DNA of 64,000 nucleotides from Pseudoxanthomonas mexicana (GTDB lineage Bacteria; Pseudomonadota; Gammaproteobacteria; Xanthomonadales; Xanthomonadaceae), in NCBI RefSeq assembly GCF_001556105.1, contig NZ_LSIF01000034.1, positions 112,064-176,063 on the forward strand, read 5' to 3'. A model generated the notes under the pieces. It was not told where the DNA came from, ran no database searches, and worked only from the letters and a program-made list of their open reading frames with translations. Within the stretch, counting starts at the first letter, position 1; every line of letters starts with the position of its first letter. The position numbers and the translations under genes are program-made. Shown here one piece after another: positions 1 to 64,000 of the stretch.

Positions 1-64
1 TGCGCCAACCGGCATAGGCGAGGAAGGCCGCCAGTACCCAGTAGAAGTGCTCAATCGACAGCAT
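1..64 (-). CDS. DUF979 family membrane protein, N-terminal fragment
   Basis: Only the first 21 codons are inside the window; the gene continues beyond base 1. The ATG at 64-62 overlaps the end of the DUF969 gene by 14 bp. The visible peptide starts MLSIEHFYWVLAAF, which looks like the start of a first membrane helix. DUF979 proteins are integral membrane proteins normally encoded directly after a DUF969 gene, and that adjacency is the main reason for the call. By position in a 5-oxoprolinase operon the pair may form a permease for 5-oxoproline or a related small acid; that is inference. Confidence 0.7.
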   Translation of the reverse strand, partial: MLSIEHFYWVLAAFLAYAGWR

Positions 65-752
65 CGGTCTTCGCCTCCGCCGCCGGCACCGCACGGTCCA
101 GCCGGCGCTGGAACAGGACGATACGCACGGCATGGATGATGAAGGCGGCGATCGCCGTCGGCAGCGCCCACAGCGCGATCTGCAGCGGCTCCAGCTGGAT
201 GCCGTGCTGGGCATAGAAGCCCTGGATCAGCAGCACGGCGCCGAAGGCGAGGAACACGTCTTCGCCGAAGAAGCGCCCGATGTTGTCGGTCGCGGCCGAC
301 ATTGCGTGCACGCGCTGTGTTTCCTCCCGCGACAGCGGGGCCCGTGTCTTGCCCGCGGCGGACTCTGCCATCGGCGCCAGCAGCGGCCGCACGGTCTGCG
401 CATGCCCGGCGATGTCGATCAGGCCCACCATGCTCAGCCCTTGCCGCACCAGCAGGTAGCCCGCCAGCAGGCGCGACAGCGTCAGGCCGCGCAGCCGCGC
501 GATCCAGCGCAGCGCGTGCTCGCGCAGGCCGGCACGCTCCAGCAAGCCGATGGTCGGCAGCGTCAGCGCGAACATCAGCAGGGCGCGGTTGGACACGAAG
601 CTCTCGCCCAGCAGCGCCAGCAGGTCGGGAATCGATTTGCCCGCTGCCAGTCCACTGACCAGGCCAGCCGTGACCACCACGATCACCGGGTTGAAGCGCA
701 GTACGAAACCTGCGACCACCACGACGATGCCCAGCAGGGGCCAGTAACTCAT
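51..752 (-). CDS. DUF969 family membrane protein, putative permease subunit
   Basis: 233 residues with several hydrophobic segments: residues about 5-40 (including a VVVVAGFVLRF-type helix), 55-70, 95-115, 165-185 and 195-215. The length and the two-gene arrangement with DUF979 match the DUF969/DUF979 pair, whose function is not settled. The start ATG overlaps the pxpA stop by 4 bp (ATGA), so it is translationally coupled to 5-oxoprolinase subunit A. The likely role, inferred only from context, is uptake of 5-oxoproline (pyroglutamate) or a related compound for the PxpABC enzyme. Confidence 0.75.
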   Translation of the reverse strand: MSYWPLLGIVVVVAGFVLRFNPVIVVVTAGLVSGLAAGKSIPDLLALLGESFVSNRALLMFALTLPTIGLLERAGLREHALRWIARLRGLTLSRLLAGYLLVRQGLSMVGLIDIAGHAQTVRPLLAPMAESAAGKTRAPLSREETQRVHAMSAATDNIGRFFGEDVFLAFGAVLLIQGFYAQHGIQLEPLQIALWALPTAIAAFIIHAVRIVLFQRRLDRAVPAAEAKTDAVD

Positions 753-1501
753 GTGCGTCGCTCCATGGTGCGGATGGTGAACCCGGCGGATTCGATCGCC
801 TGCCGAAGTCCGTGCGCGAACGCGACGGCATCGTTTCTGTCGCCATGCAGGCAGATGCTGTCCGCGCGCAGCGGCACCGATTCGCCCGTGCGCGCGACCA
901 CGATGCCACGGTCCAGCATCTGCGTGACCTGGGTGGCGGCGGTGGGCAGATCCTCGATGCTGGCGTCCACTTGCGAACGCGGCGTCAGCGTGGCATCGGC
1001 TTCGTAACGGCGCTCGGCGAAGACTTCATGCGCCACCGCCAGGCCTTGCCGCTCGCCGGCACCGGTCAACGCACTGCCCGACAGGCCGTACAGCACGAGC
1101 CCCGCGTCGTGGTCGCGCACGGCGCGTGCGATGGCATCGGCGAGGCTGGCGTCGCGCGCCGCCTGGTTGTACAGCGCGCCGTGTGGTTTGACGTGGTGGA
1201 GGCGCCCACCGGAGGCACGGACGAACCCGTCCAGCGCGGCCACCTGGTACAGCGTCAGCGCATACGCCTCTTCGGAAGAAAGGGCATGTGCGACGCGTCC
1301 GAAATGCTCGCGGTCCGCATGCGACGGGTGTGCGCCGATGGCGACGCCGTGCGCGAGGCACAGCGCGACGGTGCGCTGCATGGTGTCCGGTGACCCGGCG
1401 TGGAAACCGCAGGCGATGCTGGCGGAGCTGATGTACGGCACGATCGCCGCATCGTCGCCGCAGTCTTCGCCGAGGTCGCAGTTGAAATCGATGGTACGCA
1501 T
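749..1501 (-). CDS. pxpA: 5-oxoprolinase subunit A (LamB/YcsF family)
   Basis: 250 residues, the usual size for the family. PxpA acts with PxpB and PxpC in ATP-dependent opening of 5-oxoproline to glutamate, a repair/salvage reaction for a damage product of glutamine and glutamate. The N-terminus has the family signature DFNCDLGED followed by SIACGFHAG and GAHPSHAD, the metal/substrate-site region of the LamB/YcsF barrel. It lies 15 bp after pxpC and overlaps the DUF969 gene by 4 bp. Order here is pxpB-pxpC-pxpA-DUF969-DUF979. The call is secure from family motifs and neighbours. Confidence 0.95.
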   Translation of the reverse strand: MRTIDFNCDLGEDCGDDAAIVPYISSASIACGFHAGSPDTMQRTVALCLAHGVAIGAHPSHADREHFGRVAHALSSEEAYALTLYQVAALDGFVRASGGRLHHVKPHGALYNQAARDASLADAIARAVRDHDAGLVLYGLSGSALTGAGERQGLAVAHEVFAERRYEADATLTPRSQVDASIEDLPTAATQVTQMLDRGIVVARTGESVPLRADSICLHGDRNDAVAFAHGLRQAIESAGFTIRTMERRT

Positions 1502-1516
1502 GTCCGCGAGCCTACC

Positions 1517-2470
1517 TCAGGCCCGCACGCGCTGGGCGATGGCGATGCGCAGCCGCGCAAGGCGGTGCGCGTGTTCCCTGGCCAGCGATCGCGCTCGCTG
1601 CAGCGTGACCGGTTCGAAGTGCACCGGTTCGCCGGGGCGCAACTGCGCGGCGCGCCCCAGGTCGCAGGCGATCACATGACCCAGTCGCGGATAGCCGCCC
1701 ACGGTCTGTGCGTCGGCCAGCAGCAGGATGGGCTGTCCGTCGGGCGGCAGTTGCAGCGTGCCGACGGCGACCGGTTCGGACACGCCGTCGCCGGTTCCCG
1801 CGGGCAATCCGGCGCCACTCAGCCGCAGTCCCTGGCGATTGCTGTTGGGGTGGGTACGCCAGCCCTGTGCGATCAGCATGAGGGCGGCAGGATGCGCAGA
1901 CGGCACGTAGCGCAGGACGTGGCGGTCCACCGTCCACGGGTCGTCCACGTCGATCCACCATGCGGGGAAGGCGGGTTGCCGCGCGATGGCGAGGTCCCTG
2001 CGGACCTCGCCGACGGGCAGGCGATCGCCGGCGGCCAACGCGCGTCCGTCAACGCCACCGAACCCACCACGGAGATCGGTGCTGCGGCTGCCGAGCACCA
2101 TGGGTGATGCGATGCCGCCGGCCACGGCGAGCCAGGCGCGTGCACCGTCTCGCAAGGGGCCGAGCGTGAGCTCGCCTGCCGGAAGATCGATGGGTCGCCC
2201 CATCGGCAGCGGGACATCGTTCCACCGTGCCTGCACCGTGGCGCCGGTCAGCGCGATGCGGCCCGCACGCATCAAACGCAGGCGCGGACCTTGCAGTGCG
2301 ATTTCCAGTCCGGCGTCGCCCTCGTCGTTGCCGACCAGCCGGTTCGCCATCGCCAGGGCGGCCGGGTCCGTTGCGCCCGTGCGCGCCACACCGAGGTGCC
2401 GCCAACCGTGACGCCCCTGGTCCTGCACGGTGGTCTGCGCCCCTGGCGACAGGACGTGCCAGAAGCTCAC
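1517..2470 (-). CDS. pxpC: 5-oxoprolinase subunit C (biotin-dependent carboxyltransferase family)
   Basis: 317 residues, GTG start overlapping the pxpB stop (GTGA). It belongs to the KipA/carboxyltransferase-domain 2 family, recognised by TTVQDQGRHGWRHLGVARTG near residues 13-32, with ATDPAALAMANRLVGND just after. Works with PxpA and PxpB in cytosolic 5-oxoproline hydrolysis. Older annotations call this allophanate hydrolase subunit 2 or KipA, but the presence of all three pxp genes together argues for 5-oxoprolinase. Confidence 0.95.
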   Translation of the reverse strand: MSFWHVLSPGAQTTVQDQGRHGWRHLGVARTGATDPAALAMANRLVGNDEGDAGLEIALQGPRLRLMRAGRIALTGATVQARWNDVPLPMGRPIDLPAGELTLGPLRDGARAWLAVAGGIASPMVLGSRSTDLRGGFGGVDGRALAAGDRLPVGEVRRDLAIARQPAFPAWWIDVDDPWTVDRHVLRYVPSAHPAALMLIAQGWRTHPNSNRQGLRLSGAGLPAGTGDGVSEPVAVGTLQLPPDGQPILLLADAQTVGGYPRLGHVIACDLGRAAQLRPGEPVHFEPVTLQRARSLAREHAHRLARLRIAIAQRVRA

Positions 2471-3165
2471 GGCGAACCTGCCATGTCGCGGAAGGTGGCC
2501 TCATCGATCGGCACGAAGCGGACGCGGTCGCCCGGCTGCAGCAGCGCAGGCTGCGCACGCGCGACATCGAACAGCACGCGCGGCGTACGTCCGAGCAACC
2601 GCCATCCGCCCGGGCTCGCGCGCGGATAGATGCCCGCCTGTGCGCCACCGATCGCGACCGAACCCGCAGGCACCCGCGTCCGCGGCGTCGCCAGGCGTGG
2701 CAGCGCCAGTGCGGAATCCAGTCCCAGCAGATAGGGAAAGCCGGGAGCGAAGCCGATCATCGCCACCGTGTAGAGCGGACCGCTGTGGCGTGCGATCAGC
2801 GTGCCGGCATCAAGGCCGAGCGCCTGCGCCGCCTCGACAAGGTCCTCGCCGTACTCGCCGCCGTAGCACACGGGAACTTCATGCAGGACGCTATCGGCTG
2901 AGGGACGTGATGACGGATCCGATAGCAGCGCGGCCACGGTGTCACCGACGGCGGCATGGGCATCGCCGTTCGGCAGACGATCCGCATCGAAGAACACCGC
3001 GAGGCTGGCGTACGCCGGCACCAGGTCGCGCAACCAGCAGGGCGAACGGTCGCGCAGCCGCGCCGCCAGCCGGTGCACCTGCGCATTGGTATCGGCCCCG
3101 ATGCGCTCACCGAAGCGCACCAGCAAGGCATCGTCGCCCAGCGGCTCGAAGTGCGGCGTGCTCAT
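2467..3165 (-). CDS. pxpB: 5-oxoprolinase subunit B (KipI/allophanate hydrolase subunit 1 family)
   Basis: 232 residues from the ATG at 3165, which overlaps the HIT gene stop (ATGA). The open frame continues upstream but that part is low-complexity and antisense to the HIT gene, so the internal start (MSTPHFEPLGDDALLVRFGE) is used. Family motifs are ALLVRFGE at the N-terminus, VCYGGEYGEDL in the middle, and GFAPGFPYLLGLD followed by PRTRVPAGSVAIGG and IYPRASPGGW. Partner of PxpC and PxpA. Confidence 0.93.
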   Translation of the reverse strand: MSTPHFEPLGDDALLVRFGERIGADTNAQVHRLAARLRDRSPCWLRDLVPAYASLAVFFDADRLPNGDAHAAVGDTVAALLSDPSSRPSADSVLHEVPVCYGGEYGEDLVEAAQALGLDAGTLIARHSGPLYTVAMIGFAPGFPYLLGLDSALALPRLATPRTRVPAGSVAIGGAQAGIYPRASPGGWRLLGRTPRVLFDVARAQPALLQPGDRVRFVPIDEATFRDMAGSP

Positions 3166-3569
3166 GCCAGGCGCGTGCGCCAGCGTTCGATCTCGGCTGC
3201 GAGGTGGTCCGGCGCATGGCGGACGGCATGGCCGTTGCCCCACACCGGTCCCGGCCACGCCGCATCGCCGTCGTGGCGTCCGACCAGATGGATGTGCAGC
3301 TGGCGCACGATGTTCCCGAGCGCGCCGATGTTGAGCTTCTCCACACCGTGTTGCGCGCGGATCAGCTGACCGGCCTGGTTGATCTCCGCGAGCAGCAGGC
3401 GCTGCTGGCCACCGTCCAGGTCCAGCCATTCGCTGGCACCGTTCACGCGCGGCACCAGCACCAGCCAGGGATAACGGGTGTCGTCCATCAGCCGTACCTG
3501 CGACAGCGGGCCGTCGGCGATGAAGGCGCTGTCAGTGGCCAGCCGTGGGTCGAGGGTGAAGTCGGTCAT
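3162..3569 (-). CDS. HIT-domain protein (nucleotide hydrolase/transferase superfamily)
   Basis: 135 residues. The histidine-triad region is QLHIHLVGRHDGD, with His92 and His94 present, but the third position of the usual H-x-H-x-H triad is Val96. The middle His, the nucleophile in characterised HIT enzymes, is retained. The protein also has WPGPVWGNG shortly after, seen in a small proteobacterial HIT subfamily. The substrate is probably a nucleotide conjugate but cannot be named from sequence. Coupled by 4-bp overlaps both to the hydrolase upstream and to pxpB downstream, which is an unexpected operon partner. Confidence 0.88.
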   Translation of the reverse strand: MTDFTLDPRLATDSAFIADGPLSQVRLMDDTRYPWLVLVPRVNGASEWLDLDGGQQRLLLAEINQAGQLIRAQHGVEKLNIGALGNIVRQLHIHLVGRHDGDAAWPGPVWGNGHAVRHAPDHLAAEIERWRTRLA

Positions 3570-4225
3570 GCGAGGTTCCGGGTGAAGAAGTCGAGCGTGC
3601 GCTGGCGTGCGAGCCGCGCACTGGACGGCTCGTAGTCCGCACGCAGGTCGCAGTTGAAACCGTGGCCGGCGGGATAGGTGAAGACCTCCATCCCGGGCAG
3701 TGCGTCGCGATGGGCCTGCACCATGTCCGGCGGGATCGAGGCGTCCTGTTCGCCGAAATGGAACATCACCGGTGCACGCGGCGTCTCGTGCAGGAAAGGA
3801 AGGTTGCGGGCCCCGTAGTAGCTCACCGACGGCAGGCCGATCCGCTGCGCGGCCAGCAACGTGACGGTGCCACCCCAGCAGTAGCCGACCGTGCCAACGG
3901 GACCCCGTGTTGCCAGCGCCTCCGCGGCGATGCGGGTGATGTCGGTCGCGCGCTCCATGCCCACGGCGTCCCTCAGTGTGCGGCCACGCTCGACGCCGTT
4001 GCCGTCGTATCCCAATTCCACGCCGGGCTCGACCACATCGAAATAGGCCGGCGCCAGGACGGCATAGCCTTCCAGTGCGTAGCTCTCGGCCACACTGCGG
4101 ATATGCGCATTGACGCCGAAGATCTCCTGCACGACGACCAGCGCGCCGCGCGGCGTCCCGGGCGAGTCCGCGCGCCAGGCGGCGATCCGCCCGTGCGGGG
4201 TGTCCAGGTGGGTCCAGTGGCCCAT
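3566..4225 (-). CDS. dienelactone hydrolase family protein
   Basis: 219 residues from the ATG at 4225; the open frame extends further upstream but that part is not protein-like, and MGHWTHLDTPHGR is a normal family start. Alpha/beta hydrolase of the DLH type. The Cys-Asp-His triad is visible: Cys116 in GTVGYCWGG, Asp161 in FGEQDASIP and His188 in YPAGHGFN, plus the conserved Glu in VVQEIFG. Cytosolic, no signal peptide. First gene of the operon leading into HIT and pxpBCA. The real substrate is unknown; a role on carboxymethylenebutenolide is not implied by context. Confidence 0.9.
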   Translation of the reverse strand: MGHWTHLDTPHGRIAAWRADSPGTPRGALVVVQEIFGVNAHIRSVAESYALEGYAVLAPAYFDVVEPGVELGYDGNGVERGRTLRDAVGMERATDITRIAAEALATRGPVGTVGYCWGGTVTLLAAQRIGLPSVSYYGARNLPFLHETPRAPVMFHFGEQDASIPPDMVQAHRDALPGMEVFTYPAGHGFNCDLRADYEPSSARLARQRTLDFFTRNLA

Positions 4226-4333
4226 GCAGGCGTCCTGAGGCGGGGTGGCATGAAGTGTATGCGCAAGCACCGTTCGCCGACGCGCGGGTGCTAGATTGCG
4301 CGCAGATCCCGGCAGCGGATGTGAGGAGGCGTT

Positions 4334-4978
4334 ATGCGCAACATGATGTCCGTCGTGCTGGCCGTTGCCTGCGCTTTCCTTGTGGGCGCTGCGCATGCAG
4401 CGCCACCGGACGATGTCCTCCTGCATGGCCAGCGGTTCGAGGGAGCGAATCCTTCGGACGATGCGCGGGTGGAGACGCGCCTGGATGCGGATTTCGATGG
4501 CGACGGCCTGATGGATGTCGCGTTCGTGGCCGTGGACGACGAAAACCGGGTGCTCGGCGTGCTGCTGGGTTATCGCAGCGAGGTGGATATCGGCCTCACG
4601 CCGGTCGGCAGCGTCGAGCTGTCGCTCGATGCACTGGGGGCCGCGGGGCTGTCCTTGCGCAAGGGGGTGCTGGTGGTCGAGGACCTGACCGGCGGAACCA
4701 CCGCCATCTCTTCGACCTGGCGCTACCGCTACGATCCCAAGGCCTCACGCATGCGCCTGATCGGCGAGGACCTGAAGCTGTACAGCCGCACGAACATGCA
4801 CGGCTGGCAGGAGATCAGCAGCAACCGGCTGACCGGATTGCAGATTCGCCGCAGCGCCGAATCAGACGGCGAAGGCGGCTACGCGGCACCCGTGGAAACA
4901 CGGGCGAAGGTGTCCACCCGACCGGTCTACATGGAGCAGACGCCCTCCGCAGACGAGCAACTGGGCATCGGAGGCTGA
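4334..4978 (+). CDS. exported protein with a calcium-loop-like motif, unknown function
   Basis: 214 residues. The N-terminus is a clear signal peptide (hydrophobic stretch residues 5-20, AHA cleavage site near residue 22), so it is periplasmic or secreted. Residues 51-61 read [11 protein letters not shown], an EF-hand/FG-GAP type DxDxDG loop with Asp53, Asp55, Asp57 and Asp61 in spacing able to bind calcium. The rest has beta-rich character ([19 protein letters not shown]). No family recognised with certainty. It is divergent from the hydrolase operon and has its own short upstream region of about 108 bp. Confidence 0.75.
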
Positions 4979-5011
4979 ACGGCCCGTCCGGGTCCGGCGG
5001 GGCCGGGCGGC

Positions 5012-5017
5012 TATAAT
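5012..5017 (+). promoter_or_regulatory. probable -10 box for rimO
   Basis: A perfect TATAAT at 5012-5017, 35 bp before the rimO ATG, in very GC-rich DNA. No good -35 match is present at 17 bp, so the promoter is called on the -10 box alone. Confidence 0.55.
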
Positions 5018-5051
5018 CCGCGCCCCGTACACGCCGCCGCCGTACTGTCCC

Positions 5052-6413
5052 ATGTCCCTGCAGAACCCCAAAGTCGGCTTCGTCAGCCTCGGTTGCCCGA
5101 AGGCCCTGGTCGATTCCGAGCGCATCCTCACCCAGCTGCGCGTGGAGGGATACGACATCGTGCCGACCTACGATGCGGCGGACGTGGTGGTGGTGAACAC
5201 CTGCGGCTTCATCGATTCCGCCGTGACCGAATCGCTGGACGCCATCGGCGAGGCGATGAGCGCGAACGGCAAGGTCATCGTCACCGGCTGCCTGGGCAAG
5301 CGCCCGGAACAGATCCGTGAGCAGTATCCCGACGTGCTGGCGATCAGCGGTCCGCAGGACTACCAGAGCGTGATGGAGGCGCTGCACGAAGCGCTGCCGC
5401 CGAAGCACGATCCCTTCGTCGACCTGGTGCCGGACTACGGCATCAAGCTGACCCCGCGCCACTACGCCTATCTCAAGATCTCCGAAGGCTGCAACCACCG
5501 CTGCAGCTTTTGCATCATTCCGTCCATGCGCGGTGACCTGGTGTCGCGTCCGGTCGATGACGTGCTGCGCGAAGCCGAGCGCCTGGTGCGCGGCGGGGTG
5601 AAGGAACTGCTGGTGGTGTCGCAGGACACCTCCGCCTACGGCGTCGACGTGAAGTACGCCGAGCGCGAGTGGCGCGGCAAGGCGTACCAGACCCGCATGA
5701 AGGCGCTGTGCGAAGGCCTGGGCGAACTCGATGCCTGGGTGCGCCTGCACTACGTGTATCCGTATCCGCACGTCGACGATATCGTCCCGCTGATGGCGGA
5801 GAACAAGGTGCTGCCGTACCTGGACATCCCGTTCCAGCACGCCAGCCCGCGCATCCTCAAGCTGATGAAGCGCCCGGGTGCCGTCGACAAGACGCTGGAA
5901 CGCGTGAAGCGCTGGCGCTCGATCTGTCCCGACATCACCCTGCGTTCGACCTTCATCGTCGGCTTCCCCGGCGAGACCGACCAGGAGTTCGAGGACCTGC
6001 TGCAGTTCCTCGACGAAGCGCAGCTCGACCGCGTCGGCGCGTTCGCCTATTCGCCGGTCGAAGGCGCCGCGGCCAACCTGCTGCCGAATCCAGTGCCGGA
6101 AGAGGTCAAGCAGGAGCGCCTGGCGCGCTTCATGGAGAAGCAGGCGGAGATTTCCGCTGCGCGCCTCGAAGCGAAGATCGGCACGGTGCAGCAATGCCTG
6201 GTCGACCTGATCGAAGACGACATCGCCGTAGCGCGTTCCAAGGCGGATGCGCCGGAGATCGACGGCCTGGTGCACATCCAGAACGGCGGTGAACTGGGCC
6301 TGCGCGTCGGCCAGTTCGTCGATGTGGAAATCACCGAAAGCGACGAGCACGACCTGATCGGTGATGCCATCGTCGAGACGGCCGGCAGGCCGCTCGACGT
6401 CAAGGTGCTGTGA
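5052..6413 (+). CDS. rimO: ribosomal protein S12 methylthiotransferase RimO
   Basis: 453 residues. Radical-SAM enzyme that methylthiolates the conserved Asp of ribosomal protein S12. It has the three cysteines of the N-terminal UPF0004 cluster (Cys15 in VSLGCPK, Cys51 in NTCGF, Cys80 in VTGCLGK), the radical-SAM CxxxCxxC at Cys147, Cys151 and Cys154 ([12 protein letters not shown]), and a C-terminal TRAM domain (about residues 375-450, ending in [11 protein letters not shown]). RimO rather than MiaB is indicated by [13 protein letters not shown] and the length. The stop overlaps the GTG of the next gene. Confidence 0.97.
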
Positions 6414-7237
6414 CCGCGTCACCGGACGCGCTCCGCGCCGGGAATGATCGGCGTCGTTTCGTCGCGCCGCTACGCGGGCAGGTGGGTGCCGTGTGTTTCC
6501 GGCATCCACTTTTTGATGGATACGGCGAGTATCTGGATCTGGTGACGGCCGAACGGTGGCCGGAGATCGAATCCCTGAATGCCCGGATACACGCTTCCGG
6601 GCCCCGATTCGTGCAGCAGGATACGACCCTGCTCGCCGACGGCCTGCATTACGAGGCACGCATTGCGCAGGGGCGCATCGCCACGCGGGCGGAGAGCTGG
6701 CATGACCTGTTCAATGCGATGGTCTGGATGCGCCACCCGGCGCTCAAGCGCACCCTCAACCGGCAGCAGTGCCTGCATATCGAACGGATGGGTCCGCGCG
6801 AGCGCAGTCCCGCCCAGCAGGCGCTGACCCAGTTCGACGAAAGCGGTGTTGTCGTGCAGGTGCGCGACAAGGCGCTGTTGGATCTGTGGGACAGGCACGA
6901 CTGGGTGGCACTGTTCCATCAGCACGCCGGGCGATGGAGCGATGGCGGCATCAGTGTTGCTGCCGTGGTCGGGCATGCGCTGATGGAGCAGATGCTGGTG
7001 CCGGGACGACTGCTGGTCGGCAAATGTCTGGTCGTACTGGGTGATCCGGTGGATGCGGTCGCGCACGTGGTCGACTCGATCGTGGCGGGGACGAGTCTCG
7101 TCACGCCGACGGAACTGCGTCCGTTGCCACTGTCCGGTATCCCTGGGTGGCACGCGGAACAGGGCGAGGCTTTCTACAAGCAGGCGGACTACTTCCGGCC
7201 GCTGCGCGAAGGACGTGTCTACCCGCGACCGCTGTAA
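6410..7237 (+). CDS. DUF3025 domain-containing protein
   Basis: 275 residues, GTG start overlapping the rimO stop by 4 bp, so the two are translationally coupled. The family signature is seen at about residues 85-125: [20 protein letters not shown], then [12 protein letters not shown]. No signal peptide or membrane segment. DUF3025 has no established function; coupling to rimO may suggest a translation-linked role, but that is inference. Confidence 0.85.
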
Positions 7238-7240
7238 TCT

Positions 7241-7744
7241 TCAGCTCGCGTAGCCGACATCCACCAGCACGAACCGGGTGGGGCCGCCGGGCAGCTCCAC
7301 GGTGAACTCGTCGTCGATGCGCTTCTTCAGCAGCGCGCGCGCCATGGGCGAATCGATGCTGATCCAGCCACGCGCCGCGTCGGTCTCGTCGGGACCGACG
7401 ATGCGGTAGCGCGACGTCTCGCCGCTGGCGATGTTCTCCAGTTCGATCATGGCGCCGAAGAACACGGCTTCCGGGTCGCTGGGCGCGGTGTCGACCACGC
7501 GCAGCACTTCCAGCCGCTTGCTCAGGTAGCGCACGCGGCGGTCGATCTCGCCGAGCTGCTTCTTGCGATAGGTGTATTCCGCGTTCTCCGAGCGGTCGCC
7601 TTCGGCGGCGGCGGCGGCCAGCGCCTTCACCACCTCGGGACGGCGGACGCGCCACAGATCGTCCAGCTCCGCCTTCAGGCGGTCGTGGCCTTCGCGGGTG
7701 ATCAGGGCGGTGCTTTTCTCACCCGGCGGTCGCCAGCGGGACAT
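7241..7744 (-). CDS. greB: transcription elongation factor GreB
   Basis: 167 residues. GreA/GreB family: N-terminal coiled coil (about residues 18-85, including [17 protein letters not shown] and [16 protein letters not shown] with the acidic tip DRSENAEY) and a C-terminal FKBP-like domain. It restarts backtracked RNA polymerase by stimulating transcript cleavage. GreB rather than GreA is indicated by [20 protein letters not shown] and the length. Start overlaps the upstream small exported-protein stop by one base. Confidence 0.95.
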
Positions 7745-8148
7745 CAGTCGTTTCCGGTGTCGTCGAGTGCGCGGCGCAGCGTGCGGCCGCGAGGATCCTC
7801 GATCGGTTCGATGCAGCTACCGGTCGTCAGCACCAGCAGGTCGCCGTCGTGGATCGCGAATTCCAGCGGCTGCGCCGGCAGGCTGTCGGACGTGAGCTGT
7901 ACGCAGGTGCCATTCCAGGTCACCGACCAGCGTCCGCGCCGCGCCGGCGTCGCCTGCAGATCATCCTGACAATGCGTCTGCAACACATACTGGCCATCGG
8001 CATGCAGGGACAGCAGCGCATCCTGCGATGCGCAGGCGCGGTCCGCCACGGTGCCGAAGAACTGGCCAGCGAAGGTCGCGGGCGTGGGGTTGGTGGCGGC
8101 GGCGACAAACGGCATCGAGCAAACCAGAAGCGCGATCAGCCGTTTCAT
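7744..8148 (-). CDS. small exported protein, NlpE-like N-terminal domain suspected
   Basis: 134 residues from the ATG at 8148; the longer frame upstream is a shadow of the ATPase gene. Signal peptide residues 1-18 ([18 protein letters not shown]). The mature part has [23 protein letters not shown], then [12 protein letters not shown], a pattern similar to the small beta-barrel of the NlpE N-terminal/copper-resistance family, and four cysteines (39, 60, 82, 112) that could form two disulfides. No lipobox is evident. It lies between yjgR-like and greB, all on the minus strand with minimal gaps. Function unknown. Confidence 0.7.
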
Positions 8149-8156
8149 CCGTGCGA

Positions 8157-9659
8157 TCAGCGTCGTCCGCCGAAGATGCTGCCCAGAATGCCTCGCACGA
8201 TCTGGTTGCCCAGCTTCGTGCCGACGGTGCGGGTGGTCTGCTTGGCCATCGTCTCGATCATGCCCTGGCGGCGCTTGGTGCCGAACACCGCGTCCTTGAC
8301 CGCCTGGCCGAAGCCGCCGGCATCGGGGTCGTCCTTCTCCGTCTTCGCGGCCGGCGCGTTGGCGGCCTGAACAGCCGTCTCCGCCCGCTTGGCCAGCATC
8401 TCCGCCGCCGATTCGCGGTTCACCGCCGTGTCGTACTTGCCGCCGACGGGGCTGCCGCTTCGCACCTGCTGGCGCTCGGCCTCGTTGATCGCGCCCATGC
8501 GGCAGCGTGGTGGCGAGACCAGCGTCTGCTGCACCGGCGACGGAATGCCCTTGTCCTGCAGCGTCGATACCAGCGCCTCGCCGGTACCCAGCGTGGAAAT
8601 GGCCTGCGCCACGTCCAGCTTCGGGTTCGGCACGAAGGTCTGTGCGGCCGTCTTCACCGCTTTCTGGTCGCGCGGGGTGAACGCGCGCAGCGCGTGCTGC
8701 ACACGGTTGCCCAACTGGCCCAGGATGTTGTCGGGCACGTCGTCGGGGAACTGCGAGCAGAAATACACGCCCACGCCCTTGGAGCGGATCAGGCGCACGA
8801 CCTGTTCGATGCGCTGCTGCAGCGCCGGTGGTGCGTCGTTGAACAGCAGGTGCGCTTCGTCGAAGAAGAACACCAGCTTCGGCTTGTCCAGATCGCCGAC
8901 TTCCGGCAGCGTCTCGAACAACTCCGACAGCAGCCACAGCAGGAAGCTGGAATACAGGCGCGGCTTCAGGATCAGCTGGTCGGCGGCGAGGATGCCGATG
9001 ACCCCGCGACCATCCGTGTTGGTGCGCATCAGGTCGGCCAGTTCCAGCGCGGGCTCGCCGAAGAACATTTCGCCGCCTTCCTGCTCCAGCCGCAGCAGCG
9101 CGCGCTGGATGGCGCCCACCGACTGCGTGCTGACCAGGCCATAGCTGGTGGAAATGTCCTTGCGCTCTGCGGCGACCAGGCCCAGCAACGCACGCAGGTC
9201 TTCCAGGTCGAGCAGCAGCAGGCCGCGGTCGTCGGCGAGCTTGAACACGATGTCCAGCACGCCGCTCTGGGTGTCGTTCAATTCGAGGATGCGCGACAGC
9301 AGGGTGGGGCCCATCTCGCTGACGGTGGTACGCACCGGGTGGCCGAGCTTGCCGTACAGGTCCCAGAACAGGACCGGGCTGGCGATCGGCGCGTAGTCGG
9401 CGATGCCGATGTCCTTCGCCCGCTGCACGACACGCGCGCTGCCGTCGCCGGCCGTGGCCAGGCCGGCCACGTCGCCCTTCACGTCGGCCATGAACACGGG
9501 TACGCCCATGCGCGAGAAGCCTTCGGCCAGCGTCATCACCGTCACCGTCTTGCCGGTGCCGGTGGCGCCGGCCACCAGACCATGACGATTACCGAACTTC
9601 GGCAGCAGCGTGACCGGGATATCGTCCGTGACGCCCTTGCCCAGCAGGATCGGATCCAT
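8157..9659 (-). CDS. yjgR: HerA-like/YjgR family ATPase (DUF853)
   Basis: 500 residues from the ATG at 9659 (MDPILLGKG), the same length as E. coli YjgR; the upstream extension is not conserved-looking. Walker A GATGTGKT at residues 31-38, the downstream ADVKGD segment, and Walker B LVFFFDEAHLLF near residues 255-270. The C-terminus has the family region rich in KTAAQTF and PSPVQQTLVSPPRCRMG. Predicted cytosolic helicase/translocase-like ATPase of the HerA/FtsK superfamily; cellular role not established. Probable first gene of the run yjgR-exported protein-greB. Confidence 0.92.
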   Translation of the reverse strand: MDPILLGKGVTDDIPVTLLPKFGNRHGLVAGATGTGKTVTVMTLAEGFSRMGVPVFMADVKGDVAGLATAGDGSARVVQRAKDIGIADYAPIASPVLFWDLYGKLGHPVRTTVSEMGPTLLSRILELNDTQSGVLDIVFKLADDRGLLLLDLEDLRALLGLVAAERKDISTSYGLVSTQSVGAIQRALLRLEQEGGEMFFGEPALELADLMRTNTDGRGVIGILAADQLILKPRLYSSFLLWLLSELFETLPEVGDLDKPKLVFFFDEAHLLFNDAPPALQQRIEQVVRLIRSKGVGVYFCSQFPDDVPDNILGQLGNRVQHALRAFTPRDQKAVKTAAQTFVPNPKLDVAQAISTLGTGEALVSTLQDKGIPSPVQQTLVSPPRCRMGAINEAERQQVRSGSPVGGKYDTAVNRESAAEMLAKRAETAVQAANAPAAKTEKDDPDAGGFGQAVKDAVFGTKRRQGMIETMAKQTTRTVGTKLGNQIVRGILGSIFGGRR

Positions 9660-9794
9660 GTGCAACCTCGCGTGATGATGGCCGGATTCTAGCGGCTGGA
9701 GGCTGCACCGGGGGCAATATTCCATGACGCATGACCTTGCCCGCGGCAGCGGCCCGGGGCTACCCTCCCGGCTCACACTCTGGATGCATACCTG

Positions 9795-11375
9795 ATGTCG
9801 TTTGCGGTTCCTGCCTGTCTGCGCCACTGGCCCGTTGCGGTCGCCCTGTCCCTGCTGCTGGTATCACCGGCCTCGCTGGCCCAGCGTGTTTCCGCCCGTG
9901 ACCGTGCCGCGTCCGAAGCGCTCGAACAGCGGATGGCCGCCGCCGAGAAGCGCTATCGCGATGGCCTGGTCCTGGTGGCCAACAGCGATCCGCGTGGCGC
10001 CACCGAGAGCGATGCCGCGCTGGAAGACATGGAAGACGTACTGGCCGCCTGCTCCCAGCAACGCGGTTGCCAGGTCCCTACGTTGCTGGCGACGTACAAG
10101 CGCCTGCTGAAAGGCAATGCCGATGCGCAGGGCGACGACAGAGAGGGCGCGGGGGATGTCATCGATGCCCTCGACGATGGCACCGACCACGCGACCTCAA
10201 GCGGTGTCCCGATCCCGGAAACCGCGCGTACCGCCGCACTGATGAATGACCAGCGGCACGCCTTCGACCGCATGGTGGAGTACAACCCGGCCATCCAGGC
10301 CGGCATCCGCCGTTGGCTCACCGACATGCGCCCCGCGCTGATCGACAGCTACGAGAACTACCAGAACATGCGCGCCGAGCTGTACCCGGCGTGGGAGCGC
10401 AGCGGCCTGCCGGAAGCGCTGCTGTTCGGCATCATGGCGAAGGAATCCAACGGCCGCGTGCACTCGACTTCGCGCGCCGGCGCGGCAGGGCCGATGCAGT
10501 TCATGTTCCATACCGGCGCGCGGTTCGGCCTGGGCCGTGATGCGAGCGGCTTCGACACGCGCTACGACCCGTACGCGTCCGGACAGGCCAGCGCGGAGTA
10601 CATGAACGAGCGCATGCGCGGCCTCAACAACAACATCGAGCTGGCGCTGGCCGCGTACAACGGCGGCGAAGGACGCGCGGCGCGCGTCTACCGCGAGAAC
10701 AGCGGCCTGGGCTTCTGGGACGACGTGGTCTACAGCCAGTTCCCCGGCGAGACGCGCGACTACGTGCCGATGGTGATCGCGGGGGCGTGGCTGTTCCTGC
10801 ATCCGCGCCAGTACGGGCTGGAGTTCCCGAAGATCACCGCGCAACCCGCATCGCTGAAGCTGGCACGCGACGCATCGCTCTACGAGCTGACCATCTGCCT
10901 CGGCAACGGCGGTACGCGCGAGGGCTACATGCGCACGTTGCGCAACCTCAATCCACGCTACCCGCCGGAGGCCTGGATTCCGGCCGGCACCACGCTCAAG
11001 GCCAATGCGCGCATCGTGGGCCTGTACACGCGCTACTGCGTCAACGGGCCGCGTGCCGAACTGGCGCGCACGCTGGTGAACGCCGATCCCGCTGCCGCCA
11101 TCCGGCACGTATCGCGGTCGGGCAACGTGGCCGTGGGCGACGTGACCCCGGTGGCCGGCGTGCCGACCACGGTGGCCACCGGTGATCCGAAGCCGGCAGA
11201 GCCCAAAGCGAAGCAGGCGCGTGATTACCGCGTGGCGAAGGGCGACACGCTCGGCCGCATCTCGCAGCGGTTCCAGTGCGACCTGAAGAAACTGGCGCAG
11301 GCCAACAGGCTGAAGGCGCCGGCGTACGCGGTGCGGCCAGGGCAGGAACTGAAGCTGGAAAGCTGCAGGAAGTAG
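9795..11375 (+). CDS. membrane/periplasmic lytic transglycosylase with SLT and LysM domains
   Basis: 526 residues. Signal peptide residues 1-30 (ends SPASLAQ). The SLT catalytic domain spans about residues 195-340: the catalytic Glu217 sits in MAKESNGRV, followed by SRAGAAGPMQFM and the late motif ALAAYNGGEGRAARVY. A LysM peptidoglycan-binding module is at about residues 475-522 (DYRVAKGDTLGRISQRF, PGQELKL). This is an MltD-like layout, cutting glycan strands with 1,6-anhydro product formation. It has one visible LysM, fewer than E. coli MltD, and lacks an obvious lipobox. Confidence 0.9.
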   Translation: MSFAVPACLRHWPVAVALSLLLVSPASLAQRVSARDRAASEALEQRMAAAEKRYRDGLVLVANSDPRGATESDAALEDMEDVLAACSQQRGCQVPTLLATYKRLLKGNADAQGDDREGAGDVIDALDDGTDHATSSGVPIPETARTAALMNDQRHAFDRMVEYNPAIQAGIRRWLTDMRPALIDSYENYQNMRAELYPAWERSGLPEALLFGIMAKESNGRVHSTSRAGAAGPMQFMFHTGARFGLGRDASGFDTRYDPYASGQASAEYMNERMRGLNNNIELALAAYNGGEGRAARVYRENSGLGFWDDVVYSQFPGETRDYVPMVIAGAWLFLHPRQYGLEFPKITAQPASLKLARDASLYELTICLGNGGTREGYMRTLRNLNPRYPPEAWIPAGTTLKANARIVGLYTRYCVNGPRAELARTLVNADPAAAIRHVSRSGNVAVGDVTPVAGVPTTVATGDPKPAEPKAKQARDYRVAKGDTLGRISQRFQCDLKKLAQANRLKAPAYAVRPGQELKLESCRK

Positions 11376-11434
11376 GCGCTTCGCGGTACGGGTGCCGGTG
11401 TCGCTAATGTGAGCCGAAAGCCCGCAGTTTCAGC

Positions 11435-11463
11435 TGCATTCGAAGGAATCCACCCGCTAGACT
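11435..11463 (+). promoter_or_regulatory. candidate promoter of the lipoprotein gene
   Basis: TGCATT (11435-11440), 17-bp spacer, TAGACT (11458-11463). The -35 is weak. A strong ribosome site (AGGAGGAAGG) follows at 11475-11484, just before the ATG at 11489. Confidence 0.4.
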
Positions 11464-11488
11464 CTCGCCTTACTTCAGGAGGAAGGCG

Positions 11489-11998
11489 ATGAGAGTTTCC
11501 ACAAATCTGCTGCCCATGGCGGTCATGTCGATCATGCTGGCCGCCTGTTCGGGCGAGAACGCCGAGAAGGCTGCGTCAGGCGCGGTGTCGAAAGCGGTCG
11601 AACTGGCGAAAGGTGCCGCTACCGGCGCCAGCAAAGGGGTGGACGACGGGCGCAAGGCGAGCACCAGCATCGATGGGGCGGTGATCGTCAGCAGCGGCGC
11701 AGAGCTGAAGGCATCGCTCACCGGCGGCGTGCTGGCGGCGCAGAAGGACGACGCGACCCTGGTGACCCTGGGCTTCGCCAACGAGGGTGCCGCACCGGTA
11801 CGCGTCACCGAGCTGTCGCAGGGCGGACACGTCACCGGACTGGACGGCGAAGGTTATGCCTGCACCACGTTACAGGCGGGCGACGAATTCACGGTGCCGG
11901 CGAAGGCCAAGCTCAAGGTCGAGATGCGCTTCGACTGCACGGACAAGACGTTGGCCAAGGTGCGCCTGTACGACGTGGAATACGCGGTCGCGCCCTGA
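11489..11998 (+). CDS. putative lipoprotein, unknown function
   Basis: 169 residues. Signal peptide with a lipobox LAAC, Cys20 being the acylation site, followed by SGENAEKAASGAV. Residues 20-60 are Ala/Gly/Lys-rich and probably flexible. The C-terminal part (about 75-169) is beta-rich with two cysteines (CTTLQAG and FDCTDKT). Stand-alone gene with its own strong Shine-Dalgarno. Residues after the lipid Cys are Ser-Gly, so outer-membrane sorting is expected. No family recognised. Confidence 0.75.
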   Translation: MRVSTNLLPMAVMSIMLAACSGENAEKAASGAVSKAVELAKGAATGASKGVDDGRKASTSIDGAVIVSSGAELKASLTGGVLAAQKDDATLVTLGFANEGAAPVRVTELSQGGHVTGLDGEGYACTTLQAGDEFTVPAKAKLKVEMRFDCTDKTLAKVRLYDVEYAVAP

Positions 11999-12020
11999 CG
12001 AGGCGCGAGCAGGCAATCGG

Positions 12021-12866
12021 TCAGCCTGTGCGGCGCGCCAAGGCCTGGCCCAGCCGCACCGGCGATTCCGCCTTCAACTCCGGCGCGATCTCCGCCACGC
12101 CCGGCGGCAGCAGCACGATGACCGTCGATCCGTAATTGAAACGCGCCATCTCCCCGAATCGTTCCAGCGTGATGCCCTTGCCGCGGTAATCCTTGCGGGT
12201 GATCGCGGTGCCGTAGGCGGGGATCTCCTCGCCGCTCCACACGGTTTCCACGCCGGAGACGAGCAGGGCACCGACCATCACCGACACCATCGGGCCGAAA
12301 TCGGTATCGAAGTGGCAGACCAGGCGCTCGTTGCGGGCGAACAGGCGCGGCACGTTCGCCACGGCGTCGGTGCCCACGCTGAAAAGCCGGCCGGGCACGT
12401 GCACGGTCTCGCGCAGCGTGCCGGTCCACGGCATGTGCACCCGGTGGTAGTCGCGCGGCGACAGGTAGACGGTGGCGAACAGGCCGTTGCGGAACGGCTC
12501 CGCGGCCGCCGCATCGCCCAGCAGTTCGGCGGCGGTGAACGACTGGCCCTTGGCCTGGAAGATGCGGCCGTCCTCGATCGGGCCGCACTGGCTGATATGG
12601 CCGTCGGCCGGCATCAGCAGCGCGCGCGGGTCCGCGTCGGCGACGCGGGCGCCCGGCTTCAGCGCGCGGGTGAAGAAGGCATTGAAGCTGGGGTAGGAAC
12701 GCGGATCAGGGTTTGCGGCCTCGCCGAGGTCGACGTTGAACTTCCTCGTCACCGTGTCGATCAGCCAGCGGCTGGTGCCCGGCGAGGTCGAATACGCCAG
12801 CCGCCGCGCCAGCGACGACAGCAAGCGGTGCGGCAGGACATAGGTCAGCGAGGTCAGCAGGCTCAT
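12021..12866 (-). CDS. psd: phosphatidylserine decarboxylase proenzyme
   Basis: 281 residues from the ATG at 12866, which overlaps the SCO gene stop (ATGA). Converts phosphatidylserine to phosphatidylethanolamine at the inner membrane. Family motifs are [37 protein letters not shown], and the self-cleavage site FNYGSTVIV, in which Ser247 becomes the pyruvoyl group of the alpha chain. The E. coli sequence at this point is LGST; here Leu is replaced by Tyr but the Gly-Ser-Thr core is intact. Confidence 0.95.
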
Positions 12867-13516
12867 TTCGTCGACGCCTCGGTCAACGCGCGCATGTCGG
12901 CGGCGATCGCCTTGGGCTGGAACGGCGGACGGATCAGGCCGGCCAGGCGACCCTGCGGGTCCAGCACGCCGATCGCCGAGGAGTGGTCCATGCTGTAGTC
13001 GTTCGGGTTCTGTTCGAAGCCATCGCCCGGCACCTTCATGAAGACGAAGCCCAGCGACTTGGCGAAGTTTTCCAGCGTCGGTACGTCGGCGGTGGCGGCC
13101 ATCGTGTCGGGATGGAACGCGTGGGCGTATTCGCCAATGCGGGTGGGCGTGTCGCGCTCCGGGTCCACCGATATGAACAGCACGCGCGGGCGGGTGGAGT
13201 CGGGCAGGTCCTTCCACTGCGCCTGGGCCTGGGCCAGTTCGGCCAGCGTGGTCGGGCAGACATCCGGGCAGAAGGTGAAGCCGAGGAAGACCAGCGTCCA
13301 GTGGCCTTTCAGTTCGCCATCGGTCAGTTGGGTGCCATCGGACTGGCGCAGCGAGAATGGCGCCAGCGGGCGCGCCTGCGGGAACAGGCTGACTGTCTGC
13401 GTCGGTGGCCACACGGTAGCCGGCGTGACGGGGCCGAAGAATTTCTGTGCGGCCAGCAGGCCGAGGCCGGCAGCGAGCGCCAGGACGAGGATGAGGCCGA
13501 TCTTCTTGTTGAACAT
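12863..13516 (-). CDS. SCO1/SenC family protein (copper chaperone for cytochrome oxidase)
   Basis: 217 residues from the ATG at 13516 ([10 protein letters not shown]), preceded by a GGGAG site; an in-frame upstream start at 13546 is possible but less likely. N-terminal membrane anchor/signal (residues 5-23), then a thioredoxin-like domain with the copper-binding CxxxC, Cys83 and Cys87 in TFCPDVCPT, and the conserved His178 in [10 protein letters not shown]. Periplasmic. It delivers copper to, or acts as a redox partner for, the CuA site of terminal oxidases. Coupled to psd by a 4-bp overlap, an unexpected pairing. Confidence 0.9.
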
Positions 13517-13607
13517 GCGCTTGGGACTCCCACGAAGGAGGGTCACGGCCGGTGGGCCGGGGCCGCATGGGCGCGGCAGGAGCCGGTCATGATACCGGGG
13601 CAGCCCC

Positions 13608-13613
13608 TATAAT
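13608..13613 (+). promoter_or_regulatory. probable -10 box for prmB
   Basis: A perfect TATAAT at 13608-13613 in the divergent region between the SCO gene and prmB, 40 bp before the prmB ATG. The -35 region is weak. Confidence 0.55.
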
Positions 13614-13653
13614 CGGCGGCCTTCGCCGTTCCGGCGTCTTCACAAGCCTTGCC

Positions 13654-14583
13654 ATGACCGCCGACGTCGCCGCCGAACTGCACACCATCATCGACCTGAT
13701 CCGCTACGGCGCCAGCCGTTTCAATGCCGCCGGCCTGACCTTCGGGCACAGCTACGACAACGCGCTGGATGAGTCGTCGCACCTGGTGCTGCACACGCTG
13801 CACCTGCCGCCGGACCTCGGTCCGGCTTACGGCCAGGCGCGCGTTACGGGGGCGGAAAAGGCGCAGGTGCTGGCGTTGTTCGAGCGCCGCGTGAACGAGC
13901 GCGTTCCCGTCGCCTACCTGACCGGCGAGGCCTGGTTCGCCGGCCTCAGCTTCAAGAGCGATGCGCGCGCGCTGGTGCCGCGTTCGCCGATCGCCGAGCT
14001 GATCGAAGCCGGCTTCGAGCCCTGGCTGGGCGGCCGCGAGGTCAACCATGCACTGGACCTGTGCACCGGTTCCGGCTGCATCGCCATCGCGATGGGCCAC
14101 TACAACCCCGACTGGCAGGTCGACGGCGTCGACATCAGCGACGACGCGCTGGCCCTGTCGGCCGAGAACAAGGCACGCCTGCTGGCCGACAACGTGCAGT
14201 TCCTCAAATCCGACCTGTTCGCCGGCCTGACGGGCAGGCACTACGACCTGATCGTCACCAATCCGCCCTACGTCACCAACGACGAGACCGATGCGCTGCC
14301 GAAGGAATACTCCTTCGAGCCGGAACTCGGCCTGCGTGCGGGCGATGACGGCCTGGACCTGGTGCTGAAGATCCTGCGCGATGCGCCGCTGCACCTCAGC
14401 CAGGACGGCCTGCTGATCTGCGAAGTCGGCGAGTCCGAACGCGCACTGGTCAAGCTGCTGCCGGATGTCGAGTTCGCCTGGATCGAGTTCAAGGTCGGCC
14501 AGATGGGCATCTTCGCCGTCGAATGCGCGGAACTGATCCGGCACAACGCGCACATCAGCGCGCTCGCCGCCGCCCGGAAATAA
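13654..14583 (+). CDS. prmB: 50S ribosomal protein L3 glutamine methyltransferase
   Basis: 309 residues from the ATG at 13654; the longer frame starts before the -10 box. SAM-dependent N5-glutamine methyltransferase. SAM motif LDLCTGSGCIAIAMG, catalytic NPPY at residues 203-206 (VTNPPYVTN), and the PrmB-type N-terminal helical part (HTIIDLIRYGASRF). Length equals E. coli PrmB (310). PrmB rather than PrmC is indicated by the L-P-K-E-Y-S-F-E-P segment after the NPPY motif and by the lack of a prfA neighbour. Confidence 0.95.
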   Translation: MTADVAAELHTIIDLIRYGASRFNAAGLTFGHSYDNALDESSHLVLHTLHLPPDLGPAYGQARVTGAEKAQVLALFERRVNERVPVAYLTGEAWFAGLSFKSDARALVPRSPIAELIEAGFEPWLGGREVNHALDLCTGSGCIAIAMGHYNPDWQVDGVDISDDALALSAENKARLLADNVQFLKSDLFAGLTGRHYDLIVTNPPYVTNDETDALPKEYSFEPELGLRAGDDGLDLVLKILRDAPLHLSQDGLLICEVGESERALVKLLPDVEFAWIEFKVGQMGIFAVECAELIRHNAHISALAAARK

Positions 14584-14613
14584 GGCCGCTCGCGCGCCGC
14601 ACGGCACCTTCGG

Positions 14614-14631
14614 CGGTTGCGAACGCAACCG
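14614..14631 (+). repeat. inverted repeat between prmB and aroC
   Basis: CGGTTGCG-AA-CGCAACCG, perfect 8-bp arms. In RNA it would make a compact hairpin 31 bp after the prmB stop. There is no U tract, so it is not a standard terminator. Confidence 0.45.
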
Positions 14632-14723
14632 TCGCGGCCGGCGTTGGCGCACTGCACAATAGGGTGGCCGGTGTGCGATGCTTCGACGCCCGGCACCGGT
14701 AGTTCCCATCCGCGGAGCGGCGC

Positions 14724-15827
14724 TTGAGCAGCAACAGTTTCGGAAAACTCCTCACGGTCACCACGTTCGGCGAATCGCACGGGCCGGCGATCGGCTGCGT
14801 GGTCGACGGCTGCCCGCCCGGGCTGGAGATCGCGCCGGAGGAATTCCGCCACGACCTGGAGCGCCGCGCGACCGGCAAGTCGCGGCATACGTCCGCGCGC
14901 CGCGAGGCCGATGAGGTCGAGATCCTCAGCGGCGTGTATGAAGGCCGCACCACCGGCACGCCAATCGCCCTGCTGATCCGCAACACCGACCAGCGCAGCA
15001 AGGACTATGCCGACATCGCGCGGCAATTCCGCCCTGGCCATGCCGACTACGCCTACTGGCAGAAGTACGGCATCCGCGATCCGCGCGGCGGCGGACGCTC
15101 CTCCGCGCGCGAGACGACGACGCGCGTGGCGGCCGGCGTGATCGCCAAGAAATGGCTGCAGCAACGGTATGGCGTGACCGTGCGCGGCTACCTGTCGCAG
15201 CTCGGGCCGATTACGCCGGACGGTTTCGACTGGAGCGCGGTGGAAGACAACCCGTTCTTCTGGCCGCATGCCGCGCAGGTGCCGGCGCTGGAAACCTACA
15301 TGGACGCGCTGCGCAAGTCAGGCGATTCCATCGGTGCGCGCGTCAATGTCGTCGCCGACGGCGTACCCGCCGGCTGGGGCGAGCCGATCTACGGCAAGCT
15401 CGACGGCGATCTCGCCGCTGCGCTGATGAGCATCAATGCGGTGAAGGGCGTGGAGATCGGCGACGGTTTCGCCGCCGTTACCCAGAAGGGCACCGAACAC
15501 CGCGACCTGATGACGCCGGACGGCTTCCTGTCCAACCATGCCGGCGGCATCCTCGGTGGCATTTCCACCGGCCAGCAGGTCACCGCGTCCATCGTGCTGA
15601 AGCCCACCTCCAGCCTGCGCCTGCCGGGCGCGACGGTGGATGTGGACGGCAACACCGTCGATGTCATCACCACCGGCCGCCACGATCCCTGCGTCGGCAT
15701 CCGCGCCACGCCGATCGCCGAGGCGATGATGGCGCTGGTGCTGATGGACCAGGCGCTGCGCCATCGCGCGCAATGCGGCGACGTCGGCGACGTGCCGCCG
15801 CGGGTTCCCGGCAGTGTCGATGGCTGA
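14724..15827 (+). CDS. aroC: chorismate synthase
   Basis: 367 residues, TTG start with GGAG 7 bp upstream; the N-terminus [20 protein letters not shown] is the family start. FMN-dependent conversion of EPSP to chorismate, the last common step of aromatic biosynthesis. Conserved segments are the GESHG signature, DQRSKDY, and [29 protein letters not shown] in the active-site region. The stop overlaps the next gene by 8 bp. Confidence 0.97.
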
Positions 15828-16851
15828 GCCGCGGCCGCGCGTCTGGGTGTCGCAGCCGCTGTTCGACGACATCGTCGAACGGCTGGCGGCGCACTTCGAC
15901 GTGCGGTCGACGACCGACGTCACCGAGTACACGCCGCAGGCGATCGCCGATGCTCTGCGCGACAGCGCCGGCGCGCTGGTGACCTTGAACGAGCGCATCG
16001 GCGTGCAGGAAATCGCGGAGGCCGCATCGCTGCGCGCCATCGCCAATGTCGGCGTGGGCTACAACAACCTGGATGTCGCTGCGCTGACGCAGTCCGGCAT
16101 CGTGGCGACCAATACGCCGGACGTATTGACCGAGACGACCGCCGACTTCGGCTTCGCCCTGTTGATGGCGACCGCTCGCCGGATCACCGAAGCCGAACGC
16201 TGGCTGCGTGAGGGGCAATGGCAGCAATGGTCGTTCGGTACGCTGCTGGGCGCCGACCTGCACGGCAGCACGCTGGGCATCGTCGGCATGGGCCGGATCG
16301 GACAGGGCATCGCGCGCCGTGCGCGCGGCTTCGACATGCGCGTGCTGTACCACAACCGCAGCCGCTTGCCGGATGCGGTCGAACAGGAGTGCGGTGCGGC
16401 CTACGCCAGCTTCGACGACGTGTTCGCGCAGGCGGATCACGTGGTGCTGGTGCTGCCGTACTCGCCGCAGGTCCATCATCTGGTCGATGCTGCGGCGCTG
16501 GCGAAAATGAAGCCGACCGCCACGCTGGTGAACATCGCGCGCGGCGGCATCGTCGACGAGGTCGCGCTGGCCGATGCGCTGGCGAACGGTCGCCTGGCCG
16601 CCGCCGGCCTGGACGTCTATGAAGGCGAGCCTGCCGTTCGCCCTGAACTGCTGGCGCTGCGCAACGTCGTGCTGACCCCGCACATCGCCAGCGCCAGCCT
16701 GGCCACGCGCCGCGCCATGGTGTCGCTCGCGGTGGACAACCTGATCGCCGCGCTGGACGAAGGCCCGGATGCAGGCAACCCGCCGACGCCGGTCAATCCC
16801 GATGCGCTGACCACCATCAAAACCATCGCCGCCAAACGACAGGGAGCCTGA
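15820..16851 (+). CDS. D-isomer-specific 2-hydroxyacid dehydrogenase (glyoxylate/hydroxypyruvate reductase type)
   Basis: 343 residues from the ATG at 15820 overlapping the aroC end; a GTG six bases upstream is an alternative. The NAD(P)-binding motif [12 protein letters not shown] lies near the middle. The catalytic Arg, Glu and His motifs are [19 protein letters not shown] and TPHIASAS. Resembles GhrB/glycerate dehydrogenases that reduce glyoxylate or hydroxypyruvate; the exact substrate is not fixed by sequence. Translationally linked to aroC. Confidence 0.88.
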
Positions 16852-16928
16852 GGCACGCCCGCAGGTTCCCCGAACACAGCCTTCTCCTGTCTGCTGTCTT
16901 CATTCCTTTCTCGCGAACACCATCTTCC

Positions 16929-17954
<1,026 letters not shown>

Positions 17955-17959
17955 GCGGC

Positions 17960-17965
17960 TATAGT
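17960..17965 (+). promoter_or_regulatory. probable -10 box for the FimV-like gene
   Basis: TATAGT at 17960-17965, 28 bp before the GTG start and just after the asd stop. A GGGGAAGGG ribosome site lies at 17982-17990. No strong -35. Confidence 0.4.
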
Positions 17966-17992
17966 CGTGCCCGGGAAACTTGGGGAAGGGCC

Positions 17993-19723
17993 GTGAAACC
18001 GACGCATAGACCTCGGACGGCAAGACTCCGCCTGGCCGGCATGTTCGGGCTGGGGCTGGCGTTGCTGAGCAACGTCGCCCTGGCGCTCGGCCTGGGGGAG
18101 ATCAGGGTCAAATCGCAACCCGGCCAGCCGTTGCTGGCCGAGATTCCAGTCATCTCCAGCGAGCCTGGTGAGCTGGAGCAGCTGCGCGCGCGCCTCGCGT
18201 CGCCGATGACGTTCGAACGCGTCGGCCTGCCGCGCCCGCAGGGACTGGTCAACGAGCTGGATTTCGCCGTCGCCCTGGACGATGCCGGCCGCCCGGTCGT
18301 GCGCGTCACCAGCCGCACGCCGGTCGACGTGCCGGCGGTGAACTTCCTGATCGAGGTGGATTGGGGGCAGGGCCGGCTGGTGCGCGAGTACTCGGCGCTG
18401 GTCAGCGCGCCAGGCACGCTGGCGGCCGCCGGGCAGCCGGTGATTGATGCACCGACGGCCGCGCCGACCGACACCATCAGCCGGCCGGTCGAGCCGGTGG
18501 TCACTACGCCGCCTGAACCGACACCGCAACCTGCACCGGAAGCGCCTGCACGACCCGCGCCTGCACCGGCACCTGCGGTGGCGGCAGCACCGACGCCTCC
18601 CGTTGCACCCGATGGCACGCTGGCACCCGTGCGACGCGGCCAGTCGCTGTCGCAGATCGCCGCGCCGCTGGCCCGCGAACAGGGCTACACGCTGGACCAG
18701 GCGATGGTCGCGCTGCTGCGCGCCAATCCCGAGGCCTTCATCAACGGCAACCTCAACCTGCTGAAGCAGGGCGCGGTGTTGCGCGTGCCGGACGCGGCCG
18801 AAGCGCAGACCATCCTCGAAAGCGAAGCCGCCGCGCTGGTGCGCAGCCAGATCGCCGAGTGGCGCAGCGCACGTGCGCCGATCCCGCAGCCGGCGGCCGT
18901 GGTCGAGCCGGCGGCCACCCCCACGCCAGCCGCGCCGTCGCGCGCACCGGCAGTGGCGGATGCACGGCTGGAAATCGCACCCGCGGCCACGAGCACGTCG
19001 GGTTCTGGAACGCAGTCCGGCGTCAGCGCCGGCGGTGAGGGCGAGATGTTGGCGAACGAACAGTTGCAGCAGTCGAAGGAAGACCTGGCCGCGCGCGAAG
19101 CCGAAGTGCAGGAACTGCGCTCGCAGGTCGCGGACCTGGAGAAGCTGAAGGCGCAGCAGGAGAAGCTGCTGGCCATGAAGGACAGCGACCTCGCTGCCGC
19201 GCAGCAGCGGCTGGCGCAGAGCAATGGCAGCGACGGTGGGGTGCCGGTGTGGGCGTGGGCGGGCTTCGGCCTGCTGTTCGTGGGCGCGCTGGCCTGGGGT
19301 TTCGCCCAGCGCCGCCAACGTGTGTCACCGGCCCCGGTGCCGCGCAATCCGGTATTCGACAAGGCGCCGGTGGACAGTCGTGCCGCGGAGCTCGCCGCGG
19401 CGATGCCGGAACCCGAACCGGTGCGCACGCCGAGTCCCGTACTGGAACCTGCCGTCGTCGTGCCGCCGGTCGCAGCACCCAGGCCCGCGCAGAAGGCCTC
19501 GCCTGCACCGGGACCCACCTGGCACGCGGGCGGCAGCGCCGCTCCGGCGGCTCAGGTCGCATCGCCGCCGGCCCCCGCCGGTCGCGATCGTCTGGAACTG
19601 GCGGTGGCCTACCTCGATCTCGGCGACGTGGCGACCGCCCGCGACCTGTTGAACGAGGTCGCGGCCGGCAACGACCCAGTCGCACGTGAAGAAGCGCTGC
19701 AACTGTTGCGCGATATCGGCTGA
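17993..19723 (+). CDS. fimV: FimV-like LysM/TPR polar hub protein
   Basis: 576 residues from the GTG at 17993 (RBS GGGGAAGGG); the longer open frame starts inside asd. N-terminal signal ending near residue 35 (VALALGLGEIRVKS). The FimV N-terminal domain covers residues 36-135. A Pro/Ala-rich linker follows, then a LysM-type FimV core (PVRRGQSLSQIAAPLAREQG, about residues 205-265). There is a coiled coil at about 350-405 (NEQLQQSKEDLAAREAEVQEL), a membrane helix at about 415-440, and the short C-terminal FimV domain (LAVAYLDLGDVATARDLLNEV). In Pseudomonas, FimV organises polar type IV pili; the same role is inferred. Confidence 0.9.
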   Translation: MKPTHRPRTARLRLAGMFGLGLALLSNVALALGLGEIRVKSQPGQPLLAEIPVISSEPGELEQLRARLASPMTFERVGLPRPQGLVNELDFAVALDDAGRPVVRVTSRTPVDVPAVNFLIEVDWGQGRLVREYSALVSAPGTLAAAGQPVIDAPTAAPTDTISRPVEPVVTTPPEPTPQPAPEAPARPAPAPAPAVAAAPTPPVAPDGTLAPVRRGQSLSQIAAPLAREQGYTLDQAMVALLRANPEAFINGNLNLLKQGAVLRVPDAAEAQTILESEAAALVRSQIAEWRSARAPIPQPAAVVEPAATPTPAAPSRAPAVADARLEIAPAATSTSGSGTQSGVSAGGEGEMLANEQLQQSKEDLAAREAEVQELRSQVADLEKLKAQQEKLLAMKDSDLAAAQQRLAQSNGSDGGVPVWAWAGFGLLFVGALAWGFAQRRQRVSPAPVPRNPVFDKAPVDSRAAELAAAMPEPEPVRTPSPVLEPAVVVPPVAAPRPAQKASPAPGPTWHAGGSAAPAAQVASPPAPAGRDRLELAVAYLDLGDVATARDLLNEVAAGNDPVAREEALQLLRDIG

Positions 19724-19741
19724 CAGGCGCGGAGCGATGCA

Positions 19742-20542
19742 GTGACGCGCTACGCGCTGGGCGTCGAGTACGACGGCAGCGAATTCCAGGGCTGGCAACG
19801 ACTGACCAAGTCCGGTACGCGGGACACCACCACCGTGCAGGCGGCGCTGGAGGGCGCGCTGTCGTCGGTCGCCGACGCGCGCATCGACACGATCTGCGCG
19901 GGGCGCACGGATGCCGGCGTGCATGCGGAGTGCCAGGTGGTGCATTTCGACAGCGAGACCATGCGCTCGCCGCGCAACTGGCTGCTCGGCACGACGGCGC
20001 GTCTGCCACCCGCCGTCTGCGTGCGCTGGTGCCAGCCCGTGGCAGAGGATTTCAATGCGCGCTTTTCCGCGCGTGCGCGCCGTTACCGCTACACGTTGGT
20101 GAACCGGAGCGTTCGCCCGGCGTTGCAGCGGCACTACCTCAGCTGGGAGCGGCTGCCGCTGGATGCGGACCGCATGCACCGCGCCGCACAACACCTGTTC
20201 GGCGAGCACGATTTCAACGCCTTCCGCACCGTCCACTGCCAGGCGCCGCATGCGGTCCGCCACCTGCATGCGATCTCGGTGGCGCGGCAGGGCGAGCGCG
20301 TCGTGGTCGAGGTGCAGGCCAATGCGTTCCTGCACCACATGGTCCGCAACATCGTCGGCTCCTTGCTGCTGGTGGGCAGGGGCGAACGGCCGGAGGCATG
20401 GATCGCCGAACTGCTGGCCGGGCGCGATCGCACCGTGGCTGGCCCCACGGCACCGTCCGACGGCCTCGTGTTCGTCAGCCCCCTGTATCCGGCCGAATGG
20501 GGTCTGCCGACGGAAGTGACGCTGCCGGCCTCCGCAGGCTGA
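19742..20542 (+). CDS. truA: tRNA pseudouridine(38-40) synthase
   Basis: 266 residues, GTG start 18 bp after the FimV-like gene. Catalytic Asp57 lies in [11 protein letters not shown], the TruA signature. Later motifs are [12 protein letters not shown] and [14 protein letters not shown]. Isomerises U38-U40 of the tRNA anticodon stem-loop. Co-directional with trpF, spacing 22 bp. Confidence 0.97.
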
Positions 20543-20564
20543 GCGGGCGGGTTACCCTGCGGCC

Positions 20565-21197
20565 ATGCATACGCGCATCAAGTTCTGCGGCCTGACCCGC
20601 GCCGAGGACGTCCGCCTGGCAGTGGAGCTGGGCGTGGATTACGTGGGGTTGGTGTTCGCGCCGCACAGTCCACGCCGGCTTCTGCTGGGGCAGGCACGCA
20701 TGCTGCGCGCGCTGGTGCCCGAGGAGATCGCGGTCGTCGCCCTGGTGATGGACAACACGCGCGGCGATATCGAGCACATCGTCGAATCGCTGCAGCCCGA
20801 CCTGCTGCAGTTCCATGGTGCCGAGGACGATGCGGTCGCCGGCTCGTTCGGCCGGCCGTTCTGGAAGGCGATCGCGATGGGCGGCCAGCAGGACAGCGCG
20901 TTCACCAGTCTCGCGGACTATCCGAGCGCCAGTGGCTTCCTGTTCGATGGCCATGCGGCGGGCGAACAAGGCGGCAGCGGCCAGCGGTTCGACTGGCGGC
21001 AGATGCCGCGTGCGACCGACAAGCCCTTCCTGCTGGCCGGCGGGCTGACGCCGGAGAACGTGGCGCTGGCGGTGCGCACCGCGCGGCCGACCGGCGTGGA
21101 TGTGTCCAGCGGCATCGAAACAGCGCCGGGCGCGAAGGATGGCGACAAGATGCGTCGTTTCGTCGACGCGGTACGCCAGGCCGACGCCCGCGGCTGA
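20565..21197 (+). CDS. trpF: phosphoribosylanthranilate isomerase
   Basis: 210 residues, small TIM barrel. Start motif KFCGLTRAEDV contains the catalytic Cys; then VDYVGLVFAPHSPR, PFLLAGGLTPENV and GVDVSSGIE at the phosphate-binding end. Third step of tryptophan synthesis. It ends one base away from the convergent LysR gene and is separated by it from trpBA. Confidence 0.97.
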   Translation: MHTRIKFCGLTRAEDVRLAVELGVDYVGLVFAPHSPRRLLLGQARMLRALVPEEIAVVALVMDNTRGDIEHIVESLQPDLLQFHGAEDDAVAGSFGRPFWKAIAMGGQQDSAFTSLADYPSASGFLFDGHAAGEQGGSGQRFDWRQMPRATDKPFLLAGGLTPENVALAVRTARPTGVDVSSGIETAPGAKDGDKMRRFVDAVRQADARG

Positions 21198-21198
21198 A

Positions 21199-22083
21199 TC
21201 AGGCCAGCGCTGCGCGTAGCCACGCGGCCAGCGCCGGCGTGCGGGGATCGGGATTGCCGCGCCGGGCGCACAGCGCCCATGCCCCGCCGGTGTCCACGAA
21301 ACCCCAGGGCGCGACCAGGCGGCCGCTGTCCAGGTCGGCCTGCACCAGTTCGTGTGGCGCGATGGCCACGCCCAGGCCGGCGACGGCGGCCTCCAGCAGG
21401 TAGGTCAGGTGATCGAAGCCGGCGCCGAGGCGAAGCTGGTCGGTGTCCACGCCCTGGGCCTCGAACCAGCGCGGCCAGGCCTGCGGTCGGGAGGCGGTAT
21501 GCAGCACGGCTTCGCCTGCAAGCACACCGGGCGGCGCATGCTCCAGCTTCGCGAAACCGGCGTGGCGGGGGCTGACCACGGGGCCGATCCGCTCCGGACC
21601 CAGCGGATAAACGTCCCAACCCGACGGCCAGGGCGCTTCGCCGACCAACAGCGCGGCATCGAGTCCGGTCAGTGCATCGTCGAAGCCGCCTTCCTGTGCC
21701 GACAGATGCACCGTCAATGTGGGCAGGTCGATTGCCAACCGTTCCAGCCGCGGGATCACCCAGCGCGCCAACAGGCTGCCCGGGCAGCCCAGCACGAAAG
21801 CGGCGGGACGCCGGTCGCGCTGCAGCGCCGCCCAGCCGGTCTGTAGCGTCGAAAAGGCATCGCCCGCCAGGTCGCGCAGGCGCTGGCCGTCGGCGGTCAG
21901 CGCCAGGCCGCGCCCGTCGCGGACGAACAGCGGCCGGCCTAGCGCGGCTTCCAGCGTGCGGATATGCCGGCTGACCGCGCCGTGGGTGACATGCAGTTCG
22001 CCAGCGGCGCGGCTGACGCTGCCGAGGCGGGCAGCGGCCTCGAAGGCGCGCAGGGCATTGAGCGGGGGCAGGGGGCGGGACAT
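21199..22083 (-). CDS. LysR-type regulator, TrpI-like
   Basis: 294 residues. N-terminal winged HTH (LNALRAFEAAARLGSVSRAAGELHVTHGAVSRHI), with a LysR substrate domain after residue 90. The sequence closely recalls Pseudomonas TrpI at the HTH and at PGSLLARWVIPRL, LHTASRPQAWP and YLLEAAVAGLGVAIAP. It sits divergent to trpBA as trpI does. Pseudomonas TrpI activates trpBA in response to indoleglycerol phosphate; the same is likely here. An 8-bp-arm dyad between the genes (22104-22123) is the probable operator. A GcvA-type regulator is the alternative reading. Confidence 0.87.
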   Translation of the reverse strand: MSRPLPPLNALRAFEAAARLGSVSRAAGELHVTHGAVSRHIRTLEAALGRPLFVRDGRGLALTADGQRLRDLAGDAFSTLQTGWAALQRDRRPAAFVLGCPGSLLARWVIPRLERLAIDLPTLTVHLSAQEGGFDDALTGLDAALLVGEAPWPSGWDVYPLGPERIGPVVSPRHAGFAKLEHAPPGVLAGEAVLHTASRPQAWPRWFEAQGVDTDQLRLGAGFDHLTYLLEAAVAGLGVAIAPHELVQADLDSGRLVAPWGFVDTGGAWALCARRGNPDPRTPALAAWLRAALA

Positions 22084-22103
22084 GGCGTGAGTTTAAGTCA
22101 CGG

Positions 22104-22123
22104 ATCGGTGATATTTCATCGAT
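22104..22123. promoter_or_regulatory. candidate TrpI-like operator
   Basis: ATCGGTGA-TATT-TCATCGAT, 8-bp arms with one mismatch, AT-rich centre. It abuts the predicted trpB -35 box and is centred near -44 from the expected trpB start, typical of a LysR-family activation site. Confidence 0.5.
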
Positions 22124-22151
22124 TTCACGGGTGGAACCTGTGCGCTAGAGT
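22123..22151 (+). promoter_or_regulatory. candidate trpBA promoter
   Basis: TTTCAC (22123-22128), exact 17-bp spacer, TAGAGT (22146-22151). Both boxes are imperfect, as expected for an activator-dependent promoter; the dyad lies immediately upstream. Confidence 0.5.
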
Positions 22152-22181
22152 GACGGCTCATCCGTTCCTATCCGACCCGCC

Positions 22182-23389
<1,208 letters not shown>

Positions 23390-23393
<4 letters not shown>

Positions 23394-24187
23394 ACCGCTT
23401 CGAATCGAAATTCGCCGAACTGAAAGCCACGGGCCGCAAGGCGCTGGTGCCGTTCATCACCGCCGGCGATCCGTCGCTGGAATCGACCGTGCCGGTGATG
23501 CATGCGCTGGTCGCGGCCGGCGCCGATGTCATCGAACTGGGTGTGCCGTTCTCCGACCCGATGGCGGACGGTCCGGTCATCCAGCGCAGCTCCGAGCGCG
23601 CGCTGGCGCGCGGGGCCGGCCTGCGCTACGTGCTGGAGGCGGTCGAGGTATTTCGCCAGCAGGACGACGGTACGCCGATCGTGCTGATGGGCTATCTGAA
23701 CCCGGTCGAGATCCACGGCGCCGAGCGTTTCGCGCGCGAGGCGGTCGCCGCCGGTGTCGACGGCGTGCTGTTGGTCGACTTGCCGCCGGAAGAGGCCGAA
23801 GAGACGCGCGCGGTGTTCGACCGGGAAGGGCTGGCCCTGATCGCGCTGGCGTCGCCGACGACCTCGCCCGAGCGCCTGCGGATGCTGTGCGACACCGCGC
23901 AGGGCTATCTCTACTACGTCAGCTTCGCCGGCGTCACCGGTGCCTCGGAGCGACTGGACACAGCAGCGGCGGGCGAACGTCTGAAGCTGCTGCGGACCGG
24001 GTCACGCGTGCCGGTGGTGGCCGGTTTCGGCATCAAGGACGCCGACAGCGCCCGCGCGATGGCGACCGATGCCGATGGCGTCGTGGTCGGTAGTGCGCTG
24101 GTGGCCGCATTGGCGGAGGCCGGCAGCGATGCCCCGGTGCGGGCAGCCGCGTTCCTGGCCCCGCTGAGGGCGGCGCTGGACGGCTGA
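23390..24187 (+). CDS. trpA: tryptophan synthase alpha chain
   Basis: 265 residues from the GTG at 23390, overlapping trpB by 4 bp (GTGA). Cleaves indoleglycerol phosphate. Catalytic Glu49 and Asp60 in [18 protein letters not shown]; later GVTGA and the VVAGFGIKD phosphate site. The open frame upstream of the GTG is a trpB shadow. Confidence 0.97.
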
Positions 24188-24274
24188 GCCACCGTACGGC
24201 TGTGCATGGACGACTGAGCTAAACTGCCGCGCTAATCCATGAGGCCCCGCCAGGGGCAGGCAGCAAGACCACGC

Positions 24275-25168
24275 ATGAGCTGGCTCAGCAAACTGATGCC
24301 GTCGGGCATCCGCACCGAAGGCAACGCGGGCAAGAGCAAACGCAGCGTTCCGGAAGGACTGTGGGAAAAGTGCGATCGCTGCGGCGCGGTGCTGTACCGG
24401 CCGGAGCTGGAAGAGAACCTGGAGGTCTGCCCGAAGTGCAGCTTCCACATGCCGATCCGTGCCCGCGCGCGTCTGGCGGCCCTGTTCGACCCGGGCAGCA
24501 CGCGTGAAATCGGCGCCACGCTCGGCCCGACCGACGTGCTGAAGTTCAAGGACCAGAAGAAGTACGCCGACCGCATCAAGGCCGCGCAGAAGAGCACCGG
24601 CGAGCGCGACGCGCTGATCACGCTGCAGGGCACGCTGAAGGGCCGCGACCTGGTCGCCAGTTCCTTCGATTTCGCCTACATGGGCGGCTCGATGGGTTCT
24701 GTGGTCGGCGAACGCTTCTCGCTGGGCGCGGAGAAGGCGCTGGAGATCGGTTCGCCGTTCGTGTGTTTTTCCGCCAGCGGCGGCGCGCGCATGCAGGAAA
24801 GTCTGTTCTCGCTGATGCAGATGGCGAAGACGTCGGCCGCGCTGGGTCGCCTGCGCGAAGCCGGCCTGCCGTACATCTCGGTGATGACGCACCCCACGAC
24901 CGGCGGCGTGTCGGCCAGCTTCGCGATGCTGGGCGACATCAACCTGGCCGAGCCGGAAGCGCTGATCGGCTTCGCCGGCCCGCGCGTGATCGAGCAGACC
25001 GTGCGCGAGACGCTGCCGGAGGGTTTCCAGCGCTCCGAGTTCTTGGTGGCACATGGCGCGATCGACCAGATCTGCGACCGTCGCGAGTTGCGTGACCGCC
25101 TGGCGGACCTGCTGGCGTTGATGATGCGACAGCCCAAGCCCGAGGACAGCGAACTGGTGACCGCATGA
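24275..25168 (+). CDS. accD: acetyl-CoA carboxylase carboxyltransferase subunit beta
   Basis: 297 residues from the ATG at 24275 ([13 protein letters not shown]), the normal family start. The zinc ribbon has Cys33, Cys36, Cys52 and Cys55; the crotonase-fold carboxyltransferase domain follows, with [10 protein letters not shown] and [13 protein letters not shown]. First committed step of fatty acid synthesis together with AccA. The stop overlaps glmM by 4 bp. Confidence 0.97.
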
Positions 25169-26514
25169 GCCGCAAGTATTTCGGTACCGATGGCATCCGG
25201 GGCCGCGTCGGCACCAGCCCGATCTCGGCGGATTTCGTCCTGCGGCTGGGCAATGCCCTGGGTCGCGTGCTGTGCGAGAAGGCCGGTGACACCCGTCCGG
25301 TGGTGGTGATCGGCAAGGACACGCGTATTTCCGGCTACATGTTCGAAGCCGCGCTGGAAGCCGGTCTGGTTGCCGCGGGCGCCGATGTGCAGCTGATGGG
25401 TCCGATGCCGACGCCGGCGGTCGCCTTCCTGACCCGTACGCTGGGTGCCGATGCCGGCATCGTCATCAGCGCCTCGCACAATCCGCACTACGACAATGGC
25501 ATCAAGTTCTTCTCGGCCGAGGGCGAGAAGCTCGACGACGCCACCGAACTGGCGATCGAAGCCGCGCTGGACGCGCCGTTCTTCACCGCGGAATCCGAAA
25601 AGCTCGGCAAGGCGATCCGCACGCGCGACGCGGTCGGCCGCTACATGGAATTCTGCAAGGCCAGCGTGCCGCGCCGCTTCGACCTCAAGGGCATGAAACT
25701 GGTGCTGGATTGCGCACATGGCGCGACGTACCACATCGCGCCGCTGCTGTTCCGCGAACTGGGCGCGGACGTGGTCACCATCGGCGCGGAGCCGAACGGC
25801 ATCAACATCAACGATGGCGTGGGCTCCATGCACATCGACAACCTGGCCGCGAAAGTGCGGGAGACCGGCGCCCACCTGGGCATCGCCTTCGACGGCGACG
25901 GCGACCGGGTGCTGATGGCGGACGGGCAGGGCACGCCGGTGGACGGCGACCAGCTGATCTACCTGCTGGCGCGCGACTGGCAGACCATCGGACGCCTGCG
26001 CGGCCCCGTGGTCGGCACGCTGATGACCAACTACGGCCTGGAACGCGCGCTCGGCCAGCTCGAGATTCCGTTCGTCCGCACCAAGGTCGGCGACCGCTAC
26101 GTGCACCAGGCGCTCGTCGAGGGTAACGCCGTGCTCGGTGGCGAAGCCTCCGGCCACCTGCTGTGCCTGGACCGCACGACGACCGGCGATGCCATCATCG
26201 CGGCGCTGCAGGTGCTGGAGGCGTTGAAGCGCGGCAAGGTGACGCTGCGTGGTGCGCTGGAAGGCCTGACGATGCTGCCGCAGAAGACCATCAACGTGAA
26301 GCTGGCCAACGGCGCGCGTCCGGCCGAGGCGGCCAGCGTGCAGGCCGCACTGGCGCAGGCGCAGGCGGCGGTGTCCGGGCGCGGGCGTGCGTTCCTGCGG
26401 CCGTCCGGCACCGAGCCGGTGGTGCGCGTCACCGTCGAGGCGGACGACGACGCGCTGGTGAAGAACACGCTGGAAACCCTGGCCGAGGCCGTGCGCGCCG
26501 CTGCCGCGGCGTAA
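25165..26514 (+). CDS. glmM: phosphoglucosamine mutase
   Basis: 449 residues, ATGA overlap with accD. Interconverts glucosamine-6-P and glucosamine-1-P for UDP-GlcNAc synthesis. N-terminal [10 protein letters not shown], active-site Ser104 in [12 protein letters not shown], metal loop FDGDGDRV, sugar motif GGEASGH, and C-terminal phosphate loop [11 protein letters not shown]. All family features are complete. Confidence 0.97.
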
Positions 26515-26588
26515 GCCGGACCACTGAACTTCCGGCGCGGTGACGGTCCTACGGCCTCCCGCGCCTTTCCCTTGTTAGAGCAGATTGC

Positions 26589-27527
26589 ATGAGTGCCCGA
26601 ATCCCCACGCTGGACATCACCCGTTTCGATACCGACCGCGAGGCCTTCGTCGCCGAACTCGGCGCCGCGTATCGCGAATGGGGTTTCGCCGGCATCCGCA
26701 ACCACGGCATCCCGCAGGCGCGGATCGATGCGGCCTACGACGTGTTCAAGCGCTTCTTCGCACTGCCCGACGACGCCAAGACGCGCTATCACCTACCAGG
26801 CAGCGGCGGCGCCCGTGGCTATACGGCGTTCGGCGTGGAAACCGCGAAAGACTCCAAGCATTTCGACCTGAAGGAGTTCTGGCACATCGGTCGCGAGATC
26901 CCGGACGACTCCAAGTACCGCGACGTGATGCCGCCGAACCTGTGGCCCGACGAAGTCCCCGGCTTCCGCGAGCATGGCTATGGCCTGTATGAGGCGCTGG
27001 ACCAGTTGGGTTCGCGCGTGCTGTCGGCGCTGGCGCTGCACATCGGCCTGCCGGAAACCTACTTCACCGACAAGACCGATTCAGGCAACTCGATCCTGCG
27101 TCCGATCCATTACCCGCCGATCACCGCCGACGACATCCCGAACGTGCGCGCCGGTGCCCATGAAGACATCAACCTGATCACGCTGCTCGTCGGCGCCAGC
27201 GCGGCCGGCCTGGAAGTGCGGTCGAAGCAGGGCGAGTGGGTGCCGTTCACGTCGGACGCCGACACCATCGTGGTCAACATCGGCGACATGCTGCAGCGCC
27301 TGACCAACCATGTATATCCGTCGACCACGCACCGCGTGACCAATCCGCCGGGCGAACAGGCGCGCCAGCCGCGTTATTCGGTGCCGTTCTTCCTGCACCC
27401 GAATCCGGATTTCCTGATCGACGTGCTGCCGTCCACGATCACGCCGGAGAACCCGACACGCTACCCGGAGCCGATCACGGCACAGGGTTACCTGGAAGAG
27501 CGCCTGCGCGAGATCAAGCTGAAATAG
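26589..27527 (+). CDS. 2-oxoglutarate/Fe(II)-dependent oxygenase, isopenicillin-N-synthase-like
   Basis: 312 residues. DIOX_N region (residues 5-110: AYREWGFAGIRNHGI) and 2OG-FeII_Oxy domain. Iron ligands are His191 and Asp193 (GAHEDINLIT) and His248 (STTHRV); the 2-oxoglutarate Arg is in QPRYSVPFF. Members of this family hydroxylate small molecules, and some make ethylene or act on antibiotics; the substrate here is unknown. Stand-alone gene between glmM and a convergent SDR gene. Confidence 0.88.
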   Translation: MSARIPTLDITRFDTDREAFVAELGAAYREWGFAGIRNHGIPQARIDAAYDVFKRFFALPDDAKTRYHLPGSGGARGYTAFGVETAKDSKHFDLKEFWHIGREIPDDSKYRDVMPPNLWPDEVPGFREHGYGLYEALDQLGSRVLSALALHIGLPETYFTDKTDSGNSILRPIHYPPITADDIPNVRAGAHEDINLITLLVGASAAGLEVRSKQGEWVPFTSDADTIVVNIGDMLQRLTNHVYPSTTHRVTNPPGEQARQPRYSVPFFLHPNPDFLIDVLPSTITPENPTRYPEPITAQGYLEERLREIKLK

Positions 27528-27580
27528 GGCGGGCCCAGGCCCGCCGTCGCGCGACACACGACGCCGGGAGTTCCGGCGTC
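27528..27580. terminator. paired hairpins between convergent genes
   Basis: Two strong stems between the oxygenase and the convergent SDR: GGCGGGCC-CA-GGCCCGCC (27528-27545) and GACGCCGG-GAGTT-CCGGCGTC (27560-27580). Neither has a long T tract, but the placement suits bidirectional termination. Confidence 0.55.
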
Positions 27581-27600
27581 ATGCGTTTCAGGGCGTGGTC

Positions 27601-28413
27601 TCAGTCCAGCGGCCGCACTTTGCGCGAGTTGCGCGCCATCATGCCCAGCGCCAGCCGGTGCGGCAGCACCTTCACGATGGCGTGCAGCAGCCGGTAGCGC
27701 CAGCCGGGCACTACCAGTACATCGCCGCGCTCATTGCCGTCGATACCGGCACGCGCCACGTCCGCCGCCTGCAGCCACATCGTCGGCGACACCCGCATGC
27801 GTGACCGCGTCCCGGTGACGTCATGGAACTCGGAATAGGTGAAGCCCGGGCACAGCGCGGTGACGTGCACGCCACGGTCGGCGTTCTCCAGCGCCAGCGC
27901 CTCACTGAACTTCAGCAGGAAGCCCTTGGCCGGTGCGTACAGCGTCTGGCCATCCGCCGCCGGCATCAACGCGGCGAACGACGCCACGTTGAGGATGCGG
28001 CCCTGGCCCGAGGCGCGGATGGAGGGCAGCAGTCGCCACGTCAGTTCGCCGACAGCGGTCACCATGACCTGGAGAAACGCGGCATGGTCGGCCCAGGCGC
28101 TGCTGCGGTAGCGGCCCGGCACGCCATAGCCGGCGTTGTTGACGAGGATCCGGATCTGCAGGCCCCGATGTTCCAGTTCGGCCACCAAGGCCGCGGGTGC
28201 GCCGGGGTCGGCCAGGTCCGCCGCCACGATCTCCACCGGCACCTGCGCCTGCAGTTCTGCCGCCAAGGCCTGCAGGCGGTCGGCACGCCGGGCCGTCAGC
28301 ACCAGCGGGACACCGCGCTTCGCATACTCCCGTGCGATCTGCTCGCCGATACCACTGGAGGCGCCGGTGACCAGGGCATAGCCGGTCGACGGGGCAGGGG
28401 TGGTATCGGGCAT
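27601..28413 (-). CDS. short-chain dehydrogenase/reductase
   Basis: 270 residues from the ATG at 28413; the frame extends upstream but overlaps the tpiA promoter region. Rossmann motif TGASSGIGEQIAREY at residues 16-30, NNAGYG, catalytic Ser in NVASFAAL and YxxxK as YAPAK. DltE/YqjQ-like family; substrate not predictable. The C-terminus is basic (MMARNSRKVRPLD). Divergent from tpiA. Confidence 0.88.
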   Translation of the reverse strand: MPDTTPAPSTGYALVTGASSGIGEQIAREYAKRGVPLVLTARRADRLQALAAELQAQVPVEIVAADLADPGAPAALVAELEHRGLQIRILVNNAGYGVPGRYRSSAWADHAAFLQVMVTAVGELTWRLLPSIRASGQGRILNVASFAALMPAADGQTLYAPAKGFLLKFSEALALENADRGVHVTALCPGFTYSEFHDVTGTRSRMRVSPTMWLQAADVARAGIDGNERGDVLVVPGWRYRLLHAIVKVLPHRLALGMMARNSRKVRPLD

Positions 28414-28484
28414 GGCGGCTCCAGAGCGGGCGAGGGGATGCCGGCACGATAGCGCGGCAGATAGGTGTACCGCCCAACATCGGC

Positions 28485-28490
28485 TAGACT
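28485..28490 (+). promoter_or_regulatory. possible -10 box for tpiA
   Basis: TAGACT at 28485-28490, 33 bp before the tpiA ATG, the same hexamer as used ahead of the lipoprotein gene at 11458. No convincing -35. Confidence 0.35.
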
Positions 28491-28522
28491 GCGCGCCCTC
28501 GAACTGGACAGGAATTGGTCTT

Positions 28523-29281
28523 ATGCGCCGCAAGCTCGTGGCCGGCAACTGGAAGCTTCATGGCACTCGCGGTTTTGCAACGGCGCTGATGGATGAACTG
28601 GTTGCAGGCTTGCCGCTGGACGGGGTGGACCTGCTGATCCTGCCGCCGCTTCCCTATCTGGGCGAGCTGATCGAGCATTACGCCAACCGTGGCGTGGCCT
28701 TCGGCGCACAGGACGTCAGCAGCAACGAGAAGGGCGCCTACACCGGTGAAGTCTGTGCCGCGATGCTGCTGGATGTAGGCGCGCGCTACGGCCTGGTCGG
28801 GCATTCCGAGCGACGGCAGTACCATAACGAAAGCAGCGAACTGGTGGCGAAGAAGTTCGTCGCCGCCAAGAACGCCGGCCTGATCCCGGTGCTGTGCGTG
28901 GGCGAAACCGAGCAGCAGCGCAAGGACGGGCAGACCGAGTTCCGCATCCAGAAGCAGTTGCAGGCGGTGTTCGACCTGGCCGGTCCCCAGGCCTTCGAGA
29001 ATGCCGTGGTCGCGTACGAGCCGGTCTGGGCGATCGGCACCGGCCTGACGGCCACGCCGGCCCAGGCCCAGGCCGTGCACGCGTTCATCCGTGGCGAAGT
29101 GGCCGCACGCGATGCTAGAATCGCCGGCTCGTTGCCCCTCCTGTACGGCGGCAGCGTGAAGCCCGACAACGCCGCGGAACTGTTCTCGCAGCCCGATGTC
29201 GATGGAGGGCTGGTGGGTGGCGCATCACTGGTCGCCCGGGATTTCCTGGCCATCGCGCAGGCGGCGGCCGGTCGGGGATAG
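28523..29281 (+). CDS. tpiA: triosephosphate isomerase
   Basis: 252 residues from the ATG at 28523 (MRRKLVAGNWKLHG). Catalytic residues are present: Asn9 and Lys11, His94 in VGHSERR, Glu166 in AYEPVWAIGTG; phosphate loop LLYGGSVKPDN. Interconverts DHAP and glyceraldehyde-3-phosphate. Followed 60 bp later by secG. Confidence 0.97.
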   Translation: MRRKLVAGNWKLHGTRGFATALMDELVAGLPLDGVDLLILPPLPYLGELIEHYANRGVAFGAQDVSSNEKGAYTGEVCAAMLLDVGARYGLVGHSERRQYHNESSELVAKKFVAAKNAGLIPVLCVGETEQQRKDGQTEFRIQKQLQAVFDLAGPQAFENAVVAYEPVWAIGTGLTATPAQAQAVHAFIRGEVAARDARIAGSLPLLYGGSVKPDNAAELFSQPDVDGGLVGGASLVARDFLAIAQAAAGRG

Positions 29282-29316
29282 CCCCCGGCAAGACCGGCCT
29301 CTTCGGGGTCGGACGA

Positions 29317-29330
29317 CTCAACCGGTTGAG
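29317..29330. repeat. 14-bp perfect palindrome just before secG
   Basis: CTCAACC-GGTTGAG, ending 11 bp before the secG ATG. In mRNA it could pair across the ribosome-binding region; as DNA it could be an operator. Confidence 0.45.
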
Positions 29331-29341
29331 ACTGATTCCAA

Positions 29342-29788
29342 ATGTGGATGTTGATCCTGAATGTGGTGTACGTGCTGGTGGCCATCGCCATCATCGCGCT
29401 GGTGCTGATGCAACGGGGTTCCGGCGCGCAGGCCGGCTCGGGCTTCGGTGGCGGCGGCGCTTCCGGTACGGTGTTCGGCGCGCGCGGCGCGTCCAACTTC
29501 CTGTCCAAGAGCACCAAGTGGCTGGCTATCGCGTTCTTCGGCATCAGCCTGTTCATGGCCTGGTATGCGACGCACAGTGCGCGCCCGACCACCCAGCAGA
29601 ACCTTGGCGTGATGTCCGAGCTGCCGGCCGCGCCAGCGGCACCCGCGGGTGAGCTGCCGAAGCCGTCGACCGTACCCAGCACGCCGATCCAGCCTGCGCC
29701 CGCGCCGGCTGACAGCGTGCCGGCCGCACCGCAGGGCGCCGCGCCCGCCGCGGAGCAGCCGCCGGTAACGCCGCCGCAGGGCGGCTGA
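29342..29788 (+). CDS. secG: protein-export membrane protein SecG
   Basis: 148 residues. Two membrane helices (about residues 1-21 and 56-75) with the SecG loop LMQRGSGAQAGSGFGGGGASGTVFGARG between them. It is longer than E. coli SecG (110) because of a Pro/Ala-rich C-terminal tail from about residue 90 to the end. Subunit of the SecYEG translocon in the inner membrane. The sequence tpiA-secG-tRNA-Leu-nuo is a common gammaproteobacterial arrangement. Confidence 0.95.
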   Translation: MWMLILNVVYVLVAIAIIALVLMQRGSGAQAGSGFGGGGASGTVFGARGASNFLSKSTKWLAIAFFGISLFMAWYATHSARPTTQQNLGVMSELPAAPAAPAGELPKPSTVPSTPIQPAPAPADSVPAAPQGAAPAAEQPPVTPPQGG

Positions 29789-29795
29789 GCCCGGC

Positions 29796-29801
29796 TACAA
29801 T
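29796..29801 (+). promoter_or_regulatory. probable -10 box for tRNA-Leu
   Basis: TACAAT at 29796-29801, about 35 bp before the mature tRNA 5' end; weak -35. Confidence 0.4.
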
Positions 29802-29835
29802 GGCGGCGCGCGCAACGCGTCGCATACGTTTCAAA

Positions 29836-29920
29836 GCCCAGGTGGCGGAATTGGTAGACGCACTACCTTGAGGTGGTAGCGGCGAAAGTCGTAGGGGTTC
29901 GAGTCCCCTCTTGGGCACCA
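29836..29920 (+). tRNA. tRNA-Leu(GAG)
   Basis: 85-nt class II tRNA with a long variable arm. Acceptor GCCCAGG pairs with CTTGGGC (one G-U); the anticodon loop TTGAGGT gives anticodon GAG; T arm GGGGTTCGAGTCCCC; CCA is encoded. Reads CUC/CUU leucine codons. Confidence 0.97.
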
Positions 29921-29955
29921 ACCGCAGCGGTCGACGGTCACGTCGTTCCGCGATG

Positions 29956-29982
29956 AAAAACCCGCCTTCCGGCGGGTTTTTT
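29956..29982 (+). terminator. rho-independent terminator after tRNA-Leu
   Basis: CCCGCC-TTCC-GGCGGG stem (29961-29976) preceded by A5 and followed by T6, so it can work in both directions. It separates tpiA-secG-tRNA from the nuo operon. Confidence 0.9.
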
Positions 29983-30017
29983 CTTTTGCCGACTGCGGCG
30001 ATACGCGCGCGTAATCG

Positions 30018-30047
30018 TTTACTAGCGAGTTCACAAACCGTTACAAT
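30018..30047 (+). promoter_or_regulatory. nuo operon promoter
   Basis: TTTACT (30018-30023), 18-bp spacer, TACAAT (30042-30047). The local region is AT-richer than its surroundings. The predicted start near 30054 leaves a leader of about 175 nt before nuoA. Confidence 0.6.
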
Positions 30048-30103
30048 CCCGCCGATTCATCGGGTGCCCGGTACGTGTTGCGGAAGGGCTCCCGCGGAAG
30101 GTG

Positions 30104-30129
30104 GGCCCGGACGGCTTCGCCACCGGGCC
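30104..30129 (+). other. hairpin in the nuo leader RNA
   Basis: GGCCCGG ... CCGGGCC with an inner GGC-TTC-GCC, making one extended, very stable stem-loop in the 5' untranslated region of nuoA. A second small stem (CGCAG-AG-CTGCG) lies near 30187-30198. Confidence 0.5.
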
Positions 30130-30228
30130 GGTCGCGGCGGATGCCACGGCCGGGCGGGTGACGAGAGCCCCATTCATGCCGTGCCGCAGAGCTGCGTGCC
30201 GGCGGATAGGACAAGAAGAGACGAGCGA

Positions 30229-30575
30229 GTGCTGGCCAATTACCTGCCCACCCTGTTGTTCCTGATCGTCGCCACCGGCATCGGCATCGCGCTGATGGTG
30301 GCGGGTCGCTTCCTCGGCCCGCGTCGTCCCGACGCCCAGAAGCTGTCCCCGTACGAATGCGGCTTCGAAGCCTTCGAAGACGCGCGCATGAAGTTCGACG
30401 TGCGCTACTACCTGATCGCCATCCAGTTCATCGTCTTCGATCTGGAAATCATCTTCATTGTTCCGTGGACGCTGGTGTTCCAGGAACTGGGTCCGCGTGC
30501 GCTGGTCACGATGGGCCTGTTCGTGGGCATGCTGTTCCTCGGCTTCATTTACGTTTGGAAAAAGGGAGCGCTCGA

Positions 30576-30585
<10 letters not shown>
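30229..30585 (+). CDS. nuoA: NADH-quinone oxidoreductase subunit A
   Basis: 118 residues from the GTG at 30229, with AAGAAGAGA upstream. Three membrane helices; the conserved [23 protein letters not shown] loop sits between helices 1 and 2, which helps couple quinone reduction to proton pumping. Membrane arm subunit. Overlaps nuoB by 10 bp. The upstream in-frame ATG gives a non-family N-terminus. Confidence 0.95.
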
Positions 30586-31130
<545 letters not shown>

Positions 31131-31172
31131 TCCTCCTTTCCCCCGAATCCTTTCTAGAGCACGCCACGCCCC

Positions 31173-31913
31173 ATGGCTGAGCAAGCTGCAAACTTCACCG
31201 ACCAGTTGCGCGCCCGCTTTGCGGACGCCACGGTCAGCCTCGCCGAGCCGCGTGGCGAAGTCACCCTGGAAGTGCCGTCTGCCTCCTGGCATGCGGTCTG
31301 CCTGGCGCTGCGCGACGAGTTCGGTTTCGAACAGGCCGTCGACGTCAGTGGCGTGGACTACCTGGGCTACGGCAGCGCCGAGTGGGACACCGCCGACGTG
31401 TCGTCCGAGGGTTTCAGTCGCGGCGTCGAAGGCTTCGGTCCGGGCCGTTTCAACTGGGACCAGCGTCCGCGCGACGCCGCCCGCCCGAACCGCTTCGCCG
31501 TCGTGCTGCACCTGCTGTCCTACCAGCACAACCGTCGCGTGCGCGTGCGCTGCTTCGCGCCGGATGATGGCCTGCCGGTGGTCGCGTCGTTGTGCGACGT
31601 GTGGCCGGGCCTGAACTGGTTCGAACGCGAGGCGTTCGACCTCTACGGCATCATCTTCGAAGGCCATCCGGACCTGCGCCGCATCCTGACCGACTACGGC
31701 TTCGTCGGTCATCCGTTCCGCAAGGACTTCCCGCTGATCGGCAACGTCGAAGTCCGCTACGACGAAGAGAAGAAGCGCGTGGTGTATGAGCCGGTCACCT
31801 CGGTCGAGCCGCGCGTCGGCGTGCCGCGCGTGATCCGCGACGACGCCCGCTACCAGACCGCCGCCGGCGAACTCGCCGCTTCACAGGCGGCCGCGCGCGA
31901 GGGCAAGGCATGA
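31173..31913 (+). CDS. nuoC: NADH-quinone oxidoreductase subunit C
   Basis: 246 residues. The 30-kDa subunit signature is [29 protein letters not shown] at about residues 148-176, then HPFRKDFPL. Separate from nuoD, not fused as in E. coli. Overlaps nuoD by 4 bp (ATGA). The Ala-rich C-terminus ([14 protein letters not shown]) looks flexible. Confidence 0.96.
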
Positions 31914-33214
31914 GCAATCCGCAATCCGGCGTCGCGTTCGCCAGCAATCCTGCCGAAAGCAAGCAGGAGATCCGCAACTACACATTGAACTTCGGTCCCC
32001 AGCATCCGGCCGCGCACGGCGTGCTGCGCCTGATCCTGGAAATGGACGGCGAGACCATCGTGCGAGCCGACCCGCATGTCGGCCTGCTGCACCGTGGCAC
32101 CGAGAAGCTGGCCGAATCCAAGCCGTTCAACCAGTCGATCGGCTACATGGATCGCCTCGACTACGTATCCATGATGTGCAACGAGCATGCGTACGTGCGT
32201 GCCATCGAAACCCTGATGGGGATCGAGGCGCCGGAACGCGCGCAGTACATCCGCACGATGTTCGACGAGATCACCCGCATCCTGAACCACCTGATGTGGA
32301 TCGGCTCCAACGCGCTCGACCTCGGCGCGATGGCCGTCATGCTGTACGCGTTCCGTGAGCGCGAAGAGCTGATGGACTGCTACGAAGCGGTCAGCGGCGC
32401 GCGCATGCATGCCACGTATTACCGTCCGGGCGGCGTCTACCGCGACCTGCCGGACCGCATGCCGAAGTACAAGGAATCGCCCTGGCGCAAGGGCAAGGCG
32501 CTGAAGCAGTTCAACCAGGCGCGCGAAGGCTCGCTGCTCGACTTCCTGGAAGACTTCACCAACGAATTCCCGAAGCGCGTCGACGAGTACGAGACGCTGC
32601 TGACCGACAACCGCATCTGGAAGCAGCGTACCGTCGGCATCGGCGTGGTGTCGCCGGAACAGGCGCACGCGCTGGGTATGACCGGCGCGATGCTGCGCGG
32701 TTCGGGTATCGCCTGGGACCTGCGCAAGAAACAGCCGTACGCGAAATACGACGTGGTGGATTTCGACATCCCGGTCGGCGTCAACGGCGACTGCTATGAC
32801 CGCTACCTGGTCCGCGTCGCCGAGATGCGCCAGTCCAACCGCATCGTGCAACAGTGCGTGAAGTGGCTGAAGGCCAACCCGGGCCCGGTCATGGTGCAGA
32901 ACTTCAAGGTCGCGCCGCCCTCCCGCGAGGAGATGAAGGACGACATGGAAGCGCTGATCCATCACTTCAAGCTCTTCAGCGAAGGCTATTGCGTGCCGGC
33001 TGGCGAGACCTACGCCGCGGTCGAGGCGCCGAAGGGCGAGTTCGGCTGCTACCTGGTGTCCGACGGCGCCAACAAGCCCTTCCGCGTGAAGTTGCGCGCG
33101 CCGGGCTTCGCGCACCTGTCCTCCATGGACGAGATCGTGCGCGGCCACATGCTCCCCGACGTCGTCGCGATGATCGGCACTTATGACTTGGTATTTGGTG
33201 AGGTGGACCGATGA
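31910..33214 (+). CDS. nuoD: NADH-quinone oxidoreductase subunit D
   Basis: 434 residues, 49-kDa subunit. It has [38 protein letters not shown] and the quinone-site [17 protein letters not shown]; the C-terminus ends [19 protein letters not shown]. Forms the quinone pocket with NuoB. Coupled to nuoC and nuoE by ATGA overlaps. Confidence 0.97.
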
Positions 33215-33738
33215 GGGCCACGGGTAATTTCGAAGCGGCGCAGAACGTCGATCCGCTGGTGGCGTTGAGCGACAGGACGCGCGCGCACATCGATCATTGG
33301 CTGGCCAAGTTCCCGCCGGACCGCAAGCGTTCGGCGGTGCTGCAGGGCCTGCATGCCGCGCAGGAGCAGAACGATGGCTGGCTGACCGACGAGCTGATCG
33401 CCGCGGTCGCCAAGTACCTGGATCTGCCGCCGGTGTGGGCGTACGAAGTCGCCAGCTTCTATTCGATGTTCGAGACCGAGAAGGTCGGCCGCAACAACGT
33501 CGCCTTCTGCACCAACATCAGCTGCTGGCTCAACGGTGCGCAGGATCTGGTCGCACATGCCGAGAAGAAGCTCGGCTGCAAGCTGGGCGAATCGACGGCC
33601 GACGGCCGCGTCTACCTCAAGCGCGAAGAAGAATGCGTGGCCGCCTGCTGCGGCGCGCCGGTCGTGGTCATCAACGGCCATTACCACGAGAAGCTGACGC
33701 CGGCGAAGGTCGACGAGCTGTTGGACGGGCTGGAGTAA
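33211..33738 (+). CDS. nuoE: NADH-quinone oxidoreductase subunit E
   Basis: 175 residues, thioredoxin-like 2Fe-2S protein holding cluster N1a. Cysteines lie in [10 protein letters not shown] and [16 protein letters not shown]-terminal helical part includes [17 protein letters not shown]. Ends 4 bp before nuoF. Confidence 0.96.
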
Positions 33739-33742
33739 GCGC

Positions 33743-35113
33743 ATGGCAGGCCATTCCCACTATTCCGAAGGCTACGGCCCGGTCGGTCCCGCTCCCAAGG
33801 AGCACCAGGCCGTCTACACCACGCTGCATTTCGACAAGCCGTGGTCGTACGAGAACTACCTGAAGACCGGCGGTTACGCCGCGCTGCGCAAGATCATCGA
33901 AGAGAAGATCCCGCCGGCCGACGTGGTCGAGATGGTCAAGCAGTCCGGCCTGCGCGGCCGTGGCGGCGCGGGCTTCCCCACCGGCCTGAAGTGGAGCTTC
34001 ATGCCCAAGGGCGACATGCAGAAGTACATCCTCTGCAACTCGGACGAATCCGAGCCGGGCACCGCCAAAGACCGCGACATCCTGCGCTACAACCCGCATT
34101 CGGTGATCGAGGGCATGGCGATCGCCTGCTACGCCACCGGCTCGACCGTGGGCTACAACTACCTGCGTGGCGAGTTCCACCACGAGCCGTTCGAGCACCT
34201 GGAAGAAGCCACCGCCGAGGCCTACAAGCACGGCTGGCTGGGCAAGAACATCCTCGGCTCCGGCGTGGACATCGACCTGTACAACGCGCTTGGCGCGGGC
34301 GCCTACATCTGCGGTGAGGAAACCGCACTGATGGAGTCGCTGGAAGGCAAGAAGGGCCAGCCGCGCTTCAAGCCGCCGTTCCCGGCCAACTTCGGCCTGT
34401 ACGGCAAGCCGACCACGATCAACAACACCGAAACCTATGCGTCGGTGCCGGCGATCGTGCGCAACGGCGCCGAGTGGTTCATGAACCTGGGCAAGCCCAA
34501 CAACGGCGGCTGCAAGATCTTCTCGGTCTCCGGCCACGTCGCGAATCCGGGCAACCACGAGATCCGCCTGGGCACCTCGTTCGCCGACCTGCTGGCGCTG
34601 TGCGGTGGCATGCGCGAAGGCCGCACGCTCAAGGCCGTCATCCCGGGCGGCTCCTCGATGCCGGTGCTGCCGGGCGAGGTGATGATGGGCCTGACGATGG
34701 ACTACGACAGCATCCAGAAGGCCGGCTCCGGCCTGGGCTCGGGCGCCGTCGTGGTGATGGACGACACCACCTGCATGGTGCGTGCCTGCCAGCGCATCGC
34801 GCGCTTCTACTACAAGGAAAGCTGCGGCCAGTGCACGCCGTGCCGTGAAGGCACTGGCTGGATGTACCGCATGCTGACCCGCGTGGCCGAGCACAAGGCG
34901 ACGATCGAGGACCTGCAGACGCTGCGCGCGGCCGCAGGCCAGATCGAAGGCCACACCATCTGCGCGTTCGGCGAAGCCGCCGCGTGGCCGGTGCAGGGCA
35001 TGCTGCGTCACTTCTGGCACGAATTCGAATACGCGATCGTCAACAAGCGGTTCCTCGTCGACGACGAGCGCGACGGCACGGTGGTCCGTTCCAACCTGGA
35101 GGTGGCCGCGTGA
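33743..35113 (+). CDS. nuoF: NADH-quinone oxidoreductase subunit F
   Basis: 456 residues. NADH/FMN-binding GRGGAGFP at residues 72-79, [15 protein letters not shown], the N3 4Fe-4S ligands in [15 protein letters not shown], and a later Cys in [15 protein letters not shown]. Entry point for NADH electrons. The stop overlaps the nuoG GTG. Confidence 0.97.
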
Positions 35114-37344
35114 GTGCGCAGCCCGTGAATGCCAACCTGCCGCCAGACCACGTGACCGTCTTCATCGACGGCGTGGAGATGGCGGCACCGAAGGGTTCGA
35201 TGATCATCCAGGCCGCCGACAAGGCCGGCATCCCGATCCCGCGCTTCTGCTACCACGAGAAGCTGCCGATCGCGGCCAACTGCCGCATGTGCCTGGTCGA
35301 AGTCGAGAAGATGCCGAAGCCGGCGCCGGCCTGCGCCACGCCGGTGATGGACGGCATGAAGATCGCCACGCGCAGCGACAAGGCATTGAAGTCGCAGCGC
35401 AACGTGATGGAATTCCTGCTGATCAACCACCCGCTGGACTGCCCGATCTGCGACCAGGGCGGCGAGTGCGAGCTGCAGGACCTGTCGCTGGGTTATGGCC
35501 GTTCGGTCAGCCGGTTCCAGGAACGCAAGCGCGTGGTGCCGGACGAGGACATCGGTCCGCTGGTCGCCACCGAGATGACCCGCTGCATCCAGTGCACGCG
35601 CTGCGTGCGCTTCACCGCGGACGTCGCCGGCACGTATGAGCTGGGCGGCATGTACCGCGGCGAGAACCTGCAGATCGGCACCTACGACGGCAAGCCGCTG
35701 ACCACCGAGATTTCCGGCAACGTCATCGATGTGTGCCCGGTGGGCGCGCTGACCAACAAGGTGTTCCAGTTCCGCGCGCGTCCGTGGGAACTGATCGCGC
35801 GCGAGTCCGTCGGTTTCCACGACGCGATGGGTTCCAACGTGTTCTACCACTCGCGCCGTGGCCAGGTGCTGCGCACCGTGCCGCGCGAGAACGAGGCGGT
35901 CAACGAGTGCTGGTTGTCGGACCGCGACCGCTATTCGCACCAGGGCCTGTACGCCGACGACCGCGCGGTGAAGCCGCTGCAGAAAGTCGATGGCGAATGG
36001 CGCGAGGTGTCCTGGGCCGAAGGCCTGGCCGCTGCCGCCGGGATCCTGCGCGCCAACCGCGGCGACAGCCTCGGCATGCTGGTGCATCCGGCGGTCTCGA
36101 ACGAGGAGGGTGGCCTGCTGGCGAAACTGGCCGCTGGCCTCGATACCGGCAACCTGGATCACCGCATCAACAACCGCGACTTTTCCGACGGCGCCGTCGC
36201 CGAGCCGTTCGCGCTGCCGCTGGCGGAGATCGAGCAGGCCGACGTCATCGTGCTGTTCGGCACCAACCTGCGCCACGAACTGCCGCTGCTGCACCAGCGC
36301 ATCCGCAAGGCTGTCCGCACGGGCGCCAAGGTGCACGTGGTCAACCCGGTCGACTTCGACTTCGCCTTCGGCATCGCCGGCAAGCACATCGTCGCGCCGT
36401 CGAAGCTTGGTGACGCGTTGAACGCCTCCGCGTTGCGCGACGTCGCCAAGGTCGCGAACCGCGCCGTCGTGATCGTCGGCGGCATCGTCGAGAACCACCC
36501 GCAGGCTGCCGTGCTGCGCGCTGCTGCCGCGGAGTTCGCGGGTGCGACCGGCGCGTCGCTGTGCCGCATCCCGCAGGGTGCGAACGCGGTCGGCCTGGCC
36601 CGTCATGGCGTGCTGCCGACCGGTCGCGACGTGGCCGGCATGTTCGCCGAGCCCCTCAATGCCTATGTCATTTACGGCATCGAGCCTGGCCTGGATTTCG
36701 CCGATACGCCGGCCGCCAGCCGCGCGCTGGCGTCGGCCAAGGTCGTGGCCTTCAGCCACTTCGCCTGCAAGTCCACGCGCGACGTGGCGGACGTGATCCT
36801 GCCGATCGGCCTGTTGCCCGAAATCGACGCAACGCTGACCAATCTGGATGGCAAGGACCAGCGCACGCAGGCCGCCGGCAAGCTGCCGGGCGAAGCCCGC
36901 GACGGCTGGAAGGTGCTGCGCGCCCTGGGTGGCGAGCTGCAGCTGGCCGGTTTCGAGTTCACCGATATCGCAGGTGCGCGTGATGCCGTCGCCGGCGCCA
37001 GGACGGTCGCGGTGGTGAAGTCTGCTGCGCCGGCCATCAACGGACAGGGCCTGGAACTCGCCGTCACCGCAGCGATCTACCGCACCGACGGTACCGTCCG
37101 CCGCGCCGAAGCGTTGCAGGCGCATCCGCTGAATGTCGGCGACCGCATCGTGCTGAACCCTGCCGACGCGCAGGCTGCCGGTGTCTCCGAGGGCCAGATG
37201 GCGAAGGTCGGCAACGGCATCGGCACGGCTGCGTTGCCGGTGGTGGTGGATGCCCGCGTTGCCGCGGGCGTCGCCTGGATCGAGAGCGGCTACGGGGCCA
37301 CGGCGCCGCTGGGTGCCGGACGTGTCACGGTGGTGGGCGCATGA
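35110..37344 (+). CDS. nuoG: NADH-quinone oxidoreductase subunit G
   Basis: 744 residues from the GTG at 35110; the longer frame upstream is within nuoF. N-terminal 2Fe-2S ferredoxin domain ([23 protein letters not shown]), His/Cys cluster region ([19 protein letters not shown]), 4Fe-4S region ([16 protein letters not shown]) and a molybdopterin-oxidoreductase-like domain with no sign of cofactor use. Longest soluble subunit, carrying the electron wire. Confidence 0.96.
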
Positions 37345-38432
37345 ACGAATTGCTGATCAATGCGGTCGGTCCCCTGCGCGAGTGGTTCTTCGGGCTGGGC
37401 GACATCGGCATGATCCTGTGGATCGTGCTGAAGATCCTGGTCATCACCATGCCGGTGATCATCTCGGTCGCGTTCTACGTGGTGTGGGAACGCAAGCTGA
37501 TCGGCTGGATGCACGTGCGCCATGGGCCGATGTACGTGGGCATGGGCATCTTCCAGGCCTTCGCCGACGTCTTCAAGCTGCTGTTCAAGGAAATCATCCA
37601 GCCCAGCAGCGCGCAGAAGACGATGTACATCCTGGCGCCGCTGATCACGCTGGCGCCGGCGTTCGCCGCGTGGGCGGTGGTGCCGTTCGATTACCAGCTG
37701 GTGCTGTCGAACGCCAATGCCGGCCTGCTGTATTTGCTGGCGATGACCTCGCTGGGCGTGTACGGCATCATCATCGCCGGCTGGGCGTCGAACTCGAAGT
37801 ACGCCTTCCTCGGCGCCATGCGCTCGGCCGCGCAGGTGGTCAGCTACGAGATCGCGATGGGCTTCGCCCTGGTCGGCGTACTGATCGCCGCCGGCAGCCT
37901 CAACCTCACCGACATCGTGATGGCGCAGGCCGGTGACTCCGGCTTCCTCGAGTGGTTCTGGCTGCCGCTGTTCCCGCTGTTCATCGTGTACTGGGTGTCC
38001 GGCGTCGCCGAGACCAACCGCTCGCCGTTCGACGTGGTGGAAGGCGAATCGGAAATCGTCGCCGGCCACATGGTCGAGTATTCGGGTGCGGCATTCGCGC
38101 TGTTCTTCCTGGCCGAATACGCCAACATGATCCTGGTCAGCTTCCTGGTGTCGCTGTTCTTCCTCGGCGGCTGGCTGAGCCCGCTGCAGGGCTGGATCAC
38201 GGCCGACGTGTCGCCGTGGATCAACTGGATATGGGTGGGCGGCTGGCCGTGGCTGCTGCTGAAGGTGCTGTTCTTCGCGAGCGCCTATATCTGGTTCCGC
38301 GCCAGCTTCCCGCGCTATCGCTACGACCAGATCATGCGCCTGGGCTGGAAGGTGTTCATCCCGCTGACCATCGTGTGGATCGCGGTGACGGCGCTGATGG
38401 TGTTCTTCGGCGTGTTCGAGAAGGGTGTGTAA
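37341..38432 (+). CDS. nuoH: NADH-quinone oxidoreductase subunit H
   Basis: 363 residues, about eight membrane helices. ND1 signatures: [21 protein letters not shown], and [20 protein letters not shown] on the quinone-channel loop. Links peripheral arm and membrane arm. ATGA overlap with nuoG. Confidence 0.97.
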
Positions 38433-38435
38433 GAC

Positions 38436-38924
38436 ATGAGCAAGGTTGTGCACTACTTCAAGAGCCTGCTGCTGCTGGAACTGCTGCAGGGCCTGTGGCT
38501 GACGCTGAAGTACACCTTCAAGCCGAAGTACACGCTGATGTACCCGATGGAGAAGTTCCCGCAGTCGCCGCGATTCCGTGGCCTGCACGCGCTGCGCCGT
38601 TATCCGAACGGCGAGGAGCGCTGCATCGCGTGCAAGCTGTGCGAGGCGGTGTGCCCGGCGCTGGCGATCACCATCGACTCGGCCCCGCGCGAGGACGGCA
38701 CCCGCCGCACCACGCGCTACGACATCGACCTGTTCAAGTGCATCTACTGCGGTTTTTGCGAGGAAAGCTGCCCGGTGGACTCGATCGTGGAAACGCACGT
38801 GCTGGAGTACCACTTCGACAAGCGCGGGCAGAACATCGTCACCAAGCCGCAGCTGCTGGCGATCGGCGACCGGCTGGAAGCCGAGATCGCCGAACGCCGC
38901 GCCGCCGACGCCGCTTTCCGCTGA
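38436..38924 (+). CDS. nuoI: NADH-quinone oxidoreductase subunit I
   Basis: 162 residues with two 4Fe-4S ferredoxin motifs, [17 protein letters not shown] and [16 protein letters not shown], carrying clusters N6a and N6b. The N-terminal amphipathic helix ([19 protein letters not shown]) lies along the membrane. Confidence 0.97.
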
Positions 38925-38934
38925 GGTCCGAAGA

Positions 38935-39588
38935 ATGGATTGGGTCCTGATCAGTTTCTACGCCTTCGCCACCGTCGCGGTCGTCGCCGCCGGCGCGGTG
39001 ATCAGCGTGCGCAACCCGGTGCATGCCGTGCTGTGCCTCATCCTGACGTTCTTCTCGGTGGCCTGCATCTGGCTGCTGGTGGGCGCGGAGTTCCTCGGCG
39101 TGGCGTTGATCCTCGTCTACGTGGGCGCGGTGATGGTGCTGTTCCTGTTCGTGGTGATGATGCTCGACATCGATATCGTCGCGATCCGTGAAGGCTGGGT
39201 CAGGTTCCTGCCCGTGGGCCTGCTGGTCGCGGTGGTGATGCTGGCGCAGATGCTGGTGCTGATCGGTATCAAGGCACGCATGGCGGCGCCGTTCCCGGAC
39301 AACGCCGCGTCCGCTGCCGCCGACGTGTCGAACACCGCTTGGCTCGCACGCACGCTGTTCACCGAGTTCCTGCTGCCGTTCGAATTCGCGGCCATCATCC
39401 TGACCGTGGCCGTGGTCGCCGCCGTGATGCTCACGCTGCGCAAGCGCACCGGCATCAAGACGCAGGATCCTGCCGAGCAGTCGCGGGTCAAGGCAGCCGA
39501 CCGCATCCGCATGGTGTCGATGCCGGCCGAGAAGCCGGTGCGCGAAACGCCGGCCAGTGCGCCGGTGGAAGGGGAGGGCAAGCCATGA
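38935..39588 (+). CDS. nuoJ: NADH-quinone oxidoreductase subunit J
   Basis: 217 residues from the ATG at 38935. ND6-like: five membrane helices, with [20 protein letters not shown] in helix 3. The polar C-terminal tail (about residues 175-217, [21 protein letters not shown]) is probably cytoplasmic. The frame upstream of this ATG belongs to a shadow in nuoI. Confidence 0.95.
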
Positions 39589-39890
39589 TTTCCGTAGGCC
39601 ATCTGCTGGCGCTCGGCGCCGTGCTGTTCTGCATCAGTCTGGCCGGCATCTTCCTCAACCGGAAGAACGTCATCGTGCTGCTGATGTCGATCGAACTGAT
39701 GCTGCTGTCGGTGAACATCAACTTCGTCGCGTTCTCGCGCGAGCTGGGTGATGCGGCCGGCCAGATCTTCGTCTTCTTCATCCTGACCGTGGCCGCGGCC
39801 GAGGCCGCCATCGGCCTGGCGATCCTGGTCACCCTGTTCCGCACCCGGCGCACGATCAACGTGGCCGAAGTCGACACGCTCAAAGGCTGA
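39585..39890 (+). CDS. nuoK: NADH-quinone oxidoreductase subunit K
   Basis: 101 residues, three membrane helices. ND4L-like, with [19 protein letters not shown] carrying the conserved membrane Glu, and [14 protein letters not shown] with a second Glu. Starts inside the nuoJ end. Confidence 0.96.
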
Positions 39891-39897
39891 TGCACCG

Positions 39898-42105
39898 ATG
39901 ACCGGTATGGAAGTCCTCCTCTCCAAGAACGTGCTGCTGGCCATCGTGCTGGCGCCGCTGCTGGGCAGCATCATCGCTGGCCTGTTCGGCCGCTTCGTCG
40001 GTCGCGCCGGCGCCCACACGGCGACGATCCTGGGCGTGGCGACCAGCTGCGCGTTGTCGTGCTGGGTGCTGTACCAGCTGGTGGCGCAGGGCGCGTCGCC
40101 GTTCAATGAGAACCTGTACACCTTCTTCGAAGTGGGCAACATCAGCGGCCACGTCGGTTTCATGATCGACAAGCTGACCGCCATGATGATGGTCGTGGTG
40201 ACCTTCGTGTCGCTGCTGGTCCACCTCTACACGATCGGTTACATGGCCGAGGACCCGGGTTACCAGCGCTTCTTCAGCTATATCTCGCTGTTCACCTTCA
40301 GCATGCTGATGCTGGTGATGAGCAACAACTTCCTGCAGCTGTTCTTCGGCTGGGAAGCGGTGGGCCTGGTGTCGTACCTGCTGATCGGTTTCTGGTTCAA
40401 GCGCCCGACGGCGATCTTCGCCAACATGAAGGCGTTCCTGGTCAACCGCGTGGGCGATTTCGGCTTCCTGCTCGGCATCGGCTGCGTGCTGCTCATGTTC
40501 GGCACGCTGGACTACGCGACCGTATTCGCCAATGCATCGTTGCTGGCAGGCAAGGCAGTGCCCGTCTGGTCTGGCGCGGTCACCTTCTTCGGTCACACCA
40601 CCCAGTTGCTCGACCAGCCGGTGATCTGGTCGATGGCCACGCTGACCTGCATCTGCCTGTTCATCGGTGCCATGGGCAAGTCGGCGCAGGTACCGCTGCA
40701 TGTATGGCTGCCCGACTCGATGGAAGGTCCGACCCCGATCTCGGCGCTGATCCATGCGGCGACGATGGTCACCGCCGGCATCTTCATGGTGGCGCGCATG
40801 TCGCCGCTGTTCGAGCTGTCGCAGACGGCGCTGGATTTCGTGCTGTTCATCGGCGCGACCACGGCGCTGTTCACCGGTCTCATCGGCATCGTGCAGAACG
40901 ACATCAAGCGCGTCGTCGCGTACTCCACGTTGTCGCAGCTGGGCTACATGACGGTGGCGCTGGGTGTGTCGGCGTACTCGGCAGCCGTGTTCCACCTGAT
41001 GACCCACGCCTTCTTCAAGGCGCTGCTGTTCCTGGCGGCTGGCTCGGTCATCATCGGCATGCACCACGAGCAGGACATGCGGAAGATGGGTGGCCTGCGC
41101 AAGTACATGCCCATCACCTGGATCACCAGCCTGATCGGTACGCTTGCCCTGGTCGGAACACCGTTCTTCTCAGGCTTCTATTCGAAGGACACCATCATCG
41201 AGGCCGCCAAGCATCACCAGAAGGTGGCGAACGAAGTCGGCAAGGAAGTGGCCGAAATGGGCATGATGGCCGCACAGAATATCCAGGGGCCGAGCGAATG
41301 GATCGCGACTTACGGCTACTGGGCTGTCCTGCTGGGGGTCTTCGTGACCAGCTTCTACAGCTTCCGCCTGCTGTACCTGACGTTCCATGGCAAGGAACGC
41401 TTCCGCGACGCACATGCCGACCACGCTCACGGTGCCACGCATGACGATCATGGCCACCATGGCGTGCACGAACCGCACGAGTCGCCGTGGGTGGTGACGG
41501 TGCCGCTGGTGCTGCTGGCGATTCCGTCGATCCTCATCGGCTTCTTCACTATCGGGCCGATGCTGTTTGGCACCGACTGGACGGGTCGTCAAGAAGCTAC
41601 GCCGTTCTTCCAGGGCGCGATCGACTTCCTGCGTATCGATTCGAGCGTGGCCCTGTCGCCGCGCGACACCGTGATGGCGCTGAAGGCCGATTTCCACAGC
41701 CCTTGGGAGTTTGCCTTACACGGCATGACGATGCCGCCGTTTTTCCTCGCGCTGGCAGGCTTCGCCCTGGCGACCTTCCTGTACCTGTTCAGGCCTGACC
41801 TGGCGAGCAAGGCGCGTCAGAGCACCGCTGGCGCCTTCCTGACCAACATCCTGGACAAGAAGTACTGGGCCGACCACCTGTGGATCAACGGGTTCGCCGG
41901 CGGTGGCGTGAAGCTGGGCAAGGCGTCGCGGGCTTTCGACACGCACGTGATCGACGGCGCTGCGGTGAACGGCACGGCGAAGCTGGTCGACCTGGGCGCG
42001 CAGCTGCTGCGCAAGACCCAGTCCGGCTACCTGTACCACTACGCATTCGCGATGATCGTCGGCCTGATCCTGCTGCTGGGCGTCGTCATCAAGTTTTGGC
42101 AGTAA
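39898..42105 (+). CDS. nuoL: NADH-quinone oxidoreductase subunit L
   Basis: 735 residues, antiporter-like subunit with many helices. Conserved GWEAVGLVSYLLIGFWF, LPDSMEGPTPISALIHAATMV, and HAFFKALLFLAAG. The long C-terminal lateral helix region is present. A histidine-rich loop at about residues 504-530 (HADHAHGATHDDHGHHGVHE) precedes a helix. A second ATG nine bases downstream is an alternative start. Confidence 0.96.
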   Translation: MTGMEVLLSKNVLLAIVLAPLLGSIIAGLFGRFVGRAGAHTATILGVATSCALSCWVLYQLVAQGASPFNENLYTFFEVGNISGHVGFMIDKLTAMMMVVVTFVSLLVHLYTIGYMAEDPGYQRFFSYISLFTFSMLMLVMSNNFLQLFFGWEAVGLVSYLLIGFWFKRPTAIFANMKAFLVNRVGDFGFLLGIGCVLLMFGTLDYATVFANASLLAGKAVPVWSGAVTFFGHTTQLLDQPVIWSMATLTCICLFIGAMGKSAQVPLHVWLPDSMEGPTPISALIHAATMVTAGIFMVARMSPLFELSQTALDFVLFIGATTALFTGLIGIVQNDIKRVVAYSTLSQLGYMTVALGVSAYSAAVFHLMTHAFFKALLFLAAGSVIIGMHHEQDMRKMGGLRKYMPITWITSLIGTLALVGTPFFSGFYSKDTIIEAAKHHQKVANEVGKEVAEMGMMAAQNIQGPSEWIATYGYWAVLLGVFVTSFYSFRLLYLTFHGKERFRDAHADHAHGATHDDHGHHGVHEPHESPWVVTVPLVLLAIPSILIGFFTIGPMLFGTDWTGRQEATPFFQGAIDFLRIDSSVALSPRDTVMALKADFHSPWEFALHGMTMPPFFLALAGFALATFLYLFRPDLASKARQSTAGAFLTNILDKKYWADHLWINGFAGGGVKLGKASRAFDTHVIDGAAVNGTAKLVDLGAQLLRKTQSGYLYHYAFAMIVGLILLLGVVIKFWQ

Positions 42106-42164
42106 CGACCTGACGTAGCCGCTCCCGCGGACGTCCTGGCGAAGAACTCAACGGATACCACAAC

Positions 42165-43676
42165 GTGTCGAACTGGCCCCTGCTTAGTGTTCTGATCTGG
42201 CTACCCATCCTGGGCGGTGCGCTGGTGCTTGCCGTGGGCAATGCGCACGCGAATGCCGCTCGCTGGCTGGGCTTGGCGATCGCGGTGCTGACGTTCGTCG
42301 TCAGCATCGGCTTGCTGACCGGCTTCGATTACGCGAACCCGAGCCTGCAGTTCATCGAGACCCACGCCTGGATCCCGAGCTTCGACATCCACTACAACCT
42401 GGGTGCCGATGGCATCGCGGTGGCGCTGCTGCTGCTCAACACGCTGATCACCGTGCTGACGCTGGCGGGCGCGTGGGGTTCGGTGAGCAAGCGCGTGGCC
42501 CAGTACGTGGCGGCGTTCCTGATCCTGGAAGGCCTGACCAACGGCATCTTCGCCGCCAGCGATGCGATGCTGTTCTACGTCTTCTTCGAAGCGATGCTGA
42601 TCCCGATGTTCCTGATCATCGGTGTCTGGGGTGGTCCGCGCCGCATTTACGCGTCGCTGAAGTTCTTCCTCTACACCTTCCTCGGTTCGGTGTTGATGCT
42701 GGTCGGCCTGGTCTACCTGTACATCAAGGGCGGCAGCTTCCAGTTGGCCGACCTGTACGCGATGGCGCTCACCAGCAAGGAGCAGACGTGGCTGTTCTTC
42801 GCGTTCCTGATCGCCTTCGCCGTCAAGATCCCGATGTTCCCGGTGCACACCTGGCTGCCGGATGCGCACGTGGAAGCGCCGACCGCGGGTTCCGTCATCC
42901 TGGCGGCGATCGCATTGAAGATCGGTGGCTATGGTCTGCTGCGCTTCAGCCTGCCGATCGTGCCGGACGCCGGTCACGAGTGGGCCATGTTCGTCATCGT
43001 GCTGTCGCTGATCGCCGTGGTTTACGTGGGCCTGGTGGCGCTGGTGCAGGACGACATGAAGAAGCTCATCGCCTATTCGTCGGTCTCGCACATGGGCTTC
43101 GTGACCCTCGGTATCTTCATCGCCTTCAGCCTGGTGCGCGACTACGGCAATCTGGACGGTGCGCGCCTCGGCCTGCAGGGCGCCATGGTGCAGATGATCA
43201 GCCACGGTTTCATCTCCGGCGCGATGTTCACCTGCGTCGGCGTGCTCTACGACCGCATGCACACCCGCATGATCAAGGACTACGGCGGCGTCATCAACAC
43301 GATGCCGTGGTTCGGCGCGTTCTTCATCCTGTTCGGCATGGCCAATTCCGGCCTGCCGGGCACCAGCGGTTTCGTCGGCGAGTTCATGGTGATCCTGGCC
43401 AGCTTCCAGCAGCATCCGCTGATCGCGTTCTTCGCCGCGACCACGCTGGTGATCGGCGCCGCCTATACGCTTTGGCTGGTCAAGCGCGTCATCCTCGGTG
43501 ACGTGGCCAACGCGCACGTGGCCGAACTCAAGGACGTGTCGCTGCGCGAAGCGCTGGTGCTCGGCGGCTTCGCCGTGTGCGTGCTGGCGCTGGGCGTGTA
43601 TCCCAAGCCGCTGACCGACCTGATGGAACCGTCGATCGCGCAACTGGCGATGCAGCTCGCCAACAGCAAGCTGTAA
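42165..43676 (+). CDS. nuoM: NADH-quinone oxidoreductase subunit M
   Basis: 503 residues, GTG start 59 bp after nuoL. ND4-type antiporter-like subunit: VFFEAMLIPMFLIIGVWGG, FPVHTWLPDAHVEAPTAGSV, and LIAYSSVSHMGFV. Conserved Glu and Lys of the proton channel are in place. Confidence 0.96.
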   Translation: MSNWPLLSVLIWLPILGGALVLAVGNAHANAARWLGLAIAVLTFVVSIGLLTGFDYANPSLQFIETHAWIPSFDIHYNLGADGIAVALLLLNTLITVLTLAGAWGSVSKRVAQYVAAFLILEGLTNGIFAASDAMLFYVFFEAMLIPMFLIIGVWGGPRRIYASLKFFLYTFLGSVLMLVGLVYLYIKGGSFQLADLYAMALTSKEQTWLFFAFLIAFAVKIPMFPVHTWLPDAHVEAPTAGSVILAAIALKIGGYGLLRFSLPIVPDAGHEWAMFVIVLSLIAVVYVGLVALVQDDMKKLIAYSSVSHMGFVTLGIFIAFSLVRDYGNLDGARLGLQGAMVQMISHGFISGAMFTCVGVLYDRMHTRMIKDYGGVINTMPWFGAFFILFGMANSGLPGTSGFVGEFMVILASFQQHPLIAFFAATTLVIGAAYTLWLVKRVILGDVANAHVAELKDVSLREALVLGGFAVCVLALGVYPKPLTDLMEPSIAQLAMQLANSKL

Positions 43677-43685
43677 GGAAGAACC

Positions 43686-45149
43686 ATGACGACGCCGATG
43701 CCCATCTCCGCCGCCGACCTGCAGCCGCTGCTGCCCGAGCTGACCCTGATCGGGGGCGCGTTCGCGCTGTTGATGCTGGACCTGTTCCTCGACAATTCCC
43801 GCCGCTTCATCACCCATGCCATTGCGCTGGCCGTCATGGTCGCCGTCGTCTGGATGCTGGCGACGGGCGTGGGCGGGCAGGGCACCGTGTTCAGCGGCAT
43901 GTTCGTGCGCGACACGCTGGCCGATGTCAGCAAGGTCGTGATCGTCGCGGTCAGCGCGTTGTCGCTGGTCTACGGCTGGCCCTACCTGCGCGAGCGCAAC
44001 CTGTATCCGGGCGAGGCGCCGGTGCTGGTGATGTTCGCCACCGCGGGCATGATGATGATGGTGTCCGCCGGCAGCCTGGTGATGGTCTACCTGGGCCTGG
44101 AACTGCTGGCGCTGTGTTCGTACGCGCTGGTGGCCCTGAACCGCGATGACGGCTTGTCGACGGAAGCGGCGATGAAGTACATCGTGCTGGGTTCTCTGGC
44201 CTCGGGCTTGCTGCTGTACGGCATGTCGCTGGTCTACGGTGCAACCGGCTCGCTGCACCTGCCGGCGATCTTCGAAGCCACGGGTACGGCGCTGGGCGAC
44301 GGTGGCGAGCAGCGCATGCTGCTGCTCACCGGTGTGGTGTTCATGGTGGCGGGCGTCGCGTTCAAGCTCGGTGCCGCGCCGTTCCACATGTGGCTGCCCG
44401 ACGTCTACCAGGGCGCTCCGACGCCGGTGACGATGTTCATCAGTGCCGCCCCCAAGCTGGCGGCGTTCGGCATGGCGTTCCGCCTGCTGCAGGACGGTGT
44501 CGGTCCGGCGGCCGAGCAGTGGCAGTGGTTGCTGGCCGGCCTGGCGGCCGCGTCGCTGGTGATCGGCAACGTCATCGCCATCGCGCAGACCAACCTCAAG
44601 CGCATGCTGGCGTACTCGACGGTCTCCCATGTCGGCTTCCTGCTGGTCGGCTTCGCCGGTGGCGGGGAAGTGGGTTACTCCGCCGCGCTGTTCTACGGCA
44701 TCAGCTACGCCATCATGTCGGCCGCAGCGTTTGGCGCGATCATCGTGCTGTCGCGGCAGGGGTTCGAGGCCGACAGGATCGACGACTTCAAGGGCCTGAA
44801 TGCGCGCAACCCCTGGCAGGCCGGCCTGGTGCTGTGCGTGATGGCGTCGCTCGCCGGCGTGCCGCCGTTCCTCGGTTTCTGGGCGAAGCTGGTGGTGTTG
44901 GGCGCGGCTGTCAATGGCGGCTTCCTGTGGCTGGCCATCGTTGGTGTGCTGTGCGCGGTGATTGGTGCCTTCTACTACCTGCGCGTGATCAAGGTGATGT
45001 ACTTCGACGAACCGGTCGGGGAAATTCCGCCGCCGCGTGCCGATCGCGTGGTGCCGCTGGTGTTCGGCGTGAATGCGCTGGCCCTGCTGGTGCTGGGTGT
45101 GGCCTGGAATCCGATCATGGCGTGGTGCAAGCTGGCCTTCGCCGGCTGA
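43686..45149 (+). CDS. nuoN: NADH-quinone oxidoreductase subunit N
   Basis: 487 residues, ND2-type antiporter-like subunit. Motifs are YLGLELLALCSYALVAL, APFHMWLPDVYQGAPTPVT and MLAYSTVSHVGFLLVGF. Last gene of the fourteen-gene nuo operon; the order nuoA to nuoN is complete and uninterrupted. Confidence 0.96.
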   Translation: MTTPMPISAADLQPLLPELTLIGGAFALLMLDLFLDNSRRFITHAIALAVMVAVVWMLATGVGGQGTVFSGMFVRDTLADVSKVVIVAVSALSLVYGWPYLRERNLYPGEAPVLVMFATAGMMMMVSAGSLVMVYLGLELLALCSYALVALNRDDGLSTEAAMKYIVLGSLASGLLLYGMSLVYGATGSLHLPAIFEATGTALGDGGEQRMLLLTGVVFMVAGVAFKLGAAPFHMWLPDVYQGAPTPVTMFISAAPKLAAFGMAFRLLQDGVGPAAEQWQWLLAGLAAASLVIGNVIAIAQTNLKRMLAYSTVSHVGFLLVGFAGGGEVGYSAALFYGISYAIMSAAAFGAIIVLSRQGFEADRIDDFKGLNARNPWQAGLVLCVMASLAGVPPFLGFWAKLVVLGAAVNGGFLWLAIVGVLCAVIGAFYYLRVIKVMYFDEPVGEIPPPRADRVVPLVFGVNALALLVLGVAWNPIMAWCKLAFAG

Positions 45150-45168
45150 AGATCCACGGTACGGGGGG

Positions 45169-45188
45169 CGCCGAGCGACGACTCGGCG
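45169..45188 (+). terminator. hairpin at the end of the nuo operon
   Basis: CGCCGAG-CGACGA-CTCGGCG, 7-bp stem 20 bp after the nuoN stop, without a T tract. May stabilise or end the nuo transcript. Confidence 0.45.
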
Positions 45189-45231
45189 GCGCGCGATGAG
45201 CGCGATGTTTCAAGTTGGTGCATGACAAGGC

Positions 45232-45260
45232 TTGCAATGCACCGGCGTCTTCATCATAAT
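45232..45260 (+). promoter_or_regulatory. promoter of initiator tRNA and the rimP-pnp region
   Basis: TTGCAA (45232-45237), exact 17-bp spacer, CATAAT (45255-45260). The expected start, about 45267, is only 5 nt before the tRNA 5' end. Confidence 0.7.
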
Positions 45261-45271
45261 TTCGCTTCTGC

Positions 45272-45348
45272 TGCGGGGTGGAGCAGTCTGGCAGCTCGTC
45301 GGGCTCATAACCCGAAGGTCGCAGGTTCAAATCCTGCCCCCGCTACCA
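45272..45348 (+). tRNA. initiator tRNA-fMet(CAT)
   Basis: 77 nt including encoded CCA. The anticodon arm TCGGG-CTCATAA-CCCGA has the three GC pairs (GGG/CCC) that mark initiators. The first pair is mismatched as initiators require, but here it is T1 opposite T72 (acceptor TGCGGGG, 3' side CCCCGCT then A, CCA). It sits upstream of rimP-nusA-infB, the same place as metY in E. coli. Confidence 0.96.
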
Positions 45349-45445
45349 TGTTTGACCGACGTCGCCTGAGTGCAGGCGGCCGACGGAAAACCTGGGCACG
45401 CAACGACGCATGTTCCCGTCGTTGTACCGACATCCAGCGTATCGG

Positions 45446-45470
45446 ACAAGGGGCCCATCGGGCCCCTTGT
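45446..45470 (+). terminator. strong hairpin between tRNA-fMet and rimP
   Basis: ACAAGGGGCCC-ATC-GGGCCCCTTGT, perfect 11-bp stem followed by TTGTTTC. Likely a partial terminator that lets some transcription into rimP, as described for the metY leader of E. coli. Confidence 0.8.
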
Positions 45471-45517
45471 TTGTTTCAGCGGCACGCACGGCACCACCAC
45501 ACATCGGCAGCGAATCC

Positions 45518-46129
45518 GTGAGCGACAAGGCCAACGACATCGCCAACCTGCTGGCACCCACCGTCCAGGCACTGGGCGTGGAATTGCTCGGCATCGAATA
45601 CCTGCCGGCGCCCGGCGGCGCCACGGTGCGCCTGTACATCGACGTGCAGGAAGCGGAGCGCGCCACGCGCCACGTCAATATCGAAGACTGCGAAGCGGTC
45701 AGCCGTGAAGTGTCCGCGCAGCTGGACGTCGAGGATCCGATCACCGGCAACTACACGCTGGAAGTGTCATCGCCGGGCGTGGACCGGCCGCTGTTCCAGC
45801 TGGCGCACTACGCGCGCTTCGTCGGCGAGTCGGCGAAGGTCGTGCTGAAGCTGCCGCAGGACCGTCGTCGTCGCCTGCAGGGCACGATCAGCCGCATCGA
45901 AGGCGACAGCATCGTGTTTGCGTTCGACGATACCGAAATGACGGTGGCGTTCGACAATATCGACAAGGGGCGACTGGTCCCGGACTGGGCCGCACTGGGC
46001 CTGGCACCCGAAAAACCCGGTGGCGGCCGCACCGGTGCCAAGAAGGCAGCGGACGCCAAGCGCGCTCCTGCCAAGAAAGCCAAGAAAAAACCCAACCAAC
46101 CGGCGGCCCGCAAGCCGCGCGCGGAGTGA
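45518..46129 (+). CDS. rimP: ribosome maturation factor RimP
   Basis: 203 residues from the GTG at 45518; upstream in-frame codons precede the terminator and are rejected. N-terminal domain with [23 protein letters not shown] and the [12 protein letters not shown] signature; Sm-like C-terminal domain. A basic tail of about 36 residues follows ([19 protein letters not shown]), longer than in E. coli RimP. Assists 30S assembly. Ends 3 bp before nusA. Confidence 0.95.
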
Positions 46130-46132
46130 TCA

Positions 46133-47644
46133 ATGAGTAAGGAACTGTTGCTGGTCGTGGATGCGGTGGCCAATGAAAAGGGCGTGCCGCGCGAAGTCAT
46201 CTTTGATGCCATCGAGGCTGCCCTGGCGTCCGCCGCCAAGAAGCGTTACCTCGACCAGGACGTGCAGGTGCGCGTCACGATCGATCACAAGGACGGCAGC
46301 TACGAAACCTTCCGTCGCTGGGAAGTGGTGGCCGACGACGTGGTGATGGAATCGCCGGACCGCCAGATCCGCCTGATGGACGCTGAGGACGAGGCCGAAG
46401 GCGCCGAAGTCGGCGACTGGATCGAAGAAAAGATCGAAAACCCCGATTTCGGGCGTATCGCCGCGCAGGCTGCCAAGCAGGTGATCGTGCAGCGCGTGCG
46501 TGAAGCCGAGCGCGCGCAGGTGGTCGACGCCTGGAAGGATCGTGTGGGCGAGCTGGTGACCGGTGTGGTCAAGCGTGCCGAGCGCGGCAACATCTACGTG
46601 GACCTGGGCGGCAACGCCGAGGCCTTCATTCCGAAGGACAAGGGCATCCCGCGCGACGTGCTGCGCGCCGGCGACCGTGTCCGCGGCTATCTGTTCGACG
46701 TGCGCTACGAACCGCGCGGCCCGCAGTTGTTCATCAGCCGCGCCGCTCCGGAATTCATGATCGAGCTGTTCAAGCTGGAAGTGCCGGAAGTGGGCCAGGG
46801 CCTGGTCGAGATCAAGGCCTGTGCACGCGACCCGGGCGACCGCGCCAAGATCGCCGTGCTGGCGCATGACACGCGCACCGATCCCATCGGTGCCTGCATC
46901 GGCATGCGCGGTTCGCGCGTGCAGGCCGTGAGCAACGAACTCAACGGCGAGCGCGTGGATATCGTGCTGTGGAACGACAACCCGGCCACCTTCGTCATCA
47001 ACGCGATGGCGCCGGCGGAAGTGCAGTCGATCATCGTCGATGAAGAGAAGCACTCGATGGACCTGGCCGTGGCGGAAGACCGCCTGGCGCAGGCGATCGG
47101 CAAGGGCGGCCAGAACGTGCGCCTGGCCAGCCGCCTTACCGGCTGGCAGCTCAACGTCATGACCGCCGACCAGGTGCAGGCCAAGAGCGAGGCCGAACAG
47201 GCCATCGCCCGCCAGCTGTTCATGGACAAGCTGGAAGTGGACGAGGAAATCGCCGCCATCCTGGTCAGCGAGGGCTTCAGCACGGTCGAGGAAATCGCCT
47301 ACGTGCCGGTCGGCGAACTGCTGGCCGTCGAGGGTTTCGACGAGGACATCGTCGAGGAACTGCGTTCGCGTGCCCGCGATGCCCTGCTGAACGAGGCGCT
47401 GGCCGAGGAAGAAGGCCTGGAAGAAAACCACCCGGCCGACGATCTGCTGGCGCTGGATGGCATGGACGAGGAGACCGCGTTCGCGCTGGCCTCGCACGGC
47501 GTCCGCACCAGCGAGGACCTGTCCGACCTGGCCGCCGACGAAGTGGTCGAATTCGGCATCGAGGGTCTGGACGAGGGTCGCGCCGCAACGCTGATCCTGG
47601 CCGCCCGTGCCGAAGAGATCGCTCGCCTGGAGCGCGGCGCATGA
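46133..47644 (+). CDS. nusA: transcription termination/antitermination protein NusA
   Basis: 503 residues. N-terminal RNAP-binding domain, S1 domain near residues 135-200 (VTGVVKRAERGNIYVDLGG), KH1 with GACIGMRGSRVQAVSNELNGER, KH2 with AIGKGGQNVRLASRLTGW, and two C-terminal acidic helix-hairpin-helix repeats (EVDEEIAAILVSEGFSTVEEI; DEETAFALASHGVRTSEDL). Binds RNA polymerase and nascent RNA for pausing, termination and antitermination. Confidence 0.97.
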   Translation: MSKELLLVVDAVANEKGVPREVIFDAIEAALASAAKKRYLDQDVQVRVTIDHKDGSYETFRRWEVVADDVVMESPDRQIRLMDAEDEAEGAEVGDWIEEKIENPDFGRIAAQAAKQVIVQRVREAERAQVVDAWKDRVGELVTGVVKRAERGNIYVDLGGNAEAFIPKDKGIPRDVLRAGDRVRGYLFDVRYEPRGPQLFISRAAPEFMIELFKLEVPEVGQGLVEIKACARDPGDRAKIAVLAHDTRTDPIGACIGMRGSRVQAVSNELNGERVDIVLWNDNPATFVINAMAPAEVQSIIVDEEKHSMDLAVAEDRLAQAIGKGGQNVRLASRLTGWQLNVMTADQVQAKSEAEQAIARQLFMDKLEVDEEIAAILVSEGFSTVEEIAYVPVGELLAVEGFDEDIVEELRSRARDALLNEALAEEEGLEENHPADDLLALDGMDEETAFALASHGVRTSEDLSDLAADEVVEFGIEGLDEGRAATLILAARAEEIARLERGA

Positions 47645-47786
47645 GCGCCGCCCGGGCCCGCATGGAACCCGGCGCATGAGTCACCCATGAACACCGCCCT
47701 GGCACCCGCAGGGCTTAGAATTCCCCCTCTTGAACAGGGTTGCCCCTCCACCACCGGGGGGGCGCAGCACCCAAACTAGGATCCGA

Positions 47787-50435
47787 ATGTCGCAGCAAAC
47801 CACCATCCGCAAGCTCGCTGAACTGGTCAATACGCCGGTCGAGAAACTCCTGGAGCAGTTGGCCGAGGCCGGCATGAGCTTCAGCGGTCCCGACCAGGTC
47901 GTGACCAGCATGGAAAAAGTGAAGCTGCTCGGCTTCCTCAAGCGTTCGCACGGCAAGAGCGATGCGCCCGCGGATGATGCTGCGTCCAAGAAGATCACGC
48001 TGAACCGTCGCAAGGTGCAGGAAGTCACCGTCGCCGCGGGTCGCAGCAAGACCACGGTGAACGTGGAAGTGCGCCAGAAGCGCACGTACGTGAAGCCGAC
48101 CGACGCCGAATCCGTCAGCACCAACTGGCAGAACGAAGCCGATCCGGAACGCGCCGATATCCTGCGCAAGCTGGAGGAATCCCGCCAGCGCAATCTCGAT
48201 GAGCAGCAGCGCCTGGCGCGGGAAGATGCCAAGCGTGCCGAAGAACTCGAGCAGCGTCGCCAGGAAGAGGCTGCCGTCCGTGCCGAGGCCGAAGCCGCAC
48301 GCGCGCAGGCCGATGCCGAGGCCGCTGCACTGGCGGCCGGTGCGGTCGCCGTGGATGGCGACGAGCCCGCGCGCCCGGCCAAGCCGGCCACGCCCGGTCA
48401 TCATGTGCCGAAGCTGGTCGTGCGCAAGGATCCGCCGCGCACCGACGACCGCAATGCTGCGGCCGCCAAGCACAAGACCCGTGGCTCGCACGCGATGGTC
48501 GCGGGCGTCGAAGATGACGACAACACCAGCCGTTTCGCCGGCCAGCTGCACCTGTCCGCCGCTGACCGTGCGCGCCGCGGCGCCTCGCGCGGCAAGCCCA
48601 AGCCGCAGCAGCGCCGCCATGAGCAGAGCCGCGGCGGCAGTGGTGCGCACGGTTTCGAGCGTCCGACCGCGCCGATCGTGCGCGAAGTGGCGATCGGCGA
48701 GACCATCACCGTGGCCGACCTCGCGCAGAAGCTCGCGCTGAAGGGCGGCGACGTGGTGAAGGCATTGTTCAAGATGGGCGTGATGGCCACCATCACCCAG
48801 TCCATCGATCACGACACCGCGGCATTGATCACCGAAGAGCTCGGCCACAAGGCCGTGCACGCCGACGCCAACGACGTCGAGAACGAACTGCTGGCGCATT
48901 CGGAAGAGCAGCAGGGCGACAAGGTCGCGCGTCCGCCGGTGGTCACCATCATGGGCCACGTCGACCACGGCAAGACCTCGCTGCTGGACTACATCCGCCG
49001 TACCAAGATCGCGACCGGCGAAGCAGGCGGCATCACCCAGCACATCGGCGCCTATCACGTCGAAACCGGCAAGGGCGTCATCAGCTTCCTCGATACCCCC
49101 GGCCATGCCGCGTTCACCGCGATGCGTGCCCGTGGCGCCAAGCTGACCGACATCGTGGTGCTGGTGGTCGCGGCCGATGACGGCGTCATGCCGCAGACCG
49201 TCGAATCGGTGCAGCAGGCCAAGGCGGCTGGCGTGCAGTTGATCGTGGCGGTCAACAAGATCGACAAGTCCGGTGCCGACCCGCTGCGCGTCAAGAACGA
49301 ATTGCTGGCCCACGACGTCGTCGCCGAAGAGTTCGGTGGCGATACGCAGTTCATCGAAGTTTCGGCCAAGACCGGCCAGGGCGTCGACGCCCTGCTGGAC
49401 GCCATTTCGTTGCAGGCCGAAGTGCTGGAGCTCAAGGCCGTGCCCGATGGCCGCGCCAGCGGTACCGTCATCGAGTCCTCGCTGGACAAGGGCCGTGGCC
49501 CGGTCGCGACCGTGCTGGTGCAGCAGGGCCTGCTCAAGAAGGGCGATTACCTGGTGTGCGGCGTGCAGTACGGCCGCGTGCGCGCGCTTTTCGACGAGAC
49601 CGGCAAGCAGCCGGATTCCGCCGGACCGTCCATTCCCGTGCAGGTGCTCGGCCTGTCGGGCGTGCCGGAGGCGGGCGATGATTTCGTCGTGGTCGCCGAC
49701 GAACGGCTGGCCAAGGACGTGGCCCAGCAGCGCGATACCAAGCGTCGCGAGTCGCGCCTGGGGCAGTCCGCCGGCAGCCGCATGGAAGACATCATGGCGC
49801 AGCTGGGCAAGGGCGAAGGCCAGCTCAGCCTCAACCTGATCATCAAGGCCGACGTGCAGGGTTCGGTGGAAGCGTTGCGTCACTCGCTGACCGCGCTGTC
49901 CAACGAATCGATCCGCATCAACATCATCCACGCCGGCGTGGGCGGCATCACCGAATCCGACGCCAACTCCGCCGTCACCTCCAAGGCCACCGTCATCGGC
50001 TTCAACGTGCGTGCGGACGTGTCCGCACGTCGCATCGTCGAAGCCAACGGCGTGGACATGCGTTACTTCTCGATCATCTATGACGTGATCGACCAGGTGA
50101 AGCAGGTGGCATCCGGCCTGCTGGGCGTGGAGATCCGCGAAGAGATCATCGGTATCGCCGAGGTCCGCGACGTCTTCCGCAGCTCGAAGTTCGGCGCGGT
50201 CGCAGGCTGCATGATCATCGAAGGCACGGTGAAGCGGAACAAGCCGATTCGCGTGCTGCGCGACAACACCGTGGTCTTCGAAGGCGAACTGGAATCGCTG
50301 CGCCGCTTCAAGGAGAACGTCGACGAAGTCCGCAACGGCACCGAGTGCGGCATCGGCGTGAAGGCTTACAACGATGTCAAGCCGGGCGACCAGATCGAGT
50401 GCTTCGAGCGCATCGAAGTCCAGCGCACGCTCTGA
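47787..50435 (+). CDS. infB: translation initiation factor IF-2
   Basis: 882 residues from the ATG at 47787. An in-frame TTG at 47730 would add 19 residues but lacks support. IF2_N at residues 1-50, a charged Arg/Glu/Ala coiled region at about 130-210, and a second IF2_N-type segment at about 300-355. The G domain has G1 GHVDHGKT at 390-397, G3 DTPGH at 436-440 and G4 NKID at 490-493. Brings fMet-tRNA to the 30S subunit. The 142-bp gap after nusA contains small hairpins. Confidence 0.97.
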
Positions 50436-50437
50436 TC

Positions 50438-50809
50438 ATGCCGACCAAGTCGTTCCATCGCACCGACCGCGTGTCTGCCCAGCTCCGCCGCGAGCTGGGT
50501 ACGCTGGTGCACGAGGCCGTGCGCGAGCACGGCCTGCCGTCGGTCAGTGTCTCCGACGTCGAAGTCAGTCGCGACATGGCGCACGCCAAGGTGTTCGTCA
50601 CCGCCCTGATGCAGGAACGGTCCGCCGAGGCCGTCAAGGGCCTGAAGGAACTGGCCTGGGGCCTGCGCATGGAGCTGGCGCGGCGCGTGAAGATGCGCCA
50701 CGTGCCCGAACTGCACTTCCATTACGATGACTCCGTCGATCGCGGCGAACGCATCGAGAACCTGCTGCGCGACCTGCCGCCACCGCCGGCCGACGACGAC
50801 AACGCGTAA
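50438..50809 (+). CDS. rbfA: ribosome-binding factor A
   Basis: 123 residues from the ATG at 50438, 2 bp after infB. KH-like fold with DRVSAQLRRELGTLVHEAV, VSDVEVSRDMAHAKVFVTAL and the C-terminal PELHFHYDDSVDRGERIENLL. Acts on 16S rRNA helix 1 in late 30S maturation and cold adaptation. Followed by a 121-bp gap with a GTGCCG-TAGA-CGGCAC hairpin. Confidence 0.95.
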   Translation: MPTKSFHRTDRVSAQLRRELGTLVHEAVREHGLPSVSVSDVEVSRDMAHAKVFVTALMQERSAEAVKGLKELAWGLRMELARRVKMRHVPELHFHYDDSVDRGERIENLLRDLPPPPADDDNA

Positions 50810-50930
50810 GGCGTTACCGCGCGCCCATCGTCGGCTTCGTGCCGTAGACGGCACCGGTACAACAGCATCGCGGGCGCGGACTCGATGCGGGGCATAACGC
50901 CCGCTCTCACCAAGGAATGCGCGCGCACCG

Positions 50931-51884
50931 ATGTCGCTGCCAAAGCTCAAATTCCGTCCGCTGGATGGCCTGCTGCTGCTGGACAAGCCGCAGGGCATGA
51001 GCTCGAACGCGGCCTTGCAGGTCGCGCGGCGCCTGTTCCGGGCGGAAAAGGGCGGGCATACCGGCAGTCTCGATCCGCTCGCCACCGGCCTGCTGCCGCT
51101 GTGCTTCGGCGAGGCCACCAAGATCGCCGGCCTGCTGCTGGGGTCCGGCAAGGCGTACGACACGGTGGCGGTGCTCGGCACCACGACCGATACCGATGAC
51201 GCCGAAGGCGCGCCGCTGCGCGAACGCGCGGTCCCGCCGTTGGACGTTGCCTCCCTCGAAGCGGCACTGGCATCGCTGAAAGGTCGCATCCGCCAGCGGG
51301 CCCCGATCTATTCGGCGCTCAAGCAGGGGGGAGAGCCGCTGTACACGAAGGCCCGCCGCGGGGACGTCATCGAGGCGCCCGAGCGCGACGTCGAGGTCCA
51401 CGGCATCGAGATTCTCGACATCGCCTCCGGACAGCTGTCGCTGCGGGTGCAATGCGGCTCCGGCACCTATGTGCGCAGCCTGGTGCGCGACCTTGGCGAA
51501 GCGCTGGGGTGCGGTGCCCATGTCGGTGCGCTGCGGCGCCTCTGGGTCGATCCATTCAGGCAGCCGCGCATGTATACGCTGGAGGCCCTGCAGACATTGG
51601 CTGAACAGGGTGGCGAAGCTGCGCTCGACGCTTGCCTGCTGCCCATCGAGGCCGGCCTTGCTGGCTTCCCCCGCGTCGATGTCGATGCCGTCGGCGTTCG
51701 CCGGTTGGCCCAGGGCCAGCGGTTGCCGGGGCACTCCGTCAGCGATGGCCCGGTCGCCGTGCATGGGCCGGAGGGACGGGTGGTTGGGCTGGGTACGGTG
51801 GCTGCCGATGGCACGCTGTCGCCGCAGCGCCTGTTCGCCTGGGCGGTCGCCGGTACCACGGTCAAGGCCGAAAAGAGTCAATAA
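50931..51884 (+). CDS. truB: tRNA pseudouridine(55) synthase
   Basis: 317 residues. Catalytic Asp48 in [16 protein letters not shown], then FGEATK; TruB-specific [17 protein letters not shown] and [21 protein letters not shown]-terminal PUA-like extension follows. Makes universal U55 of tRNA. Confidence 0.97.
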
Positions 51885-51888
51885 AACC

Positions 51889-51917
51889 TTGTTTCACAAG
51901 GACCCGGCGGCTACACT
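51889..51917 (+). promoter_or_regulatory. candidate rpsO promoter
   Basis: TTGTTT (51889-51894), exact 17-bp spacer, TACACT (51912-51917). The -10 box lies in the loop of the hairpin that also looks like the truB terminator. Confidence 0.5.
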
Positions 51918-51931
51918 ACGCCGCCGGTTTT
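51904..51931 (+). terminator. hairpin with T-run after truB
   Basis: CCGGCGGC-TACACTAC-GCCGCCGG, 8-bp perfect stem followed by TTTT, 19 bp after the truB stop. Suits a terminator for the upstream genes while the same bases form a promoter for rpsO. Confidence 0.65.
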
Positions 51932-52036
51932 ATACCGGCATGTCTGTCATTTTCCCGGCTTCACCAACGGCGAGCCAGGCGGTGCGCGCGGAGGACACCC
52001 GCGTTCCTGCAGGCCACGCATCAACAGAGAGAAAGC

Positions 52037-52297
52037 ATGTCCATCGATACCCAGAAAGTCATTGCCGACAACGCCCGTGGCACCAACGACACCGGCTCCC
52101 CGGAAGTGCAGGTCGCCCTGATCACCGCTCGCATCGAGCACCTCAGCGGCCACTTCAAGACCCACAAGAAGGATCACCACAGCCGCCGTGGTCTGCTGCA
52201 GCTGGTCAACCGCCGCCGCAGCCTGCTTGACTACCTCAAGAAGAAAGACAACGAGCGCTACAAGACCCTGATCGAAAAGCTCGGTCTGCGTCGCTGA
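52037..52297 (+). CDS. rpsO: 30S ribosomal protein S15
   Basis: 86 residues from the ATG at 52037 with AGAGAGAAAG upstream. S15 signature: [47 protein letters not shown]. Binds 16S rRNA central domain; E. coli S15 also represses its own mRNA. Followed by a terminator-like hairpin and then pnp. Confidence 0.97.
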
Positions 52298-52307
52298 TAT
52301 ACCCCCG

Positions 52308-52333
52308 ACCGCGGCGCAGAGATGCGCCGCGGT
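52308..52333 (+). terminator. rpsO terminator or pnp leader hairpin
   Basis: ACCGCGGCGCA-GAGA-TGCGCCGCGGT, perfect 11-bp stem, followed only by TTGCATTT. Analogous in place to the rpsO-pnp intercistronic hairpin of E. coli that RNase III cuts. Confidence 0.65.
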
Positions 52334-52401
52334 TTGCATTTCAGGGAACGGAATGCGCTGCATCCGCTGGCCGCACCGGGCCCGCCTCCCTCAGCAACAC
52401 C

Positions 52402-52419
52402 GGCCGGACGCATCCGGCC
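52402..52419 (+). other. second hairpin in the pnp leader
   Basis: GGCCGGA-CGCA-TCCGGCC, 7-bp stem, 63 bp before the pnp start. Candidate double-stranded site for RNase III/PNPase autoregulation. Confidence 0.4.
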
Positions 52420-52481
52420 AGCCACATGCGACATGGGTCGCGTGAGGTCCAACCCGCACAAGGCATCCCAAGGAAACCCCC

Positions 52482-54590
52482 GTGGCAAAAATCACCAAAA
52501 CCTTCCAGTACGGCAAGCACCAGGTCACCCTGGAAACCGGCGAAGTCGCCCGCCAGGCCGGCGGCGCCGTCGTCGTCAAGTTCGATGACACCGTGCTGCT
52601 GGTCACCGCCGTGGCCGCGAAGTCGGCCCGCGAAGGCCAGGACTTCTTCCCCCTGACGGTCGATTACCAGGAGAAGTTCTACGCCGGCGGCCGCATCCCG
52701 GGTGGCTTCTTCAAGCGCGAAGGTCGCGCGACCGAGAAGGAGACGCTGATCTCCCGCCTGATCGACCGCCCGCTGCGTCCGCTGTTCCCGGAAGAATTCC
52801 GCAACGAAGTGCAGGTCATCGCCACGGTGATGTCGCTGAACCCGGACATCGACGGTGACATCCCGGCGCTGATCGGTGCGTCCGCCGCCGTCGCCCTGAC
52901 CGGCGCGCCGTTCAATGGCCCGATCGGTGCCGCCAAGGTCGGTTACGTCAACGGCGAATACGTGTTGAACCCGACCGTCAGCGAACTGAAGGACTCCAAG
53001 CTGGAGCTCGTCGTCGCCGGTACCGCCAACGCCGTGCTGATGGTCGAATCCGAAGCCGCCGAGCTGTCGGAAGACGTGATGCTGGGCGCCGTGATGTTCG
53101 GTCACCGCGAGATGCAGAAGGTCATCGCCGTGATCAACGAGCTGGTCGCCGAGGCCGGCAAGCCGAAGTGGGACTGGCAGCCGCCGGCCAAGAACGAAGG
53201 CCTGATCGCCGCCCTGCGCACCGCCGTGGGCGACAGCCTCGCCGGCGCGTTCCAGGTGCGCGACAAGATCGAGCGCCGCGACACCATCTCCAGCCTGAAG
53301 AAGGCCATCATCGGTACGCTGGCCCCGCAGGCGGAAACCAATGCGTGGAGCACCGGCGACCTGTCGAAGGAATTCAGCGAGCAGGAATACCAGACCATGC
53401 GCGCCTCGGTCCTGAAGACCAAGGTCCGCATCGACGGCCGTGCGCTGGACCAGGTGCGTCCGATCTCCTCCAAGGTCAGCGTGCTGCCGCGCGTGCACGG
53501 CTCCTCGCTGTTCACCCGTGGCGAGACGCAGGCGATCGTCGCCGTCACCCTCGGCACCGCCCGTGACGGCCAGGTGATCGACGCCGTCGGCGGTGAGTGG
53601 AAGGACCACTTCCTGTTCCACTACAACTTCCCTCCGTTCTCGGTGGGCGAAGCCGGCCGCATGATGGGCCCGAAGCGTCGCGAGATCGGCCACGGCCGCC
53701 TCGCCAAGCGCGGCGTGCTCGCCGTGATGCCGACGATGGAAGCCTTCCCGTACACGATCCGCGTGGTCTCGGAAATCACCGAGTCGAACGGTTCGTCCTC
53801 GATGGCCTCGGTCTGCGGCAGCTCGCTGGCGCTGATGGATGCCGGCGTGCCGATCACCGCACCGGTCGCGGGCATCGCGATGGGCCTGGTGAAGGAAGGC
53901 GACGACTTCGTCGTGCTGAGCGACATCCTGGGTGACGAAGACCATCTGGGCGACATGGACTTCAAGGTCGCCGGTACCGCCAACGGCGTGTCCGCGCTGC
54001 AGATGGACATCAAGATCGAAGGCATCACCGAAGAGATCATGAAGCAGGCGCTGACGCAGGCGAAGGCCGGCCGACTGCACATCCTGGGCGAGATGGCCCA
54101 TGCGATGACCGCACCGCGCCAGGAGCTGAGCGAGTTCGCGCCGCGCCTGATCACCATCAAGATCCACCCCGACAAGATCCGCGAAGTGATCGGCAAGGGC
54201 GGTTCGGTGATCCAGGCGATCACCAAGGAAACCGGCACGCAGATCGACATCCAGGACGACGGCACCATCACCATCGCCTCGGTGAACGGCGCTGCCGGCC
54301 AGGCCGCCAAGGCCCGCATCGAGCAGATCACGTCCGACGTCGAGCCGGGCCGCATCTACGAAGGCAAGGTCGCCAAGATCATGGACTTCGGTGCGTTCGT
54401 CACCATCCTGCCGGGCAAGGACGGCCTGGTGCACGTGTCGCAGATCTCCAACGACCGCGTCGAGAAGGTCAGCGACGCGCTGAAGGAAGGCGACGTGGTC
54501 AAGGTCAAGGTGCTGGAAGTCGACAAGCAGGGCCGCATCCGCCTGTCGATCAAGGCCGTGGAAGAAGGCGAAGGCGTGTCGGCCGAGTAA
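52482..54590 (+). CDS. pnp: polyribonucleotide nucleotidyltransferase (PNPase)
   Basis: 702 residues, GTG start with AAGGAAA upstream. Two RNase-PH-like domains (first about residues 10-140, second about 310-520 with [13 protein letters not shown] and [11 protein letters not shown]), KH domain ([14 protein letters not shown], about 565-610) and S1 domain ([15 protein letters not shown], about 625-690). Phosphorolytic 3'-5' RNA decay in the degradosome. Last gene of this operon. Confidence 0.97.
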
Positions 54591-54618
54591 GCCGCGCGAC
54601 ATCGCGATGCGTGACGGA

Positions 54619-54642
54619 AAAGCGGGCTTCGGCCCGCTTTTT
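54619..54642 (+). terminator. rho-independent terminator after pnp
   Basis: AAAGCGGGC-TTCG-GCCCGCTTT followed by TT, 28 bp after the stop. Ends the rimP-pnp region. Confidence 0.9.
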
Positions 54643-54835
54643 CTTCGGGTCACTTGTTGCCCCGCTGCGGCCGATCGCGCCCGCACCTGTCCGCCCTGCA
54701 TCCCGTCGCGCGCGTCAGCCCCCTGTCGGAGGGCGCGCCATTTTTCTGGCTTCCGCACACGAGGCGGTCTCCGTGCGCCGGTTCCGTACTTGCTGAGCGC
54801 AGGCGGGTTTGGCCGCATCCGAGCCGTGCTGTTGC

Positions 54836-54858
54836 ACGGGAATCCCCGGTATTCCCGT
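54836..54858. promoter_or_regulatory. inverted repeat at enhancer position of the sigma-54 promoter
   Basis: ACGGGAAT-N7-ATTCCCGT, perfect 8-bp arms, about 86-108 bp upstream of the predicted sigma-54 start. That is where bacterial enhancer-binding proteins sit. It does not match the NtrC consensus (GCACC-N5-TGGTGC); the cognate activator is unknown. Confidence 0.5.
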
Positions 54859-54917
54859 CCTTCCCGCGCACCCGCATCGTTGCCATCTGCCGTCGCCGCA
54901 GTGCGGCGCTGTCGTTC

Positions 54918-54933
54918 TGGCACCGGACTTGCA
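54918..54933 (+). promoter_or_regulatory. sigma-54 (RpoN) promoter
   Basis: TGGCAC-CGGAC-TTGCA, a full match to the -24/-12 consensus TGGCAC-N5-TTGCA, including GG at -24 and GC at -12 with the required spacing. The predicted start is near 54944, leaving a leader of about 217 nt to the DUF3617 gene. Confidence 0.75.
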
Positions 54934-54960
54934 CGAGGCTATGCGCTTCACAGAATTTGG

Positions 54961-54974
54961 GAAATTCGAATTTC
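54961..54974. repeat. 14-bp perfect palindrome downstream of the sigma-54 start
   Basis: GAAATTC-GAATTTC, just before and touching the -35 of the sigma-28 promoter. A GAATTT copy lies 2 bp upstream. Possible repressor site. Confidence 0.45.
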
Positions 54975-54998
54975 AGTTTCGGGTCGGTCCGCCGATAA
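54972..54998 (+). promoter_or_regulatory. sigma-28 (FliA)-type promoter
   Basis: TTCAGTTT (54972-54979), exact 11-bp gap, GCCGATAA (54991-54998). The flagellar consensus is TAAAGTTT-N11-GCCGATAA: the -10 is a perfect match, the -35 matches 6 of 8, and the spacing is exact. Predicted start near 55005. Confidence 0.65.
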
Positions 54999-55005
54999 GG
55001 AACAA

Positions 55006-55046
55006 GAGAAGGTCGAAGAAATGCAGTGGGGAAAGCTGCCTTTCTC
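55006..55046 (+). other. stem-loop at the start of the sigma-28 transcript
   Basis: GAGAAGG (55006-55012) pairs with CTTTCTC (55040-55046) with one G-U, enclosing GCAG/CTGC. It would lie at the very 5' end of RNA from the sigma-28 promoter. Confidence 0.4.
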
Positions 55047-55160
55047 GAGTTGGCGAAGTGGCCGCGCCGGGTAGTCGCGGTGGACGCGTAATGGGGATTC
55101 GTCCGGCTAGTCCAGGCGATGGCGGCAACGAACGGGTTTTCGGGAACCCTGGGGAAATTG

Positions 55161-55796
55161 ATGGATGCGATGTCAGGCACGCTCGCGCGCGCCGGGGCCG
55201 GCGTGGTGCGCGCGGCGTACACCCAACCTTCCGCCTGCGCGCGCGGGTTGTTCACTCTGCTGATCGCGCTGGCATTGCTGCCGGGCGCCGTGCGGGCCAC
55301 CGGCGTCCACGCCAATCCCTACGCAGACCTGCCGGTGCGCAAGGCCGGCCTGTGGGAAGTCACGCTACAGGCCCACGCGCCCTCGGGTGCGGGCGGCCGC
55401 GTGCAACCCGCGATGACGGTGCTCCAGTGCACCGACGCCAAGGCGGAGCGCATCGTTCCCCTGTTCCTCCTTCCCGCACGGGAAGGATGCCAGCGCATCA
55501 CGGTCAAGAAGAACGCCGCGGGTGGGACCCACGATGTCAGCACCGTCTGCCAGACCCACGGGCAGCGTTCGGACATGCAGCTGACCCTCCGCGGCAACAT
55601 GCAGACCCGTTACGACGGGACGTACCGCGTCCAGCATCCAGGCACGCCCTCGGGCAACACCGCATCGGTGCCGTTCGAAGGACGTTGGCTGGGGCGCTGC
55701 AAGCCCGGCCAGCGCGCCGGTGACATGGTGCTGCCGAACGGCATCACGGTGAACACGGTGGACGACGCACGTCGTGCAAGCGAGCACGCGCATTGA
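55161..55796 (+). CDS. DUF3617 family exported protein
   Basis: 211 residues from the ATG at 55161, preceded by GGGGAAATTG; a start 42 bp upstream exists but has no ribosome site. A long N-region precedes the hydrophobic signal (about residues 30-46, LFTLLIALALLPGAVRA), so it is exported. DUF3617 features: KAGLWEVTLQAH at about residues 60-70, a Cys in TVLQCTDAKAE, then GCQRITVKKN, and the late beta segment FEGRWLGRCKPGQ. Function unknown. First gene downstream of the sigma-54/sigma-28 region, 152 bp before the giant gene. Confidence 0.8.
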   Translation: MDAMSGTLARAGAGVVRAAYTQPSACARGLFTLLIALALLPGAVRATGVHANPYADLPVRKAGLWEVTLQAHAPSGAGGRVQPAMTVLQCTDAKAERIVPLFLLPAREGCQRITVKKNAAGGTHDVSTVCQTHGQRSDMQLTLRGNMQTRYDGTYRVQHPGTPSGNTASVPFEGRWLGRCKPGQRAGDMVLPNGITVNTVDDARRASEHAH

Positions 55797-55948
55797 GCGG
55801 CGTCCGCGTCGTGGATGGGCCGTGCAACGCCCCGTGCCATCTGCCTTGCCATATGGGGATGGCGCCATGTCTACCACTTATTGCACAAGCATCACGGCTA
55901 TCGCCCGTGTCGCTTTCTAGCCTTTTTGCCTTCAGAACGGGACGGATC

Positions 55949-58900
55949 ATGCAGATTACCGCGGCACTACAGGGACGACGGGTCGGGACGACCGATCGAC
56001 GGAAAGGCAGGAGCGGCGTCTTCGCTGCGTTCGCATTGATGGCGCTGCTGGCGTTGTTCGTCCCGACGGTACACGCGCAGATCAAGAACGGTGGCTTCGA
56101 GGCGCAGAGCTTCTCCGAGTGGAAGCTGGAGCGCTACACCCGCTCGAGCAACGCGCTGACAACGGTGCCGCCGACCAATAGCAGCCAGCTGACGCTGGGT
56201 GCCGTACAAGAAACCCATCCCAGCACCAATACGCTCAACACTGCGTTTGGCGGCAATCTCCGCATCCTGACCACCGCAGGCGTCGCGGCCAACACCGGTG
56301 GCAATGGCGCCCGTTATCCGTTCTCCGGCGCGGCGTCCTCCCAACTCGGCGGTGACGGCGCACGTGCTGCCTACGCGATGGAGCAGGAAGCGACCATGGT
56401 GTTGAGCGACGTCGACCCGGTCGACGGCAAGGTCCATCTGCGCTTCGCGATGGCACCTGTCCTCAACAACCCCAACCATCCTGCAGGCCAGCAGCCGTTC
56501 TTCTTCGTCGAGGTCATCAACCTCACCAAAGGCGATACACAGCTCTTCCATACGTTCAATTATTCGAACCAGCCGGGCATCCCCTGGCAGCAGTACTCGA
56601 TGGGCTCCAACAACTACCAGTTCACCAACTGGCAGGGCTTCGACATCTCGCCGGGCAACGGTCGCCTGGACGTGGGCGATCAGATACGGCTGAAGGTCTA
56701 CGTGGCCAACTGCTCTGCCGGCGCCGCCAATCACACCGCCCAAGTCTATATGGACGTGTTCGGCTCGAAGATGCCGGGCCTCAGCGTGGCCGCCGTCGGT
56801 CCGTCGACGACAAAGCCCGGCCAGCAAGTCACCTACACCTACAACTACGTCAACAACTCCGGCGTCTATGCGCTGGGTTCAACGGTCCGGCTCGCCGCAC
56901 CGTTCACCGAGAACGGTCTGCCTCTGACGTTTGTGCCGGGCAGCTGGCCGGCGACGTGCACGGGCCCGTTCACCGGCACCGCGCCGCGGGGCGATTACAT
57001 CGAATGCCCGGTGGGCGATCTCGTGGCCGGCGCCGGCGGCAGTTTCCCGGTGACGTTCACCGTGCCCGCAGGCGCCGCTACGACGGGGCCCAACAACGTC
57101 ATCAACAACGGTGACTACGACGTTCGTGCGAACACGGTGAGTCCTTTCATCGGACCGCTCGTCAAGGCCACCATTTCGCCCGCGGCGACGACGTTGCTTG
57201 ACCTCGGCGTCAGCGTCAGCAATGGCAGCGTGCCCTCCTATCTGGTGGGGGGGGCGGTAGCCTATACGGTCACGGTGACCAACAACGGTCCCGTCGATGC
57301 CAACGGCGTAACGCTGTCGCAGACCCTGAGTGGTGCGACGGGTACAGCGGGTTGGACCTGCAGCGTGCCCGGTGGCAGCGCCGCCAGCTGCGGCGCGACC
57401 AGCAGCGGCTCTGGCCCCATCGCGACCGCGACCGCCAGCCTGCCGGTCGGCCAGTCGCTGGTCTACACCGTCACCGGCATCACCGCCACGGCGGCCGGCA
57501 CGCCGGTCGTGACCGTGGTCAGCGTGGCGCCGCCTGCGGGCATGTCCGACAGCGTCTCGGCCAACAACACCGACGGCATCAGTACGCCGGTCAGTGCCGC
57601 GCAGCACCTGCTCACCGCCAACACGATCGGCGCAGGTACCGGGCGTATCAATGCCATTCCTGCCGTCTACGCCTGTCCCTCCGGAGGGGCGCGGACGGCC
57701 TGCAGTTCCGAGAACCTGGGTGAAGGCCAGGAGGCCTACCTGACGGCGGTCGCCGCCAATGGTTCCATCTTCAAGGGGTGGACCGGCGGCTGCACCACGG
57801 TCACCGGCAACGAATGCCATGTGCGCATGGGCACACAGGACCTGCAGGTCACGGCCGAATTCGCCACGGTCTGGATGGTGACGCCGAGCATCACCGGCGG
57901 CACGCTCAACACCACGTCGCCACAGGTGGTCGAAGACGGGCAGGGCACCAGCTTCACGCTCACCCCAACCACCGCCGGCGATGTTCCGGTGATCACCACG
58001 CCGGGCGGTGCCAACACCTGCCAGGCCACGTTGAGTGGTCCCACTGCCGGTGCCTACACCTACTCCGTCACGCCGGTGACGCAGGACTGCGCGTTCCACG
58101 TGGCGTTCGTCAGCCAGCCGAGGCTGGTCATCGCCAAGACCGCGTCGATCGTCGCGCCCGCATCGGCTTCCGTCGGTGTGCCTTTCAGTTACACGATCAC
58201 GGTAAGCAATACGGGTGCGGCAGCGACGACGGCGACGGCGACGGTGACGGACGTGGTGCCGGCCGGGCTGACGATCGGTGCCTTGCCCGCGAACTGCGCG
58301 ACGAATCCGTCGGGTAGCCAGACCGTGGAATGCACGATCGCGGCGGGCCTGTCGAACGTGTCGCCTGGCAATGCGGTGAGCTTCGTGATTCCCGTAACGC
58401 CGCAGGCCTCCGTCAACAGCACGACCGTGTCGAACACCGCCAGCGTGACCGGCGGCGGCGATCCCGCGTGTGCGAGCGCAGGCAGCTGCGTCAGTGCGCC
58501 GGTGGATACCGCGATCACCGCGTCCAGCCTGGACATCGTCAAGACCGGCCCGCCGAGCGCCGTGGTCGGCGTGCCTTACGACTACATCGTCACGGTGACC
58601 AACACTGGTACCGGCGCGACGTCGGCGGCGGCAACGGTCACCGACCTGGTGCCGGCGGGCCTGGCCATCGGCACGCTGCCCGCGGGTTGCGCGACGAATC
58701 CGTCCGGCAGCCAGACCGTGGTGTGCACGATCGCCGCAGGGCTGTCGCATACCGCGCCCGGCAACGTGGCGAGCTACGCGATCCGCGTGACGCCGACCGT
58801 GGCCGCGGGCGCCAGCGTAGGCAATACGGCAAGCGTCACCGGCGGTGGCGATCCCGATTGCGCTGCCGGCTGCAGCAGCCAGACCGTCACCACCACCATC

Positions 58901-61900
58901 AGTGCGCCCGCCCTGGGCATCACCAAGCATGGCCCCGCGGCGGCCGTCGTCGGCGTGCCGTTCGACTACACCATCGTGGTCAGCAACAGCGGCACTGCCG
59001 ATGCGACGGCCGACGCGATCGTGACCGATACCGTGCCTGCCAACGTCGCGGTCAACAACGCCACGCCGAACTGCGCCATCGCCGGTCGTGACGTGACCTG
59101 CACCGTGGCCATGGCCGACCTGCAGATCGGTGAGCAGGCGACAATCACGATCAACGTCACGCCGGCCACCGCGGGCAGCGCGAGCAACACCGCGACCGTC
59201 ACCGGCGGCGGCGATCCGGGCTGTTCGGTCGGCTGCACCAGCACGCCGGTGACGACGGACGTTCTCGCCCAGGCGCCGGTCCTGCAGATCGCCAAATCGG
59301 TCAGCTCCACCGGTCCGTATGGCGTGGGCAGCGTGATCGCCTACCAGTTCGCGGTGACCAACACCGGCAACGTTGCTCTGACCGGGATCGTGGTGAACGA
59401 TGCACAGCTGGATGCACCGGCGGTATGTCCGTCGACGACGCTGCAGCCGGGTGCCAGCACTACCTGCACCGGCGCGCATACCGTCACGGCTGTGGAAGTC
59501 GCGGCGGGCAACGTGCACAACAGTGCGACCGTCAGCGGCCAGCCGCCGACCCCGCCGGGTGGCCCGATGCCGCCGGTGGTGACCAGCCTGCCTGGCGAGG
59601 TGGACACGGCAACCGAGCAGCTGCCGGCGATGACGGTGGTCAAGTCGGTCACGTCGACCGGCCCGTACAACACAGGCAGCGTGCTTGCCTATCAATTCCT
59701 GGTGACCAACACCGGCAACGTGATCCTGACGGGTGTCGTGGTGAACGACGCGCTGCTCGATGCGTCGGCCACGTGCGCGGCGACGACGCTGGCGCCGGGC
59801 GCGAACACCACCTGCAGCGGCATGCATACGGTGACGGCCGCGGAAGTGGCGGTGGGCAACGTGCACAACAGCGCGACGGTCAGCGGCCAGCCGCCGACCC
59901 CGCCAGGCGGCCCGACGCCGCCGACGATCACCAGCCCGCCGAGCTCGGTGGACACGGCGACCGAACAGGTGCCGGCGATGACGCTGGTGAAGTCGGTCAC
60001 TTCGACTGGTCCGTATCGCGCAGGCAGCACGATCACCTATCAGTTCGATGTGGAGAACACCGGCAACGTGACCCTGACGAACGTGTCCGTGACCGACGCG
60101 ATGGCCGGCCTGAGCGCGCTGACCTATGCGTGGCCGGGCGTGGCCGGGCAACTGCAGCCGGGCGAGAAGGTCGTGGCGAACGCGACCTACAGCGTGACGC
60201 CTGACGATGTGCTGGACGGCCAGGTGCGCAACAGCGCCACCGCCGCAGGCCAGCCGCCGACCCCGCCGGGAGGCACGCAGCCGCCAGGCGTGAGCACGCC
60301 CTCCAGCAGCGTCGATACGGCCATCCTGCCGGTGGTGAATGCGGTGGACGATGCCCTGGCAGCCGTCGACGGCGCCAGCGGCAACCCGTCGGCCGGCAAC
60401 GCCTACGGCAATGACGTGATCAATGGTGCGGCGGTGGATCCGTCGCGGATCGCCGGCACGGTGACGACGCCTGCGACCTCCATCAACGGCGGTCCGGTAC
60501 CCGTGCTGGATCCGGCATCGGGCGTGGTGAGCGTGCCGGCGGGAACGCCGGCCGGGGTATACACCATCGGCTATCGCATCTGCGAATCGCTGAATCCGGA
60601 CAACTGCGACGATGCCGTGGTCACGCTGACCGTGGTGGCGACGGCGATCAACGCCGAGCAGGATGCGTTCGTCCCGATCCGCAGCGGCACGGGTGGAACA
60701 TCCCCCAGCGTGCTGGGCAACGACACCTTGGGCGGCGGTCCCGCCCTGATCGGCCAGGTCACGCTGGTGCCGGGCAGTTCGCCGCGCGCGGGACTGGTGA
60801 TGAACCCCGATGGCACGGTGACCATCGCCGTGGGCACGCCGCCCGGCACCTACCGTTACTCGTACACCCTCTGCGAGGTGTTGAATCCGACCAACTGCGA
60901 TACGGCCGACGCCATCGTGGTGGTCAGCGGTGAAGCACAGCTGCGCGTGACCAAGACCGCAGGCGTGCGCGATGCGCAGACCGGCGACCTGGTGCGCTAC
61001 ACGGTGTCGGTCGAAAACCTGGGTGATGGTCCGCTGGTCAACGGCAGCATCATCGATACGCCCGCGGCGGGCTTCAGCTACGTGGAAGGCTCGTTGGCGG
61101 TCACCGACGGCGACAATGCGGCCACCGTGTCCGGCCAACATCCGGTGCGCTTCGAAGGCCTGGACATCGCGGTCGGCGGCAGCGCCAGGCTGGCGTACAT
61201 GATGCGCGTGGGCGCAGGTGCGCGCGCAGGTACGCAGGTCAACCAGGCGCAGGCGGTATCGTCGTCCGGTGAAGTGCTGTCGAACGTGGCGACCGCCGAA
61301 GTGACGCTGGTGGCGAACGCGATGGTGGAGGACAGCCTGATCTTCGGCACGGTCTTCAACGACCGCGATGGCGATGGCTGGCAAGACAGTGCCGTGTTGA
61401 GCGGCATCCGCGTGCAGGGTGGATTCGCAGCTGGGGCCTATGTGGCCGGCTCGACCACGCTGGATCGTGGCGCAGGTCCGCAACCTCAGCCCGATGCCAG
61501 CGCTCTGCTGCTACACGGGATCGACCTGGGCCAGGTGGAAGGTCGCCAGTCCAGGGCCGATCCGCTGCATGGCCGGCAGGTGGTGATCCGCCAGACGCTG
61601 CGCGAACTGTCCTTCACCGACGATTTCGTGCTCACCAACGACCAGGGCGTGACGCTGCGGATGGATCGCAACGGCACGACCTCGGTGGTCACCACTGCCC
61701 AAGCGGCCAAGGGACTCACGGCGGCGATGCCGACCGTGGAGCGCAGGGTCGCCCAGGGCAGCGACGGTTACGTCGTGGACTACATCATCGGCAATGCCGG
61801 TATCGATGAGCGTGGTGTCCCGGGCGTGCGCATCGCCACGGTGGAAGGCGTGTTGATCGAAACCGATCAGTTCGGCCGTTATCACCTGGTGGGCGTGTCG

Positions 61901-62662
61901 GGTGGCGCATGGGCGCGCGGGCGCAACCTGATCATGAAGGTGGACCCGTCCACGCTTCCCGCCGGGACGCGGATGACCACCGACAATCCGTTGCTGCGCC
62001 GGGTCACGCCTGGCGTGCCGGTCCGCTTCGACTGGGGCGTGACCTTGCCCGAGCAGGCGATCGGCGGTGGTAGCGGGCAACTGGAACTCGAGCTGGGCGA
62101 GGTGCATTTCGCGCCGGGCAGTGCCCAGCTTCCGCCGAGGTACGCGCCGCTGATGACGGCCATGGCCAGCAAGGTGCGCGAGCACCAGGGCGGGGAGGTG
62201 GTGATCCAGGCGGATGGCGAATACGAGGCGCTGGCGTTCGATCGTGCCAACGCGGTGAAGGACGCCTTGCTGGCGCAACTCGACGGTCCGGCCGCCAGGG
62301 CGCTGGTCGTCAGTGTCCGCGCACGTCCGGAGGCGCCGGCATCGCTGTTGACCGGTGTACGCGGGGACGCTGCGCTGTTGGGCACGGTGTTGTTCGACAC
62401 CGACCAGGCGACGATCCGGGCCGAGTTCGTCCCGCTGCTGGACACGATCGCCGCTGCGATCGAGCGCAGCGGGGGAGGCAACGTGGCCATCGTCGGCCAT
62501 GCCGACCGGCGAGGTTCCCATGCCTACAACACGGAGCTCGGGATGCGACGCGCGAAGTCGGTGTTCGACGCGCTGGCCACACGGCTCGGTGCATCGGCAC
62601 GCAGCGCGTTGCGGGTGGAAATCGAAAGCGACCCGATTGCGCCGCAGGGCGCACGGAAATGA
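55949..62662 (+). CDS. giant repeat surface protein with DUF11-type repeats and C-terminal OmpA-like domains
   Basis: 2237 residues from the ATG at 55949, the only start followed by a signal peptide (cleavage VHA-Q near residue 43). Approximate order: N-terminal beta domain 45-270 (IKNGGFEAQSFSEWKLERY); DUF11-like repeats 275-550; InlB-like segment 550-638 (FKGWTGGC); DUF11 repeats 724-1111, two of them with near-identical GCATNPSGSQTV stretches 393 bp apart; three 116-residue repeats 1112-1458; two cadherin-like domains 1461-1662 (YRICESLNPDNCDDA; YTLCEVLNPTNCDTA); DUF11 1662-1791; an SdrD-like/carboxypeptidase-regulatory region 1792-2045 (FNDRDGDGWQD, FGRYHLVGVSGG); and two OmpA-like domains, 2046-2141 degenerate and 2142-2237 canonical (GHADRRGSHAYNTELGMRRAKSV). 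It should span the periplasm anchored on peptidoglycan, or be surface-exposed. No paralogue name assigned. Confidence 0.85.
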   Translation: MQITAALQGRRVGTTDRRKGRSGVFAAFALMALLALFVPTVHAQIKNGGFEAQSFSEWKLERYTRSSNALTTVPPTNSSQLTLGAVQETHPSTNTLNTAFGGNLRILTTAGVAANTGGNGARYPFSGAASSQLGGDGARAAYAMEQEATMVLSDVDPVDGKVHLRFAMAPVLNNPNHPAGQQPFFFVEVINLTKGDTQLFHTFNYSNQPGIPWQQYSMGSNNYQFTNWQGFDISPGNGRLDVGDQIRLKVYVANCSAGAANHTAQVYMDVFGSKMPGLSVAAVGPSTTKPGQQVTYTYNYVNNSGVYALGSTVRLAAPFTENGLPLTFVPGSWPATCTGPFTGTAPRGDYIECPVGDLVAGAGGSFPVTFTVPAGAATTGPNNVINNGDYDVRANTVSPFIGPLVKATISPAATTLLDLGVSVSNGSVPSYLVGGAVAYTVTVTNNGPVDANGVTLSQTLSGATGTAGWTCSVPGGSAASCGATSSGSGPIATATASLPVGQSLVYTVTGITATAAGTPVVTVVSVAPPAGMSDSVSANNTDGISTPVSAAQHLLTANTIGAGTGRINAIPAVYACPSGGARTACSSENLGEGQEAYLTAVAANGSIFKGWTGGCTTVTGNECHVRMGTQDLQVTAEFATVWMVTPSITGGTLNTTSPQVVEDGQGTSFTLTPTTAGDVPVITTPGGANTCQATLSGPTAGAYTYSVTPVTQDCAFHVAFVSQPRLVIAKTASIVAPASASVGVPFSYTITVSNTGAAATTATATVTDVVPAGLTIGALPANCATNPSGSQTVECTIAAGLSNVSPGNAVSFVIPVTPQASVNSTTVSNTASVTGGGDPACASAGSCVSAPVDTAITASSLDIVKTGPPSAVVGVPYDYIVTVTNTGTGATSAAATVTDLVPAGLAIGTLPAGCATNPSGSQTVVCTIAAGLSHTAPGNVASYAIRVTPTVAAGASVGNTASVTGGGDPDCAAGCSSQTVTTTISAPALGITKHGPAAAVVGVPFDYTIVVSNSGTADATADAIVTDTVPANVAVNNATPNCAIAGRDVTCTVAMADLQIGEQATITINVTPATAGSASNTATVTGGGDPGCSVGCTSTPVTTDVLAQAPVLQIAKSVSSTGPYGVGSVIAYQFAVTNTGNVALTGIVVNDAQLDAPAVCPSTTLQPGASTTCTGAHTVTAVEVAAGNVHNSATVSGQPPTPPGGPMPPVVTSLPGEVDTATEQLPAMTVVKSVTSTGPYNTGSVLAYQFLVTNTGNVILTGVVVNDALLDASATCAATTLAPGANTTCSGMHTVTAAEVAVGNVHNSATVSGQPPTPPGGPTPPTITSPPSSVDTATEQVPAMTLVKSVTSTGPYRAGSTITYQFDVENTGNVTLTNVSVTDAMAGLSALTYAWPGVAGQLQPGEKVVANATYSVTPDDVLDGQVRNSATAAGQPPTPPGGTQPPGVSTPSSSVDTAILPVVNAVDDALAAVDGASGNPSAGNAYGNDVINGAAVDPSRIAGTVTTPATSINGGPVPVLDPASGVVSVPAGTPAGVYTIGYRICESLNPDNCDDAVVTLTVVATAINAEQDAFVPIRSGTGGTSPSVLGNDTLGGGPALIGQVTLVPGSSPRAGLVMNPDGTVTIAVGTPPGTYRYSYTLCEVLNPTNCDTADAIVVVSGEAQLRVTKTAGVRDAQTGDLVRYTVSVENLGDGPLVNGSIIDTPAAGFSYVEGSLAVTDGDNAATVSGQHPVRFEGLDIAVGGSARLAYMMRVGAGARAGTQVNQAQAVSSSGEVLSNVATAEVTLVANAMVEDSLIFGTVFNDRDGDGWQDSAVLSGIRVQGGFAAGAYVAGSTTLDRGAGPQPQPDASALLLHGIDLGQVEGRQSRADPLHGRQVVIRQTLRELSFTDDFVLTNDQGVTLRMDRNGTTSVVTTAQAAKGLTAAMPTVERRVAQGSDGYVVDYIIGNAGIDERGVPGVRIATVEGVLIETDQFGRYHLVGVSGGAWARGRNLIMKVDPSTLPAGTRMTTDNPLLRRVTPGVPVRFDWGVTLPEQAIGGGSGQLELELGEVHFAPGSAQLPPRYAPLMTAMASKVREHQGGEVVIQADGEYEALAFDRANAVKDALLAQLDGPAARALVVSVRARPEAPASLLTGVRGDAALLGTVLFDTDQATIRAEFVPLLDTIAAAIERSGGGNVAIVGHADRRGSHAYNTELGMRRAKSVFDALATRLGASARSALRVEIESDPIAPQGARK
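59282..60322 (+). repeat. three tandem 348-bp repeats inside the giant gene
   Basis: Units begin at 59282, 59630 and 59978, an exact period of 348 bp (116 codons). Units 1 and 2 are highly similar (KSV-STGPY, VHNSATVSGQPPTPPGGP); unit 3 is more diverged and has lost the two cysteines of the first two units. Confidence 0.9.
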
Positions 62663-62673
62663 GGGGGCGGGTC

Positions 62674-64000
62674 ATGGACAAGCGCATGAAGATGAAGCTG
62701 TTGGACTACACATTGATCTCTCTGCTGGCCGGCACGGCACCGATGGCCGTCGCGCAGGACGCCACGGCCCCGCAGGTGCAAGCCGCGGCGGAAGGTGAAA
62801 GCGCGTCAGTGACGTGCGATGCGGAGCGCTGCACCAGCGAGGATGGCCTGTTCTTCCGGTTGCGCACGCGCAGCTACGACAGCCCGGTCACCGCCGGTAC
62901 CGACGCGCATGCGTCATCGGCTGCGCTGCAGCCCGACCGTCGCGTGACGGTGGCGACGGAGTCGCCGGCCAAGGCGGTCGTGACGGGCAAATTCTCGATC
63001 GACGTGCCCGGTGGCGGGGTGGTCTGGGCGACCGAAGATCCCACGCTTGGCCAGCCGGAGCTGTCGGTGTCGGCACCGTCGTTCGCACCGTTCGATGGCA
63101 CGCGCATCCTCAAGCCCGTGCCGTTCTACGTGCGCGGCAACTACCCGGCCTTCATCGACACGCTGGAGATCAGTGTCTATCGCGCCAGCGATGCGGATCT
63201 GATCGAGCCGCTGGCGACCGTGCCGCTGGATGTGGCGGCGGTCAGTCGCGTGGAATGGGACGGCGCACTGCCGACCAAGTACCCGTTCCGCAAGGGCGAC
63301 GAACTGGTCTATGTGCTGCGCGCCACCGGTGCCAATGGCCAGATCGACGAAACCTTGCCGCGTACGCTGCAACTGGTCTCGCCGGAGGAAGCGGAACGCG
63401 GCGCCAATGCGTTGCGCAACAGCACCGAGCGTCAGCTCGGCAATGCGCTCAGCGTGGAGCAGGCGCAGTCGCAGAGCCTGATCGACAGCGTGTTCGCGGA
63501 GAATGGCCTGCGCCGCCAGAACATTCCGCTGTACGGGTCGCGGATCCGTATCCAGGGGCGCAACCTGCCGCGTGAAGCGTCGCTGAGCATCAATGGCCAG
63601 AACTACCCGGTGGACCTGGAGCGCAAGTTCGTCGCCGAGTACCTGGTGCCGGTGGGACGGCATCGCTTCGATATCGCGTTGGATGGAAAGCGTGCCGACG
63701 CTACACAGGCATCGCCGCCGGTCCACACACTGGAGGTCGATGTCAGCGGACGCTACTTCTTCGGTGTCGGCCTGGCCGACGTGAGCATTTCCCAGAACAA
63801 GATCAACGGATCGCAGACGCCATTCCAGGGTGATGCTCGCTATCAGGACGACGTGATCAGCGATGGCCGACTCGCCTTCTACGGCAAGGCCAAGTTGGGT
63901 GGAAGGTATCTGGTGACGGCGCAGGCCGATACCACGCAGCGCGATCTCGACCGCCTGTTCAACGGGTTCACCAATGCCAATCCGCAGGACATCTTCCGTC
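62674..64000 (+). CDS. large secreted/outer-membrane partner of the DUF11-OmpA protein, 3' truncated by window
   Basis: Open from the ATG at 62674 to the window end, 442 codons so far, 11 bp after the giant gene (GAGGGGGCGG upstream). Signal peptide residues 1-27 (LISLLAGTAPMAVAQ). Early Cys pair in TCDAERCTSEDG. The rest is beta-rich. Near the cut end is GRLAFYGKAKLGGRYLVTAQ, then ADTTQRDLDRLFNGF, a pattern I associate with predicted outer-membrane barrels encoded next to DUF11/OmpA genes (from memory, unchecked). Probably co-transcribed with the giant gene. Confidence 0.75.
   Translation, partial: MDKRMKMKLLDYTLISLLAGTAPMAVAQDATAPQVQAAAEGESASVTCDAERCTSEDGLFFRLRTRSYDSPVTAGTDAHASSAALQPDRRVTVATESPAKAVVTGKFSIDVPGGGVVWATEDPTLGQPELSVSAPSFAPFDGTRILKPVPFYVRGNYPAFIDTLEISVYRASDADLIEPLATVPLDVAAVSRVEWDGALPTKYPFRKGDELVYVLRATGANGQIDETLPRTLQLVSPEEAERGANALRNSTERQLGNALSVEQAQSQSLIDSVFAENGLRRQNIPLYGSRIRIQGRNLPREASLSINGQNYPVDLERKFVAEYLVPVGRHRFDIALDGKRADATQASPPVHTLEVDVSGRYFFGVGLADVSISQNKINGSQTPFQGDARYQDDVISDGRLAFYGKAKLGGRYLVTAQADTTQRDLDRLFNGFTNANPQDIFR

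Follow-up and report, generated by a model that had tools for sequence, protein, structure and literature searches.

The window, a stretch of 64,000 nucleotides (64 kb) of Pseudoxanthomonas mexicana DNA, contained downstream of pnp the greater part of a predicted three-gene surface operon preceded by two promoter-like boxes, all on the forward strand (Table 1). The original prediction had placed two such boxes, 38 bp apart, in front of a DUF3617 gene and a DUF11/OmpA gene. The sequence confirmed the position, strand and spacing of the boxes, and a domain search confirmed the identity of the two genes at which they point. The DUF3617 open reading frame is open from 55119, and Met 15 of this long frame, which was invariant in the alignment of relatives, is its probable start. 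The second gene encodes DUF11 repeats and a C-terminal OmpA domain and adjoins a gene for a large barrel partner, which together are the features that mark a DUF11-OmpA surface operon. The third product is probably a large outer-membrane barrel; its predicted structure was strand-rich but of low confidence (mean pLDDT 52.3, pTM 0.32). Sequence searches of the PDB gave no meaningful relative (best E values 0.85 and 0.65). No relatives of the DUF3617 protein were found in viral contigs. The DUF3617 protein of the window shared 99% identity, across 94% of the query, with a protein named as P. japonensis (P0001); the DUF3617 protein of P. japonensis DSM 17109 was only about 74% identical to that of the window, and the species name on P0001 may be wrong.

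Table 1. Features in and around the pnp-linked surface operon (positions in the window; L001–L004, loci of four other Pseudoxanthomonas species)
Feature	Position	Strand	Remarks
Terminator-like hairpin followed by a T run, at the end of pnp	54620..54639	+	kept in L001–L004; not returned by a simple terminator scan
σ54 (RpoN) type -24/-12 box TGGCACCGGACTTGCA (TGGCAC-N5-TTGCA)	54918..54933	+	predicted start ~54944
Inverted repeat GAATTT-ggg-AAATTC	54953..54967	+	one half shared with the palindrome; partly kept in relatives
Palindrome GAAATTCGAATTTC	54961..54974	+	perfect, 14 bp; between the promoters, overlapping the σ28 -35; possible operator or UP-like element
σ28 (FliA) type -35/-10, TTCAGTTT-cgggtcggtcc-GCCGATAA (N11)	54972..54998	+	predicted start ~55004-55005
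DUF3617 protein	55161..55796	+	PF12276, E 8.9e-10; predicted to be secreted or periplasmic from its N-terminus
Giant DUF11/DUF7507 repeat protein with C-terminal OmpA domain	55949..62662	+	2237 aa
Probable outer-membrane beta-barrel protein, start of gene	62659..64000	+	truncated by the end of the window; 1243 aa long in P. japonensis DSM 17109

The terminator-like hairpin at the end of pnp implies that the operon downstream requires a promoter of its own. A strict scan of 54560-56060 gave no σ70-type promoter. The leader was also considered as a regulatory RNA, and this was rejected: four Rfam matches were all far below their gathering scores, and the 176-nt leader folded no better than its shuffles (z 0.09). 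Directly before the Shine-Dalgarno sequence of the DUF3617 gene lay a small hairpin, GGGTT-ttcggg-AACCC (55134-55149), whose pairing was retained in L003 as GGGCT...AGCCT.

The upstream box contained the GG and GC dinucleotides of a σ54 promoter, 10 bp apart. An exact match occurred only once in the window on both strands, and in shuffled sequences the mean was 0.04, with one match in 4 of 100 shuffles. On the scale of genomes, exact TGGCAC-N5-TTGC was found 17, 20, 25, and 15 times in four genomes (G001–G004), respectively, and 6, 5, 1, and 9 times in the controls; this abundance of half-patterns, 15-25 per genome against 1-9, counts against a reading of dual control. No activator site for the σ54 promoter was found, nor was a conserved upstream element seen in the relatives. 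A perfect inverted repeat, ACGGGAAT-ccccggt-ATTCCCGT, was present at 54836-54858, with its center about 97 bp before the predicted σ54 start, which is a usual distance for an activator site. This repeat was rejected as an activator site because, by eye, it was not kept in the relatives.

The downstream box begins 38 bp after TTGCA. When the window was searched with TAAAGTTT-N11-GCCGATAA allowing two mismatches, this site was the sole match, there was none in 100 shuffles, and no second N11 site reached 12/16; for a 4.3-Mb genome of like composition, the analytic estimate was 0.19 sites at up to two mismatches and 3.6 at up to three. The -10 element GCCGATAA matched at 8/8 positions in the window, L001, and L002 and at 7/8 in L003 and L004, and the N11 spacing was found in all five copies. 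The -35 element fitted less well: TTCAGTTT matched at 6/8 positions and, in each of the five copies, had C instead of A as its third base, so that the TAAAG/AAG core was missing. Its TTCAG departs from the host consensus T[ACG]AAG and is without the AAG core of most host sites. With a matrix built from 14 host sites, which were picked by consensus search and hence bias it towards the consensus, the scores were 17.9 for the window, L001, and L002, 16.6 for L004, and 12.5 for L003, and the leave-one-out scores of the host sites were 17.4-25.9. The claim that these are RpoN and FliA consensus promoters held, as far as sequence goes, for the σ54 box and for the -10 element and spacing of the σ28 site; it failed at the σ28 -35. 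At three mismatches or fewer, the σ28 pattern was found at 18, 14, 12, and 8 sites in G001–G004 and at 5, 6, 7, and 11 sites in the reversed control. Many of the three-mismatch sites must therefore be due to chance (52 sites in the four genomes vs 29 in the control). The site of the operon was among the matches in all four genomes, with 2, 2, 3, and 3 mismatches.

In a search for DUF3617 relatives, 21 loci were returned, and four of them, from further Pseudoxanthomonas species in which the operon was found next to pnp (L001–L004, the last a metagenome-assembled genome), kept the order pnp - DUF3617 - repeat gene - barrel gene. The box pair was present in all four, whereas the flanks and the spacer had diverged. 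Among the window, L001, L002, and L004, the invariant positions were 14 of 16 in the σ54 box, 8 of 8 in the -35, and 7 of 8 in the -10; the counts for the upstream flank, the stretch between the boxes, the N11 spacer, and the downstream flank were 7 of 60, 11 of 27, 3 of 11, and 6 of 49, respectively. The boxes were 38 bp apart in these four copies and 48 bp apart in L003, about one helical turn more, where the -10 was GACGATAA. The palindrome was invariant at 11 of 14 positions in the same four copies; of it, GAAATNNNNATTTC was kept in L001, L002, and L004 and GAAATTTCGGTTTC in L003. On its own the palindrome is unremarkable, because shuffles yielded 0.34 per window at one mismatch or fewer, and it could account for part of the conservation of the -35. 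Within the operon, the gap between the DUF3617 and repeat genes (55796-55949) contained a block from about 55874 that was well kept in L002 and L003, partly in L004, and not in L001. The repeat gene varied widely in length, with called open reading frames of 2078 to 3463 aa in L001–L004, as is to be expected if DUF11 repeats are gained and lost.

DUF3617 was found in 4 of 38 genomes of the genus, and the same four also encoded the N-terminal region of the repeat protein; in the family, DUF3617 at E 1e-25 or better occurred in 9 of 395 genomes. A composite pattern, TGGCAC-N5-TTGC-N30..60-GTTT-N13-CGATA, was found once each in 4 of the 395 family genomes, always at this locus, with no match in the reversed control. 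Since the pattern was drawn from this locus, it would miss tandems with other -35 sequences; the search shows that this particular pair is unique, and σ54/σ28 tandems may occur elsewhere.

Other loci were compared under common thresholds (at most two mismatches for σ54, at least 11/16 at N10-N12 for σ28, within 700 bp upstream), under which all five pnp-linked copies show the pair. No comparable pair was seen at six distant DUF3617 operons, at seven loci of the Acidovorax type, or at 12 loci with paralogous DUF11-OmpA genes. Among the distant loci, L007, L086, and L090 had no match, and the upstream region of L090 is a poor test, as its DUF3617 gene may sit 3' of other operon genes. L005 had a single 11/16 σ28-like site (TTGAGTTT-N11-GTCGCTAG), perhaps a remnant that has diverged, L006 likewise had one 11/16 site, and L088 had a single two-mismatch σ54-like site. 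L089 alone among the distant loci had weak versions of both boxes: a two-mismatch σ54-like site was followed about 120 bp on by an 11/16 σ28-like site (TCAAGCGG-N12-GCCGATAG), with a further 11/16 site. In the Acidovorax-type loci (L008–L014, of which L013 is from a genome of Gammaproteobacteria), a shorter DUF11 gene lay 5' of DUF3617, and upstream of this gene one 11/16 site was found, in L009 only. The shorter protein, of 805-1114 aa, aligned with the repeat protein of the window at its N-terminal part only. DUF3617 follows it in these loci; the partnership of DUF3617 and DUF11 predates the present operon form.

Homologues of the barrel gene were found in 31 of the 38 genus genomes, at up to three copies each. 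Fifteen paralogous loci were fetched, and 12 were scanned after L123, L124, and L136, in which the repeat gene runs off the contig, were left out. From -700 to +300 around the open reading frame start, which was called by script and is doubtful in L126, L129, and L130, L135 alone of these 12 gave any match; it had two weak ones, and one lay inside the gene. Within this test, therefore, the pair is a feature of the pnp-linked copy rather than of the gene family as a whole, and, given the six distant operons and 12 paralogous loci without a comparable pair, this wiring is that of one clade. The conservation that the original prediction had proposed to examine across Xanthomonadaceae was accordingly found in the four Pseudoxanthomonas genomes with the locus and did not extend, as a pair, to distant or paralogous loci.

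In flagellar gene stretches of the relatives, σ54 boxes were found before flgB (TGGCACACGCCTTGCA), flgA (TGGCACACCGCTTGCA), fliE, fliL, flhB, and others, the gene names being assigned by reading protein starts. By eye, no element common to the flanks of these promoters and this locus was seen. For the σ28-like sites, DNA was available for 30 of the 52 in G001–G004; three were this locus, and 27 others were examined. Fourteen of the 27 preceded flagellar or chemotaxis genes, namely flgM (L094, L099, L100, L105, and L109, the last two being neighboring sites of one gene), flagellin (L107 and L114), cheY-like (L110, L112, and L115), ycgR (L106 and L111), and chemoreceptor-like genes (L093 and L102). 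Nine preceded GGDEF, HDOD, or HD-receiver genes (L092, L096, L097, L098, L103, L108, L113, L116, and L118), and four fell in neither class (L091, L117, L119, and L120). Fifteen of the proteins after these sites were domain-scanned and the remainder assigned by likeness of their starts, and the 27 sites are not independent cases, because many are orthologues across the four genomes. The recurrence of FliA-type sites before GGDEF, HDOD, and HD-receiver genes points to a possible link of FliA to c-di-GMP signaling. FliA itself was detected above the family cut-off in 28 of the 38 genus genomes, including all four with the locus. In DSM 17109, the one strain checked, FleQ (PF06490), a receiver-domain protein, and RpoN were encoded in a row, adjoining a gene read as fliE; this order resembles the fleQ - response regulator - rpoN2 order described for Xanthomonas campestris (PMC7280030).

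These sequence comparisons suggest that the operon is under dual control by RpoN and FliA through two tandem flagellar-type promoters, to which we assign a probability of about 0.68, a figure that excludes the function of the products. The boxes were conserved in 4 of 4 relatives and are of the types that precede flagellar genes in this lineage, so the reading that fits best is control by the flagellar cascade. The proposal that the locus is switched with the flagellar cascade was supported to that extent; the -35 lies off the consensus, and FleQ need not be the activator. This last point leads to an arrangement that we regard as unlikely, in which both sites work and the σ54 promoter answers a non-flagellar activator, e.g. 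of the PilR or NtrC kind, so that the operon joins two programs. It would agree with flanks that, by eye, have no element in common with flagellar σ54 promoters and with a palindrome absent from the other stretches compared, except for one unrelated locus (L020), whereas the box type and the neighboring FliA site suit the flagellar cascade, and FleQ and RpoN lie within the flagellar cluster of one species.

The imperfect -35 bears on the second site. If the σ54 promoter alone mattered, the A+T-rich element formed by GAAATTCGAATTTC and its neighbors would bind a dedicated regulator or serve as an UP-like element, with the likeness to FliA sites being secondary. The overlap of the palindrome with the -35, its retention in L001, L002, and L004, the departure from the host consensus, and the low score of L003 all favor this; we nevertheless think it rather improbable, since the -10 (CGATA) and the N11 spacing, outside the palindrome, were conserved in all five copies and the spacer between was not (3/11). 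That the second site is an ordinary σ70 promoter of the TTTCAG-N17-GATAAT type seems very unlikely: the -10 reads GATAAT in L002 and L003, but GATAAG in the window and L001 and GATAGG in L004, with loss of the last T of the σ70 -10, and the strict scan of 54560-56060 had given no σ70-type site. Consensus matches are weak evidence by themselves, as the 29 σ28-like sites of the reversed control illustrate, but functionless chance matches are scarcely credible for boxes that occur once in 64 kb, have been conserved across five species despite diverged flanks, and were found as a pair nowhere else in 395 genomes.

Under dual RpoN/FliA control, the three genes for the DUF3617 protein, the DUF11/OmpA repeat protein, and the large outer-membrane barrel would be read from both tandem promoters. 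RpoN polymerase with an enhancer-binding protein, for which FleQ is the first candidate, would start near 54944 during expression of the basal-body genes. Upon completion of the hook-basal body and export of FlgM, a step that is established for the flagellar cascade, FliA polymerase would start near 55005 in a second wave. For this operon we infer the use of both promoters, the identity of the activator, and the FlgM step. Judged from their domains, the peptidoglycan-anchored giant repeat protein and its barrel partner may be displayed on swimming-phase cells as an adhesin or coat, with a role in motility or attachment. The most economical reading is that, in this clade, an extra copy of the giant surface operon, with DUF3617, came under the flagellar cascade. 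More tentatively, and at rather less than even odds, the operon may have been captured at two tiers (early by RpoN and late by FliA) in one Pseudoxanthomonas clade, so that swimming cells, not biofilm cells, build a peptidoglycan-anchored DUF11 fiber, with the conserved palindrome adding a third input.

In Xanthomonas oryzae, RpoN2 and FleQ act on the fliS-fliTX-flgZ operon through FliA (PMC5550985); the Xanthomonas RpoN2-FleQ-FliA cascade has the regulators found in this lineage and the same promoter types, whereas at this locus tandem promoters of two types stand before a non-flagellar surface operon. In Pseudomonas putida, FleQ activates the adhesin gene lapA, and matrix genes are assigned to control independent of σN and FliA (PMC5026340). 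A giant surface protein under a flagellar regulator is common to both cases, but the Pseudoxanthomonas operon has σ54 and FliA boxes. In Escherichia coli, flagellar promoters under dual regulation are found, and FliA sites also occur at non-flagellar genes (PMC4183435), so that FliA is paired with a second promoter and has sites outside the flagellar genes as here; the partner there is an FlhDC-dependent σ70 promoter, not σ54. More broadly, σ54 has been linked to the bacterial exterior (PMC3162934). The widespread Xanthomonadaceae DUF11-OmpA/barrel operon has its two large genes in common with the pnp-linked copy, which adds DUF3617 (4 of 38 genomes) and the two promoters.

The locus had been put forward as a candidate for an undescribed system. 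No publications on DUF3617 were found in the literature searched; judged by titles and the beginnings of abstracts, none on DUF11, OmpA, and outer-membrane repeats dealt with this locus, nor, by title, did any of the matches listed for tandem RpoN/FliA promoters with adhesins or surface proteins. Its parts, however, belong to domain families already known, and regulation by σ54 and FliA together is of a known kind.

Giant adhesins usually go with a sessile way of life and stand in opposition to flagella. If this operon is wired to both flagellar sigma factors, it would be a clear case of a giant surface structure made for the swimming or landing phase, and the paralogues without the pair would let the same gene family be compared, as it occurs in nature, under two regulatory regimes.
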